Assembly: GCF_019428685.1 (NCBI RefSeq)
Contig: NZ_CP080095.1
Location: 186,001 to 250,000 of the forward strand
Source: Paraburkholderia edwinii
GTDB lineage: Bacteria; Pseudomonadota; Gammaproteobacteria; Burkholderiales; Burkholderiaceae
Direction: 5' to 3'
Length of the DNA stretch: 64,000 nucleotides
In this document: positions 1 through 64,000 of the stretch, piece after piece
Position numbering within the stretch: the first letter of the stretch is position 1
Layout of the letters: the number at the start of each line of letters is the position of its first letter
Translations under genes and position numbers: made by a program
Notes under the pieces: model-generated
The model's database searches: none
What the model saw: only the letters and a program-made list of their open reading frames with translations
What the model was told of the DNA's origin: nothing

Positions 1-290
1 TAGATGTCGAGCAGCGCCTGCCGATAGATGCGGTAGTGAGGGAACACCGACTCGCCGCGCAGCAGATTGCCCCAATAGGCGTTCTTCGTGTTATCGCGCA
101 GCGCGTGTTCGTAGTAGCGCATGACCCAGTCGGCGTCGCGCGTGTACAGCATGCACGCGGTGGCGGCGCCCGCGGAAATGCCCGCGATCACGCGCGGACG
201 GATGTTCAGCTCGGGTTGAACGATGTCCCAGAATCCGGCTTGCCACCAGCAGCGATTGCCGCCGCCCGCGAATACGACTTGATCGAACAT
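1..290 (-). CDS. Patatin-like phospholipase, N-terminal part (cut by window edge)
   Basis: The first 96 residues of a minus-strand protein are visible, starting at an ATG at 290. It has the two N-terminal signatures of patatin-like acyl hydrolases: a glycine-rich oxyanion segment GGGNRC (residues 9-14) and the nucleophile elbow GISAG (37-41) with Ser39 as expected nucleophile. The catalytic Asp of the Ser/Asp dyad lies beyond the left edge. Family members hydrolyse acyl esters of lipids; the substrate here cannot be told. No signal peptide is seen. It lies 28 bp downstream of the thioesterase gene on the same strand, so the two could be cotranscribed. Confidence 0.75.
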   Translation of the reverse strand, partial: MFDQVVFAGGGNRCWWQAGFWDIVQPELNIRPRVIAGISAGAATACMLYTRDADWVMRYYEHALRDNTKNAYWGNLLRGESVFPHYRIYRQALLDI

Positions 291-318
291 CGGTTGGGTT
301 ATTGCGCTGTGCGTGGAA

Positions 319-723
319 TCAATCGAGCAACGCGTAGGTCGTCGTTGCGTGGACCGCCATTTTGCCGTCTTCGTCGGCGAGTTCGACTTCACCGAACACG
401 AGGCTGCGGCCAAGTTTAATCACGCGCGCAGTGACGAGCACATCGCCTTTGCGGACTGCGCGCATGAAGCTGATGTTGAGCGACACGGTGGTCATCGGTT
501 TGAAGCCGCCGAGCGCGGCTGAAATGGCAACCACCATCGCGGTATCGGCGGCCGCCATGAAAACCTGCCCGCAAATGACGCCGCCGCTGTGACGCAATTC
601 CCCGGAGAACGGCAAGCGCAGCGTTGCGCTTTCGTCATCGGCCTTTACCGGAGAGAGGCCGAGCGCGCGCACCCAAGGCGCGAGCACGCGGTTGAGCAAT
701 TCCTGAACGGCGCTTTCGTCCAT
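319..723 (-). CDS. PaaI-family hotdog-fold thioesterase
   Basis: A 134-residue single-domain protein with the hotdog thioesterase pattern: SGELRHSGGVICGQVFMAAAD in the middle, then TTVSLNISFMRAV and a C-terminal segment ending VHATTTYALLD. Members hydrolyse acyl-CoA or aryl-CoA thioesters in the cytoplasm. The ATG at 723 is preferred over an upstream in-frame start at 762 because AGGA sits a few bases before it and the longer version adds only a non-conserved stretch. The precise acyl-CoA substrate is unknown. Confidence 0.8.
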   Translation of the reverse strand: MDESAVQELLNRVLAPWVRALGLSPVKADDESATLRLPFSGELRHSGGVICGQVFMAAADTAMVVAISAALGGFKPMTTVSLNISFMRAVRKGDVLVTARVIKLGRSLVFGEVELADEDGKMAVHATTTYALLD

Positions 724-915
724 CTTTCGTCCTTGGTCGGGCCCTCGGGATACGCAGTGCAAGCCGCGCGGCGCAAAGCGAGTGGCAAATGATACCGGGA
801 CGATTCTGGACGCGCGTTTTTAAGGGCTGACGCCGCTTCGCGCGGGCTTGTAGTGGGTTTGAAGCGCGATGAAGCTGCGCTTAGCGGTTTTTTTGTGTTC
901 GTTCGCGGTAAGGGC

Positions 916-944
916 TAGGCAAGCGCAGAAAATTCCTGCATAAT
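916..944 (+). promoter_or_regulatory. Putative sigma-70 promoter of tRNA-Lys
   Basis: TAGGCA (916-921) and CATAAT (939-944) are separated by 17 bp and match the -35 and -10 consensus at 4/6 and 5/6 positions. The expected start is about 7 bp upstream of the mature tRNA 5' end. Read by eye only. Confidence 0.45.
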
Positions 945-957
945 CTCGCTCTTCGTT

Positions 958-1033
958 GGGGCGTTAGCTCAGTTGGTAGAGCAGCGGACTCTTAATCCGT
1001 AGGTCGAGTGTTCGAGTCACTCACGCCCCACCA
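958..1033 (+). tRNA. tRNA-Lys (anticodon CUU)
   Basis: The 76-nt cloverleaf includes encoded CCA. The 7-bp acceptor stem is GGGGCGT/ACGCCCC, a D-arm TAGCTCAGTTGGTAGAGC is present, the anticodon stem is GCGGA/TCCGT with loop CTCTTAA placing CTT at 34-36, and the T-arm is GAGTGTTCGAGTCACTC. It reads the AAG lysine codon. A promoter lies just upstream and an intrinsic terminator just downstream, so it is a stand-alone transcription unit. Confidence 0.97.
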
Positions 1034-1042
1034 GTGAATTCA

Positions 1043-1078
1043 AGCAAAAAGCCCGGTCTATTGGCCGGGCTTTTTGCT
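1043..1078 (+). terminator. Intrinsic terminator of tRNA-Lys
   Basis: A GC-rich stem GCCCGG/CCGGGC with loop TCTATTGG is flanked by A5 on the left and T5 on the right, extending pairing outward to AGC/GCT. This is a textbook Rho-independent terminator 10 nt after the tRNA CCA. Confidence 0.9.
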
Positions 1079-1159
1079 TTGTGCGGCTTGGGTGCGGGTC
1101 GATATCGCCACTGCACGCGTCGTGCGGTGCGCGCAAACGCACCGCACGTCCAACACGCC

Positions 1160-1639
1160 TTAGCGGATGGTCTCCTGCGCGGGCATCTCAATTACCCGCT
1201 GACCGTTCGGCGTCGCAATGCTGCTCGATGCCTGAGGCTTGAGCGTCGCAGAACCGACCGTAACGGGAATCGAGACCGCATTGCTGCCACGCCCCGTCTT
1301 CACAAATACATTCAGAAACGAGGCACCCGCCGAGCCCGCCTTCATGACAACCGTATCGTGCGAAATACCGTTGCTATCGGGAAGCAGTCGCCTGCGTGCC
1401 GGACTTTTTAGCGTCAGACTTCCTTCGGTCGCGTAGGAGACGTCGATGTCGCCGCCAAAGCGTGGCACGACGTAGTCGATCCGAACTTCAACGGGTGCAT
1501 CGGGCGCGCCTCGCACGGACGACGGCGCGCGCACCTCGACGCCTGAATAACTCTTGCCGAAGCTGGAAACCGTGTCAGCCAAAGCATGCTGGACACACAG
1601 CGCCAAGGCGGCGCCAAACATAAGCGAAGTCAGTTTCAC
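1160..1639 (-). CDS. Small exported protein of unknown function
   Basis: A 159-residue protein I do not recognise. The GTG at 1639 is chosen because AAGGAG lies 5-6 bases upstream and the protein then opens with a good Sec signal peptide, VKLTSLMFGAALALCVQHALA, cleaved before DTV. The mature part is rich in beta-forming segments and has no cysteines or obvious catalytic motif. It follows the metalloprotease-like lipoprotein gene by 11 bp on the same strand, so the two are almost certainly one operon and may act together in the periplasm. No function is claimed. Confidence 0.75.
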   Translation of the reverse strand: MKLTSLMFGAALALCVQHALADTVSSFGKSYSGVEVRAPSSVRGAPDAPVEVRIDYVVPRFGGDIDVSYATEGSLTLKSPARRRLLPDSNGISHDTVVMKAGSAGASFLNVFVKTGRGSNAVSIPVTVGSATLKPQASSSIATPNGQRVIEMPAQETIR

Positions 1640-1650
1640 CAGATGCTCCT

Positions 1651-3408
1651 TTACTGATTGAGGGCTTGAATCGACAACGCGGCGCATTGGGGAGCCGAGA
1701 CGGGCTCGGTCTCAGCGCGAGTCGCCGCGCTCGGCGCAACCACGACCACGTAGTCGCCCGGTGCATCGAATTCAAAGTCGTTTGTGTCGGTTGTGCCTGG
1801 TATTTCGGGCACTGACTTACCGAAACGATAGACGTTCATCCCATAGCTGCTCGGGTGCACGCCACCCTCAGGCGCGACAGCGATTCCATATCTTCCAGCC
1901 GACGGGACCGCAACACGCAAATAACTGTAGTTCCCGAGTTTGTTGCCCGCTCCAAACTGCGTCGTCGAGCACGCTCTTGCACTTACACCTACGGTCAGCG
2001 GCACATAAATCGGGAACACCGCCGGGTTGTCGTTCGCCGGATCCTCGGCGCGCGTATGCGTGCCCCACGCGTCCAGTTCAGGGCCAGCCTGCACCTTGAT
2101 CTGCGTCAGCAACTGATCGAGCGTCGCCTTGCCCACATCGCCCAAGCCTGCACGCAGCGCGGTTGCAAATGAGAAGACACTGGTCAGTGCCGGCGTGCGC
2201 TTCTGGCCGTCGAGCATCGCCCGATAGATGGGGTCGAAGCCGATGTCGGGCGACAGGTAGAGCGAATACAGAAAACGCCCGAGGGCGGATTCATCGAACC
2301 ACGCTTCACTCGCACCGTTGCCGAGTTCGCTGAGGTCCATGATGGCCCCGGCTCGAGCCTGTTGAGGCCCCAGCGTGTCCGTGTAGTCGGGCGTATCACG
2401 CATCATCGATGAAAATGCGTTGCCCCACGCCTCGGCGAACGCGGTCCGCATATCAAGCTTATCCCCGATGGAATGGTTACCGCCGATGGTGTCCGAGCGT
2501 GAAACCTTGTCTTCGACGTAGTGCCCGAACTCGTGAACGATGACGCTCGAGTCATACTCGTCTGTGTCGACGTCCTGAGCGCCGAGAATGTAGAGGCCGT
2601 TAAGAGCGGCGGCCGGCTGGTAATGACTCGTGCTGATCATCCCGTTCCCAATCTCGCCCTCGGCGGGTCGGTTACGGGTGCTCCAGAACACGTTGAGCGC
2701 CGGAAGTTTCACGTCCGGCGCCGCGCGATGAAGCTTTTGAGCCGCGGTAACGATTTGATCGAGTATGGCGAAAGGCGCGGCAGCGCGCCGTGCGCCATAA
2801 CTGCTGCCGGTCCATCCGGAACCAGCGTTCATGTCTATCCGCGTACCGGTTGCCTTCGTCACGAAAACGCTGCCGCGCATCGCGTAAAGCGGAGCGGAGT
2901 CCGGCGACTTCTGGAACTCCAGTTCAGTATTGTCCCGCACACGCACTGAATAATCCGGCACATCGGCAGGCCCTTCGGAAACCTGCGACATCACGCGCAT
3001 ATAGACCCGTGCATTCGCCGGCAGACTGATCGAGTACGCACCGGCGTCATCGGTCACACCCGTGCCGAGCACCGATCGGCCATCTTCCGAAACGGCTTCG
3101 ACGGTCGCGTGACGTACCGGACGTTTTTCCGTCTTCGCGTAGTCAAGACGTGCCGAGCGTGTTCCGTCGGCATTCACGCTCAACGCAGTCGGCACATAGT
3201 CGTACGTCACCTTGCCCGAAACGCCTGGCTGTCCGCCCTGCGCGTCGCCGCCGCCACTACCATTCGAATTTTCGCTACCGGCACTGCCACCGCTCTTAAG
3301 ATCCGTGCTTCCGTCTCCGCCACATGCCGCGAGTAACGCGACAGATGCCGTACAGAGTGCCATGCCAAGAATCTTTAGCGATCCGTATTGATATTTTTTG
3401 TTGCGCAC
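1651..3408 (-). CDS. Lipoprotein with zinc metalloprotease HEFGH motif
   Basis: A 585-residue protein from a GTG at 3408; an in-frame start further upstream (3468) is possible but would bury the signal. The N-terminus has a basic n-region, a hydrophobic core and a lipobox LLAAC with Cys29, then a Gly/Ser-rich linker. Residues about 65-140 look like a carboxypeptidase-regulatory-type beta domain. HEFGH (292-296) is the HExxH zinc site, and Glu326 in AFAEAWGN is a likely third ligand, giving a gluzincin-like layout. It is probably an envelope-anchored peptidase. The exact peptidase family is not recognised. The 11-bp gap to the exported partner gene points to an operon. Confidence 0.7.
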   Translation of the reverse strand: MRNKKYQYGSLKILGMALCTASVALLAACGGDGSTDLKSGGSAGSENSNGSGGGDAQGGQPGVSGKVTYDYVPTALSVNADGTRSARLDYAKTEKRPVRHATVEAVSEDGRSVLGTGVTDDAGAYSISLPANARVYMRVMSQVSEGPADVPDYSVRVRDNTELEFQKSPDSAPLYAMRGSVFVTKATGTRIDMNAGSGWTGSSYGARRAAAPFAILDQIVTAAQKLHRAAPDVKLPALNVFWSTRNRPAEGEIGNGMISTSHYQPAAALNGLYILGAQDVDTDEYDSSVIVHEFGHYVEDKVSRSDTIGGNHSIGDKLDMRTAFAEAWGNAFSSMMRDTPDYTDTLGPQQARAGAIMDLSELGNGASEAWFDESALGRFLYSLYLSPDIGFDPIYRAMLDGQKRTPALTSVFSFATALRAGLGDVGKATLDQLLTQIKVQAGPELDAWGTHTRAEDPANDNPAVFPIYVPLTVGVSARACSTTQFGAGNKLGNYSYLRVAVPSAGRYGIAVAPEGGVHPSSYGMNVYRFGKSVPEIPGTTDTNDFEFDAPGDYVVVVAPSAATRAETEPVSAPQCAALSIQALNQ

Positions 3409-3640
3409 GATTTGCTTTTCACCCTTACAGAATAAGGGCGCAATGCTAATGGCCGTCCGCTTTATCAAATATCGGAAAATTCCGAATCGCCCTTCATGTC
3501 CGGATTTGCAAGCGCGCGCCAGATGCGGACGCAGTAAAGCAACGGAATTTCAACTGCGTTTGAGATGGCCCCGTCTCGATGTAAAAGCGGGTAAGGTTCA
3601 TCACCCGTTGTTTCCGTGATGAACAAGAAGGACACCCACC

Positions 3641-4039
3641 ATGCGTACTCTGGCTTCTGCTGTTGTCGTGACGTTGCTGCTCACTGCCCACACTGCCTTC
3701 GCCGCGCAACCCGATTGCGCGAACGCAACGGACCAGGCCACGCTAACCCAATGTGCGAACAACAGCCTCAAGGCTTCAGACGCGAAGCTCAACCAGACCT
3801 TCCGCGCTTTGCAGGCGAAGGTCAGCAAGCCGGGTAAGGACAAACTGCAGAAAGCGCAGCGTGCGTGGATCGCATGGCGCGATGCGCAGTGCGCGTTCGA
3901 CTCGTCGGGCTCGAGCGATGGCAGCGTTCACGGCATGGTCCTCGCGTCATGTCTCGACGACCTCACGAAGGCCCAGACGAAACTGCTCGATAGCCAGTTG
4001 CACTGTCAGGAAGGCGACACCGCGTGCGGTGGACAATGA
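3641..4039 (+). CDS. LprI/DUF1311-type small secreted protein
   Basis: A 132-residue protein with signal peptide MRTLASAVVVTLLLTAHTAFA. The mature part matches the LprI-like (DUF1311) pattern: PDCANATDQATLTQCANNSLKASDAKLNQTF, then KLQKAQRAWIAWRDAQCAFD and a C-terminal SCLDDLTKAQTKLL. There are six cysteines, expected to pair in the periplasm. Some family members inhibit lysozyme, but many are uncharacterised, so the role is only a possibility. AGAAGG precedes the ATG. It is a monocistronic plus-strand gene between minus-strand units. Confidence 0.8.
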   Translation: MRTLASAVVVTLLLTAHTAFAAQPDCANATDQATLTQCANNSLKASDAKLNQTFRALQAKVSKPGKDKLQKAQRAWIAWRDAQCAFDSSGSSDGSVHGMVLASCLDDLTKAQTKLLDSQLHCQEGDTACGGQ

Positions 4040-4046
4040 AGCTGAA

Positions 4047-4072
4047 GCGGACCAGCCGTAAGGCCGGTCCGC
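4047..4072. terminator. Hairpin between convergent genes
   Basis: A 7-bp GCGGACC/GGTCCGC stem, with part of the 12-nt interior also able to pair, starts 8 bp after the lprI-like stop and 28 bp before the aldo/keto reductase stop on the other strand. There is no clear U-tract, so it is at best a weak or bidirectional terminator. Confidence 0.4.
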
Positions 4073-4099
4073 AAAAGTCGCCGGTCAAACAATCAAGCT

Positions 4100-5119
4100 T
4101 TACTGATCAATCGGCAACGGCGCATTCGCCGCCACCAGCTTCTCCTGCCGCATTTCACGCCAGAAATCCGCCGGAATGACTTCATTCACGGCGGCCTGAT
4201 CTTCGGCAATCCGCTCGGGCTTGCTCGCACCCGGAATCACCGCGGCCACCGCGGGATTCGCCAGCGCAAACTGCACCGCGGCCGCCTTCACGCTAACGCC
4301 ATGACGTTTCGCAAGCGCCTTGATCTTCTCGACCTTCGCGATAATTTCCGGCGACGCCTTCTGATATTCGAAGTGGGCGCCACCCGCGAGAATGCCCGAG
4401 CTATACGGACCGCCGACCACGATCTCCGCGCCATGCTTCACCGCGGACGACATTAACCGCTGCAACGCACGCTCGTGATCAAGCAGCGTATAACGCCCGG
4501 CGAGCAGAAAACCATCGGGCTTCGTTTCGCTCAGATCGAGCGCAAGCTCGCACGGCTCGACGCGATTCACGCCGATGCCCCACGCCTTGATCACGCCTTC
4601 CTCGCGCAACTTTGTGAGCGTACGGAACGCGCCCTTGCGCGCCGTTTCGAAAACCGACAGCCACTCGTCGCCGTAAAAATCCTGCGCGATGTCGTGCACC
4701 CACACGATCTCGATGTGATCGGTCTTGAGCCGCTTCAGACTATCTTCGATCGAACGCATCGTGCCGTCGGCCGTATAGTCGTTGACGATCTTGTTCGGAC
4801 GCCCATGCGCGAACACGCCGCCCTTTTCGCCCTGATCGCGCGCGTTGACGTCTTCGATTTCATCGAGAATCACGCGGCCCACCTTCGAGCTCAGCACATA
4901 CTCGCTGCGCTTATGCTTCGCGAGAATATCGCCAAGGCGGATCTCGGCGAGCCCCGCGCCATAGAACGGCGCGGTATCGAAGTAGCGGATGCCGTGCTGC
5001 CATGCCGCATCGACAGTCGCGGCCGCCTCCTCTTCAGGAATCGCACGAAACATGTTGCCAAGCGGCGCGGTGCCAAAACCAAGCTTCGTTCCGGCCGGCA
5101 GTTTGTCCTTGATGCTCAT
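4100..5119 (-). CDS. Aldo/keto reductase
   Basis: A 339-residue NAD(P)H-dependent oxidoreductase of the aldo/keto reductase superfamily, with a TIM-barrel layout. LGFGTAPLGNMFR near the start, DTAPFYGAGLAEIRLG carrying catalytic Asp and Tyr, SSKVGR carrying Lys and VWVHDI carrying His give the full Asp-Tyr-Lys-His tetrad. The opening resembles the D-threo-aldose/L-fucose 1-dehydrogenase branch, but the sugar substrate is inferred only. The ATG at 5119 has GGAG about 7 bases upstream, and the longer reading frame to 5263 adds non-conserved sequence. It lies 143 bp downstream of the SDR gene on the same strand. Confidence 0.85.
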   Translation of the reverse strand: MSIKDKLPAGTKLGFGTAPLGNMFRAIPEEEAAATVDAAWQHGIRYFDTAPFYGAGLAEIRLGDILAKHKRSEYVLSSKVGRVILDEIEDVNARDQGEKGGVFAHGRPNKIVNDYTADGTMRSIEDSLKRLKTDHIEIVWVHDIAQDFYGDEWLSVFETARKGAFRTLTKLREEGVIKAWGIGVNRVEPCELALDLSETKPDGFLLAGRYTLLDHERALQRLMSSAVKHGAEIVVGGPYSSGILAGGAHFEYQKASPEIIAKVEKIKALAKRHGVSVKAAAVQFALANPAVAAVIPGASKPERIAEDQAAVNEVIPADFWREMRQEKLVAANAPLPIDQ

Positions 5120-5262
5120 CGTTTGCTCCAATCGGTAAAGGTCGTTGACACGCAGCGTAGGACGCCGGGTTGAGGCCGTCCAAGACGGGATCCGACATGG
5201 ACCGGTCGCTGAAGGTCTGATGCTATCAGCACGCTGGAGCACGCGCTGGCGCTTACCCCGCA

Positions 5263-6006
5263 CTAAACAAGCATATGTCCGCCGTCGACGATGATGACCT
5301 GCCCCGTGCTATATCCCTGCTGCATCAGATACAGATACGCTTTGGCGGCCTCGCTCGCTTCACCGACCCGCTCCACCAGCAGCTTGTTCCCCACGTCTTC
5401 GTACAGGCTGTTGCGGTCGTCCTCGGTCATGTTGCTCCACAGGTTCGTGCGCAACACGCCAGGTTTCACCGCGTTCACGCGCAGCGGCGCGAGCTCGACG
5501 GCGAGCGCGCGCGTCAGCGACTCCATCGCGCCCAGAATGCTCGACGGAATCGCCCACGTCGATAACGGCCGCGACGACGCCACGCCGCTCGTCAGCGTAA
5601 TCGAGCCGCCCGTACGCAAATAGGGTGCCGCGTATTTGACGGTGGTCACTGCGCCCCAGTAGCGCACGTCGAATGCCTTACGCGCTTCCTCGATACTCAA
5701 TTCCGCGAGTGTCTGCAGAAACAGCGACTCGCCTGCCGTATAGACGAGATGGTCGAACGCGCCGACGCGCTCGAAGAATGCCTTGACGCGTGTTTCGTCG
5801 GTGAAGTCGACGGCTTCGCCGCGCGTGCCCTTCGGCAGCAGTTCGAGCGCATCCTGCACGCGCCGCAGGTTGCTCGATGCAATCGTCACTTCCGCGCCGG
5901 CGCGCGCCGCCGCCTGCGCCACCGCCAGGCCAACGCCCGACGTGCCGCCGGCCACGACGACGCGGCTATTCTGCAGAGAGATATCCATACCTTGAGTGGT
6001 CTTCAT
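5263..6006 (-). CDS. SDR-family protein lacking the YxxxK active site
   Basis: A 247-residue Rossmann-fold protein with dinucleotide-binding GGTSGVG (20-26), DFTD (68-71), the expected catalytic-position Ser140 in TLTSGVASS, and VNAVKPGVLRTN after the active-site helix. The canonical Tyr-x-x-x-Lys pair is absent: the segment after Ser140 reads RPLSTWAIPSSILGAMES. The fold and cofactor binding look intact, but normal SDR catalysis is doubtful. Start is at 6006; an internal ATG at 5988 has its AAGG too close to serve as ribosome site. It lies upstream of, and codirectional with, the aldo/keto reductase. Confidence 0.8.
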   Translation of the reverse strand: MKTTQGMDISLQNSRVVVAGGTSGVGLAVAQAAARAGAEVTIASSNLRRVQDALELLPKGTRGEAVDFTDETRVKAFFERVGAFDHLVYTAGESLFLQTLAELSIEEARKAFDVRYWGAVTTVKYAAPYLRTGGSITLTSGVASSRPLSTWAIPSSILGAMESLTRALAVELAPLRVNAVKPGVLRTNLWSNMTEDDRNSLYEDVGNKLLVERVGEASEAAKAYLYLMQQGYSTGQVIIVDGGHMLV

Positions 6007-6202
6007 GGCTAATCCGTGAGTGTGTTATGGAAGAACGCTTAATCAGATAAAGCGAGAGGCTCGCGAGTGTACCCGGAGAATATTTTCTTTTTTTCGCAAT
6101 AAGCTATTACCCGTTTTTCGACGCGCAGCTGATATTGTTCGCCCGATAATTTCTTTTTGATCGGCACGCGTTCATGTCGATGAATGGCGAGTAACTAGAA
6201 CG

Positions 6203-6235
6203 AAAAAGGCCGACCGGCTCACGCCAATCGGCCTT
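6203..6235 (-). terminator. Intrinsic terminator after the sigma/anti-sigma operon
   Basis: Read on the minus strand, stem AAGGCCGA/TCGGCCTT (14-nt loop) is followed by a run of T (the A5 at 6203-6207 on the plus strand). It starts 47 bp after the anti-sigma stop codon and fits a Rho-independent terminator. Confidence 0.7.
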
Positions 6236-6281
6236 ACATCGACAAGCAGGCAATCTCTCGAATTACATACAGCCTGCGTAT

Positions 6282-7121
6282 TTAACCCGCCGTCGATCCC
6301 GTCAATTGCGCATAAACATCATGCGCAAGCTGCAGCATCACATTGCGATCGAGCCCACCCGACACGGCATATCCGAAATTGCCGTCCACCCAATAAAACA
6401 CATTCACGGGGCCGTCCTGATACAGCTTGAACGCGGTCGTATTCGAGCTCGTATTCCGATGCGAGATGACGAGCGTCACGCGCTCGCCCTGCGCATTGCG
6501 GTACATAAACTGCGCCATCGGGCCGTCCTTACCCGGCAGCATGCGGCCGCCGTCGAGCTGGAAGCCGCTTTTCGTCAACATCGGCGGATGCACGTCGGTA
6601 CCGAGCCGGCTCGCGAGGATCTGGACGAAGTCTTCCTCGTGGTTTTGACCCATCATCTCCGACGGCCGCGTCACCGCGGGCATGTACACGACATGCGCCA
6701 CCGCCACCTTGCGCGCGAACATTTCCGTGCTGTCCGCGCTGACCGGCCGCGTATCCGAGGTCGACGCGCCCATCCCCATCCAGCCGCCGCCGGGAACGCT
6801 CCGTCCCATATTCGTACCAACGCCGATCCCGACGCCCAGCACGAGCGCCGCCGCCATGCCGGCGAATTGCGGCCAGTTCATCGCGTCGCGCCAGTTGCGC
6901 GTCTTGCGCGGACGCAGACGCGCCGGTACCGGCTCGTTGAGCACGCGGTCATAACGATCGTGGAACATGCTGTTCAGCGAGAAGTAATCGCTAACCTTCG
7001 ACGCGAGCGCCGGATTCTGCTCGAGCGCACGTTCCACCTGGTCGCGGCGCTCTTCGGACAGCGCGCCGTCCACGTAGGCGTGGAGATCCTCTTCGCTGAT
7101 CGGAGTTTGTTGTTCGCTCAT
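6282..7121 (-). CDS. Transmembrane anti-sigma factor
   Basis: A 279-residue protein. The cytosolic N-terminus (ISEEDLHAYVDGALSEERRDQVERAL) is typical of anti-sigma proteins, followed by one membrane helix (about 84-102, PQFAGMAAALVLGVGIGVG) and a periplasmic domain of about 170 residues. No His-x3-Cys-x2-Cys zinc motif is visible, so it is not a ZAS-type factor. Its ATG overlaps the stop of the ECF sigma gene by 4 bases, so the two are translationally coupled, as expected for a sigma factor and the membrane protein that sequesters it. Confidence 0.85.
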   Translation of the reverse strand: MSEQQTPISEEDLHAYVDGALSEERRDQVERALEQNPALASKVSDYFSLNSMFHDRYDRVLNEPVPARLRPRKTRNWRDAMNWPQFAGMAAALVLGVGIGVGTNMGRSVPGGGWMGMGASTSDTRPVSADSTEMFARKVAVAHVVYMPAVTRPSEMMGQNHEEDFVQILASRLGTDVHPPMLTKSGFQLDGGRMLPGKDGPMAQFMYRNAQGERVTLVISHRNTSSNTTAFKLYQDGPVNVFYWVDGNFGYAVSGGLDRNVMLQLAHDVYAQLTGSTAG

Positions 7122-7636
7122 CGCACCACCTGTAATTTCGCGCCGGGCTGTGCGCCCGCCATCAACGCCCTGAGCCGCTCGCGGCCGCGCGACAAGCGCG
7201 ACATCACGGTACCGATCGGAATGTCCAGCGCAAGCGCGACCTCCGTATAACTCATCTCCTCCAGACCGACCAGCAGCACGACTTCGCGCTGGTCCGCCGG
7301 CAAACGCTGCAGCGCATAGTCGAGGTCACGCACCTCGAGGGACTGCGTCTGGTTGGCCGACACCGCAAACTCGCTTTCGACCACGCTTTCGTCATCGACC
7401 GACACGTGCACAGCCTTGGTCGACGCCTTGCGAACCTGGTTGATAAACACGTTGTGCATGATCGTGAAGAGCCATGCGCGCAGGTCGCTGCCTTCCTTGA
7501 ACTTCTCGGTCCGCGACAGCGCGCGTTCGAGCGTGTCCTGGACGAGGTCGTCCGAAAAATCCCGGTTGTTGACCAACGCCCGCGCATAGCGGCGCAGACG
7601 CGGTACGTGTTCCATCAGCTCGTCACGGATGTCCAT
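7118..7636 (-). CDS. ECF-family RNA polymerase sigma factor
   Basis: A 172-residue sigma-70 family protein with only regions 2 and 4. Region 2 reads LRRYARALVNNRDFSDDLVQDTLERAL then LRAWLFTIMHNVFINQVRK. Region 4 reads LQRLPADQREVVLLVGLEEMSYTEVALALDIPIGTVMSRLSRGRERLR, a clear helix-turn-helix for -35 recognition. It directs RNA polymerase to a stress regulon when released from the overlapping anti-sigma factor. The signal and targets cannot be read here. The 239 bp upstream likely hold its own promoter; no convincing ECF motif was recognised. Confidence 0.95.
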   Translation of the reverse strand: MDIRDELMEHVPRLRRYARALVNNRDFSDDLVQDTLERALSRTEKFKEGSDLRAWLFTIMHNVFINQVRKASTKAVHVSVDDESVVESEFAVSANQTQSLEVRDLDYALQRLPADQREVVLLVGLEEMSYTEVALALDIPIGTVMSRLSRGRERLRALMAGAQPGAKLQVVR

Positions 7637-7875
7637 TGTTTATACCCGTCAGGAATCGCGGGCCGCGCACCTGCCAGGCGCACGACGGTTCTACCACTGC
7701 GAACAATATTCAAGCGATTCTATTCCCGCGACGATGTAATTTTCGTAAAAGGGAAGGATTCGTGCCAGAGATTGGGGCGGACGATGGACATAAACGGCTC
7801 GCAAGGGCCGTGATGCGATGCAATGCGTGCTCACATCCGGCGTCCGGCATCCCACATCAGGTCAGGGCATAACGC

Positions 7876-8658
7876 TTAGCGGAACGTCGCCGCGTCGGCC
7901 GCCCGCATCAGGCCGTGCGTATCGGCGCGGCCCGCCAGCACGTAGCGCATGCCGTTTTCGGTCCACGTGAGCAGCCGCCATTCGCCGACGCGGTGGCCCA
8001 TCCAGCGCGGCCGGTCGAAGACGAGCGGCGCACTGGTGGTCAGCAGCACGACCGGCTGGCCATCCGCGTTGCGGTAGTCGAATTCCTGCGCCTCCGCGAT
8101 CAGGCCGAGCCGCAACGTTTTCACCGATTCGAGCCGCCAGCCCAGTTGCGCGAACTCGGTCGAGAACGGATCGCGGTTCGCCGGAACCGGCGGCTGCGCG
8201 GTGCTTTGCGCCGATGCCGACGCCCACTGCGCATAGCTCATCACAGCGGCCGCATTCAACTGATGATCGGAGACGAACGCAGTGCCCGCCCAGCCGCACA
8301 AGGCCAGCACGATTAAGGCGATGCGCTGCGCGACCGAGCCCGACATGACCCGCCACACACGCTGCAGCCTGCCGCGCCACCCAGGCGGCGCACTGTGGCG
8401 CCGCCCGAACTCCATCGAATTCCCGGCGGCAGTCGAAGCGGAAGCGGACGCGGACGCGGATGCGTGCTGCGGCAAGAACGAGCGCTGCATCTGCCCGTTG
8501 AGCCGGCGATAGAACGCGATCCGGCTTGCCTCGCCCGGCATCGCGCCCAGGTAGCGTTGCACACGCGCGGCGCGCTCGGGCGACAGCGACCCATCGGCAA
8601 ACGCCTGGATGTCCGCTTCGGTCAGCGGCGAGTCGGTGGTGAAATCGCTGTGCGCCAT
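7876..8658 (-). CDS. Anti-sigma-like transmembrane protein (second copy)
   Basis: A 260-residue protein with the same plan as the anti-sigma factor 750 bp away: N-terminal PLTEADIQAFADGSLSPERAARVQRYL, one membrane helix (about 112-129) and an extracytoplasmic domain. An Ala-Ser repeat (ASASASASAS, residues 67-76) forms a linker before the helix. The ATG at 8658 is chosen from alignment with the paralog; the ribosome site is weak, and a TTG 39 bases upstream is also open. No sigma gene is directly joined to it. It could regulate the same ECF factor or one elsewhere. Confidence 0.7.
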   Translation of the reverse strand: MAHSDFTTDSPLTEADIQAFADGSLSPERAARVQRYLGAMPGEASRIAFYRRLNGQMQRSFLPQHASASASASASTAAGNSMEFGRRHSAPPGWRGRLQRVWRVMSGSVAQRIALIVLALCGWAGTAFVSDHQLNAAAVMSYAQWASASAQSTAQPPVPANRDPFSTEFAQLGWRLESVKTLRLGLIAEAQEFDYRNADGQPVVLLTTSAPLVFDRPRWMGHRVGEWRLLTWTENGMRYVLAGRADTHGLMRAADAATFR

Positions 8659-8750
8659 GATGTCGACGTGGAAAAAGTTGCCTCTTCCCTTGGGCAAACA
8701 CCGTCGCGCCCCGCTTTATTCCCGATCCTGACGATTGGCGAACGCCACTG

Positions 8751-8815
8751 TTGCGGACGGCGGCGCGCACGGGCGGGCACGGGGCACGAGCACAGGCGCA
8801 CGCACAGGCACGGGC
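8751..8815. repeat. Degenerate GC-rich repeat tract, intergenic
   Basis: A run of imperfect GGCACGGGCAC / GCACAGGCGCAC units between the anti-sigma-like gene and the substrate-binding protein gene. Low-complexity purine/C alternation with no hairpin; no function seen. Confidence 0.4.
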
Positions 8816-8831
8816 ACCACCCAACCCGAAC

Positions 8832-9647
8832 CTATTTCGCCGACACGTCGATATTCCCGAAGTACTTCCGCGCAAGCGCCTTCACCGTGCCATCCGCCTG
8901 GATTTTCCCGATGGCGGCATTCAGCTGTTCGCGCAACGCGTCGTCGCCCTTGCGAATGCCGAAGGCAATGCCGCTGCCGAGAATCTTGTCGTCGCGAACC
9001 GGCTCGCCAACGAACGCGAAATCCTTGCCTTCGTGACGCGCCAGAAAGCCCGTCAGTCCGGCCGGCGCGAGCACGAGCGTGCCATCGAGGCGCCCCGAGC
9101 GCAGGTCCGCATACACCTGGTTCTGATCCTGATACGGCACGATCATCACCCCGGCGGGCTCCCAGTGCACCTTCGCGTACGTCTCCTGAATCGACGCCTG
9201 CAGCACGCCGACGCGCTTGCCCTTCAGCGATTCGGGCGTTGGCAGCAGGCCGCTGTCCTTGCGCGCGATCAGCGAGCTCGGCACGCGGTAGATGATGTCC
9301 GTGAAGTCGATCGCCTCGCGGCGCTTCTCGGTCGCGTTCATCGCCGAATTGATCGCATCGAACTTGCGGCCCTGCAGCGCGGGAATCAGACCGTCGAACG
9401 ACGTCTCGACCCAGCTGCACCTGAGCTTCGCGACCTTGCAGACGGCGTCGCCGATTTCGATATCGAAGCCCTGCAGTTCGCCGTTCGGCCCCTTCGATTC
9501 GAACGGCGGATACTGCGCTTCGAGACCGTAGCGCAGCGTCTTCGCGTCGGCGGCTTGCGCCGGCGGCGGTGCGAACGCCACGCTTAGCAATGCGAATGCG
9601 CACGCCAGCATCAACCCGCCCGGCAACCCGTTTTTAAGCAGCTTCAT
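8832..9647 (-). CDS. ABC-type amino-acid-binding periplasmic protein
   Basis: A 271-residue family 3 solute-binding protein. Signal peptide ends AQA at about residue 32. The mature part opens KTLRYGLEAQYPPFESKGPNGELQGFDIEIG and contains GRKFDAINSAMNATEKRREAIDFTD, KGKRVGVLQAS and ALARKYFG, the standard pattern for lysine/arginine/ornithine/histidine or polar amino-acid binders. GGAGGAG precedes the ATG closely. No permease or ATPase gene lies beside it, so it may feed a transporter encoded elsewhere. It is 62 bp downstream of the aminotransferase gene on the same strand, suggesting joint expression in amino-acid use. Confidence 0.88.
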   Translation of the reverse strand: MKLLKNGLPGGLMLACAFALLSVAFAPPPAQAADAKTLRYGLEAQYPPFESKGPNGELQGFDIEIGDAVCKVAKLRCSWVETSFDGLIPALQGRKFDAINSAMNATEKRREAIDFTDIIYRVPSSLIARKDSGLLPTPESLKGKRVGVLQASIQETYAKVHWEPAGVMIVPYQDQNQVYADLRSGRLDGTLVLAPAGLTGFLARHEGKDFAFVGEPVRDDKILGSGIAFGIRKGDDALREQLNAAIGKIQADGTVKALARKYFGNIDVSAK

Positions 9648-9709
9648 TTCGATCTCCTCCGTGTTGATATGACTTATTCAGACGAGACTGCTGAAGTTGA
9701 TGCGACAGA

Positions 9710-10864
9710 TCAGATCGAGCACAAACGGCGAGCGCCTTCGAGCAGCGTCGCGTCGTCTTTCGAGAAGCTTAGGCGGATCAGGCCGGAATCGGTACCGTCC
9801 GTATAGAACGCGGACAGCGGAATCGTTGCAACCTTGGCATCGCGAATCAGGCGCAGCACGAAGTCGCTATCGCTTTCGTCGGAGAAATCGCGGAAGCGCG
9901 CGAGCATAAAGAAGCTGCCTTCGCTCGGCAGCAGTTCGAAACGCGAATCGCGCAGCGCGTTTGCGAGCAGATCGCGCTTTTGCTGATAGAAGGCGGCCAG
10001 GCCGAGATAGCTTTGCGGTTGCGCCAGCGCGGCGGCAAACGCGTATTGCATCGGCGTATCGGCCGAAAACATCATGAACTGGTGCACCTTGCGAATTTCG
10101 TCCATCAGCGCAGCGGGCGCGACGCAGTAGCCGACGCGCCAGCCCGTCACGTGATACGACTTGCCGAACGACGACACGATGACGCTGCGTTCCGCGAGCT
10201 CCTGATCGCGCGCCATGCTCAGATGCTTCGCGCCGTCGAATATGACGTGTTCGTAGACTTCGTCGGACAGGATCACGATGTCCGTATTGCGCGTGACGGC
10301 CTTCAGGCGCTCCATGTCGTGGTCCTTGAACACCGTAGCCGTCGGATTGTGCGGTGTATTGACGATGATCATCCGCGTCTTCGGCGTGATGGCCGCGGAC
10401 ACCTCATCCCAGTTCACGCGAAAATCGGGCAGCGACAGCTTGATCGGCACCGGCGTCGCGCCTTGCAGGCGGACGATCGGCGCGTAGCTGTCGAACGACG
10501 GCTCGAAGTAGATCACTTCGTCGCCGGCATGCACGAGCGCGCTGATCGTCGAATAGAGGCCTTCGCTCGCGCTGGCGATCACGGTGACTTCCGACGATGT
10601 GTCGTATCGCACGCCGTACAGTGTCTCGACCTTTTGCGCGAGCGCTTCGCGCAAGGTGGCAATGCCGGTCATCGGCGCGTACTGGTTGTGACCGTCGCGC
10701 ATCGCTTGCGCGACGTCTTCGATCAGCGTCGCGTCCGGCATAAAGTTGGGCGCGCCCTGCGACAGGTTCAATGCGTCGTGTTCGGCGGCCAGCCGGGCGA
10801 TGACCGTGAAGATCGTCGTGCCGACATCGGGCAGTTTCGAACGGGTTTGCAGCGCGCTTTGCAT
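9710..10864 (-). CDS. PLP-dependent aminotransferase, methionine-aminotransferase type
   Basis: A 384-residue fold-type I aminotransferase. Key parts are LNLSQGAPNFMPD at the start, NQYAPMTGIATLREAL, the NTPHNPTATVF loop with substrate-binding Asn, ILSDEVYEHVIFD, and the Schiff-base lysine Lys235 in SSFGKSYHVTGWRVGY. The pattern is that of the YbdL-like methionine/aromatic 2-oxoacid aminotransferases, which transfer the amino group from methionine or aromatic amino acids. Exact substrate choice is inferred from similarity to that branch. It precedes the amino-acid-binding protein gene in the same direction. Confidence 0.85.
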   Translation of the reverse strand: MQSALQTRSKLPDVGTTIFTVIARLAAEHDALNLSQGAPNFMPDATLIEDVAQAMRDGHNQYAPMTGIATLREALAQKVETLYGVRYDTSSEVTVIASASEGLYSTISALVHAGDEVIYFEPSFDSYAPIVRLQGATPVPIKLSLPDFRVNWDEVSAAITPKTRMIIVNTPHNPTATVFKDHDMERLKAVTRNTDIVILSDEVYEHVIFDGAKHLSMARDQELAERSVIVSSFGKSYHVTGWRVGYCVAPAALMDEIRKVHQFMMFSADTPMQYAFAAALAQPQSYLGLAAFYQQKRDLLANALRDSRFELLPSEGSFFMLARFRDFSDESDSDFVLRLIRDAKVATIPLSAFYTDGTDSGLIRLSFSKDDATLLEGARRLCSI

Positions 10865-10891
10865 GGGGTGTCTCCGCTTGAATGGTCCGCT

Positions 10892-10954
10892 TTTATTCGT
10901 CGGCGTTTATTCGTTCCTTATTGGCCCCCTTAATGGCCCCCTTGTTGGCTCCGT

Positions 10955-10963
<9 letters not shown>
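10892..10963. repeat. Short imperfect repeats after dbpA
   Basis: TTTATTCGT occurs three times (10892, 10906, 10954); the last copy includes the dbpA stop codon. Between them a unit of GGCCCCCTT plus flanking bases is repeated twice. It looks like local duplication of the 3' end of dbpA. Confidence 0.6.
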
Positions 10964-12358
<1,395 letters not shown>

Positions 12359-12376
12359 ATGGATGGTTCGGTCCCT

Positions 12377-12565
12377 TCAATCCTGGTATGGACGGCCATC
12401 GAGCTGCTCGTAGACGACGGCGCCGTCGTCCGCCTCGAAGCGTTCGACGTAATTGCGCGCGCCGCACATCGGACAGCGGAACAGCAGCCCCTGGCCTTCA
12501 TTCTTGATGACAACGTCGGACAGCTCCCACTCGGTGCCGCAGGACTGGTTTCTGCAGGTAAACAC
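12377..12565 (-). CDS. Small zinc-ribbon protein
   Basis: A 62-residue protein starting at GTG (12565) with AAAGGA 6-7 bases upstream. Four cysteines are arranged as a zinc ribbon: one pair in FTCRNQSCG, the second in FRCPMCGARN. Function is not known. It ends 18 bp before dbpA on the same strand and may be the first gene of a dbpA transcript. Confidence 0.7.
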   Translation of the reverse strand: MFTCRNQSCGTEWELSDVVIKNEGQGLLFRCPMCGARNYVERFEADDGAVVYEQLDGRPYQD

Positions 12566-12727
12566 GGTGATTCCTTTGGTGAATGCGTTTAATGACGGGA
12601 GATTTTAGCGGATGGGAGGCCGCAAACCGTGCGCATCGTGCGTACGGTGAGGAAAAAGTCCCCGCAATCACGCCTGGCGACAGCCAGGAACCGCCGCCCT
12701 TCAGGGCAGCGCGAAGTTGACGTGGCG

Positions 12728-13783
12728 TCAGTGCGCGAGGCGGAATTCGCCGCGAACCGTCTGCGCGGCCTTGAGCGTATCCGACGGTCGCACGCCGAAC
12801 AGCTTTTTGTAGTCGGTCGCAAACTGGCTCAAATGCCAGAAGCCCCACGCGGCCGCGACGTCCTGCACGGAATGCGCGCTGCCGCGCGACGCATCGCAGA
12901 GGTCGCGGCGCGCGCCGTTGAGCCGGATCACGCGCAGATAGCTCGCGGGCGCCATGCCGAGCACGTCTTCGAAGCAATATTGCAGCGTGCGCCGGCTCAC
13001 ATGCAGATGCTCGCAGAGTTCCGGCACGCTCACCGGACGGTCGCGGTTCGCCAGCACATAATCGCGCGACTCGCTGACGACGCGGCGCCGGCGCGGCCGC
13101 GACGACGGCGCCTGCAACGGCTCGGCATCCATCGTCGTGCCGCATGCGTCGAGCAGCACATCGAGCACCGACGCATGGAGCTGAGGCCGCGCGCATGTCG
13201 CCAGCGCGGCATCGCCCTCGGCCAGAATATGCGCGAGGCGCGCGCAAAGCTGCGCCTTGCGAGCCGGATCGATCTGCAGCACACCCGCGAGCGACGCGCG
13301 ATCGATCAGCGCATCACCATCACCGTGTCCGGCCAGCGCCGCATGTCGACGCAAGATGCCGCCATGCACGACCACGCCCAGGATTTCATAGCCGGCCGGC
13401 GTCACCAGTTCGAACTCGATACCGCCGGGTCTCAACGCAACGGTATCGACGTCGATCAGGCAGCCGTCGATACGCCCCGTCGCACCGCGATTCACAGGAA
13501 CGCCGAACCAGTATGCGTCCGATTGCACTTCGCATGTCTGGCGCAACGTCTCGCTCGTCGTTTCGCGGAACACGTGCATGTCGTCTACATGCAGGCCCGT
13601 GAGCTGGCCGATAAAGCGGCCCGACGTCAGTTGGTCATAGGTCTGCCGCCAGCCGTGCAGATTGCGCGCCTGTTCGTCGGCATCGTGCGCGATGCGTGTT
13701 TGCACGCGATATAGCTCGTGCCGCGGCAATGGCGTGGCTGTTTGGCTCGCGGCGGCATCGGGAAGGTCGGTGTCGGTCGTCAT
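12728..13783 (-). CDS. eutR: AraC-family regulator, EutR-like
   Basis: A 351-residue AraC/XylS regulator from the ATG at 13783 (a GTG nine bases upstream is possible). The long N-terminal sensing domain is followed by an HTH pair at about 250-350 with the distinctive PVSVPELCEHLHVSRRTLQYCFEDVLGMAPASYLRVIRLNGARRDL and VAAAWGFWHLSQFATDYKKLFG. Length and this C-terminal segment fit EutR, the ethanolamine- and B12-responsive activator. It is divergent from exaC and 3 kb from eutBC, which supports the assignment. Its operator may be the 19-bp motif found before eutB and the permease gene. Confidence 0.8.
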   Translation of the reverse strand: MTTDTDLPDAAASQTATPLPRHELYRVQTRIAHDADEQARNLHGWRQTYDQLTSGRFIGQLTGLHVDDMHVFRETTSETLRQTCEVQSDAYWFGVPVNRGATGRIDGCLIDVDTVALRPGGIEFELVTPAGYEILGVVVHGGILRRHAALAGHGDGDALIDRASLAGVLQIDPARKAQLCARLAHILAEGDAALATCARPQLHASVLDVLLDACGTTMDAEPLQAPSSRPRRRRVVSESRDYVLANRDRPVSVPELCEHLHVSRRTLQYCFEDVLGMAPASYLRVIRLNGARRDLCDASRGSAHSVQDVAAAWGFWHLSQFATDYKKLFGVRPSDTLKAAQTVRGEFRLAH

Positions 13784-13888
13784 GGGGATCACCGGGGAGC
13801 AAAGGTCGTGCGATGGATGCCCTCCACACTCTAGCTGCTCAAAAAAGCGCTGTGCACAAGTCGTCGCGGCCGGCGCGTGCGCAACCGT

Positions 13889-13926
13889 TGTTCAGTTCAT
13901 GAACAGCGGCCGTGACACTGTTCAGT
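13889..13926. promoter_or_regulatory. Candidate activator site upstream of exaC
   Basis: Inverted repeat TGTTCA-N5-TGAACA (13889-13905), with the left arm extended as TGTTCAGT and repeated directly 30 bp later (13919-13926). It sits in the 324-bp eutR-exaC gap, roughly 150 bp before the predicted exaC transcription start, a usual distance for an enhancer of a sigma-54 promoter. The bound protein is unknown. Confidence 0.4.
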
Positions 13927-14023
13927 ATCGACGCGCCTCGCGAAGCAGAAGTCTAGGTATGCGAAACGACTATGCAATGCGACGGTGCCGGATGCACCGC
14001 GTGCAAACATGATTCGCCGCAAT

Positions 14024-14039
14024 TGGCATGGTTCTGGCG
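14024..14039 (+). promoter_or_regulatory. Candidate sigma-54 promoter of exaC
   Basis: TGGCATGGTTCTGGCG matches the -24/-12 layout TGGCACG-N4-TTGCW with GG and GC at the correct spacing (one mismatch in each box that matters little). It lies 69 bp before the exaC ATG. The rest of the eutR-exaC gap holds the palindrome above and no gene. Confidence 0.45.
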
Positions 14040-14107
14040 TAACGAGCGCGCGGCTAATGCAGTAAAGCTGCCGACCCAAACGACCGACACATGTGAGGAG
14101 CATTCAG

Positions 14108-15628
14108 ATGAATCATGCGGAAATGCAGTTTCTAAGCACCGATTACCCGTACAAGAAGCAGTACGCGAATTTTATCGGCGGCGAATGGGTGAAGCCAGCC
14201 GGCGGCGAGTACTTCGACAATATTTCGCCGATCACCGGCGAAGCGTTCACATCGATTCCGCGCTCACGTGAAGCAGACATTGAACTCGCGCTGGACGCCG
14301 CGCATCGCGCCAAAGCGAGCTGGGGCAAAACTTCCGCCACCGAGCGCGCGAACATCCTCGCGAAAATCGCCGACCGCATGGAAGCGAATCTGGCCCGTCT
14401 CGCGGTAGCCGAAACGATCGACAACGGCAAGCCGCTGCGCGAATCGACGGCCGCCGATATCCCGCTCGCGATCGACCACTTCCGCTATTTCGCGAGCTGC
14501 ATCCGCGCGCAGGAAGGCTCGATCTCGCAGATCGATGAAGACACGGTCGCGTATCACTTTCACGAGCCGCTTGGCGTGGTCGGGCAGATCATCCCGTGGA
14601 ATTTCCCGATCCTGATGGCCGTGTGGAAGCTCGCGCCCGCCCTCGCCGCCGGCAATTGCGTCGTGCTGAAGCCCGCGGAACAAACGCCTGCTTCCATCCT
14701 CGTGCTGATGGAACTGATTCAGGGCCTGCTGCCGCCCGGCGTGATCAATGTGGTGAACGGCTTCGGCCTCGAAGCGGGCAAGCCGCTCGCATCGAACAAG
14801 CGCATCGCGAAGATCGCGTTCACCGGCGAGACGACGACCGGCCGCCTCATCATGCAGTACGCGAGCCAGAACATTATTCCGGTTACGCTGGAATTGGGCG
14901 GCAAGAGCCCGAATATCTTCTTCGCCGATGTGATGGATCGCGACGACAGCTTCTTCGATAAAGCGCTCGAGGGCTTCGCGATGTTCGCGCTGAATCAGGG
15001 CGAGGTGTGCACGTGCCCGTCGCGCGTGCTGATCGAAGAGAAGATCTACGACAAATTCATCGAGCGCGCGATCAAGCGCGTCGCCGCCATTTCGCAAGGG
15101 CACCCGCTCGATTCGAAGACGATGATCGGCGCGCAGGCATCGCAGGAACAGCTCGAAAAGATCCTGTCGTATATCGACCTCGGCAAGCAGGAAGGCGCGC
15201 AATGCCTGATCGGCGGCGAGCGCAACACGCTCAACGGCGAACTGAGCAAAGGCTATTACGTGAAGCCGACCGTGTTCCGCGGCAACAACAAAATGCGCAT
15301 CTTCCAGGAGGAGATCTTCGGGCCGGTCGTTTCGGTCACGACGTTCAAGAACGAAGAAGAAGCGCTCGATATCGCGAACGACACGCTGTACGGACTCGGC
15401 GCTGGCGTGTGGACGCGCGACGGCACGCGTGCATATCGCTTTGGGCGGCAGATTCAGGCCGGGCGTGTCTGGACCAATTGCTATCACGCGTATCCGGCGC
15501 ACGCGGCGTTCGGTGGTTACAAGCAATCGGGTATCGGCCGCGAAACGCACAAGATGATGCTCGACCACTATCAGCAGACGAAGAACCTGCTCGTCAGTTA
15601 TAGCGACAAGGCGCTTGGCTTCTTTTAA
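14108..15628 (+). CDS. exaC: NAD-dependent acetaldehyde dehydrogenase (ExaC/AcoD type)
   Basis: A 506-residue aldehyde dehydrogenase. [29 protein letters not shown] binds [14 protein letters not shown] carries the general base Glu262, and [11 protein letters not shown] carries catalytic Cys301; [15 protein letters not shown] lies near the C-terminus. The double Cys motif and overall pattern fit the ExaC/AcoD group, which oxidises acetaldehyde to acetate. The ATG at 14108 is chosen because GAGGAG ends 8 bases before it. Acetaldehyde is the product of EutBC, so the enzyme completes ethanolamine catabolism; it could also serve ethanol oxidation. The DUF779 gene follows on the same strand. Confidence 0.92.
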
Positions 15629-15693
15629 GCGCTGATCGTCTCTCTGGATGTTGGCTTGGTTGTTCGCCTGGTTGTACGCCTGGTTGTCCATAT

Positions 15694-15726
15694 GCAGGCC
15701 GCCGCGGTGGTGGCCTGCTTCCTTTT
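15694..15726 (+). terminator. Hairpin between exaC and the DUF779 gene
   Basis: A perfect 7-bp stem GCAGGCC/GGCCTGC with an 11-nt loop is followed by TTCCTTTT. It could attenuate transcription into the DUF779 gene. Just upstream, TGGTTGTWCGCC-like 12-mers repeat two to three times. Confidence 0.4.
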
Positions 15727-15739
15727 ACCGGGGAAACGA

Positions 15740-16123
15740 ATGTCTGTTGAACGTGTAGTCGCGACCGATGCCGCCGTTTCGCTGATTCAAAAACTGGCCG
15801 CCGAACACGGCTCGATTCTGTTTCATCAATCGGGCGGATGCTGCGACGGCAGCGCACCGATGTGTTTTCCGACCCGTGAATTCATGGTGGGCGCGTCCGA
15901 CGTGAAGCTTGGTGCGATTGGCGGCGTGCCGTTCTATATGAGCGAATCGCAGTTCGAATACTGGCAGCACACGCAGTTGATTATCGATGTGGTGCCCGGC
16001 AATGGCGGGATGTTTTCGCTTGAACGGCCAACCGGACTAAGATTCCTGACGCGTTCGCGACTCTATGACGATGCGGAAAACGAATGGCTTGCCGCGCACC
16101 CGGTGGAGCGGGCCGACGCTTGA
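15740..16123 (+). CDS. DUF779 family protein
   Basis: A 127-residue protein from the ATG at 15740, preceded by GGGGAA. The core HGSILFHQSGGCCDGSAPMCFP with a CC pair and a further Cys, and the later VPFYMSESQFEYWQHTQLIIDVVPGNGGMFSLE, are the DUF779 signature. Members are commonly encoded next to ExaC/AcoD-type aldehyde dehydrogenases, as here, and may aid that enzyme; the biochemical role is not established. It converges with eutC with a 14-bp gap. Confidence 0.85.
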   Translation: MSVERVVATDAAVSLIQKLAAEHGSILFHQSGGCCDGSAPMCFPTREFMVGASDVKLGAIGGVPFYMSESQFEYWQHTQLIIDVVPGNGGMFSLERPTGLRFLTRSRLYDDAENEWLAAHPVERADA

Positions 16124-16137
16124 CCAAGACGTTTTGT

Positions 16138-16980
16138 TTAGCGCGCGTTGGGTGTGTTGTTGTCTTTATCCTTATGTGTATCGATATCGCTAAGGAGCGT
16201 CGCATTGCCAGCCGTCGGTGTGGCTTCAAGCAATGCATCGCTTTCGTCCTTTAGCCCAATGCCGGTCAGTCCGAGTCGACGCGCGTGCGTGAGCAGATAG
16301 TGCAGCTTGTGTGCTGCGGCGTCGAAGTTCAGGCCTTCAGGACGCACATTGGAAATGCAGTTGCGTTGCGCGTCGCTGCAGCCGACTTTCGGCGCGTAGG
16401 TCAGATAGATGCCGAGGCTGTCCGGTGAGCTCAAGCCGGGCCGCTCGCCGATCAGCATCGCCACCATGCGTGCGCGCAGTATTTCGCCGATTTCATCGCC
16501 TAAGGCCACGCGCGACTGACGGGCCACGACAATCGGACCGATTTTCCAATCCTGCTGAAGCCTCGCGTGAATCGCTTCAAGCATCGGGATCGCTTGCTTT
16601 GATGCCGCGAATGCGGAAAGTCCGTCCGCGATCACGAACACGACATCGGGCTGACCGAACTTTGACGCAGCCTCTAAAAGCATATCGCGGCTTTCATCGG
16701 ACAGCCGGCGCCCGAGATCGGGCCGGCGCAAATAGTGTTCGCGGTCAGGCGCCGCGCTATGAACATCGAGCGTTGCCGCGAAGCCATGCGCGCGCAGCTG
16801 TTCATGCAGTGCGTCTACGTCGAGCGGACGATGCACCGCGTCGCGCGCTTGCGCATGCGACAGATTAAATGCAAGCAATGGCGCCGTCGGCACGCTGTTG
16901 CCTGCGCGGCCCAATGCGATGCGCGCCTGGGTGAAAGCGCGCAACGCGTCCCATGGATTTTTCTCGACGGAATCGCTCAT
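16138..16980 (-). CDS. eutC: Ethanolamine ammonia-lyase small subunit
   Basis: A 280-residue EutC. With EutB it forms the adenosylcobalamin-dependent lyase that converts ethanolamine to acetaldehyde and ammonia. Recognisable segments are WDALRAFTQARIALGRAGNSVPT, VVFVIADGLSAFA, IGEILRARMVAMLIGERPGLSSPDSLGIYLTYAPKVGCSDAQRNCISNVRPEGL and LHYLLTHARRLGLTGIGLKDE. The ATG at 16980 overlaps the eutB stop (ATGA), giving tight coupling of the two subunits. No carboxysome-like shell genes are nearby, so this is the cytosolic short pathway. Confidence 0.96.
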   Translation of the reverse strand: MSDSVEKNPWDALRAFTQARIALGRAGNSVPTAPLLAFNLSHAQARDAVHRPLDVDALHEQLRAHGFAATLDVHSAAPDREHYLRRPDLGRRLSDESRDMLLEAASKFGQPDVVFVIADGLSAFAASKQAIPMLEAIHARLQQDWKIGPIVVARQSRVALGDEIGEILRARMVAMLIGERPGLSSPDSLGIYLTYAPKVGCSDAQRNCISNVRPEGLNFDAAAHKLHYLLTHARRLGLTGIGLKDESDALLEATPTAGNATLLSDIDTHKDKDNNTPNAR

Positions 16981-18377
16981 GGCGCAACCCCAACCCATTC
17001 GCGCGCGCCTGCGAGCAGCGGCTGCTGCTCGGTTGCGCTATTCAGCAGCGCACCGCGTTGGTCGGTAATCTGCATCGACTCGAGCCATGCTTCGAATTCC
17101 GGCGCGCGTCGCAAGCCGAGCACCTCGCGCAAGTACAGCGAATCGTGAAACGACGTGCTTTGATAGTTCAGCATCACATCGTCGGCGCCGGGAATGCCCA
17201 TGATGAAGTTGATGCCGGCGGCGCCGAGCAGCGTCAACAGGTTGTCCATGTCGTCCTGATCGGCTTCCGCATGGTTCGTATAGCAGATGTCGCAACCCAT
17301 CGGCACGCCGAGCAGCTTGCCGCAGAAGTGGTCTTCAAGACCCGCGCGCGTAATCTGCTTGCCGTCGTACAGATACTCCGGGCCGATAAAGCCGACCACG
17401 GTGTTCGTCAAAAGCGGCTTGAACTGGCGCGCCACCGCGTACGCACGCGCTTCGCAGGTCTGCTGGTCGATGTCGTGATGCGCGTTCGCCGAAAGCGCAC
17501 TACCCTGGCCGGTTTCGAAATACATCACGTTGTCGCCGACGGTACCGCGCTTGAGCGATAGCGCCGCTTCATACGCCTCCTGCAGCATCGCAAGCGAAAT
17601 GCCGAAGCTCGCATTGGCTTTTTCAGTGCCCGCGATCGACTGGAAAACGAGGTCGACCGGCGCGCCCTTCTCGATCGCCGCAACCGTGTTCGTCACGTGA
17701 GTCAGCACGCACGATTGCGTCGGCATCTGATAACGCTGGCGGAAGTCGTCGATCATCTGCAGCAGCTTCGTGATGGCGGCGAGGCTGTCCGACGCGGGGT
17801 TGATGCCGATCACCGCGTCGCCGCAACCGTACATCAGGCCGTCGAGCATCGAAGCGGCGATGCCTTTGACGTCGTCGGTCGGATGGTTCGGCTGCAGGCG
17901 CACCGACAGATGGCCCGGCAAGCCGATCGTGTTGCGAAAGCGCGTGACGACCGGCCGTTTGCGCGCCGCCACGATCAGATCCTGATTGCGCATCAGCTTC
18001 GACACGGCCGCGACCATTTCCGGCGTGAGGCCCGCCGTGATGCGTTCGAGCGCTTTTGAATCCGTGCTCGCTGCGAGCAGCCAGTTGCGAAAATCGCCGA
18101 CGGTCAGATGCGAGATTTCGGCGAAAGCATCGGGCGCATGCGTGTCGACGATCAGGCGCGTGACTTCATCGCTTTCATAGGGAACCAGCGCTTCGTTGAG
18201 GAACGTGCGCAGCGGCACGTCGGCCAGCGCCATTCTGGCGGCGACGCGCTCCTCTTCGCTCACCGCCGCGACGCCGGCGAGCTGGTCGCCGGAACGCAGC
18301 GGGCTCGCTTTCGCGAGCAAGGTCTTCAGGTCGGCGAAGCGGTAGGTGCGCGCGCCGATCGTCTCCGTGTAGCTCAT
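16977..18377 (-). CDS. eutB: Ethanolamine ammonia-lyase large subunit
   Basis: A 466-residue EutB, the TIM-barrel catalytic subunit holding substrate and, with EutC, adenosylcobalamin. It begins MSYTETIGARTYRFADLKTLLAKASPLRSGDQLAG and contains ISHLTVGDFRNWLL, YGCGDAVIGINPASDS, FQSIAGTEKANASFG and FIGPEYLYDGKQITRAGLEDHFCGKLLGVPMGCDICYTNH. Length fits the family (about 450-470). An upstream extension to 18461 has no conserved residues. The 4-base overlap with eutC makes a two-gene operon. Confidence 0.97.
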   Translation of the reverse strand: MSYTETIGARTYRFADLKTLLAKASPLRSGDQLAGVAAVSEEERVAARMALADVPLRTFLNEALVPYESDEVTRLIVDTHAPDAFAEISHLTVGDFRNWLLAASTDSKALERITAGLTPEMVAAVSKLMRNQDLIVAARKRPVVTRFRNTIGLPGHLSVRLQPNHPTDDVKGIAASMLDGLMYGCGDAVIGINPASDSLAAITKLLQMIDDFRQRYQMPTQSCVLTHVTNTVAAIEKGAPVDLVFQSIAGTEKANASFGISLAMLQEAYEAALSLKRGTVGDNVMYFETGQGSALSANAHHDIDQQTCEARAYAVARQFKPLLTNTVVGFIGPEYLYDGKQITRAGLEDHFCGKLLGVPMGCDICYTNHAEADQDDMDNLLTLLGAAGINFIMGIPGADDVMLNYQSTSFHDSLYLREVLGLRRAPEFEAWLESMQITDQRGALLNSATEQQPLLAGAREWVGVAP

Positions 18378-18795
18378 CGTTGCACTCCCTCTCTGGCGTC
18401 GGCCGGCGCCGCGCGGTCTGTGCCGCCGTGCATGCCAGCGATGCCGCCACGATAGCGCCAAATACCGGGATCGTCACGTGCGTCACGCGCATCACGCGGG
18501 TCACGCGGCTCGCCGGCGAGCTGGCGCAGCGCCGCAAAATGTCCGCTCCCACGCGTACGGATGAAAACCGTTGGAACCGATGCAGCCGATGTTACGTGGC
18601 CGGAAATATCCACGTTATCGAAAATCGGCAAAGTTTCGGGTGAGTGTTTCCAGGAACTCAACGGTTCGCGAGAGTCGCTTCGGCACCGCGCATTCATTTT
18701 CCTGTCCTTGAAGTGTGCGAGCGTACGTGGGCTTTAGGCTTGACGGACCTGTTTAATCCGCCCGCCATAGCGACCACTCACAAGGAATGCGGCAA
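18378..18795. other. Non-coding gap between eutB and the desaturase gene
   Basis: 418 bp between divergent genes. It holds the shared 19-bp motif at 18614-18632, about 240 bp before the eutB ATG. No credible gene was found. A long leader for eutB or an unseen B12-related element is possible, but no cobalamin riboswitch core was recognised. Confidence 0.5.
18614..18632 (-). promoter_or_regulatory. Shared 19-bp site upstream of eutB
   Basis: GTTATCGAAAATCGGCAAA (plus strand) is identical over 19 bases to the site at 21286-21304 upstream of the ethanolamine permease gene, and in the same orientation to its gene. It is a candidate EutR operator or promoter element. Confidence 0.6.
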
Positions 18796-19833
18796 ATGAA
18801 TCGAACAATATCAGCCGACGAGGCCGCCAAAGATGCATTGCCGGGGGGCCGGCCATCCGGCGGCCGGCGCTCCGGCGGCGGGCGATCCGGCATCGGGGTT
18901 TCGGCCAATCTGGTTTTGATTGCGCTTGTCGTGCTCGCGATGAGTATTGAGCTCGCCGGGATGCCGCTGCTGCTCGAGCATATGGGCTCAGCCGCGCTGT
19001 GTCTGATCGTGCCAATCGTGCTGCTCACGCCCACGCACTGGGGCGTCATTCACGAGTCGATTCACGGTCAATTGCTGCCGCGGCGCACAGCCAACGAAAA
19101 CGTCGGCCGCGCGCTCTCCATTTTGCTCGCGCTGCCGTTCGAGGCGGTTCGCTTCGGACATTTGATGCATCACCGCTTCACGCGCGAACCGTATGACCAA
19201 CCCGATATCCATCAGGCTGGCGAGCGCTTCTGGCTCGCGCGGCTTCGATATCTGGGCATGCTGTGCGGCGGTCTTTATCTGGGCGAACTGCTGTCACCCT
19301 GCATCGCGTTTCTGCCGGTCAAAGTCATTGAACGTCTGGCGAGCCACACGTTCAATGCGGCGGGTGAGCAAGGCGACGAGATTCGCCGACGCTTTGTCGA
19401 TTTCGCGAGTTCCGCGCGGCGGCGCAAGCAGACGCGGCTCGACTTCGTCGCGACGCTCGCAATCTATGGCGCGGCGTTCGCGTTGTACGGGCGCTGGTGG
19501 CCCGTACTACTCCTGATCTGCTATTTGCGCGGCGTATGGATTTCGATTGCCGACAATATGCCGCATTACGGCGTCGCACTCGACCGGCCCGGCCGCGCAC
19601 ACAATTTCAATCTCGCGCGCGGGTGGCGGACCATGGTGATGAACCATCATCTGCACGGCCTGCATCATCTGCATCCGACCTTGCCGTGGTCGGCGCTGCC
19701 GCGGCTCGCGGCGGATGCGGAAGATGCGGGTTCAACGGTTGACGGCGGTGGGTACTTCAGCGCATTGGTGCGGCAGTTTCGGTGGCCGAATCATTCTTCG
19801 AGCAACGCATCGACGGGCGCCGCTTCACGCTGA
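18796..19833 (+). CDS. Membrane fatty acid desaturase-like protein
   Basis: A 345-residue membrane protein with three histidine boxes of the di-iron desaturase/hydroxylase family: HESIH (86-90), HLMHH (122-126) and NHHLHGLHHLHP (283-294). Hydrophobic helices lie at about 38-60, 66-80, 105-118 and 220-250. A Gly/Arg/Ser-rich N-terminal stretch (17-34) is unusual. The second ATG (18796) is used because AAGGA lies 9 bases before it, while it abuts the first ATG at 18787. It probably introduces double bonds or hydroxyls into acyl chains; substrate unknown. Its 3' end overlaps the permease gene on the opposite strand by 43 bp. Confidence 0.8.
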   Translation: MNRTISADEAAKDALPGGRPSGGRRSGGGRSGIGVSANLVLIALVVLAMSIELAGMPLLLEHMGSAALCLIVPIVLLTPTHWGVIHESIHGQLLPRRTANENVGRALSILLALPFEAVRFGHLMHHRFTREPYDQPDIHQAGERFWLARLRYLGMLCGGLYLGELLSPCIAFLPVKVIERLASHTFNAAGEQGDEIRRRFVDFASSARRRKQTRLDFVATLAIYGAAFALYGRWWPVLLLICYLRGVWISIADNMPHYGVALDRPGRAHNFNLARGWRTMVMNHHLHGLHHLHPTLPWSALPRLAADAEDAGSTVDGGGYFSALVRQFRWPNHSSSNASTGAASR

Positions 19834-21191
19834 TGCCGCGTCACGAGGAAATAGCCGTACCCAAGCAGCAGAAAAGCGACGAACACCCCCGCGACCAGGA
19901 GATTGAAGTACACCATCGTCGCTAGCGAAATCACCGCGGCGACCAGTGCGAAGGCCGGGAAATACGGAAACAGCGGCGCACGGAACGGCCGCTCCATGTC
20001 CGGTTCGATGCGCCTCAGCTTGAACAGCGCCAACATGCTGATGATGTACATCACGATCGCGCCGAACACCGACATCGTCACGATGTTCGCCGTGAGCGTC
20101 TGGCCGCCGAACTGGATCAGCTCATCGCTATAGATCGCCGCGATGCCGACCACGCCGCCCGCGAGAATCGCGCGGTGCGGCGTCTTGAAGCGCGGATGCA
20201 CTTTGGCAAGCCACTCCGGTAAATATCCAGCTCGCGCGAGCGCAAAAATCTGCCGCGAGTACCCGAGGATGATGCCGTGAAACGACGCGACGAGTCCGAA
20301 TAACCCGAGCCACACGAGCATATGCAGCCAGCCGCTGTTCGCGCCGACGATGTATTTCATCGCTTGCGGCAGCGGGTCGTTGATATTCGCGAGCTTGGTC
20401 CAGTCGCCGGCCGCGCCTGCAAACACCATCACGCCGGCCGCGAGTGCGACGAGCGTCAGGATGCCGGTCACGTACGCGATCGGAATCGAGCGCTTCGGGT
20501 TTTTCGCTTCTTCCGCGGCCATCGCGACGCCCTCGATCGCGAGGAAGAACCAGATCGCAAACGGAATCGCCGCGAACATGCCGTGGAATGAGCCGAGCGA
20601 AAAGTGGTCGGCGCCGGCCCAGCCGCCCTTCACAAAGTTTGCCCACTGAAATCCCGGCGATACGACGCCCATAAACACGAGCAACTCGAAGATCGCGAGC
20701 AGTGTCACGCAGAGTTCGAACGTAGCCGCGACCTGCACGCCAACGATATTCAGCGCCATAAACACGAGATACGCGCCCATCGCCGCATGCTTCGGTTCGA
20801 GACCCGGAAATTGCACATGCAGATACGCGCCGATCGCAAGCGCAATGGCCGGCGGCGCAAACACGAATTCGACAAGCGTGGCCGCGCCCGCGAGGAAACC
20901 GCCAGTCGGACCGAACGCATGCCGTGCGTACGCAAACGGTCCGCCGGCATGCGGAATAGATGTGGTGAGTTCGGTAAAGCTGAAGATGAAGGTCGTGTAC
21001 ATCGCCGCGATAAAGACCGCGGTAATCACGAAACCCAGCGTGCCGGCGCTTGCCCAGCCGTAACTCCAGCCGAAATATTCACCGGAGATCACGAGGCCGA
21101 CTGCAATGCCCCATAGCTGCCAGGTCCCTAAGGTCTGCTTCAGTTCGTGGTGCGTAACGGCGCCGACATGCGACTTCGACTCGGATTTCAT
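19791..21191 (-). CDS. eat: Ethanolamine permease (APC superfamily)
   Basis: A 466-residue amino acid/polyamine/organocation transporter with about 12 hydrophobic helices. It opens HELKQTLGTWQLWGIAVGLVISGEYFGWSYGWASAGTLGF and includes SIPHAGGPFAYARHAFGPTGGFLAG, AIEGVAMAAEEAKNPKRSIPIAY and SFHGIILGYSRQIFALARAGYLP. This strongly resembles the ethanolamine permeases found with eutBC. The ATG at 21191 is used; the reading frame upstream to 21254 is non-conserved. The shared 19-bp site about 95 bp upstream links its control to eutB. The end overlaps the desaturase gene tail-to-tail. Confidence 0.88.
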   Translation of the reverse strand: MKSESKSHVGAVTHHELKQTLGTWQLWGIAVGLVISGEYFGWSYGWASAGTLGFVITAVFIAAMYTTFIFSFTELTTSIPHAGGPFAYARHAFGPTGGFLAGAATLVEFVFAPPAIALAIGAYLHVQFPGLEPKHAAMGAYLVFMALNIVGVQVAATFELCVTLLAIFELLVFMGVVSPGFQWANFVKGGWAGADHFSLGSFHGMFAAIPFAIWFFLAIEGVAMAAEEAKNPKRSIPIAYVTGILTLVALAAGVMVFAGAAGDWTKLANINDPLPQAMKYIVGANSGWLHMLVWLGLFGLVASFHGIILGYSRQIFALARAGYLPEWLAKVHPRFKTPHRAILAGGVVGIAAIYSDELIQFGGQTLTANIVTMSVFGAIVMYIISMLALFKLRRIEPDMERPFRAPLFPYFPAFALVAAVISLATMVYFNLLVAGVFVAFLLLGYGYFLVTRHQREAAPVDALLEE

Positions 21192-21285
21192 GATGGGCTC
21201 CCTGAGATGGGCGTCCGTCGCGGTTCGGCCGGCGAACCGCAGACGCGCACGCATCAGCGGATGCTAGGCAGCCACAAATCCGGGT

Positions 21286-21304
21286 GTTATCGAAAATCGG
21301 CAAA
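21286..21304 (-). promoter_or_regulatory. Shared 19-bp site upstream of the ethanolamine permease gene
   Basis: The second exact copy of GTTATCGAAAATCGGCAAA, squeezed between the permease start and the stop codon of the next upstream gene (21310). Flanking bases show weaker likeness to the eutB copy (GGAT and TARCATC on the permease side). Confidence 0.6.
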
Positions 21305-21309
21305 TCTGC

Positions 21310-22041
21310 TCAAGCCGCCGGCGCCACCGATGCGCCGCTAATGCCGTGCCGCGCCAGCGCCGCCGCCACGAACCCGCTGCGCTTCTGGTCTTCGACATAC
21401 GCGCGAAGAAAAGCGGCAGCGTCGTCGCCGCGGCTTTTCGGCACGCCCATCGCCTGCTGGATCACCATAAAGCGCTCGTTGAGCAGCCGCAGGCCCGACG
21501 TACGCGCGGCATCGGCTTCAAGTTGCTGTTTGACGCCCGCCGCCACTTCGAGCTGCTGATCAAGGAAGGTTTGCACGACGGCCGGCGAACTCGGCGCGCG
21601 CACGATCGTCGCCTGCTTCAGTTCGCGCGTGAGGAACAGGTCATACGCGCTGCCCAGCCCCACCGCGACGCGATTCGTCGAGACGTCGACTTCGGCGTTG
21701 CTGCGAACCGGCGACTCGTTGCGCACCAGGTAATAACCTTCGATCAGCACGTACGGCGCGGTGAATGCGATGCTCGCGCCACGCAGCGGATCGATCGCGA
21801 AGAAGCCAATGTCGGCGCGTTCATCGGACACGGCCTCGACGGACTTGCCAGCCGTGTCAAACACGACCAGTTCGATCTCCACACCAAGCCGCTCGGCAAG
21901 CGCACGCGCGAGATCGACCGAGACGCCGCCGGCCTCGCCTGTCTGCGGGTTGCGGTTCGCAAGAATCGGATTGCCGAGGTTGATCGACGCGCGCAGTTTT
22001 CCTTTGGGCGCGAAAGCGGAACGTACGGTATCTGGGTTCAT
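21310..22041 (-). CDS. Family 3 solute-binding-like protein without signal peptide
   Basis: A 243-residue protein with the amino-acid-binding fold pattern: LRASINLGNPILANRNPQTGEAGGVSVDLARALAERLGVEIELVVFDTAGKSVEAVSDERADIGFFAIDPLRGASIAFTAPYVLIEGYYLVR. It begins MNPDTVRSAFAPKGKLRASIN, with no signal peptide, and the longer frame to 22095 (MPLHVVVRPPSLTNRIRP) does not supply one. It may act in the cytoplasm as a ligand sensor or enzyme, or be misplaced from its export signal. It lies upstream of the permease gene in the same direction. Confidence 0.7.
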   Translation of the reverse strand: MNPDTVRSAFAPKGKLRASINLGNPILANRNPQTGEAGGVSVDLARALAERLGVEIELVVFDTAGKSVEAVSDERADIGFFAIDPLRGASIAFTAPYVLIEGYYLVRNESPVRSNAEVDVSTNRVAVGLGSAYDLFLTRELKQATIVRAPSSPAVVQTFLDQQLEVAAGVKQQLEADAARTSGLRLLNERFMVIQQAMGVPKSRGDDAAAFLRAYVEDQKRSGFVAAALARHGISGASVAPAA

Positions 22042-22358
22042 GGGTCGAATGCGGTTCGTAAGGGAAGGTGGGCGCACGACAACGTGCAACGGCAATGGCT
22101 TCGAGTACTACGCATATGCGATGTTACGTTACGCGCGGTATCGCCGTGTTTAAGGAATGCGCGTTTCCAATTTCTAGACAATGAACGTGCGATTCAACTG
22201 CCCCTCGCGCGCTTGCGAGTGCAGCAGCATGCACATGCATTCACGCCGCACGAGCACGCGGCACGCAGCAAGCCGCACACCGCACGCAAAGTCCGCAGGA
22301 TTTGTTAAATCGACTCGTGCTACCTTGCTTTCAACCCGATTACCGCTCGCGTGCCCTT
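22042..22358. other. Non-coding gap between divergent genes
   Basis: 317 bp between the binding-protein-like gene and the AraC/GyrI regulator gene. It should contain both promoters. No hairpin, repeat or gene was identified by eye. Confidence 0.4.
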
Positions 22359-23213
22359 ATGAACGATCAGAGCCATCAGTCCCGCTATCTTGCGCGGCTG
22401 CAGCGCGTGCTGGACTACATCTACGACCATCTCGACGAACCGCTCGATATCGACCGGCTGGCGCAGATCGCGTGCTTATCGTCATACCACTGGCATCGCA
22501 TCTATCAGGGTTTGTACGGCGAGACGATCGCAACGACGGTGCGCCGTCTGCGGCTGCATCACGCGGCGGGCCTGCTCGCGAACGGCACGCAGCCGATCGC
22601 CGAAATCGCGGCGCAATCGGGCTACGGCAGCTTGCAGTCGTTCACGCGCACGTTTCGCGCGGTGTATGGGATGCCGCCTGCGCGGTATCGGAAGGAAGGC
22701 AGTCATCGCCGGTTTCGGCCGGTCATTTCTGGAGGTGCTGAAATGGAACATCGAGACGTGAAAATACGCGACGTGCCGGCAATGGAAGTCGTATCGATCG
22801 AGCACGTGGGCGACTATATGCAGATCGGCAAGGCCTTCGATGCGCTCGCGGGCTGGCTCGCCGCACGCGACCTGTTGACCGACGATATGCGGATGATCGG
22901 CATCTACTACGACGATCCGGGCGTCGTCGCCAAGGAGCAATTGCGCGCGAAAGCGGGCGCGCTGCTGCCGAAGCAGGTCGAGGTGTCAGCGCCGTTCGGT
23001 ATCACGCCGGTGCGCGGCGGCCGGTATGCGGTGCTGCGGCACAAAGGTCCGTATAGCGACATGCATGCGGCCTATGAGTGGCTGTTTGGCGAATGGCTCG
23101 TCAAGTCTGGGCATGAAGCGGATGACGCGCCGGTGTTCGAGGAGTATCTGAACGACCCGAAGCATACGGCGCCGGCCGAATTGCTAACGGAGATTTATGT
23201 GCCGCTGAGGTAA
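22359..23213 (+). CDS. AraC-family regulator with GyrI-like ligand domain
   Basis: A 284-residue protein. An N-terminal AraC HTH pair (about 10-115; YLARLQRVLDYIYDHLDEPLDIDRLAQIACLSSYHWHRIYQ, AEIAAQSGYGSLQSFTRTFRAVYGMPPARYR) is followed by a GyrI-like/SOUL-type domain (VKIRDVPAMEVVSIEHVGDYMQIGKAFDALAGWL, YAVLRHKGPYSDMHAAYEWLFGEWL, TEIYVPLR). Rob and SoxS/MarA-related sensors with this domain bind small amphipathic drugs or metabolites. The ribosome site before 22359 is weak. Target genes are not evident. Confidence 0.85.
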   Translation: MNDQSHQSRYLARLQRVLDYIYDHLDEPLDIDRLAQIACLSSYHWHRIYQGLYGETIATTVRRLRLHHAAGLLANGTQPIAEIAAQSGYGSLQSFTRTFRAVYGMPPARYRKEGSHRRFRPVISGGAEMEHRDVKIRDVPAMEVVSIEHVGDYMQIGKAFDALAGWLAARDLLTDDMRMIGIYYDDPGVVAKEQLRAKAGALLPKQVEVSAPFGITPVRGGRYAVLRHKGPYSDMHAAYEWLFGEWLVKSGHEADDAPVFEEYLNDPKHTAPAELLTEIYVPLR

Positions 23214-23270
23214 GCGAGGGCTAAGGCTTAAGGCGGATGGCAGATGCGTGGCTGGCGCCGACGCGATTGG

Positions 23271-23612
23271 TTATCCGCCGACCGGCCCTAGACGGATGCC
23301 TAGCACGCAGCCTGCCGCGATGATCGTCAGCACCGTCGCTGCGATCGCGACATATCGACGGTTACGCTGTCGCGCGAAAATCACCAGCATCAGCGTGACA
23401 CGCAGAACGGGCAACAGCACGAACAGGCCAACACCCGCCGTGATCACGTTCGCGCCCCACGGCGCTTCTCTCGCCTGCAACATCCCGGCACCGGTCGCGG
23501 CATTGAGAACGAGACCGGCGCCGATCACCACGCACGCCACCCACGTGCCGTACTGAAGCAACGCCGCGAGCCAACGGTCCAGTTGCGGAAGAGTCAATCG
23601 CGGTGCGTTCAT
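23271..23612 (-). CDS. DUF1634 family small membrane protein
   Basis: A 113-residue protein with three hydrophobic helices (about 15-40, 52-72, 83-105). It resembles DUF1634 proteins, which are typically encoded with TauE/SafE permeases. The ATG overlaps the stop of the tauE-like gene (ATGA), so the two are coupled and likely act in the same membrane complex. Confidence 0.75.
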   Translation of the reverse strand: MNAPRLTLPQLDRWLAALLQYGTWVACVVIGAGLVLNAATGAGMLQAREAPWGANVITAGVGLFVLLPVLRVTLMLVIFARQRNRRYVAIAATVLTIIAAGCVLGIRLGPVGG

Positions 23613-24475
23613 CGATGGATCAAAGCCGTGAGGTCGATACCGAATCCTTGCAGCAACATCGCGCACGCGACGAGCACAAGAACGCTCATGAACAGCAGCC
23701 GAAGTTTTTCGTTCGACACCTTCATCAAAACGCGCGCGCCGATCACCGCGCCAATGACCGACCCGAGTGCAACGGGCCCTGCGATCGAGCTCACTATCTC
23801 GCCGCGCACGAAGTAAGCGCCTGCACTTGCGGCCGCCGTCACGCCGATCATGAAGTTCGACGTCGCGGTGGACACCTTGATCGGCAGGCGCAGCGCGTGA
23901 TCCATCGCGGGAATCTTCAGAATGCCGCTGCCGATGCCCAACAACGCCGAGACGAGGCCCGCGACGTACATCAGCGACAGACCGGCCGGGACGCGCCGCA
24001 CTTCGTAGGCCACCTCGCGATTCAGACGCGGATCGCGATAACTCGAATGCAGATCGAGCGCGGCCGCAAGTCCGCCGCGCGACGCAGGCATCGCGCCTGC
24101 CACCGGATCGGTGCGGCGCAGATACATCTGCCATGCGGACACCAGCAGAACGACCGCGAACAGAAATTCGAGCGCGGCAACCGGAATCAGTCCCGCCACC
24201 AGCACGCCGGTCAGCGCACCGAGCGTCGTGCCCACTTCGAGCACGAGCGCGAGACGCACATTGGTCAGGCCGTGGCGTAGAAAATCGGCGGCGCCGCCAC
24301 ATGAACATGCGATAACCGACACGATGCTCGCGCCAACCGCCACATGCAGGTCGAAGTGAAACAGCACGACGAGCATCGGCACGATAAACAGGCCGCTCGC
24401 CATGCCGAGCATGCCGCCGAGCGCGCTGGAGCTGAGGCCCGCGAAGAACAGCCAGAGTGTGGTGGTGAGGTTCAT
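23609..24475 (-). CDS. TauE/SafE-family sulfite/organosulfonate exporter
   Basis: A 288-residue permease with the two-repeat TauE/SafE pattern: GLSSSALGGMLGMASGLFIVPMLVVL in the first half and AGLVSALLGIGSGILKIPAM and VSTATSNFMIGVTAAASAGAYFVRG in the second. About eight membrane helices. Members move sulfite, sulfoacetate or other small anions. Coupled to the DUF1634 gene and divergent from the GntR regulator gene, which likely controls it through the palindrome at 24570. Confidence 0.85.
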   Translation of the reverse strand: MNLTTTLWLFFAGLSSSALGGMLGMASGLFIVPMLVVLFHFDLHVAVGASIVSVIACSCGGAADFLRHGLTNVRLALVLEVGTTLGALTGVLVAGLIPVAALEFLFAVVLLVSAWQMYLRRTDPVAGAMPASRGGLAAALDLHSSYRDPRLNREVAYEVRRVPAGLSLMYVAGLVSALLGIGSGILKIPAMDHALRLPIKVSTATSNFMIGVTAAASAGAYFVRGEIVSSIAGPVALGSVIGAVIGARVLMKVSNEKLRLLFMSVLVLVACAMLLQGFGIDLTALIHR

Positions 24476-24569
24476 CGTGCGTCGCAGTGGGTTGACGGCA
24501 TGAGAACGGCGATAGATGGCGCGTCAGCGCCGGGCAACCGATGCCGCTGACTTACGTTCGTCGATCTCA

Positions 24570-24585
24570 TTATAACATGTTATAA
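24570..24585. promoter_or_regulatory. Perfect 16-bp palindrome, candidate GntR operator
   Basis: TTATAACATGTTATAA is a perfect palindrome in the 174-bp gap between the tauE-like gene and the divergent gntR-type gene. Its AT-rich sequence stands out from the local GC-rich DNA. GntR/HutC regulators bind such palindromes and often repress both flanking genes. Confidence 0.6.
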
Positions 24586-24649
24586 CAAGCACGAGATGTC
24601 GCGCATCTCTCTGGCCGCGTAGCCATCCGGAAGCTGACGCGACAATCAG

Positions 24650-25474
24650 TTGCTATATCATCGGTACGCAACGACACCGCGCCACACGCCCACCTTGCGA
24701 CATTCGAAATCCGCCACCGTCAAGAAACGAGCCGCGCTCGAAGCCAGCGCACCGGCGCCGCTTTATTCGCAGATCCGCGAGGCACTGCGCGCCGACATCG
24801 AGCGCAAGGCGCTTGAGCCCGGCGCGCAGCTCCCGCCGGAAAGCGCCTTGATGGAGCAGTTCGGCGTGAGCCGCATCACCGTGCGGCAAGCGCTCGCGCA
24901 ATTGCAGACGGACGGCCTCGTGTTCAAGGTGCCCGGCAAGGGCACCTTCGTCAGCGAGCCGAATGCGACGCAGGAAATCAACCATCTTGAAGGGTTCGCC
25001 GAGGCGATGGGTCGGCAAGGGCGCGGCACGACGAACCGTGTGCTATCGCATACGGTGACGCGCTGCAACGACATCGTCGCCGCGAAGCTCGGCATCGAGC
25101 CGGGCAGCTATGTAACCGAGATACGGCGCGTGCGTTACCTCGACAGACGGCCGGTGTCGCTCGATATCACGTATCTGTCAGTGGAAATTGGCGAGGCGCT
25201 TAGAGGCTCGGAAGCCCTCGTGACACGCGACCTCTTTTCGATTCTCGAAGACGATATGAAGATCCGTCTGCGCCATGCGGACCTCGACATCGCTGCGATT
25301 TCCCCGGACGCGGCGATGCGCGAGATCCTCGAGATGCACGACGACAGCCCTTTGCTCAAGATCGAGCGCCTGACGCATAACGCGCAGAACGAGCCGGTCG
25401 ATTTCGAATACCTGTTCGTGCGCACCGACTATCTGCATTACACGTTACGGCTCGAGCGAAAACGCAAGAGCTGA
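24650..25474 (+). CDS. GntR/HutC-family transcriptional regulator
   Basis: A protein of up to 274 residues. The winged HTH reads PLYSQIREALRADIERKALEPGAQLPPESALMEQFGVSRITVRQALAQLQTDGLVFKVPGKGTFV, followed by a UTRA ligand domain (INHLEGFAEAMGRQG, EPGSYVTEIRRVRYLDRRPVSLDITYL, ILEMHDDSPLLKIERLTHNAQNEPVDFEYLFVRTDYLHYTLRL). No ATG opens the frame; a TTG at 24650 or 24695 must serve, so the start is uncertain. Likely represses the divergent permease operon. Confidence 0.85.
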   Translation: MLYHRYATTPRHTPTLRHSKSATVKKRAALEASAPAPLYSQIREALRADIERKALEPGAQLPPESALMEQFGVSRITVRQALAQLQTDGLVFKVPGKGTFVSEPNATQEINHLEGFAEAMGRQGRGTTNRVLSHTVTRCNDIVAAKLGIEPGSYVTEIRRVRYLDRRPVSLDITYLSVEIGEALRGSEALVTRDLFSILEDDMKIRLRHADLDIAAISPDAAMREILEMHDDSPLLKIERLTHNAQNEPVDFEYLFVRTDYLHYTLRLERKRKS

Positions 25475-25550
25475 TTGGCGGTCACGTCAGCCGCAGTGCG
25501 ATCGCCGTACCGCGACGGCTGCGCCGCGGCACGCGATTAGCCAAAGCAGG

Positions 25551-26900
25551 TCACGACCGCACAACACTTCCTTCCGCGGGCGTATCCATCTCGCCATTCG
25601 CCGCGGCCTCGAGCGCGCGATCGTGATGCAGCAGCAACGCCGCCGCCATACCGACCAGTCCCGCGCCCGCCAGGCAAATCAGGCCTGCGCCGAAACCGCC
25701 GGTGCTGTCCTTGATCCAGCCCATCGCATACGGGCCAAAGAAGCCCGCGAGGTTGCCCAGCGAGTTGATCGCCGCGATACCGCCGGCCGCAGCGGCACCC
25801 GACAAAAACGCTGCAGGCAACGTCCAGATCACCGGCAGGCAACCGAAAATCCCGAAGCCCGCAATCGACAACGCGAGCATCTTCAGCACCGGATTATCGA
25901 GTCCCGCCGACGCCGCGATACCGGCAGCCGCAACCAGCAGTGCAATACCGACGTGCCGCTTGCGTTCGAGCTTGCGGTCCGAATGGCGCGCCCAGACGAT
26001 CATGCTGATCACGCCGACGACATACGGCAGCGACGTGACGAAGCCGGTCTGCACGTTGCTAAGACCGAACGACTTGACGATCTGCGGCAGAAAAAAGCTC
26101 AAGCCATAGTTCGTCGCATTCGCACCGAAGTAGATCAACGCGATCGCCAGCACGCGCGGATTGAACAACGCCTGCGTCACGCTGAACGCACGCACCGCCT
26201 CGCGATGCTTGCGCTCATCCGCCTGGCGCGTGACGAGCCAGTTGCGCTCGTCGGCGGCAAGCCAATGCGCGTCGGCGGGCTTGTCAGTCAGATAGAAGTA
26301 CACGACAAACGCGAGCAGCAGCGCAGGCAAGGCTTCGAGCAGATACAGCCATTGCCAGCCCGCAAGTCCCGCGCGCCCATCGAGCGACAGCAGCGCGCCG
26401 GAAATTGGCGCGCCGATCACCGTTGAAAGCGGAATTGCCGCCATGAAATAGCCGACCACGCGACCTCGATAAACGGCGGGAAACCACAACGTCAGCAGGA
26501 AAATAATGCCAGGAAAGAAGCCCGCTTCGGCGATACCGAGTAAAACGCGGAGCCCGTAAAACACCTCCGTATTCTGAAGACCCGTATATTGGGAAATGTG
26601 CGGGATAAAGGCCATCGCCGCCGCGACGATACCCCACGTGAACATGATGCGTGCGATCCATCGCCGCGCGCCGAAACGCTCGAGCAGCAGATTCGATGGG
26701 ACTTCGAAGAAAAAGTAGGCAATGAAGAAAACGCCTGCGCCAAAGCCGAATTGCGACGCAGAGAAGCCGAGATCCTTGTTCATCTGCAGTGCTGCAAAGC
26801 CGACGTTCACGCGGTCCAGATACGCAACGAAATAGCACAGGATCAGGAACGGCACGAGCCGGGACATCACGCGCTTCATGGTGCGAGCTTCAAGATCCAT
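25551..26900 (-). CDS. MFS transporter, anion:cation symporter type
   Basis: A 449-residue major facilitator with 12 hydrophobic helices. LCYFVAYLDRVNVGFAALQMNKDLGFSASQFGFGAGVFFIAYFFFEVPSNLLLERFGARRWIARIMFTWG is the pattern of the ACS family, whose members carry tartrate, phthalate, galactarate and other organic anions with protons. Substrate cannot be told. GGAGGAG lies 6 bases before the ATG. It converges with the GntR gene and lies 215 bp downstream of the SLC13-like transporter gene. Confidence 0.85.
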   Translation of the reverse strand: MDLEARTMKRVMSRLVPFLILCYFVAYLDRVNVGFAALQMNKDLGFSASQFGFGAGVFFIAYFFFEVPSNLLLERFGARRWIARIMFTWGIVAAAMAFIPHISQYTGLQNTEVFYGLRVLLGIAEAGFFPGIIFLLTLWFPAVYRGRVVGYFMAAIPLSTVIGAPISGALLSLDGRAGLAGWQWLYLLEALPALLLAFVVYFYLTDKPADAHWLAADERNWLVTRQADERKHREAVRAFSVTQALFNPRVLAIALIYFGANATNYGLSFFLPQIVKSFGLSNVQTGFVTSLPYVVGVISMIVWARHSDRKLERKRHVGIALLVAAAGIAASAGLDNPVLKMLALSIAGFGIFGCLPVIWTLPAAFLSGAAAAGGIAAINSLGNLAGFFGPYAMGWIKDSTGGFGAGLICLAGAGLVGMAAALLLHHDRALEAAANGEMDTPAEGSVVRS

Positions 26901-26988
26901 CGGTGTCTCCTCCGAATTGGGATCGAGTGGGGATGCGTTTAGCAGGAGACTACTCTTTGAATGCTCGCGATAGAAGTGCGATCAGGCA

Positions 26989-27031
26989 TTTCATGCGGGA
27001 AACCATGAGGTGCTATCCGTGCCGCATGAAA
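26989..27031. promoter_or_regulatory. 10-bp inverted repeat upstream of the MFS gene
   Basis: TTTCATGCGG (26989-26998) and CCGCATGAAA (27022-27031) are exact inverted copies with a 23-bp spacer. The position, 90-130 bp before the MFS start and after the SLC13-like gene, fits either an operator or a termination hairpin without a U-tract. Confidence 0.45.
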
Positions 27032-27115
27032 CTTGCTCGCGTGCATCGCACAAGCACTTTCAATCTGAAAGAAAGCCGCGATGCATGCATCGTGATTCGT
27101 GATGACGGGTTCGGT

Positions 27116-28543
27116 TTAAGGCAGCGCACCGAGCAGGCGCCACCATAGAAGATCGAGCGGCAGCACCGCAACGATCGTGATGACCGCGAGTACGAGACAC
27201 AGGCGTGCACCATCCTTCAGCGACACGCCGCCCATATGCATCGCGATCATCATCGGCGGCGACTGGTACGGCAGAATCACCGTCGAGAAGGCGGGCACCT
27301 GCAGCATCAATACGGTGTAAAGCGAAAGGCCGCTTGCGTGTGCAAGCTGGCCCGCTAACGGTGTCAGCACCGCGGGCAAGGCGGGCAAGGTCGTGAGCAT
27401 CGAAATCGCCGAGCCGATCGCGACGATCAGCACGACGTTTTCGATCGGATGTCCAGGCTCCATATGCGTCGCGTCGAGCAGCACATGCGCGGCCCACTGC
27501 CCTAACCCGCTTTCGGTGATCAACGCACCGAGGCCCAGAAAACCCGCGACGTAGATCAGCGGCGCGATATGCAGGCCCTGATTGAAGTCTTGCGTCGACA
27601 TGATGCGGGTTTGCGGCAGCAAGCACGCGACGCCCGCTGCAAGACTGACCCACGCCGGCGAAATGCCATGCCAGAAGTCTGTCGCGTAGAACAGCAGCGA
27701 CAGCGCAAGCACCGCGGTCAGCATCTTTTCCGAAGACGAAAACGGCTTCACGGATCGTTCCGCGAGCGCCGTTTTATCGATCTTGTCCGGATACAGCCAG
27801 CAGATCAGCACGATGATCAACACCGTCTTGAGCGCACCGAGCAGCGGGAAATGAAGCAGCAGATACGGCGCGTATTGCAGCTTGACGCCATAGAGTTGCT
27901 CGGCCGCGCCTAACAGCACCGAGTTCGGCACATTGGCGGGAAGCACCGACGTGGACGGCATGTAGCTCCCTGCCGCGACGGCCATCACAATACCGGTGTG
28001 GCCGCGACGTCCATGACTCAGGCCAAGCCGGTCGGCGAGCACGAGTGCAATCGGCGTGAGGATCAGGATGCGGCCTGTCGTCGACGGCATCACGAATGCG
28101 AGACCCACCGAAGCGAGAACGACGACGGCGACGTAATGGCGGTAGGTGTCCGCGCGCATCGACAACAGCTTGTCGCTCAGGCGCTGCGCAAGCCCTGTCG
28201 TGCGCACCGCAACGCCCGTGATGCTGCCGCCGAACACGAGCCACCATGCCGGAGAAGTAAAGCCGCTAAACAGCGTTTCCGGAGGCGCGACGGCGAATAG
28301 CACGCCGAACAGAAAGAACAGCAGTGTGGTGACCGGTTCCTTGAAAAGGCCGAGCGCCCAGCTCGTCACCGTGAAGACCACGAGCACCGCGGCGCGAAAG
28401 GTGGCGGGCGCAAAGCCATGAATGGGCGACACGTAACGGGTCGCGCCCAACGCCGCAATCAGAACCAGCAGCACGACGGCCGTGCCGATCTGCTCGCCAT
28501 TCCATCGTCTGTGTTCGACGACGGCTTTTCGCGCGTCGCTCAT
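27116..28543 (-). CDS. SLC13/DASS-family anion permease
   Basis: A 475-residue membrane protein with about 12 helices. Features are EPVTTLLFFLFGVLF, WLVFGGSITGVAVRTTGLAQRLSDKL, LAFVMPSTTGRILILTPIALVLADRLG, GSYMPSTSVLPANVPNSVLLG and a C-terminal TTLPALPAVLTPLAGQLA, matching divalent anion:Na+ symporter/citrate-transporter-like carriers for dicarboxylates or sulfate. GGAG precedes the ATG at 28543; the frame upstream to 28618 is not conserved. Divergent from an AraC regulator gene 89 bp away, its probable controller. Confidence 0.8.
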   Translation of the reverse strand: MSDARKAVVEHRRWNGEQIGTAVVLLVLIAALGATRYVSPIHGFAPATFRAAVLVVFTVTSWALGLFKEPVTTLLFFLFGVLFAVAPPETLFSGFTSPAWWLVFGGSITGVAVRTTGLAQRLSDKLLSMRADTYRHYVAVVVLASVGLAFVMPSTTGRILILTPIALVLADRLGLSHGRRGHTGIVMAVAAGSYMPSTSVLPANVPNSVLLGAAEQLYGVKLQYAPYLLLHFPLLGALKTVLIIVLICWLYPDKIDKTALAERSVKPFSSSEKMLTAVLALSLLFYATDFWHGISPAWVSLAAGVACLLPQTRIMSTQDFNQGLHIAPLIYVAGFLGLGALITESGLGQWAAHVLLDATHMEPGHPIENVVLIVAIGSAISMLTTLPALPAVLTPLAGQLAHASGLSLYTVLMLQVPAFSTVILPYQSPPMMIAMHMGGVSLKDGARLCLVLAVITIVAVLPLDLLWWRLLGALP

Positions 28544-28632
28544 GGAGGTCTCCTGCTTTATGTTCGATCTGCCAATCGTAGACCGATTTAGAATGGCATC
28601 AAATCGTTTCCGGGCCAAAAACTTACGTTTTT

Positions 28633-29430
28633 ATGCCACACCAGCGCACTGCGTACGATCCGTATCCGAAGCACAAGCCGACGCCCGCCGAACCGGTGAT
28701 CGTGCATCTGCGGGTTCCGCCCGCCGACGGCGTGATCCAGTGGCATACGCATGCGTGGGGACAGCTTGTGTGCCCTCACAAAGGCAGCGTCCGCGTCAGT
28801 GTGCCTGGCATGATGTGGATCGTGCCGCGTTATCGCGCCGTCTGGATTCCGCCAGGCATCGAACACGAAGTGGTGATGCTCGGCGAAGTGGACTTCCATG
28901 TGATGTATGTGGAACCTCGCGCGCTATCGCTGCCGCTCGATGCGTGCACGGTGATCGAAGTCAGCCCGTTGCTGCGCGAGCTCGCCAACGCGCTCGCGGA
29001 CGATGCGATGCACCAGGAAAAGCGGCGCCATGCGGCGATGGCACTGCTAATCGAAGAAATACGCGAAGCGCCCACGTTGCCGCTTGGCTTGCCGTTACCG
29101 ACGGAACGGCGGCTTAGAACCCTATGCGTCGCGATGATGGAGGAGCCCGGTGCGGACCGGACGCTCGCTGAATGGGCGCCACGGGTCGGCGCTAGCGCGC
29201 GGACACTTGCGCGGCTGTTTCATACTGAGCTCGATACGAGCTTTGGAACCTGGCGCAGGCAGCTCCGGCTCGCCCGTGCAATCGATCTAATCGGGCGCGG
29301 CGTGCCGTTGGCTGATGTGGCGATTGAAGTCGGCTACGCGAACCCGCCTGCATTTACGACGATGTTCAGGAATGCGCTGGGTTTTCCGCCGTCGTATCTG
29401 GTGAATGCCGGGACAGCGGAGGACACGTGA
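28633..29430 (+). CDS. AraC-family regulator with cupin N-terminus
   Basis: A 265-residue regulator. The cupin part carries QWHTHAWGQLVCPHKG and RAVWIPPGIEHEV; the AraC HTH pair is RTLAEWAPRVGASARTLARLFHTELDTSFGTWRRQLRLARAIDLIGRGVPLADVAIEVGYANPPAFTTMFRNALGFPPSYL. There is no ribosome site before the ATG; instead AAAAAC-TTAC-GTTTTT (28617-28632) abuts it. Probably regulates the divergent SLC13-like gene. Confidence 0.85.
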   Translation: MPHQRTAYDPYPKHKPTPAEPVIVHLRVPPADGVIQWHTHAWGQLVCPHKGSVRVSVPGMMWIVPRYRAVWIPPGIEHEVVMLGEVDFHVMYVEPRALSLPLDACTVIEVSPLLRELANALADDAMHQEKRRHAAMALLIEEIREAPTLPLGLPLPTERRLRTLCVAMMEEPGADRTLAEWAPRVGASARTLARLFHTELDTSFGTWRRQLRLARAIDLIGRGVPLADVAIEVGYANPPAFTTMFRNALGFPPSYLVNAGTAEDT

Positions 29431-29473
29431 CTCCACGTCTCCTCCGATCGCCACTGTGGCTCACCTCACGCCG

Positions 29474-30502
29474 TCACAGATGCTGCACCTGCAAAATCGC
29501 ATCGGCAAACGCTTTCGGCGCTTCTTGCGGCAGGTTGTGCCCGATGCCGCCGCTAATCGTGCGGTGCTGATATTTGCCCGTGAACTTCTTCGCGTACGCG
29601 GACGGCTCCGGATGCGGCGCGCCGTTCGCGTCGCCTTCCATCGTGATGGTCGGCACGGAGATGGTCGGGAAGGCCGCGAGGCGCTTTTCGAGGTCGTCGT
29701 ATTTCGCCTCGCCCTGCGCGAGGCCCAGACGCCAGCGGTAGTTGTGAATCACGATGGCGACGTGGTCCGGATTGTCGAATGCCTTCGCCGAGCGGTCGTA
29801 CGTCGCATCGCTGAAGCGCCACTTCGGCGACGCCAGTTGCCAGATCAGCTTGTTGAAATCGTGCGTGTTCGCCGCGTAGCCCGCCTGGCCGCGCTCGGTT
29901 GTGAAGTAGAACTGATACCACCACGCGAGTTCGGCCTTCGGGGGAAGCGGCTTGCGGTTCGCTTCCTGGCTGCCGATCAGATAGCCGCTCACCGAAACGA
30001 GCGCCTTGCAACGTTCCGGCCACAGCGCCGCGATGACGTCGCACGTGCGGCCGCCCCAGTCGTAGCCGGCGAACACGGCCTGATCGATCTTGAGCGCGTC
30101 CATCAACGCGATGATGTCGACCGCGACCACCGCCTGCTGACCGTTGCGCGGCGTATCGGCCGACAGGAAGCGCGTCGTGCCGTAGCCGCGCAGATACGGA
30201 ATGATCACGCGATAGCCGTGCGCCGTGAGAATCGGCGCGACGTCGACAAAGCTGTAGATGTCGTACGGCCAGCCGTGCAGCAGGAACACGACGGGACCGT
30301 CCTTCGGACCGGCGTCCACGTAGCCGATGTTCAGCACACCTGCGTCGATCTGCTGGATCGAATCGAACGACGCATTGCTCGCAGCCGTGTGCTTCGGTTG
30401 CGCGGCGTGAGCGAAATCGCCAAGGCCCAGTTCCAGCAGGCTCAAGCCTGCGAGCGTGGTGCCGAGCAGCCGGCGGCGGCGAACATTCACGGTATCGGAC
30501 AT
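29474..30502 (-). CDS. Exported epoxide-hydrolase-like alpha/beta hydrolase
   Basis: A 342-residue alpha/beta hydrolase. A twin-arginine type signal (RRRRLLGTTLAGLSLLELGLGDFAHA, residues 8-33) suggests folded export. The mature enzyme has oxyanion HGWP (76-79), nucleophile elbow GYDWGG with Asp148, and GGIGHNLPQE carrying the catalytic His. An Asp nucleophile points to epoxide hydrolase or haloalkane dehalogenase chemistry. The second ATG (30502) is used because AGAGGA abuts the first (30508) and lies 6 bases before the second. Divergent from a LysR gene with a clear LysR-type site between them. Confidence 0.82.
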   Translation of the reverse strand: MSDTVNVRRRRLLGTTLAGLSLLELGLGDFAHAAQPKHTAASNASFDSIQQIDAGVLNIGYVDAGPKDGPVVFLLHGWPYDIYSFVDVAPILTAHGYRVIIPYLRGYGTTRFLSADTPRNGQQAVVAVDIIALMDALKIDQAVFAGYDWGGRTCDVIAALWPERCKALVSVSGYLIGSQEANRKPLPPKAELAWWYQFYFTTERGQAGYAANTHDFNKLIWQLASPKWRFSDATYDRSAKAFDNPDHVAIVIHNYRWRLGLAQGEAKYDDLEKRLAAFPTISVPTITMEGDANGAPHPEPSAYAKKFTGKYQHRTISGGIGHNLPQEAPKAFADAILQVQHL

Positions 30503-30856
30503 GACCATTCCTCTTATAGCATTTGTTGGAGAGACGCCGTGTGCATCGGGCGGCGCGTCCTGGACTTCGTTAAAGAATCAGCTGCTCGCCAGGACCGGTT
30601 CGATGATCGCTGAAGATCATTCGATCGGTGGCAGAAATGTTGCGGTTATAGCCGAAAGAAACGCCCGGTTTATTTCCCAATGTATCCGCGCAATCTTCCG
30701 ACACAAACCCATCCGAAACTGGCCGTCGCCGCTAGAGCATGCATCTTCGCAGCCCATACCATCGCTAGCAAGAGCAACAAAGTTCACATATCGTTGCTTT
30801 GTAAGCAACGCAGCGCACAATAGCCGAAGATTTGAACTTGAATTCGGGGAGGTTCG
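30503..30856. other. Regulatory gap between hydrolase and LysR genes
   Basis: 354 bp between divergent genes. Besides the LysR-type box at 30792-30810 no gene or repeat was seen. Confidence 0.5.
30792..30810. promoter_or_regulatory. LysR-type operator box (T-N11-A)
   Basis: CGTTGCTT-TGT-AAGCAACG is a perfect 8-bp inverted repeat containing TGC-N7-GCA, the T-N11-A form bound by LysR regulators. It lies 46 bp before the LysR start, the usual place for autoregulation and control of the divergent gene. Confidence 0.7.
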
Positions 30857-31828
30857 ATGCGAGAGATCAATCAGCAACGGCTGCGGTATTTCAACGAGGT
30901 CCTGACGCACGGCACGATTCGCGGCGCGGCCGATAATCTGAACACGTCGCCATCGGTGATCACGCGACAGATCAGGCTGCTCGAGGAAGAGCTCGGCACG
31001 CTGCTGTTTGAGCGGCAAGCGCGCGGTGTGCGTCCGACCGAAGCCGCCGCTCATCTGCTCGAGTTCTGGCAGGGGTACCGGTCGCAACAGGAAAAGCTCG
31101 AAGATCAGTTGCATGCGTTGAAAGGGCTGCAGACGGGGCATATCGACATCGTCGTTAGCGAGGGGTTCGTCGATACGCTCGTCGACGAAGTGCTAAGCCC
31201 GTTTTGCGCGCGCTATCCGAAGCTCGATATCGGCATGCATATGCTCGCCGTCGACGCGATTATCGAAGAGGTCGCGGAGAGCCGCGCCCATCTCGGGCTT
31301 GCCTACAATCCGCCGCCGCATCCGCAGATCGCATATCGGGCGAGTTCGGCGCAGCCGGTGGTCTTACTGTTGCGCCGCGATCATCCGCTCGCGCTGCAGA
31401 AGCGCGCGGCGACCGTCGCGGATTTGCGCGCGTGGCCGCTTGCGGTGATGCCGTCTACGTTCGGGATCGGGCATGTCGTGAACATGCTGGAGGTCGCGGA
31501 GAACATCGAGCTTCGGCCGACGCTCGCGACTAACTCGCTCACCGCGCTGAAACGCGTCGTGATGGCGGGCGAGTTCATCACGTTGATTGGGGAGTTCGCG
31601 GCATACCGCGAGATTGCCAGCGGTGAACTGATGACGCTGCCGATCAAGCATCCGCTGTTTCAGGGGACGCACGCACGATTGATCGTCAAGGAAGGACGGC
31701 CGCTTGCGGCAGGGCCGTTGGAGTTGATCAGGTGGATTGAGCAAAAGCTGCCGGTGTTTGCCGCGCGCGGACAAAGCGGCGGCCGCACGAAAACGCGCCG
31801 CCGTCCCGATCCGCACAGTCGTGCATGA
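30857..31828 (+). CDS. LysR-family transcriptional regulator
   Basis: A 323-residue LysR regulator. The N-terminal winged HTH ([56 protein letters not shown]) and a periplasmic-binding-like effector domain ([35 protein letters not shown] onward) are complete. GGGAGG lies 4 bases before the ATG. The basic tail [16 protein letters not shown] overlaps the left arm of a 16-bp inverted repeat. Likely activates or represses the divergent hydrolase gene. Confidence 0.92.
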
Positions 31829-31844
31829 GGATCGGGACGGCGGC
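31797..31844. terminator. Long hairpin spanning the LysR stop codon
   Basis: A perfect 16-bp inverted repeat (GCCGCCGTCCCGATCC / GGATCGGGACGGCGGC) with a 16-nt loop that contains the LysR stop TGA. It sits between convergent genes and can fold on both strands. No U-tract follows, so it may block read-through or exonuclease rather than act as a classical terminator. Confidence 0.55.
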
Positions 31845-31880
31845 TACCTACATGTATTACCTGCACATATTAACTACGCT

Positions 31881-34073
31881 TTACTCGGTCTGGCTACGCG
31901 GCTTCAGCTTGCCCTGGTAGCGCAGCAGCGGACGTTGTACCTGCGGTTGTGCTTGCGGCACCTTCAGCATCAGGCTGCGGGCGGTCGCCGATGATGCAGG
32001 CGGCGTGATCGAACCGATCGTCGTCGCGCGCGTCGGATTCGCGAGGCCCGAATTCACGAGCATCTTCGCTTCCATCTGCAGGTTCGTCAGCAGCACCGGG
32101 TCGGTGGTCAACGCGCTGCTTTGCGCGAGCAGCTGACTCCACGCGTTATCGCCATAGTTCGTCACGTAGTAGTCGAGTCCGCTCGGGTCCGCAACGACAG
32201 CCGAGCAGCCGTTCAGGCGAACCTGCATCTGCGTGTCCTTCAGCGCGACGGTCTTGCGCCGCATGAGACCGTCGCCATACGCGAGCGTCATCGGCACCGT
32301 CCATTGAATACCCGGATACTGGTTCTTGTTCGGATACGGCGCCTGCTTCAGCGAAACGACTGTCTGATTGCTGGTCAGGTCGCACTGCGTATCGAGTGTG
32401 ATCAGCGGGACACCCGTTTGACGGACGAAGCTATCGCCGATATCCCCCATCTGCTGGCCACTCGCCTTCGTTAGCTCGTTCCACAGGCGCTTGGGCGTCG
32501 TGTTGCCGAACGAATAGTCGGTCAGGTACGACTGCAGCCCTTTGCGCATCACGCCTTCGCCCAGGTAGTTCTCGAGCATCTTCAGCACGATGCCGCCTTT
32601 GTCGTACGTGAACGGACTTGCGCTCAGCACGAAGTCGTTCGATGCCCAGTCATTGAAGTTCGGCTGAACCGGGAACGCGTTGGCGCCGAGATCACGCGAC
32701 ATGACCGCGTACTTCGTTCGCACTTCGTCGACCCAGGCAAAGCGCTCCGGGAAGAACAGGATCTTCGTCTTGTTCTCGAAGAACGTCGCGAACGATTCGT
32801 TCATCCAGACGTCGTCCCACCAGTCGAGCGTGACGAGGTCGCCGAACCACTGGTGCGCGGCTTCGTGCGTGAGCACCGTAACGCCGTAGTCGGACATCGG
32901 TGTGCCGGGGGGCGGCAGGATGTCATCGGCGAATTCGAGAATGGCGCCCCAGTTCTCCATGCCGCCGAAATTCAGGTCCTTCTGCGCCTTGAACGCATCA
33001 TTGGCGGCAACCGTGTCGAACTTGGACAGCGGCAGCGAGATGCCCGTGTAGCGATAGTAGAAGTCGAGCGCCTGCTTCGTTTGTTGCATCGCGGGCACGG
33101 CCCAGTCGCGCATGCCGGGCGGCGTGAAGATGCGCAGATGCAGGTTCTTGCCGTTCGCGAGCGGGTTTGCGAAGTCGTCTTCGAGCGCGTCGAACTGGCC
33201 ACCGCCGAAGAACAGCAGATACGACGGCATCGGCGGCGTCTTTTCGAACGACACGCGCTTGTAGCCGCTATCGACGTTGACGGACGGCAGTTCCGCTGCG
33301 TTCGACACGACGCGCCAGTTCTGCGGCACCTCCGCCGACACTTCGTAGGTCGGCCGGAACGCGGGCTCGTCCCAGCCGGGGAACCATTGCCGCGCGAGGT
33401 TGCTTTCGCCCTGCGTGAGGATTGCGCCGCTCGTCGAACCGTCGGTTGCCTTCAGGTCGACGCGAAACACGCCTTCCGCCGCGGAGCAGCCGGGGTACTT
33501 ATCGTCGCCGCAGCTGCCGCCGGTTTCGGTCGCGGGGTCGTCGTAGGTCTTGAAGTTGATGATGCCCGACCACTCCATATGCAGCGAGTATTCGCCGGCG
33601 GGAATCTGGCCGCTCGCGGGGCGCAACTGGTAGAAGTCGCCGTCGTCTTGCGGCGTGGCGATCAGCTCGATATTGCCGGGCTGCAGCACGGTCTTGCCGT
33701 TCACGAACTTGATGCGGTGGCCCGCCACTTCGATGAAGTTGACCTTCTTTTTCACCTGGATATCGACGTCCGCGCGGCCGTCGAACGTGGACAGCGCGGG
33801 GTTCGGGCGGAACCAGAGCCGGTAGTTGACCGGCTGCACGGTGTCGGGCAGCTCGACCGGCTTCACGGTTTTCTTGATCGTCTTGTCGGCGGCGACGGGC
33901 GCCGCCGGCGCCGGCAGAGCAGGCTGCGACGCGGCGTTCGGGGCCGCGGCGCCGCTTACCTGCTGCGAGCTATTCGACGCAATGCCGCCGCTGTCGTCTC
34001 CTCCACATGCACTCAGCGCCAGTGTGCCCGCTAGCAGCAAGCACTCCATCTTTAACCGAAAATGTGTACGCAT
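31881..34073 (-). CDS. M1-family aminopeptidase lipoprotein
   Basis: A 730-residue gluzincin. The lipobox LSAC (Cys23) and an Ala/Pro-rich linker place it on the envelope. The M1 core has GGMENWGAI (substrate N-terminus recognition, 370-378) and zinc site HEAAHQWFGD (403-412) with Glu426 eighteen residues after His407 (HExxH-x18-E). It removes N-terminal residues from peptides. A Cys-containing insert (GSCGDDKYPGC, about 186-196) is likely disulfide-linked. The C-terminal helical domain is short compared with PepN (about 870). Followed on the other side by an AT-rich gap. Confidence 0.9.
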   Translation of the reverse strand: MRTHFRLKMECLLLAGTLALSACGGDDSGGIASNSSQQVSGAAAPNAASQPALPAPAAPVAADKTIKKTVKPVELPDTVQPVNYRLWFRPNPALSTFDGRADVDIQVKKKVNFIEVAGHRIKFVNGKTVLQPGNIELIATPQDDGDFYQLRPASGQIPAGEYSLHMEWSGIINFKTYDDPATETGGSCGDDKYPGCSAAEGVFRVDLKATDGSTSGAILTQGESNLARQWFPGWDEPAFRPTYEVSAEVPQNWRVVSNAAELPSVNVDSGYKRVSFEKTPPMPSYLLFFGGGQFDALEDDFANPLANGKNLHLRIFTPPGMRDWAVPAMQQTKQALDFYYRYTGISLPLSKFDTVAANDAFKAQKDLNFGGMENWGAILEFADDILPPPGTPMSDYGVTVLTHEAAHQWFGDLVTLDWWDDVWMNESFATFFENKTKILFFPERFAWVDEVRTKYAVMSRDLGANAFPVQPNFNDWASNDFVLSASPFTYDKGGIVLKMLENYLGEGVMRKGLQSYLTDYSFGNTTPKRLWNELTKASGQQMGDIGDSFVRQTGVPLITLDTQCDLTSNQTVVSLKQAPYPNKNQYPGIQWTVPMTLAYGDGLMRRKTVALKDTQMQVRLNGCSAVVADPSGLDYYVTNYGDNAWSQLLAQSSALTTDPVLLTNLQMEAKMLVNSGLANPTRATTIGSITPPASSATARSLMLKVPQAQPQVQRPLLRYQGKLKPRSQTE

Positions 34074-34692
34074 TGTTCGTCCCTGTCCGAAAAGAACTAC
34101 TTTGAAATGTGAACTTTCTTTGTCTTTTTGTTATTTAATAAAAATCGGAAAAAAGTCTCCCTCACGCGCCTGATGGCGAATGAAAAATCGGCATTTAAAG
34201 GCGAATACGATCCTCGGCCTTTAATCACCGATATCAATGCTTTTGAAACGTTGAACTCTAGAATTGCTACGACGTGACGGCTCAGCACGCCGCGAACGCT
34301 GCGTGCCTGTAGGCTCGTATGCCGGTTATGGGCGCGTGCGAACCCTTACGCGCTTATGCTCTGATAACTACCAGCTTACGATTGCGGTAGATTAGTTGGG
34401 CAAACGTTAGCGTGTCAACGATTAGTTACAAATTATTTCTCTAATTCTTTACGATATGCGACTTAAATCGGCGCAATTCGGAGTGGATTTATTTGAATTG
34501 CATTGCGGAATGGTAAATGGAATTACGCATTGATTCGGGGGATTTGGTGTGATTGGCGTGCCCTGCCATCGCATTCATCGCACGAGCACGTCCATCCCTC
34601 TTCGAACAAATCACCCGTCCCAAAAAAGTTCGTTGATATGCTTTGACCCACATCTTCGATGGTGCACGCACGGGACACGCTCGAGCAGACTT
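34074..34692. other. Long AT-rich non-coding gap
   Basis: 619 bp between the aminopeptidase gene and a divergent AraC regulator gene. Base composition drops sharply (for example around 34105-34160 and 34400-34500). No convincing ORF, RNA gene or inverted repeat was found; it should hold both promoters and could hide a small RNA. Confidence 0.45.
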
Positions 34693-35538
34693 ATGACGCT
34701 TGCAATGGAAGAGTTCTATCGGTCTAACGGTGTCGAGCTGGCGCGAGTGCGCGCCGGCGCGCACGCGTCCTTCCCGCTTCACACACACGCCGAATATGTC
34801 GTCAGCGCCAATCTGTCTGGATGCGAAAGCATCTGTCTGGACGGCAAGGAGCTGAGCGCAACAGAAGGCATGGTCACCGTCTATAACCCCGAAGCGATGC
34901 AGTCTTCGAGCTTCGATTCCGGTGCAGGCGACGCCGAGTTCATTTCTCTTTATATCGATTGCGCCGCGCTTGTGGGAATTGGACACGATAACGGGTGGCT
35001 GTCCCGCTCATCGCCGCCGCAGTTAACGCAGGGCGTCTTTTCCTGTCCGAGTTTGCATCAACACATTCTGGCCGCGTACCAGGCAATGCGAGACAACGGC
35101 AATGTGGAGTTTGAAGCAGCGATGATTGAACTCGCAGCGGCGCTGTTGCTGTCGGACGGCCACGTTAGCGACGCCGGCGCTGGTCGATCCGCGCTGTCTG
35201 CTCGCGAATTGGGACCGGCGCTCGAGTACATGAAATCGCATCTTTCTGCACCGGCCACGCTGGACGCCCTATCCGCTGTCGCGAGCGTGAACAAGTATCA
35301 ACTGATCCGCAGCTTTAAGGCTGCGATGGGGATGACGCCGGCCAGATACCATATGCAGCTTCGATTGATCGAGGCCCGAAGCCGGTTGCGTCGTGGTTTC
35401 AGCGTGCAAGACGTTGCGTTCGAGCTGGGCTTTTTCGACCAGAGCCACTTCATCAATGCATTCAAGAAGGTGCTCGGCGTAAGTCCGCTGCGGTTTGCTG
35501 AGCCCGAGCGTTTCATCAAACCGGCAAACCGAGAATGA
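34693..35538 (+). CDS. AraC-family regulator next to a LysE exporter
   Basis: A 281-residue regulator with an AraC-binding cupin N-terminus (HASFPLHTHAEYVVSANLSG) and a C-terminal HTH pair (ATLDALSAVASVNKYQLIRSFKAAMGMTPARYHMQLRLIEARSRLRRGFSVQDVAFELGFFDQSHFINAFKKVLGVSPLRF). ATG 34693 or 34705 is possible; neither has a strong ribosome site. The gene ends inside the 3' end of the convergent lysE-like gene (23-bp overlap). Such AraC/LysE pairs usually sense and export amino acids. Confidence 0.85.
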   Translation: MTLAMEEFYRSNGVELARVRAGAHASFPLHTHAEYVVSANLSGCESICLDGKELSATEGMVTVYNPEAMQSSSFDSGAGDAEFISLYIDCAALVGIGHDNGWLSRSSPPQLTQGVFSCPSLHQHILAAYQAMRDNGNVEFEAAMIELAAALLLSDGHVSDAGAGRSALSARELGPALEYMKSHLSAPATLDALSAVASVNKYQLIRSFKAAMGMTPARYHMQLRLIEARSRLRRGFSVQDVAFELGFFDQSHFINAFKKVLGVSPLRFAEPERFIKPANRE

Positions 35539-36163
35539 GCGTGCGATAGCCTGACGATACGACCTGCCACGCAAAGAACGCGAAAAGCGCGGCGGACGCG
35601 AAGTAGCTGACCGACAACGCCTTAACGCCGAAGGCTTTTCCTCCCAGTCTCGCGACGAGGCATACCGCGCAAGTCCACACGACGCCCGCGACAAAAAAGC
35701 CCGCGAGAAAGCGGCCGGTCGATTCCCACCCCTGGATGCCCGATTGCGCGATCAAAGCGCCGCCGACCGCGGCGAACCAGACAATCGCCGAGGGCGAGGA
35801 CAGCGCGAGCAAAGCGCCTTTTAACAGTTGTTGAAAATGCGTGCCGCTGATTTCAGCGTTGCTGCTGGATGCCGAGCGAACTGATCGGAACGCGCTGAGC
35901 CCCATTTTTACTGCGAGCACGATAAGAACCACCGTCCCGCCGAGCCACATACCCCATCTGACCGCGGAAAACTGCAATAACGCCGTCATTCCCGCCAAAG
36001 CGAGGATCGCGTAGATCAAATCGCCAATACACGAGCCCATTCCGAGCCAGAAGCCCGTCCAATAGCCGCGCTGCATCGCGACCGTCATCATCGCGATATT
36101 GACGATACCGATGTCGAGGCATAGCGATAGGGAAAGAAGGAAGCCGTTGGTTGCGGGGCTCAT
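35516..36163 (-). CDS. LysE-family amino acid exporter
   Basis: A 215-residue membrane protein with six hydrophobic helices. It starts GFLLSLSLCLDIGIVNIAMMTVAMQRGYWTGFWLGMGSCIGDLIYAILALAGMTALL, the LysE/RhtB-family pattern, and has ALSSPSAIVWFAAVGGAL in the second half. AAGGA lies 12 bases before the ATG at 36163; a longer frame to 36469 overlaps the recC upstream region and is not conserved. Substrate unknown. Confidence 0.85.
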   Translation of the reverse strand: MSPATNGFLLSLSLCLDIGIVNIAMMTVAMQRGYWTGFWLGMGSCIGDLIYAILALAGMTALLQFSAVRWGMWLGGTVVLIVLAVKMGLSAFRSVRSASSSNAEISGTHFQQLLKGALLALSSPSAIVWFAAVGGALIAQSGIQGWESTGRFLAGFFVAGVVWTCAVCLVARLGGKAFGVKALSVSYFASAALFAFFAWQVVSSGYRTLILGLPV

Positions 36164-36392
36164 GCTGCGGCAAATTCCTTGATGCTGATAGTTCGAACAC
36201 GACAAAGCGATATGCTGGCCCAGGTGCAGCGCAAACGATTGGAAGAAATTGACACGAGTGGCGGCTGTGATGCCCCGAATCGGTCCTTGTATCATTGAGC
36301 AACAAGCACCCGGACACCCTCTGTCCCGCTTCTTCCCCAAAATACGCGACAGGCCTCCTCTTTCGCCAACCGCATTCGCGACGACCGAGTAC

Positions 36393-39300
36393 ATGCCATC
36401 ATCGATGGAGCTTCGTTTGAGCTTGACACCCCAACCGCTACCCGCCGGGCTGATGCTCGTGCACGGCAATCAGCCCGAGCGCCTGCGCGACCTGATGATC
36501 GAATGGATCAAGCAATATCCGCTCGCGCCGCTCGAAAACGAAGTGATCCTCGTGCAGAGCAATGGGATTGCGCAATGGCTGAAGCTCGCGTTCGCGGCGG
36601 ATGCGGTCGACGGCGGTTGCGGCATTTCCGCCGCGCTCGATCTTTCGTTGCCGGCGCGCTTTCTGTGGCAGGTCTATCGCGCGGTGCTCGGCGCCGATGC
36701 CGTGCCGGCCGTCTCGCCGTTCGATAAATCGCGCCTTGTCTGGCGGCTCACGCGCCTATTGCCGGAACTGCTGGACCAGCCCGACTACGCGCCGCTCAAG
36801 CGCTTCATGGCCCACGACGACGATCAGCGCAAGCGCTTTCAGCTCGCGCAGCGCGTCGCGGATCTGTTTGACCAGTATCAGGTCTATCGCGCGGATTGGC
36901 TTGCGCGCTGGGCCGCAGGCGAAGACGTGATCATCGATGCGCGCGACAAGCAGGCTCCGCTGCCCGACGAGCATCGCTGGCAGGCGGCGCTTTGGCGCGC
37001 GCTGCTCGATGACGTGACCGTGAACCCGCCCGCGCAGAAAGGCGCCGATGCATCGACGGCGGGCCGCGCGGCCGTCCACGAAGCATTTATCGAGCGTGCC
37101 GCCGCGTTGCCCGATGAAAAGCGGCCTAAAGGCCTGCCACGACGCGTGATCGTGTTCGGCATCTCGAGCCTGCCGCGGCAGTCGCTCGAGGTGCTTGCCG
37201 CGCTCGCGCGCTTCACGCAGGTGCTGATGTGCGTGCATAACCCTTGTGCGCACTATTGGGCCGACATCGTCGCCGATCAGGATCTGTTGCGCGCCGAGCG
37301 CTCGCGTCAGCAGCGGCGTCAAGGCGCGCCGGCGATCGTCGATGAAGAACAACTGCACCTGTATGCGCATCCTTTGCTCGCCGCATGGGGCAAGCAAGGG
37401 CGAGACTTTATCGGCCTGCTCGACGAATTCGATAGCGATTCCGCGCGCGACGCCTATTCGTCGCGCTTTGCGAACATCGGCCAGCGTATTGATCTGTTTG
37501 AAGCCGAAAGCACGTCGACGATGCTGCAACAACTGCAGGACGACATTCGCGATCTGCGTCCGCTCAAAGAATCAGGCGAGATCTGGCCTGAGGTCGATCC
37601 GCGCGAGGACCACTCGATCCGCTTTCATATCGCGCACAGTCCGCAGCGCGAAGTCGAAATTCTGCACGACCAGTTGCTCGCCGCCTTCGCTAACGATCCC
37701 TCGCTGCGTCCACGCGACATAATCGTCATGGTGCCCGACATCGAAGCGTACGCGCCGCACATTCAGGCGGTGTTCGGTCTGCTCGACCGGGAGGATCCTC
37801 GGTATATCCCGTTTAGCGTCGCGGACCGTGGACAGCGCGATTTCGATCCGCTGCTCGGCGCGCTCGAGACGCTGCTCGCGTTGCCGCAATCGCGCGTGAC
37901 CGTCAGCGATGTGCTCGATCTGCTCGAAGTGCCCGCATTGCGCGCACGCTTCAATATCGCCGAAGACGATCTGCCGAAGCTGCATAACTGGATCGGCGGC
38001 GCGAATATCCGATGGGGATTGCACGGCGAACAGCGCGCGAGTCTCGATTTGCCGAAGGCCGGCAACGACGATGCGCCGAATACCTGGGCCTTCGGTTTGC
38101 GCCGGATGATGCTCGGCTACGCGGTCGGCGACAAGTCGGACGCATGGCGCGAAATCGAGCCTTACGCTGAAATTGGCGGCCTCGATGCGGCGTTGCTCGG
38201 GCCGCTCACGCATCTGATCGATGCGCTCGAACACACGTGGAAGACCTTGCGCGAGCCCGCTACCGTCGATGGATGGTGCACGCGTTTGCGCGAACTCAAG
38301 AACACATTCTTCGCTTCCATCGATAGCGACGATGCATACACGCTCGGGCGTCTCGACGCCGCTTTGGAAGCATGGCGCGACGCATGCGTCGACGCGGCGC
38401 TGACCGGCGAACTGCCGCTGTCGATTGTCGCGGACCACTGGCTGGCACAGCTCGAAGAAGGCAGCCTGTCGCAGCGCTTTTTCGCGGGCGCCGTCACGTT
38501 TGCCACGCTGATGCCGATGCGCGCGATTCCGTTTCGCCGCGTCTGTCTGCTCGGGATGAACGATGGCGATTATCCGCGCACGCGCACGCCGCTCGATTTC
38601 GATTTGATGCGGCAAAACTATCGTCCCGGCGACCGGTCGCGACGCGAGGATGACCGCTATCTGTTCCTCGAAGCGCTGCTGTCGGCGCGCGAGCATTTGC
38701 ATGTGTCGTGGGTGGGGCGCAGCGTCACGGACAACACGCCGCGGCCGCCGTCGGTGCTGGTTGGGCAGTTGCTTGAACATTTGTCGGCTGGCTGGCGTCT
38801 TGCTGGGGAAAGCGAAAGTGACCGTGATCCTCATGCGCTAGGTCATGCACTAACAATCGTTCACAGGCTTCAGCCGTTTAGCGCGGATTACTTCCCGGCG
38901 GATCCTGATCCGCGTGCATCGTCGTCGAAGCTGTTCACGTTCGCGAGCGAATGGCGTGCGGCGTCGACGGCGGCGTCGATCGGTGCGGGTGCGACGAAGC
39001 ACGCTTCTTCCACGGCCTCCGCGGATACGCTGCTGCCGCCGCTCGAACGCGACGAGCCGTTGTCGTTACGCGAGCTCGCCGATTTCTTGCGAGATCCAGT
39101 GAAGAGCTTCTTCCGGCAACGTCTGCGCGTCGCCTTCGAGACCGACGTGATGGCGAGCGAAAACGACGAACCGTTCGACCTCGACGGCCTCAGGTCCTGG
39201 CAACTGCAAAACGAGCTGATCCGCGCACAGGTCGCGGCACTCGAACGCGGCGACGACGATTTGCTTCCCGCTGCGCAAGCGCGCCTCGCGCGCATGCACC

Positions 39301-40052
39301 GCAGCGGCGATCTGGCGACAGGCGGATTCGGCGAACTGCTCGGCGACGAACTGATGGAGCCGATGCCCGATCTTTTCGAGCGCTACAGGATCGCACTCGT
39401 GCGTTGGCCGCAGATGCTCGATGAACAGCAGCACGAGCTGATTGTCGAAGAGACGGTCGACGGACGAGCCCGTTCGATCGACGACTGGATCGGCGACATT
39501 CGCACGAATGTGGATGGCGAGTTGGGGCGCGTGACGCTCGACGCGAGCGCGCTAATCAAAGACAACAAGTATCGGCGCGACAGGGTGATAGCGCCCTGGG
39601 TCACGCATCTCGCCGCGCAAATCGCGGTCGGGCCGCTAACAACGGTTGTGGTCAGCAAGATCGGAAGTATTGAGCTCGCGCCATTGAGCGAAGAGGCCGC
39701 CCGCGCGCATCTGCTCGCGTTGCTTCGCGCGTGGGACGAAGGCATGCGCCGGCCGCTTCCGCTCGCGGTCAATGCGGCATTTGCATGGCTCGGCAAGTGG
39801 TCGCCCGAGGTTCCCGACGAGCGGACGCAAGCGCGCGAAGCGGCGCGTGCGGCATACGATGGCACGTCATGGCAATCGGGAGAGCGCGATATGAACGCCT
39901 ATTTGCGGCGCGTATATCCGGACTTCGATGCGCTCGCGGCGAGCGGCGATTTCGAGCGGCTCTCGGTCGAACTGCTGCTTCCGCTGCATCTTGCGATTCC
40001 GTCGTCGACGAGGCAGAAAAACGGCGCGAAAGATGATGGAGACGCTCAATGA
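36393..40052 (+). CDS. recC: RecBCD enzyme subunit RecC
   Basis: A 1219-residue RecC, the subunit that recognises Chi and splits the DNA strands. It opens with LTPQPLPAGLMLVHGNQPERLRDLMIEWIKQYPLAPLENEVILVQSNGIAQWLKLAFA and contains ALDLSLPARFLWQVYRAV, FGISSLPRQSLEVLAAL, RSVTDNTPRPPSVLVGQLLEHL and LSLRELADFLRDPVKSFFRQRLRV. The helicase motifs are degenerate, as in E. coli RecC. The start may be 36393 or 36405; neither has a clear ribosome site. It overlaps recB by 4 bases. Confidence 0.95.
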   Translation: MPSSMELRLSLTPQPLPAGLMLVHGNQPERLRDLMIEWIKQYPLAPLENEVILVQSNGIAQWLKLAFAADAVDGGCGISAALDLSLPARFLWQVYRAVLGADAVPAVSPFDKSRLVWRLTRLLPELLDQPDYAPLKRFMAHDDDQRKRFQLAQRVADLFDQYQVYRADWLARWAAGEDVIIDARDKQAPLPDEHRWQAALWRALLDDVTVNPPAQKGADASTAGRAAVHEAFIERAAALPDEKRPKGLPRRVIVFGISSLPRQSLEVLAALARFTQVLMCVHNPCAHYWADIVADQDLLRAERSRQQRRQGAPAIVDEEQLHLYAHPLLAAWGKQGRDFIGLLDEFDSDSARDAYSSRFANIGQRIDLFEAESTSTMLQQLQDDIRDLRPLKESGEIWPEVDPREDHSIRFHIAHSPQREVEILHDQLLAAFANDPSLRPRDIIVMVPDIEAYAPHIQAVFGLLDREDPRYIPFSVADRGQRDFDPLLGALETLLALPQSRVTVSDVLDLLEVPALRARFNIAEDDLPKLHNWIGGANIRWGLHGEQRASLDLPKAGNDDAPNTWAFGLRRMMLGYAVGDKSDAWREIEPYAEIGGLDAALLGPLTHLIDALEHTWKTLREPATVDGWCTRLRELKNTFFASIDSDDAYTLGRLDAALEAWRDACVDAALTGELPLSIVADHWLAQLEEGSLSQRFFAGAVTFATLMPMRAIPFRRVCLLGMNDGDYPRTRTPLDFDLMRQNYRPGDRSRREDDRYLFLEALLSAREHLHVSWVGRSVTDNTPRPPSVLVGQLLEHLSAGWRLAGESESDRDPHALGHALTIVHRLQPFSADYFPADPDPRASSSKLFTFASEWRAASTAASIGAGATKHASSTASADTLLPPLERDEPLSLRELADFLRDPVKSFFRQRLRVAFETDVMASENDEPFDLDGLRSWQLQNELIRAQVAALERGDDDLLPAAQARLARMHRSGDLATGGFGELLGDELMEPMPDLFERYRIALVRWPQMLDEQQHELIVEETVDGRARSIDDWIGDIRTNVDGELGRVTLDASALIKDNKYRRDRVIAPWVTHLAAQIAVGPLTTVVVSKIGSIELAPLSEEAARAHLLALLRAWDEGMRRPLPLAVNAAFAWLGKWSPEVPDERTQAREAARAAYDGTSWQSGERDMNAYLRRVYPDFDALAASGDFERLSVELLLPLHLAIPSSTRQKNGAKDDGDAQ

Positions 40053-43000
40053 GTGAGCATGTGAACGTGAACATGACAACTTCATCTGAAGCGGCCGCAG
40101 CGCTCGATCCACTGCGGTTTCCGTTGCGCGGCAGCAGTCTGATCGAAGCAAGTGCGGGAACGGGTAAGACTTTTACGATCGCCATGCTTTATGTGCGGCT
40201 TGTGCTCGGGCATGCGGGCACCGGCGGCCACGGCGGCGGCGAGGACGCTAAGGATATACGTGCGCTCACGCCGCCGGAAATCCTTGTCGTGACGTTTACC
40301 GATGCCGCGACAAAGGAATTGCGTGAGCGGATTCGCGCGCGGCTCGTCGATGCGGCCGGATATTTTCGTGCGGACCCGGACGAAGTCGAGATCGAGGCCG
40401 CTGCGCTTTCAACAGGCGCCGATCTGCTGCATGACTTGCGCGCCGAATACGCGCCCGAACACTGGCCTGGCTGCGCGCGTCGTCTGCAACTGGCGGCCGA
40501 ATGGATGGATGAAGCGGCCGTGTCGACGATTCACGGCTGGTGCAACCGCATGCTCAGTGAACACGCTTTCGACAGCGACAGCCTGTTTTCACAGACACTC
40601 GAAACCGATCAAAGCGCGCTGCAAGCCGAGGTTGTGCGCGACTATTGGCGAACGTTTCTGACGCCGCTCGATGCGGAGTCAGCGCACGATGTGCGTCAAT
40701 GGTTTGCGAGCCCGCTGGATTTGCAGCGCGTCGTGAGCAGATTGCTGGCTCATGCCGATCTGCTGCCGCAAGCTGACGCGCCTGAATCGACGCTAAAAGA
40801 AGCGCGCGACAAGCAACGCGCGCACCTCGCGCGGTTGAAAGAAAACTGGACGTCATGGTGCGACGAGCTTCAAACGATCCTCGATGAAGCGCGCGACAAG
40901 AAGCAGTTCAACGCGCAGAAGTTGAATCGCGCGAACTGTCAGACGTGGCTTGAAAAACTGCGTGCGTGGGCTGCCGATCCGCTGATGGCCAGACCCGCCT
41001 TCGACGATAAGGCTGCCGTATGGACGCGTCTCACGCATGCCGGACTCGCGGAGATCTGGAAAGTCGGTGAGCCGCCTTCTCATCCGGCGCTCGACGCAAT
41101 GGAAGCACTGCGCGATGCCCTCGCCGCTCAACCGACCGCTTACTACGACCTGCTCTGCCACGCCGCGCACTGGGTCTCGCAACGCTTCGCTGCTGAAGAA
41201 AAGAAGCGCTCGCAAATGGGCTTCGACGATCTGCTGACGCGTCTACGCGATGCGCTACGTTCGCCGAACGGTGAGCGTCTCGCGGACATCATCCGCAAGC
41301 AGTATCCCGTGGCGCTGATCGACGAGTTCCAGGACACGGACCCGATACAGTATGAGATTTTCGATCGCGTCTATCGAATCAAGGAGAACCATGCCGACAC
41401 CGCGATCATCCTGATCGGTGATCCGAAACAGGCGATCTACGCGTTTCGCGGCGCCGACATCTATACGTACCTCGCGGCGCGTCGCGCGTGCGCGGGGCGG
41501 CTCTTTACGCTGAAGAAGAACTTCCGGTCGACGCGCGCGATGGTGAGCGCGGTCAACCGATGCTTTGAAGCGGCCGAGGAACGGCCGGCCGGTCCCGGCG
41601 CGTTTCTGTTTCGTGATTCGGAGACGGGAGACAATCCGCTGCCGTTTGTGGCGGCCGAGGCAGCAGGTCGCCGTGACACGTTGCGGATCGCGGACGGCGA
41701 CTCGCCCGCGGCCCTGACCGCGTGGTGGATGCCACCGATGGAAAGCGGTATAGCGCTTTCGAAGGACGCGTATATGCGCGGCATGGCTGCGGGTTGTGCG
41801 TCGGAGATGGTGCGGTTGTTGAATCTGGGGCAGGCGAAGAAAGCGGGCTTTGTTAGCGACAGCGCCGGTGCCGGTGCCGGTGCGAAAGACGGCGCCGTCG
41901 GCGGCACGCTAGGCTTAAAACCGCTGCAACCGGCGGATATGGCGGTGCTCGTCAACAACGGCGAAGAGGCGCGTGCGATCCGCACGGCGCTCGCCGAGCG
42001 CGGCGTGCGTAGCGTCTATCTCTCCGATCGCGATTCGGTGTTTCAAACCGAGCAGGCTGTCGAGTTGCGTCATTGGCTTGCCGCCTGCGCAGAACCCGAC
42101 GACGGACGCCTCGTGCGCGCCGCACTCGCGACCGCGACGCTCGGGCTCGATTTCACCGATCTCGATGCGCTCACGCATGACGAAATCGCCTGGGAAACGC
42201 GCGTGATGCAATTCCGCGGCTATCGCGACAGTTGGCGCAACAAGGGGGTTCTGCCGATGCTGCGTCAGTTGCTGCACGATTTTCAGGTGCCGCAGAGGCT
42301 GATCGGACGCACGGCAGGCGCGCCGGTGAACGGCGAACGCGTGCTGACGAATCTGCTGCATCTGGCCGAGTTGCTGCAGCAGGCGAGCACGCAGCTCGAT
42401 GGCGAGCATGCGTTGATTCGCTATGTCGATGAAGAGCTGGCGGATCAGGCCGGCGGTGGTGCGGGTGGCGATGCACGACAGCTCCGGCTCGAAAGCGATG
42501 CGGGTCTCGTGCAGGTGGTGACGATTCACAAATCGAAAGGCCTCGAATATCCGCTGGTGTTTCTGCCGTTTGCGGGCAATTATCGGCCGGCGAAAGCGGC
42601 GGATATGCCGCTCAAGTGGCATGACGATGAAGGCCGGCTGAAAGTGACGCTAGATGATGTATCCGTCTTGCCGCAAGTCGATCGCGAGCGGCTTGGTGAA
42701 GATTTGCGCAAGCTTTATGTGGCCCTTACGCGTGCGCGGTACGCGACGTGGGTGGGGATTGCGCCGATCCCCGGCATCGAGTTGAGCGCGTTTGGATATC
42801 TGCTTTCTGGCGGTAGAGCGATCGTGCCGGATGAGCTGGGACAGTTGCTTGAGCAGCTGCGTCTGGATCACGCGGATATTTGCGTGGCTGAGGCGCCGGC
42901 TGCCGGCAGTGAGCTTTTCGCGTCGCGCGAATCGCTGGCCGAGCGCGGTGCGGCGCGGACGTTGTCGCGTGCCGTGCGCGAGCATTGGTGGATTGCGAGC

Positions 43001-44008
43001 TATTCGAGCTTGCGTAAGGTCGATGGGGTGATTGGCGGTGTTTCGGCGCATGAGCCGGCCGTTAGTCCACTCGCCGCGGCCGGCACCGGTGAGCAGCATC
43101 CGGCGCCGGATACGCGGGGTCAGGATGTGTATCAGGAACTTGCGGGTGCTGAAACGCCGGATGATTTCGCTGATGCTGCGGCTGCCTGGCAACGGACCGA
43201 AGCGGCTGGCGACTATGCGGATGTGCAGGTCGATTCCTCGTTGCATGGGCTTCCGCGTGGGGCGGATGCGGGAACGTTCATTCACGAGTTGATGGAGTGG
43301 GCGGCGACTGAGGGCTTTGCTGAAATCGTCAAGAACCGTGAGATGGTGCGGGACACCGTTGCGCGTCGCTGCAGTGTGCGCGGGTGGGCTCGCTGGATTG
43401 AGCCGCTTACCGAATGGCTTTTGAGGCTGCTGCGCGAGCCATTACGAATTCCGTCGATGTCGAAGACGGTTATCGCGCCCGTTACGCTATCTGCGTTAGA
43501 GACGTATGTGCCCGAAATGGAGTTTTGGGTCGCTACGCATGATGTCGATGCGCAGACGCTGGATCGTCTGGTCTGCGATATGACGCTTGATGGTGCGGTG
43601 CGTCCCGCACTCGAGCCTGCGCAGCTCAATGGAATGCTCAAAGGGTTTATCGATCTTGTGTTCGAGCATGACGGCCGCTTTTATGTCGCGGACTATAAGT
43701 CGAACTGGCTCGGGCCCGATGATGCGGCATACACGACCGCAAAGATGCGCGCGCAGATTCTGCATTCGCGCTATGAGCTGCAATACGTGTTGTATCTGTT
43801 TGCGCTGCATCGGTTGTTGAAGACGCGTCTGCCGGATTACGACTATGACCGACATGTCGGTGGCGCGGTGTATCTGTTTCTGCGCGGTAGTCATGCGGAA
43901 AGCCAGGGCGTGTTTGTCGATCGGCCACCGCGTGAGTTGATCGAGCGGCTGGATGCGCTCTTTGCGAACAGTGTCGGCAGGGAAGAACTGGCGGGAGATA
44001 TTGCATGA
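40049..44008 (+). CDS. recB: RecBCD enzyme subunit RecB
   Basis: A 1319-residue helicase-nuclease. Walker A EASAGTGKT (33-41), DEFQDTDPIQYEIFDRVY, LIGDPKQAIYAFRGADIYTY, VVTIHKSKGLEYPLVFLPF and LYVALTRARYATWVGI are UvrD-type SF1 motifs. The C-terminal nuclease has GTFIHELMEWA and the DYKSNWLG motif with Asp1215 and Lys1217. It unwinds 3' to 5' and degrades duplex ends until Chi. A run of GCCGGT hexamers near 41870-41890 encodes an SAGAGAGA insert. GGAG lies 7 bases before the ATG. Confidence 0.97.
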   Translation: MSEHVNVNMTTSSEAAAALDPLRFPLRGSSLIEASAGTGKTFTIAMLYVRLVLGHAGTGGHGGGEDAKDIRALTPPEILVVTFTDAATKELRERIRARLVDAAGYFRADPDEVEIEAAALSTGADLLHDLRAEYAPEHWPGCARRLQLAAEWMDEAAVSTIHGWCNRMLSEHAFDSDSLFSQTLETDQSALQAEVVRDYWRTFLTPLDAESAHDVRQWFASPLDLQRVVSRLLAHADLLPQADAPESTLKEARDKQRAHLARLKENWTSWCDELQTILDEARDKKQFNAQKLNRANCQTWLEKLRAWAADPLMARPAFDDKAAVWTRLTHAGLAEIWKVGEPPSHPALDAMEALRDALAAQPTAYYDLLCHAAHWVSQRFAAEEKKRSQMGFDDLLTRLRDALRSPNGERLADIIRKQYPVALIDEFQDTDPIQYEIFDRVYRIKENHADTAIILIGDPKQAIYAFRGADIYTYLAARRACAGRLFTLKKNFRSTRAMVSAVNRCFEAAEERPAGPGAFLFRDSETGDNPLPFVAAEAAGRRDTLRIADGDSPAALTAWWMPPMESGIALSKDAYMRGMAAGCASEMVRLLNLGQAKKAGFVSDSAGAGAGAKDGAVGGTLGLKPLQPADMAVLVNNGEEARAIRTALAERGVRSVYLSDRDSVFQTEQAVELRHWLAACAEPDDGRLVRAALATATLGLDFTDLDALTHDEIAWETRVMQFRGYRDSWRNKGVLPMLRQLLHDFQVPQRLIGRTAGAPVNGERVLTNLLHLAELLQQASTQLDGEHALIRYVDEELADQAGGGAGGDARQLRLESDAGLVQVVTIHKSKGLEYPLVFLPFAGNYRPAKAADMPLKWHDDEGRLKVTLDDVSVLPQVDRERLGEDLRKLYVALTRARYATWVGIAPIPGIELSAFGYLLSGGRAIVPDELGQLLEQLRLDHADICVAEAPAAGSELFASRESLAERGAARTLSRAVREHWWIASYSSLRKVDGVIGGVSAHEPAVSPLAAAGTGEQHPAPDTRGQDVYQELAGAETPDDFADAAAAWQRTEAAGDYADVQVDSSLHGLPRGADAGTFIHELMEWAATEGFAEIVKNREMVRDTVARRCSVRGWARWIEPLTEWLLRLLREPLRIPSMSKTVIAPVTLSALETYVPEMEFWVATHDVDAQTLDRLVCDMTLDGAVRPALEPAQLNGMLKGFIDLVFEHDGRFYVADYKSNWLGPDDAAYTTAKMRAQILHSRYELQYVLYLFALHRLLKTRLPDYDYDRHVGGAVYLFLRGSHAESQGVFVDRPPRELIERLDALFANSVGREELAGDIA

Positions 44009-46353
44009 CGAAACGGCGTGTCACTGACTCCCGGACTGGCGATCTGTTTGCGGATTTGCCGGCGGCGCCTGAGCAGACGGAGACGCGGACGTCTCGCGAG
44101 GATGATGCGGTTGTTGTCGGTACTGCAGCTTCTCCGGTTACTGCGGTTTCTGCGGTTGCGCATGTGTCTGCCGCCGCAGCGATTTCCAATGCTGACTCGA
44201 TGCTTGACGTGCTCGACGAATGGGTCGAGCGCGGTTGGCTGCGCCCGCTCGATGCGGCATTTGCGCGATTTCTTTCTCGTGAGGCGTCGTCGGGTGTTGC
44301 GCCGCTGCTGATTCTTGCTGCGGCGCTCGCGAGCCATCAGCTCGGACGCGGTCACGCGTGCCTCGAATTGCAGGCGGCGCTCGACGATCCAACCTTTGTG
44401 CTGTCGCTGCCGCCTGACGATGCGATTGATCGCATGGTCGATGCGCCGACGCATGCGCCTACTGATCTGCTTAAGGGCGTGACGCTCGAGCAGTGGCTCG
44501 AAGCGCTCGATGATGCCGCGCTTGTGAATTCGGGTGCGGGGAATACGCCGCTGGTTTTAATCGGTACGCGGCTTTATCTGCGGCGGTATTGGCAATACGA
44601 GCAGGATGTTTGTGCGGGGATCGAGCGGCGATTGCATGCGTCGCTCGAGCGCGCGGAAGCGCTCGATATCGATGCGGTGCGCGCTACGCTTGATGTGCTG
44701 TTTCCGCCTTCCAACCGCGGCGTGGCGGGACAGCAGGCAGCCGACTGGCAGAAGCTCGCTTGTGCGCTGGCTGCGCGTAGTGCGTTCAGCATCGTGACCG
44801 GTGGGCCTGGGACGGGGAAGACGACGACTGTCGTTAAGTTGCTGGCTTTGCTGCAGGCGATTGCGTTGAGCGACAGCGCTGCTCGTGGAGCTGGTAGCGT
44901 TGGTACTGTTGGCGTGGCTGCCACTTCCGACGCTTCTGGTACTACTGGACGCCGCGTCCGGCCGCTGAGGATCAAGCTTGCCGCGCCGACCGGAAAGGCC
45001 GCTGCACGGCTTAACGAATCGATCGCGGGCGCGGTGGCGAATTTGCCCATCGACCGCCTTGCGAATGGCGTGCAAGTGTTAGACGCCATTCCGAAGATCG
45101 TGACCACACTGCATCGCGTGCTTGGCACACGCCCCGACAGCCGTCGCTTTCGACACGACGCGAGCAATCCGCTGCCCGTCGACGTGCTCGTAATCGACGA
45201 AGCGTCGATGGTCGATCTGGAGATGATGGCCGCGGTACTCGATGCGTTGCCGTCGACGGCGCGGCTCGTTCTGCTCGGCGATAAGGATCAGTTGGCGTCC
45301 GTCGAGGCGGGCGCCGTGCTCGGCGAGTTGTGCGAACGCGCGGCTCGCGGGCACTACACGCCGCAGACGCGCGAGTGGTTGCAATCGGCGACGGGTGAGC
45401 ATGTCGACGACGCGATGATCGATGAGAACGGGACCGCGCTCGATCAGGCGATTGCGATGCTGCGCGAAAGTCATCGGTTCTCGTCGGCGAGCGGGATTGG
45501 GGAGCTGGCGCTGCGCGTGAATGACGGGGATGCGGCGGGGGTTGAGCGCGTGCTCGATGAAGACCGTGCCGACCTTGCGATGCTGACTTGCTCGGCGGGA
45601 CATGATGCGCTGTTTAAGGCGCTGGTGGTCGATGGGGATGTAGGTGGGGGTGACGTCGCGGGTGCTTCAGCGTCAGCGACTGCGTCTGCGTCGGTGCTTC
45701 GACATGGTTATCGGCACTATCTCGAGACGATGCATAAGGGGCAGCCCGCTCGGGATGCCGATCCTGCAGCATTGGACAGATGGGCCGCTGAAGTGCTCGA
45801 GGCTCACGATGCGTTCCAGTTGTTGTGCGCAGTGCGGCGCGGGCCATGGGGTGTCGATGGGCTCAATAAGCGTATTGCACGGTTGCTGCACGAAGAAGGT
45901 CTGATCGACGCGCGCGGCGAGTGGTATGCGGGGCGGCCGGTGCTTGTCACGCGCAACGACTACGAGCTCGGGCTGATGAATGGCGATATCGGCATCACGC
46001 TTTCTTATCCGGGCAGCGCCGATGGACGCGGCGCGATGCGCGTCGCGTTTCCGGCCGCGGATGGGTCGGGTGAAATCAAGTGGGTGTTGCCGAGTCGTTT
46101 GCAGGCTGTGGAGACTGTGTTTGCGTTGACCGTGCACAAGTCGCAAGGGTCGGAGTTTGTGCATGCGGCACTGGTGTTGCCGGATCGATTTAGTCCGATT
46201 TTGACGCGGGAGCTGGTTTATACAGGAGTGACGCGAGCTCGTGCTTACTTGACGCTAGCGGTGCCTGAAGGGAAGGCCGTGCTTGAGGAAGCGGTGACGG
46301 CCAAGGTGCAGCGGGCGAGTGGATTGTTGGCGGGGTTTGGTGGCGGAGCTTGA
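44005..46353 (+). CDS. recD: RecBCD enzyme subunit RecD
   Basis: A 782-residue 5' to 3' SF1B helicase. Walker A GGPGTGKTTT (266-275), LAAPTGKAAARLNESI, VLVIDEASMVDLEMMAAVLDALP, LVLLGDKDQLASVEAGAVLGEL and, at the end, FALTVHKSQGSEFVHAALVLPD and VYTGVTRAR. It is longer than E. coli RecD (about 610), with low-complexity Ala/Ser/Gly/Val inserts at about 36-65, 290-312 and 540-560. The ATG overlaps the recB stop by 4 bases, completing a coupled recC-recB-recD operon. Confidence 0.96.
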   Translation: MTKRRVTDSRTGDLFADLPAAPEQTETRTSREDDAVVVGTAASPVTAVSAVAHVSAAAAISNADSMLDVLDEWVERGWLRPLDAAFARFLSREASSGVAPLLILAAALASHQLGRGHACLELQAALDDPTFVLSLPPDDAIDRMVDAPTHAPTDLLKGVTLEQWLEALDDAALVNSGAGNTPLVLIGTRLYLRRYWQYEQDVCAGIERRLHASLERAEALDIDAVRATLDVLFPPSNRGVAGQQAADWQKLACALAARSAFSIVTGGPGTGKTTTVVKLLALLQAIALSDSAARGAGSVGTVGVAATSDASGTTGRRVRPLRIKLAAPTGKAAARLNESIAGAVANLPIDRLANGVQVLDAIPKIVTTLHRVLGTRPDSRRFRHDASNPLPVDVLVIDEASMVDLEMMAAVLDALPSTARLVLLGDKDQLASVEAGAVLGELCERAARGHYTPQTREWLQSATGEHVDDAMIDENGTALDQAIAMLRESHRFSSASGIGELALRVNDGDAAGVERVLDEDRADLAMLTCSAGHDALFKALVVDGDVGGGDVAGASASATASASVLRHGYRHYLETMHKGQPARDADPAALDRWAAEVLEAHDAFQLLCAVRRGPWGVDGLNKRIARLLHEEGLIDARGEWYAGRPVLVTRNDYELGLMNGDIGITLSYPGSADGRGAMRVAFPAADGSGEIKWVLPSRLQAVETVFALTVHKSQGSEFVHAALVLPDRFSPILTRELVYTGVTRARAYLTLAVPEGKAVLEEAVTAKVQRASGLLAGFGGGA

Positions 46354-46375
46354 AGCCGACTAAAGCGGAGACACC

Positions 46376-46672
46376 ATGTTCCTGCTTCGGATGTCGATTG
46401 CCGCTGTCGTTGTTTCAATCGCCGCGGGTTGCGGGTCGCAGCCCATTGGGCCGGCGATAGCCGTGAAGCCGGGCCCCGGCAAACCCTTCGATGTTTATTT
46501 GCAGGACGATGCGCAGTGCAAGCAGCAAGCGAGGGAGCAGTTGGCGAAGCCCGCGAGCGTCGATTCGACGGGCAAGCTTGCTGCGCAAGAAGCGCAGATG
46601 AACGTGCAGCAGCGGTATTTCGCTTTCTATCTTCAATGCATGCGCGATCGGGGGAATACGATTTCGCAATAG
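46376..46672 (+). CDS. Small lipoprotein of unknown function
   Basis: A 98-residue protein with signal MFLLRMSIAAVVVSIAAGC and a lipobox Cys19. The mature part has QDDAQCKQQAREQLAKP and FYLQCMRDRGNTI, two cysteines in short helices, a pattern common in Burkholderia lipoproteins with unknown roles. GGAG precedes the ATG. It follows recD by 22 bp on the same strand and may be on the same transcript. Confidence 0.75.
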   Translation: MFLLRMSIAAVVVSIAAGCGSQPIGPAIAVKPGPGKPFDVYLQDDAQCKQQAREQLAKPASVDSTGKLAAQEAQMNVQQRYFAFYLQCMRDRGNTISQ

Positions 46673-46680
46673 GGCGGCAT

Positions 46681-46983
46681 TCAGGCGCCCGCCGATTCGC
46701 GCGGCTCCACCTTGCGGTCGATCTCTGCGCGCGTCGGCAGCGTCTTCAGGTCATAGGCGATCTGGAGGTTCAGCCAGAATTCGGGCGTTGTGTCGAAATA
46801 GCGAGCGAGCCGATAGGCGGTATCGGCCGTGATGCCACGCCGCTCGTTCACGATTTCGTGCAGCCGCGTGGAGGGCACGCTCAGCGCCAGCGATAGCGCA
46901 TTCACGCTCATTTCCAGCGGGACGAGGAACTCCTCCCGCAGGACTTCGCCCGGGTGGACTGCGCGCATTCCGTTCTTGACCAT
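46681..46983 (-). CDS. higA: HigA-type antitoxin
   Basis: A 100-residue XRE-family HTH protein. HPGEVLREEFLVPLEMSVNALSLALSVPSTRLHEIVNERRGITADTAYRLARYFDTTPEFWLNLQIAYDL is the HigA/VapI signature. AAAAGGA lies 6-7 bases before the ATG. It follows the toxin gene by 12 bp, the toxin-first order typical of higBA. It neutralises HigB and, bound to DNA, represses the operon. Confidence 0.93.
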   Translation of the reverse strand: MVKNGMRAVHPGEVLREEFLVPLEMSVNALSLALSVPSTRLHEIVNERRGITADTAYRLARYFDTTPEFWLNLQIAYDLKTLPTRAEIDRKVEPRESAGA

Positions 46984-46995
46984 GTGAATTCCTTT

Positions 46996-47274
46996 TCAGT
47001 GGTAGTCGATAATTTCGACCTCAGTCGCACCGTCGCTCGTCCAGACGAAACAGATGCGCCATTGCCCGTTGATACGGATGCTGTGCCGATTCGTCCGATT
47101 TCCGTGCAGCGGCTCGAGCCTGTTGCCTGGCGGTGCGCGCAAGTCTTTTAGCTCATGGGCCGCTTCGAGCATCTGAAGCTTGCGCACGGCAACGGACTCA
47201 ATCGACCGGAACCGCTTCGGCGACTCGCCCTTGTAAAGGGCTTCGGTATCTTTGCATCGAAACGATTCGATCAT
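46996..47274 (-). CDS. higB: HigB-type toxin (RelE/ParE fold)
   Basis: A 92-residue ribosome-dependent mRNA endonuclease candidate. MIESFRCKDTEALYKGE, RKLQMLEAAHELKDLRAPPGNRLEPLHGNRTNRHSIRINGQWRICFVW and VEIIDYH match HigB/RelE-fold toxins, including the C-terminal His. The ATG at 47274 has no strong ribosome site and lies only 10 bp after the operator palindrome, so its transcript may be near-leaderless. Confidence 0.93.
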   Translation of the reverse strand: MIESFRCKDTEALYKGESPKRFRSIESVAVRKLQMLEAAHELKDLRAPPGNRLEPLHGNRTNRHSIRINGQWRICFVWTSDGATEVEIIDYH

Positions 47275-47283
47275 TTTGCGTAG

Positions 47284-47306
47284 CGTATTACGTTTTGCGT
47301 AATACG
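47284..47306. promoter_or_regulatory. higBA operator palindrome
   Basis: CGTATTACG-TTTTG-CGTAATACG: perfect 9-bp inverted repeat directly upstream of higB, the expected place for HigA binding. Confidence 0.8.
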
Positions 47307-47643
47307 TCAATCGGGGTGGTGAGAAATGGTGAGGTGGATTCGGAGGCTGACGGCGTTGGACCGATTCCGGGCGTTGCGTTGTGGCTTGCTATCAGCTGCG
47401 CTCTGTTCACGGATGGAGGTGCGTGCGGCCTCGGGTGACACCATATAGACAGCGTCGCTCATGCGTAAGCTGGCCGAACGGCCAGTAATGGATGAACCGC
47501 CTGTGCGTGGGCTCTCGATTGACAGCGCTACTTTCTCTTTTTATATGGAGCGTGGGGAATAGAATGGGACGTCATGCGCACGCGCATTCGCGCCAGTTGT
47601 GCAGGCTTGGTTCACGCTCTAAAGCGGGCAAGAGGAGAACTGC
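47307..47643. other. Non-coding gap before the KTSC gene
   Basis: About 340 bp between the higBA operator and the KTSC gene. Apart from the promoter at 47519-47547 no gene was supported; a 40-odd-codon minus-strand frame near 47463 was judged chance. Confidence 0.5.
47519..47547 (+). promoter_or_regulatory. Near-consensus sigma-70 promoter of the KTSC gene
   Basis: TTGACA (47519-47524), a 17-bp spacer and TATATG (47542-47547) form one of the best promoters in the window. The predicted start, about 47554, leaves a 90-nt leader before the ATG at 47644. Confidence 0.7.
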
Positions 47644-47844
47644 ATGGAGATGATCCTGGTGAGATCGAGAGCGATTCGCGCGGTTGGTTACGATCCCAGT
47701 ACGATGCACATGCGGATTCGCTTTAAACAAGGAGATGCCTATGATTTTTGCGGGGTTCCTGCTCACATCTATCAAGGGCTAATGGACGCGTCGTCGAAGG
47801 GCACTTACTACAACGATCACATCAGGGACAAATATCCCTGCTAG
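47644..47844 (+). CDS. KTSC-domain small protein
   Basis: A 66-residue protein: VRSRAIRAVGYDPSTMHMRIRFKQGDAYDFCGVPAHIYQGLMDASSKGTYYNDHIRDKYPC. This is the KTSC domain, named for its likeness to the C-terminus of some lysyl-tRNA synthetases; function is unknown and it is frequent in mobile and phage-linked loci. GAGGAG lies 6-8 bases before the ATG, and a strong promoter precedes it. Confidence 0.85.
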   Translation: MEMILVRSRAIRAVGYDPSTMHMRIRFKQGDAYDFCGVPAHIYQGLMDASSKGTYYNDHIRDKYPC

Positions 47845-47877
47845 CTCGACGAGGCAAGTGGCGACGCTTCAATGCCA

Positions 47878-48318
47878 CTAACCAGCGCCCCGATGCGCCT
47901 TCCACGCTTCCACATAACGCAGCGCCTGCTCACACTGACTGAGCGTGAAAGCATGGAGACTCGACGGCACCGGATCGAATCCAAGCTCCTGTGCAACCCA
48001 TCGAACGGCCTTAGCGCGCGCTTCGAAAACGCTGACCTTATCGCGCCGCGACTTCGCTTCCGCTAGCGGTTCAAGCATATCGTGCAGGCGGCTTTTTGCT
48101 TCTCGTAACGGCGCATCGGCGAGGCGGCCGAGCGGCACATTATGCTTGCTGCGCGGCCGCACGCCGATCCAGGCTGCGCACGACGTGCAAATCCATACTG
48201 CACCGTGGTCGTCGCGGTACGGGTAGTCCGCGTCGCCGAATTGCGCGAGCTGCGCACGCGCGTCGCAATAGTCGCAATGCGGTTGGGGGAGAGCTTTGAC
48301 GGGGCGGCCGACTCGCAC
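47878..48318 (-). CDS. DUF3268-like zinc-finger protein
   Basis: A 146-residue protein from GTG 48318 with AAGGAAAG upstream. PHCDYCDARAQL and VWICTSCAAWIGV provide two Cys pairs, and YPYRDDHGAVW and PLGRLADAPLREAKSRLHDMLEPL follow the DUF3268 pattern. Likely binds zinc and perhaps nucleic acid; the function is not known. The C-terminal third (KVSVFEARAKAVRWVAQELGF) looks like a separate small helical domain found in phage-linked proteins. Confidence 0.7.
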   Translation of the reverse strand: MRVGRPVKALPQPHCDYCDARAQLAQFGDADYPYRDDHGAVWICTSCAAWIGVRPRSKHNVPLGRLADAPLREAKSRLHDMLEPLAEAKSRRDKVSVFEARAKAVRWVAQELGFDPVPSSLHAFTLSQCEQALRYVEAWKAHRGAG

Positions 48319-48424
48319 TGGGTCTTTCCTTCTTCGGGAGAAGAGATGTCACAGGATAGCAAGTTCGGGCGGCGGGCCGCAGCGTGCGGCGCACGAGGTG
48401 ACGCCGAGGCTCTGAGGCGCGTGC

Positions 48425-48940
48425 TCATGCGTCGAGACGTTGAGCGATGATCGCGAGCAGATCGCGCCGCATGCCGAATTGACCCTCAACATCGTTTCCC
48501 GCTGAAGCACCGATCATGTATGCGAGCGCATGAAGCGCGGTATGTGCAGGCAAATCGCCGGCGACAGACCAAAAGCCGGCGCGACGATGTGGAAGCTGCG
48601 TTGCTTCACCGGCAAATAATACGATTTCGGGGCGTGTGCCTTCCAATGCGCAAACCATCGCGTGATTCGCGCCGACGCAATTCCAGCAAAACGCATCGTG
48701 CGCACGCGGCGACGGTCTGACTACATGCACGACGAGCGCAGCGCTTTCGGCGACACGGTCGCGTGCGATGGTCCAGGTCAGCATGCCGTCCAACGACGGC
48801 AGCCCGTCGAGCCACGACTGCATTTCACGTTCATTGAATCCCCACGCGCGCAATGCCACGTGCAAAGTCGATTGGCTGTTCTGCTCAACGTTCAGATCAA
48901 ATGCGTGTTCACGCGAGAAGCTACCCGTAAGTTTGGTCAT
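48425..48940 (-). CDS. Hypothetical protein
   Basis: A 171-residue protein I do not recognise, from the ATG at 48940 (a longer frame to 49063 is open but overlaps promoter-like DNA). It is soluble, with FCWNCVGANHAMVCALEG near the middle and no signal peptide or membrane segment. It lies 106 bp upstream of the DUF3268-like gene on the same strand. Codon use resembles accessory genes rather than the core. Confidence 0.5.
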   Translation of the reverse strand: MTKLTGSFSREHAFDLNVEQNSQSTLHVALRAWGFNEREMQSWLDGLPSLDGMLTWTIARDRVAESAALVVHVVRPSPRAHDAFCWNCVGANHAMVCALEGTRPEIVLFAGEATQLPHRRAGFWSVAGDLPAHTALHALAYMIGASAGNDVEGQFGMRRDLLAIIAQRLDA

Positions 48941-49133
48941 GTGACTAGCTTGGTTGTTTAGCGAGCCTCCATCTTGAATCGCGGTTGGGACAAACACTGT
49001 CCGATCAATCGATCGGTGCATTAAACCGCTCGTGAGATTTGCAATGTCCAATGGGCACAGCAACTAAGGACCCGTTTTGTCTCAACGGCAAGGCACAATC
49101 GATCTGATCTACGGCTTGGTGGCGTCAACAAGA

Positions 49134-49283
49134 ATGCGAATAGGGTACGCAAGAGTCTCTATGGATGACCAGAATCTTGATCTGCAAATCGCTGCACTAA
49201 AGAATGCGGGTCGCGAGCGCATCTTCACTGATCAGGGTATCTCAGCAAACGCGGCGTTTTTCAGCGGTCGAGGCGACCGCTGA
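49134..49283 (+). pseudogene. Truncated serine recombinase (resolvase) remnant
   Basis: MRIGYARVSMDDQNLDLQI opens exactly like Tn3-type resolvases/invertases, with catalytic Ser in YARVS, followed by AALKNAGRERIFTDQGIS. After about 40 residues the similarity is lost and the frame stops inside a palindrome at 49283; intact proteins have about 180-200 residues. The opposing AAA gene begins its stop codon 2 bp later. It marks a past mobile-element junction. Confidence 0.8.
49261..49283. repeat. Perfect 10-bp inverted repeat at a mobile-element junction
   Basis: TCAGCGGTCG-AGG-CGACCGCTGA: perfect arms with a 3-nt loop, exactly between the resolvase remnant and the end of the AAA operon. No U-tract follows on either strand, so it is not a standard terminator. 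Confidence 0.7.
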
Positions 49284-49284
49284 C

Positions 49285-50841
49285 TTAGACTAAAACTGCT
49301 CGACGAGCACGCGTCGTTTGCCCCAGATTACCGATCGGCTGGCCCGATGCAGGAACCGCTCGTTCACGCCCCCATGCGCGAATGTTCTCGATTTGCTCTG
49401 GACTCGTCTTCGACAGTGGAACCACATTCTGAAAGCTTCGGCGAAACAGGTCATCAGAGACTGCAGCATCACCGCTCAGAAACGCCTCCTTGACGACTTC
49501 GCGAACCGCTGACTCCAAATCTGAGCCTGCAAATCCTTCGGAAAGCTCAACGAGTTCTCCCATCAGGCTTTCGTTGAGCTCGTACTTCAAACCGCGCTGG
49601 ACATAGATGCTAATGATGTCTCTGCGCTCCTCAGTGCTCGGCAAGTCGACAAAGAACAGCTCGTCGAAGCGTCCTCGCCGGAGCAACTCGGGGGGCAGGC
49701 GAGATACGTCGTTGGCTGTGGCGACGACAAAAACCCGCGAACGAGCTTCCTGAAGCCAGTACAGGAACTGCCCCACCAGTCGCGTAGAGGTGCCCCCGTC
49801 GCCTGCTCCCGAGGTTGCCCCCGCGAGACCTTTTTCAATCTCATCAATCCAGAGCACACACGGCGCCACGTGGTCCGCCGTGCTCAATGCATCTTTCAGG
49901 CGCGATTCACTTTGACCAAGATATTGACCGTGTATCGTCGACAGGTCGAGGCGATAAAGCGGCATCTTCCAGTTCAGCGCAATCGCCTTGGCGGAAAGCG
50001 ATTTCCCGCAACCCGGGACCCCGACGAGGAGAACGCCGCGAGGAGGCCGGATTCCGCGCTCTCGCAAATCAGCCGTGAGCAGAGGACGCTCCTTTTCCAG
50101 CCACGCCTTCAGACCGCCCAACCCTCCAACGTTGAGCTCTGAACCCCGGACCTGAACTCGCTCGATTCCTGAGATGTCCGCAAATATCCGGTCCTTAGCC
50201 TGCGTAAGTTCTTCGAGGTCGCTTTTGAGGATACTGCCATTCGCGAGCAGGGTCGCAATGATGTTGTCCGCCTCGATACGCGATACGCCTGTCAGAATTG
50301 CCGCTGCTTCGCGTTCGTCAGCATCGTCCCACTCAATTCGATAGTCTGAGCGGTACGCACCAATCTGCTCCCGGATGATTTCAAGCATCTCATCCTCGGA
50401 AGGCGCAGACAGTGTCAGCGACATCCCTAGCCGCTGCAACTGCCCCCAAACGGGCTTCGTCGTAATGATGACGATGACCCCGCCGTTATCTGCCGCCAAT
50501 GTCACCGCGTCGAGCAGTTGGCGCGAGAACGGCGACTCATCCTCCGCGTCGGGTGCCTCGGTCAGAACAAATGTCAGATTCTGACGTTGCGCAATCTGCT
50601 GATTCGCATGGTCCAGCGCTCCGACCGTTGACCTGTCCTCGTTAGTAACGCGGTTCGACACAAGATCCCGAGTCCCTTGCGAGATGGAATGCACATACAC
50701 CGGCGCATTGTTCAACCCTGACGCAATTTCCTTAAAGATGTCGAGCACTCGAGCGCGTTCAGAGCTGCGAACCGAGATGAACGGTACTCGCGCCTTCAGA
50801 TAGCGGGTCAATGTTCGCTGGAACTCTTTTGTATCACTCAT
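49285..50841 (-). CDS. Ycf46-like AAA+ ATPase
   Basis: A 518-residue protein. The N-terminal half (1-230) is a degenerate nucleotide-binding-like region ([41 protein letters not shown]). The C-terminal AAA+ module has Walker A GVPGCGKS (274-281), [18 protein letters not shown], Walker B VLWIDEIE (329-336), [24 protein letters not shown] with the arginine finger, and [12 protein letters not shown]. This is the Ycf46 pattern of chloroplasts, cyanobacteria and scattered bacteria, whose role is unclear. It is the last gene of a five-gene operon, 4 bp after the preceding gene, and probably remodels a partner encoded there. Confidence 0.85.
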
Positions 50842-50845
50842 TTAT

Positions 50846-51415
50846 TCAAACCAGAATGTTTCGACGACGCACCGGTCCCGACGGGCGGCCAGCGTCTGGC
50901 CTATGCGCCGCGCTGGAAGTGCCTACATCTGTAGGCTGAGGTATAGCCGCTGCGTGTGCCTTGAAATTGAGAAGGCTGCATTGTCTAATCGTGCTGGCGA
51001 GCTGACCGCTACGGTCATGCCTTGCACTATCTTCAAGCGAATTCTGCGCGGTTTGCGCGTACTGTGTTAGCTGCTGCTCCAGGCTACCGCGTAATTCCTC
51101 CGCGAGGACTGGCAAACTTGCCAACTGATATAGCTGAGCAAGCTTCTTTCGTGCATCGAGCATCGCACGCGCCAACGCATTGAAGTCTGCGCCCAAACGT
51201 ATCCCACGAGACAGCTCGTCTGCAATGCGCTTTATTCTTGTGTCGAGCGCAGCGCTGACGCGCCTGGCAAACAGTGGCGCGACCCCGCCAGTCCAACTGA
51301 GCGTCCCTGAGCCCATCACGCTCAACGCGGCATCATCGTCAATGCCGGCTTCAAAATAGTCCAGGCATTCCGACCAGTCGGCATAAGTCGTTGGCACTTT
51401 CAGCGGTGCACTCAT
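50846..51415 (-). CDS. Unknown protein of the AAA operon (189 aa)
   Basis: Not recognised. Mostly helical, with a central GADFNALARAMLDARKKLAQLYQLASLPVLAEELRGSLEQQLTQYAQTAQNSLED region of coiled-coil character (about 95-145) and a Pro/Arg-rich tail. No signal peptide or membrane helix. ATG 51415 is preferred over a GTG one codon upstream. It starts 4 bp after the preceding gene and ends 4 bp before the ATPase gene, so it is cotranscribed and may be the ATPase partner. Confidence 0.7.
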   Translation of the reverse strand: MSAPLKVPTTYADWSECLDYFEAGIDDDAALSVMGSGTLSWTGGVAPLFARRVSAALDTRIKRIADELSRGIRLGADFNALARAMLDARKKLAQLYQLASLPVLAEELRGSLEQQLTQYAQTAQNSLEDSARHDRSGQLASTIRQCSLLNFKAHAAAIPQPTDVGTSSAAHRPDAGRPSGPVRRRNILV

Positions 51416-51419
51416 CACC

Positions 51420-51605
51420 TTACTTCACACGGCGTACGAACGGTGCAGCCGGTAACAGATCCCACTCAGGAAGTGCGCCGGCCAACACTTCATTTAGGGT
51501 GCGCTCCGCAGTTTGCTCCGCGCTGTCAGCGGGTCGGATAGTCTCTTTTTGGTTGCTCGAGACAGTAGAAGAATCGGCGTTGTCGGTGAGAAATTGACGG
51601 CTCAT
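51420..51605 (-). CDS. Unknown 61-aa protein of the AAA operon
   Basis: A short acidic protein with a disordered Ser/Thr/Gln-rich N-terminus (MSRQFLTDNADSSTVSSNQ) and a conserved-looking end NEVLAGALPEWDLLPAAPFVRRVK. GAGGAG lies 8-9 bases before the ATG and overlaps the stop of the upstream gene. The strong ribosome site and the tight spacing (12 bp before, 4 bp after) argue that it is real. It may be an adaptor peptide or a substrate of the ATPase. Confidence 0.65.
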   Translation of the reverse strand: MSRQFLTDNADSSTVSSNQKETIRPADSAEQTAERTLNEVLAGALPEWDLLPAAPFVRRVK

Positions 51606-51617
51606 TTGAGGTGCTCC

Positions 51618-53336
51618 TCAGGCTGCGGACATAACGCGGCGCACACCATCGTGCGATGAAAGGATATGCTGGTCTGGCGAAATCGAGTCGATGAAGGTGG
51701 TCACTTCTACCGCGATCGCATCACGCCGTGCCAGGTCCCGACGCCACTCGACGAGTTCCGCAAGCGTAGCCTTGAGCGCTTGACTACACTGTTCCTTCTT
51801 TTTCGCCGCTTCGACTTCCACGCGTTTGCGCGCGTCCGCGATTTTCTTCTTCTCAATGAAGAACCAGCCGACAAACGCGGCTCCGATGATCGCGAGTACC
51901 CATCCGCTGGTAATACCTGCCAATATCAGCCCAACGCCCAGGATCAAGGCCACCCACTGCTTCGCACCCAGCTTCAGTTTTTCCAGAATCGCGTCACGCT
52001 CATGGTCCAGATACGCCCCCAGGCTCTCGATCAATTCTGTCTCGTTACTACCATCGCGAGTCCTGGCCGCCCATCCCTCAATCTCCAGGTCCACCTCGTC
52101 CGGTACATGCGAGCGGAAGGTAGCCGTCAAGTCGTCGTGAGCGTCTTTAATCCACGTGCGCGATAGTGCCGTCGCATAACGCTGCGTCGCCCGCGTCGCC
52201 TTGCTCAGTTGCGGGTTCATAGCAGCGTTCGTCAGAAGCTGCGTGAAGCTGACGCGCTCGTCGAGCATTTTGCTTTCGAGTGACTGGCGGCGCTGTGCGG
52301 CAGAGCGGTCGCCCTGCTCCTCGATAATCAACTGGTTGAGGCGGTCCTCGCGCCGCAACGGCAACTCCTCGTCGTCGAAATTTGTGACCAGCGAGTCGAG
52401 CAAATCGTCCACAGCGGCTTCGATGCTCCGCGCTGGCGTCAACGCGCCGTCGAAGATTCCGGTGAAGTGGTCTCGCACGACTTCATGCAGTGCGGCCTCG
52501 TTCAGCGAATCGTTGAGTTGCTGCCAGGTCGGGCTGAACCTGGACAGATGGTTGTAGTCCTTGGCTCGGTCAGTCGTGGGCAGCTTGCTAAGCAGACCGT
52601 CGCTCCACTGTTCGCGCTGAGTTTCAATGAACCCCACCTCTGCCGCGAGTTCCTCCACCCAAGCCTCGACGCGCTTCGTACACTGAAGGCGGACCTCCGT
52701 CCCCAGCGCGCCACTGGCCAGGGCATCGACCAGCACCACCGTCTGACGGTCGAGGCTCTTCGGGTCTTGCATCCCAAAGTAGCGGTCGAGCCAAGTGCGA
52801 CACGCACTCCCTCGCCCGGCCCGCCGGCTAATAAGAGCAAAGAAGAGCGAGGTCTTTTCATCGTCACGGCGAATTGCCTCTGCGAGTGCGCGCTTGGCCA
52901 GTTCCTGGTGGTCGTTCAGCCAAGCGGCCAACGCGACGAGTGCCGGCGCGAGCCAGTAGCGCGGCGCCGTCAGCATCAACTCTTCCGTGGTCGACTTGAT
53001 TGTCTCCGAGCGCACCACGTTGATGTCGGCCGCTTGCAGAATCCCCGTCGTGTGGCGGCGCACTTCGGCGTAGTAGCCGTAGGTCGACTCCAGTTCCTGC
53101 CGCACCTTGATTTGCCGTGTTTCGGCAAGGGCCAACTCTTTCGCGCGCAAATCCGCGGCAACAAACTGCATGAAAGCCTGTTCGAGGCGTGCCAGTTCGG
53201 AACGCGTATCGGCAAGCTCGGTCCCAACGCCGTCAACCTGTTGTGAGACAGCCTCGATGTCGCGATTCAGGCTTTTCAGCGCGTTATTGATGAAGGTCAG
53301 GTCTGCCGCCTGGATAATCCGCTCACTGGTGCTCAT
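51618..53336 (-). CDS. Coiled-coil protein with C-terminal membrane hairpin (572 aa)
   Basis: Not recognised. Residues 10-80 are heptad-like (SLNRDIEAVSQQVDGVGTELADTRSELARLEQAFMQFV). A long helical middle follows (SYM-type repeats absent). At about 457-493, WVALILGVGLILAGITSGWVLAIIGAAFVGWFFI forms two closely spaced membrane helices, followed by a charged coiled-coil tail (EKKKIADARKRVEVEAAKKKEQ). This resembles membrane-anchored scaffold or dynamin-like tails, but no GTPase or Walker motif is seen. AGGAT precedes the ATG. Likely anchors the operon products at the inner membrane. Confidence 0.75.
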   Translation of the reverse strand: MSTSERIIQAADLTFINNALKSLNRDIEAVSQQVDGVGTELADTRSELARLEQAFMQFVAADLRAKELALAETRQIKVRQELESTYGYYAEVRRHTTGILQAADINVVRSETIKSTTEELMLTAPRYWLAPALVALAAWLNDHQELAKRALAEAIRRDDEKTSLFFALISRRAGRGSACRTWLDRYFGMQDPKSLDRQTVVLVDALASGALGTEVRLQCTKRVEAWVEELAAEVGFIETQREQWSDGLLSKLPTTDRAKDYNHLSRFSPTWQQLNDSLNEAALHEVVRDHFTGIFDGALTPARSIEAAVDDLLDSLVTNFDDEELPLRREDRLNQLIIEEQGDRSAAQRRQSLESKMLDERVSFTQLLTNAAMNPQLSKATRATQRYATALSRTWIKDAHDDLTATFRSHVPDEVDLEIEGWAARTRDGSNETELIESLGAYLDHERDAILEKLKLGAKQWVALILGVGLILAGITSGWVLAIIGAAFVGWFFIEKKKIADARKRVEVEAAKKKEQCSQALKATLAELVEWRRDLARRDAIAVEVTTFIDSISPDQHILSSHDGVRRVMSAA

Positions 53337-53338
53337 TT

Positions 53339-53818
53339 CTATCCTTTAACAATGGAAGTGTCGCCGCTCGCTGTGACGGCAATAACCTTGTCTGTGTAGA
53401 CCTCAACGAACGCATATTGCGCGTGAACGGCTAATGCGCGTCCCCGCGCCAATAAAGGCGGTAACGACTCGAAATGCTTGTAGTGCTGGATGATGTTGCC
53501 CATTCGGTCCAGCGTGTGGACCTCGTAAGGCGGACCCAGATAGCATTTCGCCACGATTCCCACCGGATACTGGTCGATGGAGATGTCGGGAAACTCGTCG
53601 TTGATTGCAGCAACCAGCGCGTCGATAGCTTGCTGATTGTGTAAATGGCTGCCTGCGTCAAGCTTTAGCATGGCATCCATATAGCTCGCCGAGCGCTTCA
53701 TTCGCAGCCTTGCGATCAGCTGCTCGGGAGATAGCGGCGTCGCAACCTTCCCGCTTGATGACAATGCCGTGGCTAACGCGGGAGCGGTCGTTCCCGGCGT
53801 AAGAAGCTTCCGTACCAT
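53339..53818 (-). CDS. Unknown 159-aa protein, first gene of the AAA operon
   Basis: Not recognised. The first 45 residues are low-complexity (KLLTPGTTAPALATALSSSGK); the rest is compact alpha/beta (LKLDAGSHLHNQQAIDALVAAINDEFPDISIDQYPVGIVAKCYLGPPYEVHTLD, AVHAQYAFVEVYTDKVIAV). No signal peptide. ATG 53818 is used, with weak AGAG upstream; a TTG at 53935 extends it without conserved sequence. Its stop is 2 bp before the next gene start, so it leads the operon, with a candidate promoter about 190 bp upstream. Confidence 0.65.
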   Translation of the reverse strand: MVRKLLTPGTTAPALATALSSSGKVATPLSPEQLIARLRMKRSASYMDAMLKLDAGSHLHNQQAIDALVAAINDEFPDISIDQYPVGIVAKCYLGPPYEVHTLDRMGNIIQHYKHFESLPPLLARGRALAVHAQYAFVEVYTDKVIAVTASGDTSIVKG

Positions 53819-54261
53819 AGAAAACTCTGTGGTCTTATGACTGCCGTTCTTTTGATTGTGGCTTCGCGCGCTCCAGCTACTGACATTCCCCCGCCGTAAG
53901 GCGCACGCAAAAACCTTCCCCGCTAACCGGACCAATGAGAGACCGGCCGATACATCGAGTAAGTCGAGTCAACTTTATTGAGAGGCATCGATTAAACGCC
54001 TTATCAGGTGGACATTCTACTTCTGTTATTTGCCTGATCCAAAGCGTTTTTAAATGCAACGCACGTTATTGAAGGTCATTAGTCCGTCTTCCCGGACTAG
54101 TCAGTTACATCCACTACCTTTTCAGTTCGGCTCAGAGAAATTTTATGCGCAACACATCGCCGAACTGTACTTTGTCGATGGGTGCGTTTCTCGCTCCCTT
54201 GTCGTTGTTGTCATTGCGTTTTTCTTCAACCCGGCGATAAGGCATCTGCTTCAGCTCCGCT
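53819..54261. other. Regulatory gap upstream of the AAA operon
   Basis: 443 bp between the sirtuin stop and the operon. AT-rich around 53960-54060 and 54110-54240. It holds the candidate promoter at 54014-54042; no gene was supported. Confidence 0.5.
54014..54042 (-). promoter_or_regulatory. Candidate sigma-70 promoter of the AAA operon
   Basis: On the minus strand, TTGGAT (54042-54037), 17-bp spacer, TAGAAT (54019-54014). It matches 4/6 and 5/6 consensus positions and would start transcription near 54007, leaving a leader of about 190 nt. Confidence 0.5.
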
Positions 54262-55023
54262 CTACCAAGTCGCATCAACGAGCGCTGGCATGATTACGCC
54301 GGCGGCACCAACGAGATTGATCTGTGCGATGCCGTCGAGGGATGTCGGGTTTGGGTTGACTTGCACGACCATCGCCCGGCGCCTCGCGGCTAGAAGCGGC
54401 AACCCAGCAGCAGGCTGCACGAGCGACGACGTGCCGACGCTGAACAACACATCACATGCCTCGCAAGCCTCAACCGCCGCATCCCATTGAGACTTCGGCA
54501 ACATCTCGCCAAACCAGACCACACCGGGACGTACATACCCGCCGCATCGCTCGCATTGTGGCGGCGCGAGGCGCCGGCCGCCTTCGGGCTCGTTAGGGAT
54601 TCCGGCCGATAGTGTGTGCGGGTGTCCGCACGCGAAGCAAAACGGCCGGTTCAGTCGTCCGTGAAGATGCAGCACCTTGTCGCTACCCGCGCGTTCGTGC
54701 AGGTCGTCGACGTTCTGCGTAACCACATCGACGCGCGGCACTTTAGAAGCGATAGCGGCGATCGCCCGATGCGCCGCGTTCGGCTCGGCCTTCATCACCT
54801 GCATACGTCGCCATTCATACCAGCCCCAGACAAGCTCGCGATCACGCCTGAAGGCGTCGGCATTCGCCAGTTGCTCCGCGCTATAGCGCTCCCACAAGCC
54901 CGTCATCGCATCGCGAAACGTAGCAATTCCGCTCTCGGCAGAGACGCCGGCGCCAGTCAGGAAGACAACATGCTTTGCACCGCGCAGCGCGGTGATCAGT
55001 TCAGAGGGAATGGCGATGGACAT
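54262..55023 (-). CDS. cobB: NAD-dependent protein deacylase, CobB/Sir2 class III type
   Basis: A 253-residue sirtuin. GAGVSAESGIATFRD (24-38), TQNVD (102-106), catalytic His121 in LHGR, zinc ribbon Cys129, Cys132, Cys157, Cys160, and GVVWFGE are intact. Tyr69 and Arg72 in WYEWRR match the Y-x-x-R pair of class III sirtuins that favour succinyl-lysine. ATG 55023 is chosen; the frame to 55116 adds no conserved motif. It removes acyl groups from lysines using NAD+. It lies in the accessory region but is a single-domain enzyme unlike defence sirtuins. Confidence 0.88.
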   Translation of the reverse strand: MSIAIPSELITALRGAKHVVFLTGAGVSAESGIATFRDAMTGLWERYSAEQLANADAFRRDRELVWGWYEWRRMQVMKAEPNAAHRAIAAIASKVPRVDVVTQNVDDLHERAGSDKVLHLHGRLNRPFCFACGHPHTLSAGIPNEPEGGRRLAPPQCERCGGYVRPGVVWFGEMLPKSQWDAAVEACEACDVLFSVGTSSLVQPAAGLPLLAARRRAMVVQVNPNPTSLDGIAQINLVGAAGVIMPALVDATW

Positions 55024-55167
55024 GACAGTGCTCTCAGACTCCATGCAAGCAGCCGCGCGCAGCGGACAGATCACAGCAATTGACGATGCGTCGACTTTAG
55101 CGCGCGTCCAGGACACTTTCTGTCCCGATCGAAACGGAGAATCTCGTCAACGCCAAAGGAGAACCCG

Positions 55168-57264
55168 ATGTATTTCCGTCACCGCCGTCCCCGCTATGCC
55201 GGCAGCTCGCTGGACGTTGCACCGACTGTGCGCTTGTGGGTGTTGCGCCTGCTTGTCCCACTTGGCGTGCACCGCGATCTGATTCGGCCTGATGGATTCT
55301 CCAATGATACGTTGGCCGAAGCGCTCGGACTCGGGAAGTGGATCGACCCGAAAGACGAAGAATTCGACGCAAAGGCAGTCCGGACCCGGTTGCGAGCACT
55401 CCATCAACAGGCGGAGGCGGAGTGCCGCGGAGAACGAATCTCCGAGTGCCTCGACAACAATATCGCGCGCCTTGCCGAGCTCGTCGGTCTTTCCGAAGTG
55501 GAATGCCGGATCCTCGAATTCGTTGTGATGCTGAACAACGAGAGGTTGCTCACCGATACGGCCGAGTGGCTTGGACAGTTGTCGTCGGCACGCGTCTTCC
55601 ATGTGCTGTCCCTGTTGCTCGATATCGCCGAGCCCGACGTTCGTGCGGCGTTGAGCGGACGCGGAGCGCTCGCGAAGTCGGGTCTCGTGTCGCTCGACAG
55701 TGGATCGCACCTGATGCTGAGCGGCAAGCTCGATCTGCTCTCGGATAAGTTCGCCGATCATGTCATATCGTCCGACGCCGACCCGATCAGCCTGTTGCGC
55801 GATACGGTTGCACCCGTTGCTCGGGCAGAGCTGAAGCTATCTGATTACGCGCACATCGATTCGTCGCTTGCCGTGCTGCTGCCTTATTTGCGAAAAGCGC
55901 ACATGTCAGCGCGAAAGGGCGTGAATGTGCTGTTGTACGGCGCACCTGGCACGGGCAAGAGCCAGCTCGCGAAAGCGCTGGCCGACAAGCTCGGCTGCGA
56001 TCTGTTCGAGGTCGCAGCCGAAGACGAAAATGGCGATCCGATTGATGGCGAACACCGGCTGCGCGCGTTTCGAGCGGCCCAGAGCTTCTTCAGGCAACAG
56101 CAGGCGATGATCCTGTTCGACGAAGTCGAAGACGTGTTCAACGACACGAGCAGCGTTTTCGGAAGCAAGAGCACGGGGCAAACGCATAAGGCGTGGATCA
56201 ACCGCATACTCGAAACCAACAGCGTGCCGACGCTTTGGGTGTCCAACTCCATCGACTGCCTGGACGCGGCTTTTATCCGGCGGTTCGACATGGTCGTGAA
56301 GTTGCCGGTACCGCCGAAGCGGCAGCGTGTGGCGATTATTGAAAATGCGTGCTCGGGTTTGATCGACACCCGGACCGTGGACCGGCTCGCCGATTCGGAA
56401 GTGCTCGCGCCGGCGGTTGTCGCGCGCGCCGCGTCGGTTGTTCTGGCGATCCGTCAGGATCTTGCTGCGCCGGATGCGGCTGCAGCGCTTGAACTGCTGA
56501 TCAGCAATACGCTCGAGGCACAGGGTCATAAGCCGATTCGAAGCGCCAGCACCGATCGGTTGCCTGAAACCTATGACCCTGCGTTTGTTCATGTGGATGC
56601 CGATCTCGTCGCTGTCACTACTGCGTTGATCCGCAATCGCGCCGGACGCTTGTGCCTGTATGGGCCGCCAGGGACAGGCAAGACTGCGTATGGTCATTGG
56701 CTCGCGGAACAGCTTGGCGTACCGCTTCATGTGAAGCATGCATCGGATCTGATGTCGAAGTGGGTCGGCGATAACGAGAAGAATATTGCGGCCGCGTTTC
56801 GCGAAGCCGAGCAGGACGGCGCGATGTTGCTGATTGATGAAGTCGACAGTTTTCTTCAGGACCGGCGAGGCGCGCGCGCGAGTTGGGAAGTCAGTCTTGT
56901 CAATGAAATGCTGACGCAGATGGAGCGGTTTCCCGGTGTGTTCGTGGCTTCTACGAATGTGATGGAGCAACTGGATCAGGCGGCGTTGAGGCGCTTTGAC
57001 GCCAAGATCCGGTTTGGGTATTTGAAGGTGGAACAGGCGTGGATGCTGTTTTGTCGGCATTGTGACGCGCTTGGGTTTATGAAGCCGTCGGTGGATCTCA
57101 AGGCTCGGGTTGGGAGACTCGATCGGGTTACGCCGGGGGACTTTGCGACGGTTGTGAGATGGCATCGGTTTAGTGCGATTGCAAACACTGGTGAATTCCT
57201 TGCGGCGATCGAAGCGGAATGTGGGTTGAAGGAAGGTGGGCAGCGGGTGGTGGGGTTTGTGTGA
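55168..57264 (+). CDS. Tandem AAA ATPase
   Basis: A 698-residue protein with two AAA modules after an N-terminal helical region (1-245). Module 1: Walker A YGAPGTGKS (257-265), Walker B MILFDEVED (314-322), arginines 371-372. Module 2: Walker A YGPPGTGKT (498-506), Walker B MLLIDEVDS (553-561), LRRFDAKIRF (606-615). The second is closer to the classical AAA pattern. GGAG precedes the ATG. It is divergent from the sirtuin gene and 173 bp upstream of a WYL gene. Probably a hexameric remodelling or defence ATPase; no specific family is recognised. Confidence 0.85.
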   Translation: MYFRHRRPRYAGSSLDVAPTVRLWVLRLLVPLGVHRDLIRPDGFSNDTLAEALGLGKWIDPKDEEFDAKAVRTRLRALHQQAEAECRGERISECLDNNIARLAELVGLSEVECRILEFVVMLNNERLLTDTAEWLGQLSSARVFHVLSLLLDIAEPDVRAALSGRGALAKSGLVSLDSGSHLMLSGKLDLLSDKFADHVISSDADPISLLRDTVAPVARAELKLSDYAHIDSSLAVLLPYLRKAHMSARKGVNVLLYGAPGTGKSQLAKALADKLGCDLFEVAAEDENGDPIDGEHRLRAFRAAQSFFRQQQAMILFDEVEDVFNDTSSVFGSKSTGQTHKAWINRILETNSVPTLWVSNSIDCLDAAFIRRFDMVVKLPVPPKRQRVAIIENACSGLIDTRTVDRLADSEVLAPAVVARAASVVLAIRQDLAAPDAAAALELLISNTLEAQGHKPIRSASTDRLPETYDPAFVHVDADLVAVTTALIRNRAGRLCLYGPPGTGKTAYGHWLAEQLGVPLHVKHASDLMSKWVGDNEKNIAAAFREAEQDGAMLLIDEVDSFLQDRRGARASWEVSLVNEMLTQMERFPGVFVASTNVMEQLDQAALRRFDAKIRFGYLKVEQAWMLFCRHCDALGFMKPSVDLKARVGRLDRVTPGDFATVVRWHRFSAIANTGEFLAAIEAECGLKEGGQRVVGFV

Positions 57265-57277
57265 AAACAAAACGCGA

Positions 57278-57291
57278 ATCGCATTTGCGAT
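57278..57291. promoter_or_regulatory. Inverted repeat upstream of the WYL gene
   Basis: ATCGCA-TT-TGCGAT lies in an AT-rich 173-bp gap after the tandem AAA gene. WYL regulators often bind their own upstream region, so it is a candidate operator, but a chance match is possible. Confidence 0.35.
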
Positions 57292-57437
57292 GCCAAACGC
57301 ATATAACAAAACGAAAGAAATTAAAGCGCCGAAATAAATAACATGAACCATTTAGAAGATGAATGGAAATGCCGATAACCGTTGTGCGCCGATATGACTG
57401 CAGTTGAAGTTGAGATTGGAAGAAATTTGGGAACCCC

Positions 57438-58493
57438 ATGCTGTCAACACTAGATGAAGCCCTCCTGCGCGTCCTCCCGACTGAGCGCGATAGCGAACCG
57501 TGGCTGTCAACGTCAGACGCTCTCAAGAGATTGCAGGGACGAGGACACGACGTCTACCGGCGTCTCGTGCTGCGGCATCTGACCGCGCTCCAGAAGAGCA
57601 AATTTGTCATCTCGCGCGGAGAGGGTCGTGGCTTTGTCTGGCAACGCAAGCCGTGGCTTCATGGCGTGCGCGAAGGTAGTGGTCTTATGAGCGCTTCGGA
57701 AGCCGTTGCATTTCATGTCCTTCAACGGTTCGCCGGGAACAAGCTACCGGAGGCGGTGATGCAGGACATCGCTCCGTTCTTCAAAGCAGCCGAAATTCGG
57801 CTTTCACAAGAGAAGGCCGATAGCCGTGTCTACCGCGCCTGGTCCGAAAAGATCGATTCGGTCGATGGGACATTCAAGCTGAATCGGCCTCCAGTGAATG
57901 TCGAGACGTTCAAGGTCGTTGCAAGCGCAACGTTCTTTGAGCGTGAAGTGATCGTGCAATATCGCGCTGCATATCGCGGAGAACAGACGGAGGAGCCTGT
58001 GCCGAAGACACTTAGGCCTCTCGGGCTCGTGGAATCCGCCGCTGTCATGTACTTGATTGGGGAAGATCCGCGGCATGCGCCTGATCCCGCGAAAGGCAAG
58101 CATGAAGCATTGCGTAGCCTCTATCGACTGGATCGTATCGTCAAGGCCACGGACTCAGGCAAGTCGTTTCAATATCCGAAGGACTTTGACCTACGCGAGT
58201 ATGTGCAGACGCGGCGTGAGTTCGACTTCATGACGGAGGCGCCCGTTAAGCTCGAGTTGGCTTTTATCGATGGCTCAGGGAATCATCTTAGGGATGCGCC
58301 TATTTCTCTTGATCAGAAAATCAGCTCACTGAAAGATGGACGGATGAAGGTATCGGGAACGGTTGTACCCAGTCTAAAGCTTAGGTGGTGGCTTCGTTCA
58401 CTGGGGACTGCGGTAGAGGTGCTCGCGCCCGTGAAGCTGAGGGAGGAGTTTGCGGAGACGTATTGGCAGTTGGCGAAGTTGTATAGGAAGTGA
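57438..58493 (+). CDS. WYL-domain transcriptional regulator
   Basis: A 351-residue regulator. The N-terminal winged HTH (WLSTSDALKRLQGRGHDVYRRLVLRHLTALQKSKFV) is followed by a linker and the WYL domain (about 150-260), where PKTLRPLGLVESAAVMYLIGEDPRH carries the motif with Trp replaced by Met (MYL), and SLYRLDRI follows. A C-terminal WCX-like segment completes it. WYL regulators commonly control defence islands. It is flanked by the tandem AAA gene and the DUF6361/PLD/helicase cassette, so it may govern both. Confidence 0.88.
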   Translation: MLSTLDEALLRVLPTERDSEPWLSTSDALKRLQGRGHDVYRRLVLRHLTALQKSKFVISRGEGRGFVWQRKPWLHGVREGSGLMSASEAVAFHVLQRFAGNKLPEAVMQDIAPFFKAAEIRLSQEKADSRVYRAWSEKIDSVDGTFKLNRPPVNVETFKVVASATFFEREVIVQYRAAYRGEQTEEPVPKTLRPLGLVESAAVMYLIGEDPRHAPDPAKGKHEALRSLYRLDRIVKATDSGKSFQYPKDFDLREYVQTRREFDFMTEAPVKLELAFIDGSGNHLRDAPISLDQKISSLKDGRMKVSGTVVPSLKLRWWLRSLGTAVEVLAPVKLREEFAETYWQLAKLYRK

Positions 58494-58652
58494 TGAGGGG
58501 ACAAGCCACTTCCACTCCAAGGCTTTTTGTTCCCGCAATTTTCAAGACGTGCGGGCACCCGTCCCATGCATCATCCGTCGAGCGTCGAGTTCCACACCCG
58601 ACTCAGCAGTCTACGATCGATCCGACAAAGTCGAAACGTAAAGAAAAGGCTT

Positions 58653-59882
58653 ATGGCATCTAATCTCTCTTGGCTCGACCACGACGCCGCAGCGGCGCAG
58701 CGTAGCCTCCATATACTTTCATTCTTCGATGAGCGCGAGGCTCGCGACGAACTGGGTATCGGCGGCATCCGTGACTCAATCGCAGATCAGTTGTTCCCCA
58801 GAACATCAACGATTCAGACGCGTCTGCGGTATGTGTTTTTTGTGCCTTGGCTCTTCAATCAGCTGGAATCCAAGTCGACCGCTTCGTCGGCGTTTCCGGG
58901 TGCCGCGCGGAACGCGGAAATACGCCTATTGAAAGAACTTATAGAAAATACCTCAGCGGACGAGCCTGGCGTAATCGGCCGCGACGCAGGCAAGGCACTA
59001 AAGCGGCTACCAAGCTCCGTTTATTGGGCTGCCTTGGGTAGTTGGGACATGCGCAGAACGCGTGTGTCGCTGCAACAGTACTTCTCTTTGGCAGACAGGC
59101 GTCACACGATGCAGCGCACGCGGCGCAAGCGTGACGACAACGAAGATCACGACGGCGATCCAGCTAGCAGCGCATGGGATACACAGCTCGTCAAACTGTG
59201 CCCCGAAGATTTCCCACTCGGGGTGAATCTGAAGCTCACACGTGAAGAGGCAGAGTTCCTTCTCGACCGCTGGTGCAAACAGCATCCGGATTCGTTACTC
59301 ACCTGGCTCGCTCGCGATCTCTCGGAAGGCCGTGCGATGACCGAGGTTGATTACATCTGGAATCATCCGCGCCGGCATGACTTTCCACGCGAGATACAGC
59401 CACTGATTGACGATGCACGCCGTTTCAACGTACTGATGCACGGCGCCGCATTGCTGTACAACCTGCTCCTTGCCGAGCTCGAACCCCGCCGTGTTGATAG
59501 CGTCGATCTCGCTGAACAATATCGCGAACAACTCAACGCATGGGCAGCGAACAAATTGCCCGCCTGTGACGCGTGGGATCTAGATGCGTTCTGGAAACGG
59601 GTGATTGATAAAGGCCACTCGATCAGTGGAGCTACTCAGGAATTTGTGCAGACATGGCTAGATCGAGCGCTACGCGAGCATACTCAGATTGATGAGTCGC
59701 AAGCTTGTCGAAAGCTCATCGAGGCCCGCGAGATCAAGCTCAAGGATAAGCGGTCACGCTTTACGAATATGGCCGCACGGTCACAGTGGGGTGGTCGAGC
59801 CGGACTTGTACCACTGGGTTATCGATGGCCCGTGGCTAGCAACTTTTTGCGTGAATGGCACGAAGGATGGAGCGCGGCATGA
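58653..59882 (+). CDS. DUF6361-like protein
   Basis: A 409-residue protein from the ATG at 58653. NLSWLDHDAAAAQRSLHILSFFDEREARDELGIGGIRDSIADQLFPRTSTIQTRLRYVFFVPWLFNQLE is the DUF6361 opening, found in defence-linked operons; function is unknown. No signal peptide or membrane segment. AAGG lies close before the ATG. It overlaps the next gene by 4 bases (ATGA), the first of two such couplings in the cassette. An earlier in-frame start at 58527 lacks conservation. Confidence 0.8.
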   Translation: MASNLSWLDHDAAAAQRSLHILSFFDEREARDELGIGGIRDSIADQLFPRTSTIQTRLRYVFFVPWLFNQLESKSTASSAFPGAARNAEIRLLKELIENTSADEPGVIGRDAGKALKRLPSSVYWAALGSWDMRRTRVSLQQYFSLADRRHTMQRTRRKRDDNEDHDGDPASSAWDTQLVKLCPEDFPLGVNLKLTREEAEFLLDRWCKQHPDSLLTWLARDLSEGRAMTEVDYIWNHPRRHDFPREIQPLIDDARRFNVLMHGAALLYNLLLAELEPRRVDSVDLAEQYREQLNAWAANKLPACDAWDLDAFWKRVIDKGHSISGATQEFVQTWLDRALREHTQIDESQACRKLIEAREIKLKDKRSRFTNMAARSQWGGRAGLVPLGYRWPVASNFLREWHEGWSAA

Positions 59883-61693
59883 TCAGTCCCGAACAGCGTA
59901 GCATGTTGACCGACGCGCTGACCCCACCCGACGGCTATCGTTTTGACTGTGGCGTAGCGACCACCTACTCCCTCGACCTCATCACATTACTGACGCTACC
60001 CCTTCACCTCGCACGTCGCGATACCGAAGACGTTTCGCCTGATCGGCCCGACCCGTTACCGGTCCTGGAGGCACTTCGGCGTATGGGAGATCGACTCACC
60101 GTCTTTTGTCAGCGCGGGCGACTCCAGATTCCGCGCAAGGCCAACGCATTACTCGGCCTCCTCGAAAGTATGGTTCACGAAGCGCAAGCCCCACATGGCG
60201 GCGTTTTTCACCCGAAGGTCTGGCTGCTGCGCTTCGAGCCTGGCGACGCCAACCATGGGGAGGCAGCCATGTTGCGTATGCTTGTACTCACGCGCAACCT
60301 CACCGACGACCGCTCATGGGACCTTTCACTTTGGCTTGAAGGTAAAGTAGGCAAAAAAAAGCTCAACGAAAACAAGTCGCTCGTACGATTCATCGAACGT
60401 GTCTGCGAAATGAGCACGAAGGCAATCAGTGCAACACGAAGCGAGCAGATTCAGCTACTTTCTACCGATGTGCATCGTACAGTATGGGAACCGCCGGGAC
60501 AGTACGAATGGACCCGATTTCATGCGCTCGGCATCGAACAAAAAGCAGCGAAGTGGCTACCCGAAGCGGACGGCGGCCTGCCTTGGGACGAACTCGGTGT
60601 CGTGTCTCCGTTTGTCACACAAGACACTTTGAGCGAATTGGCAGCAAGCGCGAAAGAACCGCTCTTTCTCGTGTCGCGAAGCGAAGAACTCGACAAGCTC
60701 TCTTCGCTAGAAGACTTTTCAAATGTCCACGTCCTAAGCGACCAAGCGGTCGTGGGCGATCTCGAAGACGACGACTCTCAACGTCAGCGTGGCCTGCATG
60801 CGAAGGTCTACATTGGTAGACGTACGTGGTACACGCATCTGTTCGTGGGATCAGCGAATGCGACCGCCGCGGCCCTCAAAGGCAGAAACGTCGAGTTCAT
60901 GGTCGAGTTGATCGGCCGCACGAGCAAGGTCGGCACACCCGCAGACTGGGTAGGCAATGAGGGCTTGGGTCCATTGCTTGTTCCCTATTCCCGATCCGAT
61001 CTCGAAGATCCAGAAAGACTTGCGGACGAACGCGAACTCGAGAAGCTTCGTGACGCGCTGGCTCGCGCGGACCTATCGCTTCACTGCAGCAAATGTGAAG
61101 AAGGTTGGGCAGTCGATCTGCACGGGCTCAACGTTGTCGACTACTGCGGCGTAAAAGCTCATGCGTGGCTTGTGACGCAAGACGAGGAGCGCGCGGTGTC
61201 AATCGGCGGGGAGCCTTCTCATGTCGTCGCGCATCCCGTCGGGCGACTAGGCATATTCGCGCCTCATCACGTTACGTCCTTCACCGGCTTTGGCCTTGCC
61301 TTCGGCGCTGCAACCCTGCGATTTGCGATGCAACTTCCGTTGCACGGAGGGCCCGAGGACCGAGACCTCGAAATTCTACGTGCGGCTATTCGTAACCGCG
61401 AAGGACTGATCCGCTATTTGATGTTGCTGCTTGGCGATTGGTCGGGAGATGAAGGTAATGAGTATGGCGCAGGTGCGCTCGGTGAAAAGCGTGCTCTTGC
61501 ACGTAATGAAACGCCGTTATTCGAGATGCTGGCTCGCGCATTTGCGCGCGAGCCCGATCGACTCACCCGGGTTCACGAACTAGTGAAGCGGCTTCGCGAT
61601 GAAACAACCGAAGATGACCCAATATTGACCGACGATTTCATTGGGATTTGGTCTGTATTCGAACACGCTCTATCCGAAGAGGAAGGCAAATGA
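59879..61693 (+). CDS. Phospholipase D-like protein
   Basis: A 604-residue protein with two PLD half-sites. The first is HPK (111-113) in FHPKVWLLRF with TRNLTDDRSWDLS as the following segment (138-150). The second is HAK (307-309) in GLHAKVYIG with VGSANATAAAL (323-333) and Glu339/Glu343. Each half gives the HxK and polar residue of a PLD active site, so it is likely a nuclease or phosphodiesterase rather than a lipase. GGAG lies 6 bases before the ATG at 59879. It is coupled to the DUF6361-like gene and to the helicase gene by ATGA overlaps. Confidence 0.8.
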   Translation: MISPEQRSMLTDALTPPDGYRFDCGVATTYSLDLITLLTLPLHLARRDTEDVSPDRPDPLPVLEALRRMGDRLTVFCQRGRLQIPRKANALLGLLESMVHEAQAPHGGVFHPKVWLLRFEPGDANHGEAAMLRMLVLTRNLTDDRSWDLSLWLEGKVGKKKLNENKSLVRFIERVCEMSTKAISATRSEQIQLLSTDVHRTVWEPPGQYEWTRFHALGIEQKAAKWLPEADGGLPWDELGVVSPFVTQDTLSELAASAKEPLFLVSRSEELDKLSSLEDFSNVHVLSDQAVVGDLEDDDSQRQRGLHAKVYIGRRTWYTHLFVGSANATAAALKGRNVEFMVELIGRTSKVGTPADWVGNEGLGPLLVPYSRSDLEDPERLADERELEKLRDALARADLSLHCSKCEEGWAVDLHGLNVVDYCGVKAHAWLVTQDEERAVSIGGEPSHVVAHPVGRLGIFAPHHVTSFTGFGLAFGAATLRFAMQLPLHGGPEDRDLEILRAAIRNREGLIRYLMLLLGDWSGDEGNEYGAGALGEKRALARNETPLFEMLARAFAREPDRLTRVHELVKRLRDETTEDDPILTDDFIGIWSVFEHALSEEEGK

Positions 61694-64000
61694 CGCGTAA
61701 TTTCCAGGCAAGCACGCTTCTCAGGGGGCTGAAGGACTTCCAGCGCGCGACCGTCGAATATGTATTCGCACGCATGTTCGATGAGAACGATCCTGCCATG
61801 CGCTTCCTGGTTGCCGACGAGGTGGGTCTCGGCAAAACGATGATCGCCAAGGGCGTGATTGCAAAGACGATCGACCATCTGGAGCGTACCGGCGAACGTC
61901 TTGACATCGTTTACGTGTGCTCTAACGCCGAGATTGCGGCTCAAAACATCAAGCGCCTCATGTTGCCGGGCCAATCGATGATCCCCCACGCCACGCGACT
62001 GACGCTTTTGCCGCTCATCACTGATAAGTTGGACAGCCGTCGGGTGAACCTTATCAGCTTCACGCCGGGGACAACGTTCGGCAAGAAGAAAGGCGGCGGC
62101 CGTCGCACGGGCCGCAAAGAGGAGCGGCGTCTCATCTATCAAATGCTCCGTGAACTAGATGGTGTTCACGATCGGGGATTCCGACATGCACTGAGGGGCA
62201 GCGCTGGTGACTACTGGGACACCGAGGCACAAATTGTCATCAAATATGATAAGGCTATCGAGCAGGAGTACCGCGAGAGGGTCGCTGAAAATTCAACGCT
62301 ACTCGCGGAACTGCGTGAAATAGCAGTGGTGTACAGCGATCGCCGCATGAAGATTAGCGAAATTAATCAGGCGCGTTGTATGAAGCTAATAGGTGACCTC
62401 CGTGCACTACTCGCCCGCGTGTGCTTAGTCGCTCTTAAGCCAGCGCTTGTCATTCTCGACGAATTTCAGCGCTTTAACGAACTCTTTGACGATCCGGAAG
62501 CGGGGGAAAATCCAGCCGCCGAACTAGCACACCAGCTCTTCAATTACGAAGGTCGGGCACGTGTACTGCTGCTCTCCGCGACGCCCTATAAGATGTTTGC
62601 GCGAGATGACGAAGACGAAGACCACTACGCCGACTTTCTCCACACATTGCGGTTTCTGTTTCCGGGAGATCGAGAAACGATCGCGGCTTTAAAGGCAAAT
62701 ATATCCGCGCTACGCACGGGAATGCTCGGTACGAAGAATATGGCTGGACTCGCCAAGCTTGACCCGGTAAAAAACAGAATCGAATCGGCGCTGAAACGCG
62801 TAATGTGTAGAACCGAGCGTGTAGAAGCTACGCAGCACGCCGACTCCATGGTCGTAGAGCGGCCTCTCACACCACAGTTGAGTCAACGTGACTTAAAGGA
62901 CTTCAGAGCGCTCGAGGAACTCGCAGATGAGCTCAAAGAGCGCGAGACGATCGAATACTGGAAATCGAGCCCTTATCTGCTCAATTTCATGGGCCAATAC
63001 GCGTTCAAGGACGCGGTTCGTGAACAAACTGGCAGCAAGACCTCGGGCATCCATGCAGCGTTTTCCGAGCGGAACCTCGCATTACTGGAAAAGCGTGACA
63101 TCAACGGCTACAAAGCAATCGATCCGGGTAATGCACGTCTGCGTGCACTGATTGATCGAATCGATACCGAAGGGCTGTGGAAACTGCTATGGATGCCGCC
63201 GTCGATGAAATACTGGGGCGCGGGCGGTGAATACAAGCAGATCGGGTCGGTCAGCAAGCATCTCGTTTTTTCGGCCTGGAATGTCGTGCCCGACGCACTC
63301 GCTGCTTTGCTGTCCTTTGAGGCGGAGCGCCGCATAGTAAGTGACATTGATCGCAAGCTCAAGTACACCGAGATGCCACGCCGTTTCGGGCAACAATTGC
63401 GCTTCTCAAATTCCCCTGATGGCAGACCGGCAGGCATGTCAGCGCTTTTACTCGCATTTCCGTCACAAGCTCTCGCGCGAATCGTTGACCCCCTCAACCT
63501 GCATGATGACGGAATCACCGTCCCGACTTACGCAGCGGCGCGTGAGCACGCAATGAACTTAATCGGGCCGGCTCTCAGACCACTCGTGAACTCCCGCGTT
63601 ACCGATGGGCCCGTGGACAGGCGCTGGTATTGGGTGGCACTCGCACGGATAGAAGCAGTCCAACACCCCGAGGGCCGCCGATGGTGCTCGGAACGCTGGG
63701 CGGAGGCACGCCTTGCCCGTCACGACGATGATGCGGACTCGTCGACCGGATTCGACGCGCACGTAAGATTTTGGCTCGACGCGTGGGACAACAAAATTGA
63801 AGAGCTCGGACGCGTGCCTTCCGATCTTATAGAAGTCCTCGCGGACATCGCGCTCGCTGCTCCGGCGACGTGTGCGCTACGGACACTCTCCAGGATTTGG
63901 CCACACGGGGAAACGCCCAGCGAGATGTTAGACGCGGCAGCGCGCATTGCGGAGGGCCTGCGTAGCCAATTCAACTCTCCGCGCGCGGTTGCCATGCTAA
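61690..64000 (+). CDS. SNF2/DEAD-like helicase (open at right edge)
   Basis: At least 770 residues of an SF2 ATPase. LLRGLKDFQRATVEYVFARMF and DEVGLGKT (Walker A, 43-50), DEFQ (Walker B, Asp257) and LLLSATPYKMF (motif III, SATP 296-299) show the first RecA-like domain; SVSKHLVFSAWNVVPDALAALLSFEAERRI starts the second. The DEVGLGKT motif fits the helicase group seen in defence systems such as DISARM-like and BREX-like loci. It overlaps the PLD gene stop by 4 bases (ATGA). The reading frame remains open to the window end, so the C-terminus is not seen. Confidence 0.85.
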   Translation, partial: MTRNFQASTLLRGLKDFQRATVEYVFARMFDENDPAMRFLVADEVGLGKTMIAKGVIAKTIDHLERTGERLDIVYVCSNAEIAAQNIKRLMLPGQSMIPHATRLTLLPLITDKLDSRRVNLISFTPGTTFGKKKGGGRRTGRKEERRLIYQMLRELDGVHDRGFRHALRGSAGDYWDTEAQIVIKYDKAIEQEYRERVAENSTLLAELREIAVVYSDRRMKISEINQARCMKLIGDLRALLARVCLVALKPALVILDEFQRFNELFDDPEAGENPAAELAHQLFNYEGRARVLLLSATPYKMFARDDEDEDHYADFLHTLRFLFPGDRETIAALKANISALRTGMLGTKNMAGLAKLDPVKNRIESALKRVMCRTERVEATQHADSMVVERPLTPQLSQRDLKDFRALEELADELKERETIEYWKSSPYLLNFMGQYAFKDAVREQTGSKTSGIHAAFSERNLALLEKRDINGYKAIDPGNARLRALIDRIDTEGLWKLLWMPPSMKYWGAGGEYKQIGSVSKHLVFSAWNVVPDALAALLSFEAERRIVSDIDRKLKYTEMPRRFGQQLRFSNSPDGRPAGMSALLLAFPSQALARIVDPLNLHDDGITVPTYAAAREHAMNLIGPALRPLVNSRVTDGPVDRRWYWVALARIEAVQHPEGRRWCSERWAEARLARHDDDADSSTGFDAHVRFWLDAWDNKIEELGRVPSDLIEVLADIALAAPATCALRTLSRIWPHGETPSEMLDAAARIAEGLRSQFNSPRAVAML

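Follow-up and report, generated by a model that had tools for sequence, protein, structure and literature searches.

DISARM (DrmA–DrmD) pairs a SNF2-type helicase with a PLD protein; its hallmarks are DrmB (DUF1998), DrmC and a DNA methyltransferase accompanying the helicase. In IetAS, an ATPase of the IetA family is partnered by the protease IetS. Azaca was reportedly first described by Millman et al. in 2022, who found it as an anti-phage system. PMC10952713 cites that study for Azaca and places the system among those with a PLD-like domain, for which Mokosh is grouped with it. ZacC appears as the Azaca helicase in a list in PMC12278908, where Hachiman (HamAB) is presented as a helicase sensor controlling a nuclease effector. 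A 2026 review (PMC12926258) gives the mechanism of Azaca as unknown, in a row that still lists Hachiman. We analysed a stretch of 64,000 nucleotides (the window; bases 186001–250000 of contig 1 in an 8.3 Mb genome of two contigs). Our overall reading, to which we assign a probability of roughly 0.9, is that the locus carries a complete Azaca trio, predicted to be anti-phage, within a defence island that was probably acquired horizontally.

Gene content and assignment of the trio

From 55168 to beyond the end of the window, a row of plus-strand genes encodes a tandem AAA ATPase, a WYL regulator, a DUF6361 protein, a PLD-like protein and a helicase. All five genes had been named in a preliminary description and all were recovered by ORF calls and Pfam, the PLD-like protein by the ZacB profile and its fold. 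The features referred to below are as follows.

47890..48421, no strand: direct repeat, left copy, 532 bp, 85% identical to the right copy; bounds the island
54262..55116, minus strand: SIR2-family protein, 284 aa (PF02146, E 8.8e-53)
55168..57264, plus strand: tandem AAA ATPase, 698 aa (PF00004 twice); a neighbour, probably outside Azaca
57438..58493, plus strand: WYL/WCX transcription regulator, 351 aa (PF13280 and PF25583); a neighbour, paired with the tandem AAA elsewhere
58653..59882, plus strand: zacA, DUF6361 protein, 409 aa (PADLOC ZacA, E 1.1e-124; PF19888, E 9.7e-54)
59855..61693, plus strand: zacB, PLD-like protein with two HxK half-sites (PADLOC ZacB, E 3.7e-170)
61690..64000 in the window, plus strand: zacC, SNF2/RapA-type helicase-like ATPase, first 770 of 1069 aa (PADLOC ZacC, E 0)
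G000:C1:272970-273501 (L116:7971-8502): direct repeat, right copy, 532 bp

The two ATGA overlaps noted earlier are located at 59879–59882 and 61690–61693. The DUF6361 gene had been started at 58527; the ATG at 58653 is the most likely start, since in the longer ORF the match to the ZacA profile does not begin until residue 43, and in L004 no earlier start precedes the equivalent ATG in its frame. For zacB, the ATG at 59879, inside the ATGA overlap, is the more likely start. The half-sites of the PLD-like protein are real. With the ATG at 59855 as residue 1, the histidines given earlier as His111 and His307 are H119 and H315; the number given for helicase Lys49 is correct. As had been proposed, the helicase runs past the window, to a stop at G000:C1:250899, 899 bases beyond (full gene L002:1691-4900).

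Each protein of the trio matches its own Azaca model in PADLOC near full length. The matches cover profile positions 1–394 of 396 for ZacA and 1–584 of 586 for ZacB; in ZacC, residues 6–1060 of 1069 are matched to positions 5–1016 of 1019 (E 0). At E 0.01 no further PADLOC match was obtained for ZacA or ZacB, and no Pfam match for ZacB. The runner-up profile matches of ZacC are to short stretches of other helicases (at most 66.6 bits) and are attributable to motifs common to helicases. The genes follow the order A–B–C on one strand, as in Azaca, and the PLD half-sites and helicase motifs of Azaca are intact in the window copy. Judged from these sequence features, the trio is almost certainly a complete ZacA–ZacB–ZacC system. 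The nuclease–helicase cassette of the preliminary description is thus borne out as Azaca; the suggestion that it matched no nameable system and might be undescribed gives way to a known, named one, an outcome that the description itself had listed as a refutation. The trio needs no new family and a false lead is removed.

Conservation of the trio and of its AAA and WYL neighbours

With a ZacB alignment 195 relatives were found in the genome collection, of which the best 80 were kept as loci. The relatives were drawn by two search patterns; one includes the first HxK site and neither includes the second. In 76 of these 80 loci (best 80 of 195) A, B and C are collinear on one strand, so their linkage, which the preliminary description had asked about, is not due to chance. 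L040 and L053 lack A but begin within ~120 bases of the end of the stretch, C is missing from L019, where the contig ends, and L071 has no recognised A despite ~3 kb of room. In three of the 76 collinear loci (L028, L047 and L073) ZacC is divided between two ORFs; the ZacC of L018 is partly masked (5000 N). The ZacB residues H119, K121, N148, H315, K317, N335 and E347 are invariant in 80/80 loci, the invariance of the first half-site being partly built in because one search pattern included it. The fifth position of the second half-site is Glu or Asp in 67/80 loci, and the Tdp1-like signature is therefore not uniform. A full-length alignment was possible for 68 ZacC proteins, every one of which retains the motif cores DEVGxGKT, DEFQRF, SAT, GQEGLDFH and QREGRxHR, with variation at flanking positions.

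Azaca is patchily distributed, being present in five of 144 genus genomes, own included; the other four places agree in identity and coordinates with the Paraburkholderia loci L003–L006, so that the window, too, most likely comes from Paraburkholderia. On plasmids, 43 records carry a ZacB relative, with the match spanning at least 80% of the query in 34; identity is below 60% in all. When 398 phylum genomes were scanned with the ZacB profile, 59 matched at E 1e-3; this is no count of Azaca, because only five (own included) reach at least 390 bits, the remaining places, at 55 bits or less, resemble PLD matches of a general kind, and 5/14 control genomes also match. The closest ZacB (75%, among the best 80 of 195) is that of L003. 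At this locus an 1828-aa ORF (L003:15045-20531, plus strand), the start of which is GHKL ATPase-like by eye, comes straight after zacC. Beside Azaca in Paraburkholderia xenovorans, L004:15341-19762 (minus strand) encodes MotB-like and MotA-like proteins (by eye), a 474-aa protein and a 305-aa AAA protein, perhaps a Zorya-like set.

The preliminary description had implicitly grouped the AAA gene, the WYL gene and the trio as one unit. This is mostly not supported by the 80 loci. None of them has a WYL gene within 2 kb of ZacB (more than 2 kb precedes ZacB in 65 and less in 15) and a single one has it within 4.5 kb (more than 4.5 kb follows ZacB in 58); the 2-kb test would detect the window's own arrangement, and on the downstream side 2 kb stays inside ZacC. 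AAA relatives occur in 6/80 loci by single-sequence search and 8/80 by iterated profile, directly beside zacA only in L005 and L061. In L005 (Paraburkholderia nodosa) the relative is a broken remnant at L005:3665-4428, with 50–52% identity over the last ~210 residues in two frames, ~320 bp before zacA and with no WYL gene in between. In L061 a 33% relative precedes zacA by ~70 bp on the same strand, and in L132 a 40% relative is divergent beside Azaca and accompanied by a WYL gene. Within the family, the nearest WYL relatives reach 71% identity, and those of L101, L103, L104 and L107 adjoin genes that by eye are SbcCD/YhaNO-like repair genes, so the regulator is portable.

This locus comparison rules out a single undescribed five-gene system as the leading reading. 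It also makes improbable the broader proposal that all five genes, or the AAA gene and the trio, form one regulated system in which AAA is accessory to Azaca and WYL is the operon switch: the scarcity of WYL and AAA genes near ZacB, the L005 remnant with no WYL beside it and the nearest WYL relatives standing next to SbcCD/YhaNO-like genes weigh more than the common strand and order in the window and the AAA relatives adjoining Azaca in L005, L061 and L132. WYL proteins do regulate other defence loci, a further point in its favour. The tandem AAA was also tried as a member of IetAS and rejected, as it scores 110 bits with NCBIfam IteA against a cut-off of 510 and no protease profile was found among the scanned neighbours.

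The AAA gene was followed in 19 loci of its own, taken from the four best listed matches after the window's own and, in a second search (limit E 1e-110), from all 15 places outside its own genome; two of the ~360-bit paralogues, L112 and L113, were also taken and kept apart. An AAA and a WYL gene lie within 2 kb of one another in 7/19 AAA loci, in both Azaca loci whose AAA exceeds 150 bits and in the window, and they are adjacent on the same strand in L110, L111 and L132. (The AAA genes of L110 and L139 lie under longer overlapping ORFs.) Relatives of the WYL regulator are found in 0/80 Azaca loci by single-sequence search and 9/80 by a broader iterated profile. Within the Azaca loci WYL occurs in 5/6 with AAA and 4/74 without (Fisher p 3e-5), an association weakened because loci are related, one WYL is a 102-aa fragment (L004) and stretches end early; the AAA matches range from weak to strong, that of L004 being only 305 aa. 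With the same kinship and stretch-end caveats, WYL is found in 9/19 AAA loci and 9/80 Azaca loci (p 0.001). DUF2779 genes are present in 6/19 AAA loci and 1/80 Azaca loci, and the one (L024) also has an AAA relative. In L108:8188-12891 and L109:8835-13527, AAA, DUF2779 and WYL stand in a row on one strand.

The AAA and WYL genes are thus most likely a neighbouring module and no components of Azaca. We give an even chance to the more specific proposal that they are a separate defence or stress module, one that settles together with defence genes and adjoins Azaca by chance, in which WYL controls AAA; the pairings just described speak for it, and against it stand the 10/19 AAA loci with no WYL gene in the stretch examined (some stretches being short), the paralogue loci L112 and L113, which also have none, and the relatedness of the lineages, since the counts ignore phylogeny. 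More speculative, and on balance unlikely, is a combined proposal: that AAA and WYL, sometimes with DUF2779 between or near them, are a separate undescribed defence cassette often settling beside known systems and that, in parallel, the Tdp1-like core of ZacB means that Azaca targets DNA ends that are protein-linked or special in some other way and is not a general nuclease. The AAA–WYL pair is a small and cheap candidate for assay.

The defence island

The candidate defence island of the preliminary description is confirmed, with Azaca, Zorya and Wadjet side by side. To the right of zacC lie a 342-aa orphan and then, on the opposite strand, Zorya type I as zorD-zorC-zorB-zorA. Beyond it is Wadjet type II (jetA-jetB, jetC-jetD), and near jetC-jetD is a protein with PDC-S02 and weak type IV restriction matches. 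Type I restriction genes and an Mrr-like type IV enzyme follow further right, and beyond these are starts readable by eye as gyrB, dnaN and dnaA. The orphan (L002:4976-6004, plus strand) has no PADLOC, NCBIfam or Pfam match, and none of the 80 Azaca loci contains a relative. ZorD (L002:6079-9966, minus strand, 1295 aa) matches profiles labelled SWI2/SNF2 helicase and Mrr-like nuclease, and its C-terminal part is nuclease-like by eye.

Of 39 genus genomes compared by recD, G559 is the nearest (88%). Both flanks of the island match in G559, where 7.9 kb replaces ~38 kb; this segment has no BLASTN match to the island, and both copies of the 532-bp repeat match a single place. Matching flanks around this different 7.9 kb indicate that the island was either gained here or lost in G559. 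Gain is the more likely because the distribution is patchy, and the island was probably acquired horizontally. This setting bears on whether the trio is instead a DNA-repair or housekeeping complex with no part in defence. ZacB does resemble the repair enzyme Tdp1, and recC, recB and recD (read by eye) are close by. The presence of the trio in only five of 144 genus genomes, its location alongside Zorya and Wadjet, in an island that the nearest relative by recD lacks, and the reported finding of Azaca as anti-phage, introduced above, make that explanation very improbable indeed.

Counterparts of the SIR2 gene (54262–55116) are found near the same site in G559 and G561, so it is perhaps a resident host gene. 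That it is a mere resident is argued against by the recurrence of SIR2 genes in 4/19 AAA loci and 3/9 WYL-relative loci (0/80 Azaca loci). A second match to this gene (68% DNA identity) lies between zorA and jetA at L002:15126-15859, where no ORF of at least 150 aa is listed; it is likely to be a relic. Within the window, 49285–53935 (minus strand) holds a candidate undescribed cassette of four genes, which encode an AAA ATPase of 518 aa and proteins of 190, 572 and 198 aa. By eye, coiled-coil segments and C-terminal hydrophobic ones can be made out in the 572-aa protein, which also has a weak LeoBC match (E 1.6e-6). It is rare, occurring in 2/200 family genomes, own included, and all four genes are collinear in the other one (L154).

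Predicted structures, mechanism and comparison with known systems

The AF2 model of ZacA is all-helical (pLDDT 90.4) and gave no informative fold match. The model of ZacB, built from 20 sequences, is of moderate confidence (pLDDT 79.6). The two half-sites of ZacB are H119/K121/N148 and H315/K317/N335, and its core has a Tdp1/PLD3-like fold. The Foldseek TM-scores with Tdp1 are low (0.32 and 0.42) and Tdp1 leads PLD3 and a further phospholipase D by only ~2 Z units; the substrate of ZacB is therefore not readable from the fold. No sequence match to ZacB was found in the PDB. The Tdp1/PLD3-like model predicts action on DNA ends and points to residues for mutation.

These models suggest a working scheme. 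ZacC would recognise DNA that is foreign or abnormal, perhaps its ends or intermediates of replication, and use ATP to move along or remodel it. ZacB would serve as a two-half-site phosphodiesterase of the PLD superfamily, cutting or trimming DNA ends via a covalent histidine intermediate, and ZacA would be an all-helical adaptor that links ZacB to ZacC or recognises the target. Since the genes overlap and their translation is probably coupled, the Zac proteins may act as one complex. We consider a nuclease-plus-translocase action somewhat better than an even bet, and a preference for DNA ends a tentative addition that is less likely than not to hold. By analogy, the Hachiman scheme of a helicase controlling a nuclease is a possible working model for Azaca.

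In Tdp1 and PLD3/PLD4 both half-sites lie in one chain, as in the core of ZacB; ZacB differs from Tdp1 in sequence (~15% identity), in ~220 extra C-terminal residues and in having bacterial partners. The nuclease and helicase families of Hachiman are different from those of the trio, among whose proteins no Ham profile match was found. Mokosh (MkoA, MkoB) combines a helicase with a PLD-like domain, as does Azaca; no MkoA, MkoB or MkoC match was obtained for ten window proteins at E 0.01 or for the full helicase at 0.001 (24 families listed). Like DISARM, the trio combines an SNF2-type helicase with a PLD protein, and the C-terminal helicase motifs of ZacC match DrmD weakly (46 bits). ZacA and ZacB have no Drm match at E 0.01 and no methyltransferase profile was found beside the trio in 18 scanned proteins; a type I methylase in L117, ~38 kb off, has its own HsdR and HsdS. 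Apart from the adjoining AAA and WYL genes we found no feature that distinguishes the window copy from Azaca (PADLOC PDLC03828, PDLC03829 and PDLC03830), with which it shares the same three proteins in the same order, near-full-length profile matches and the catalytic motifs.
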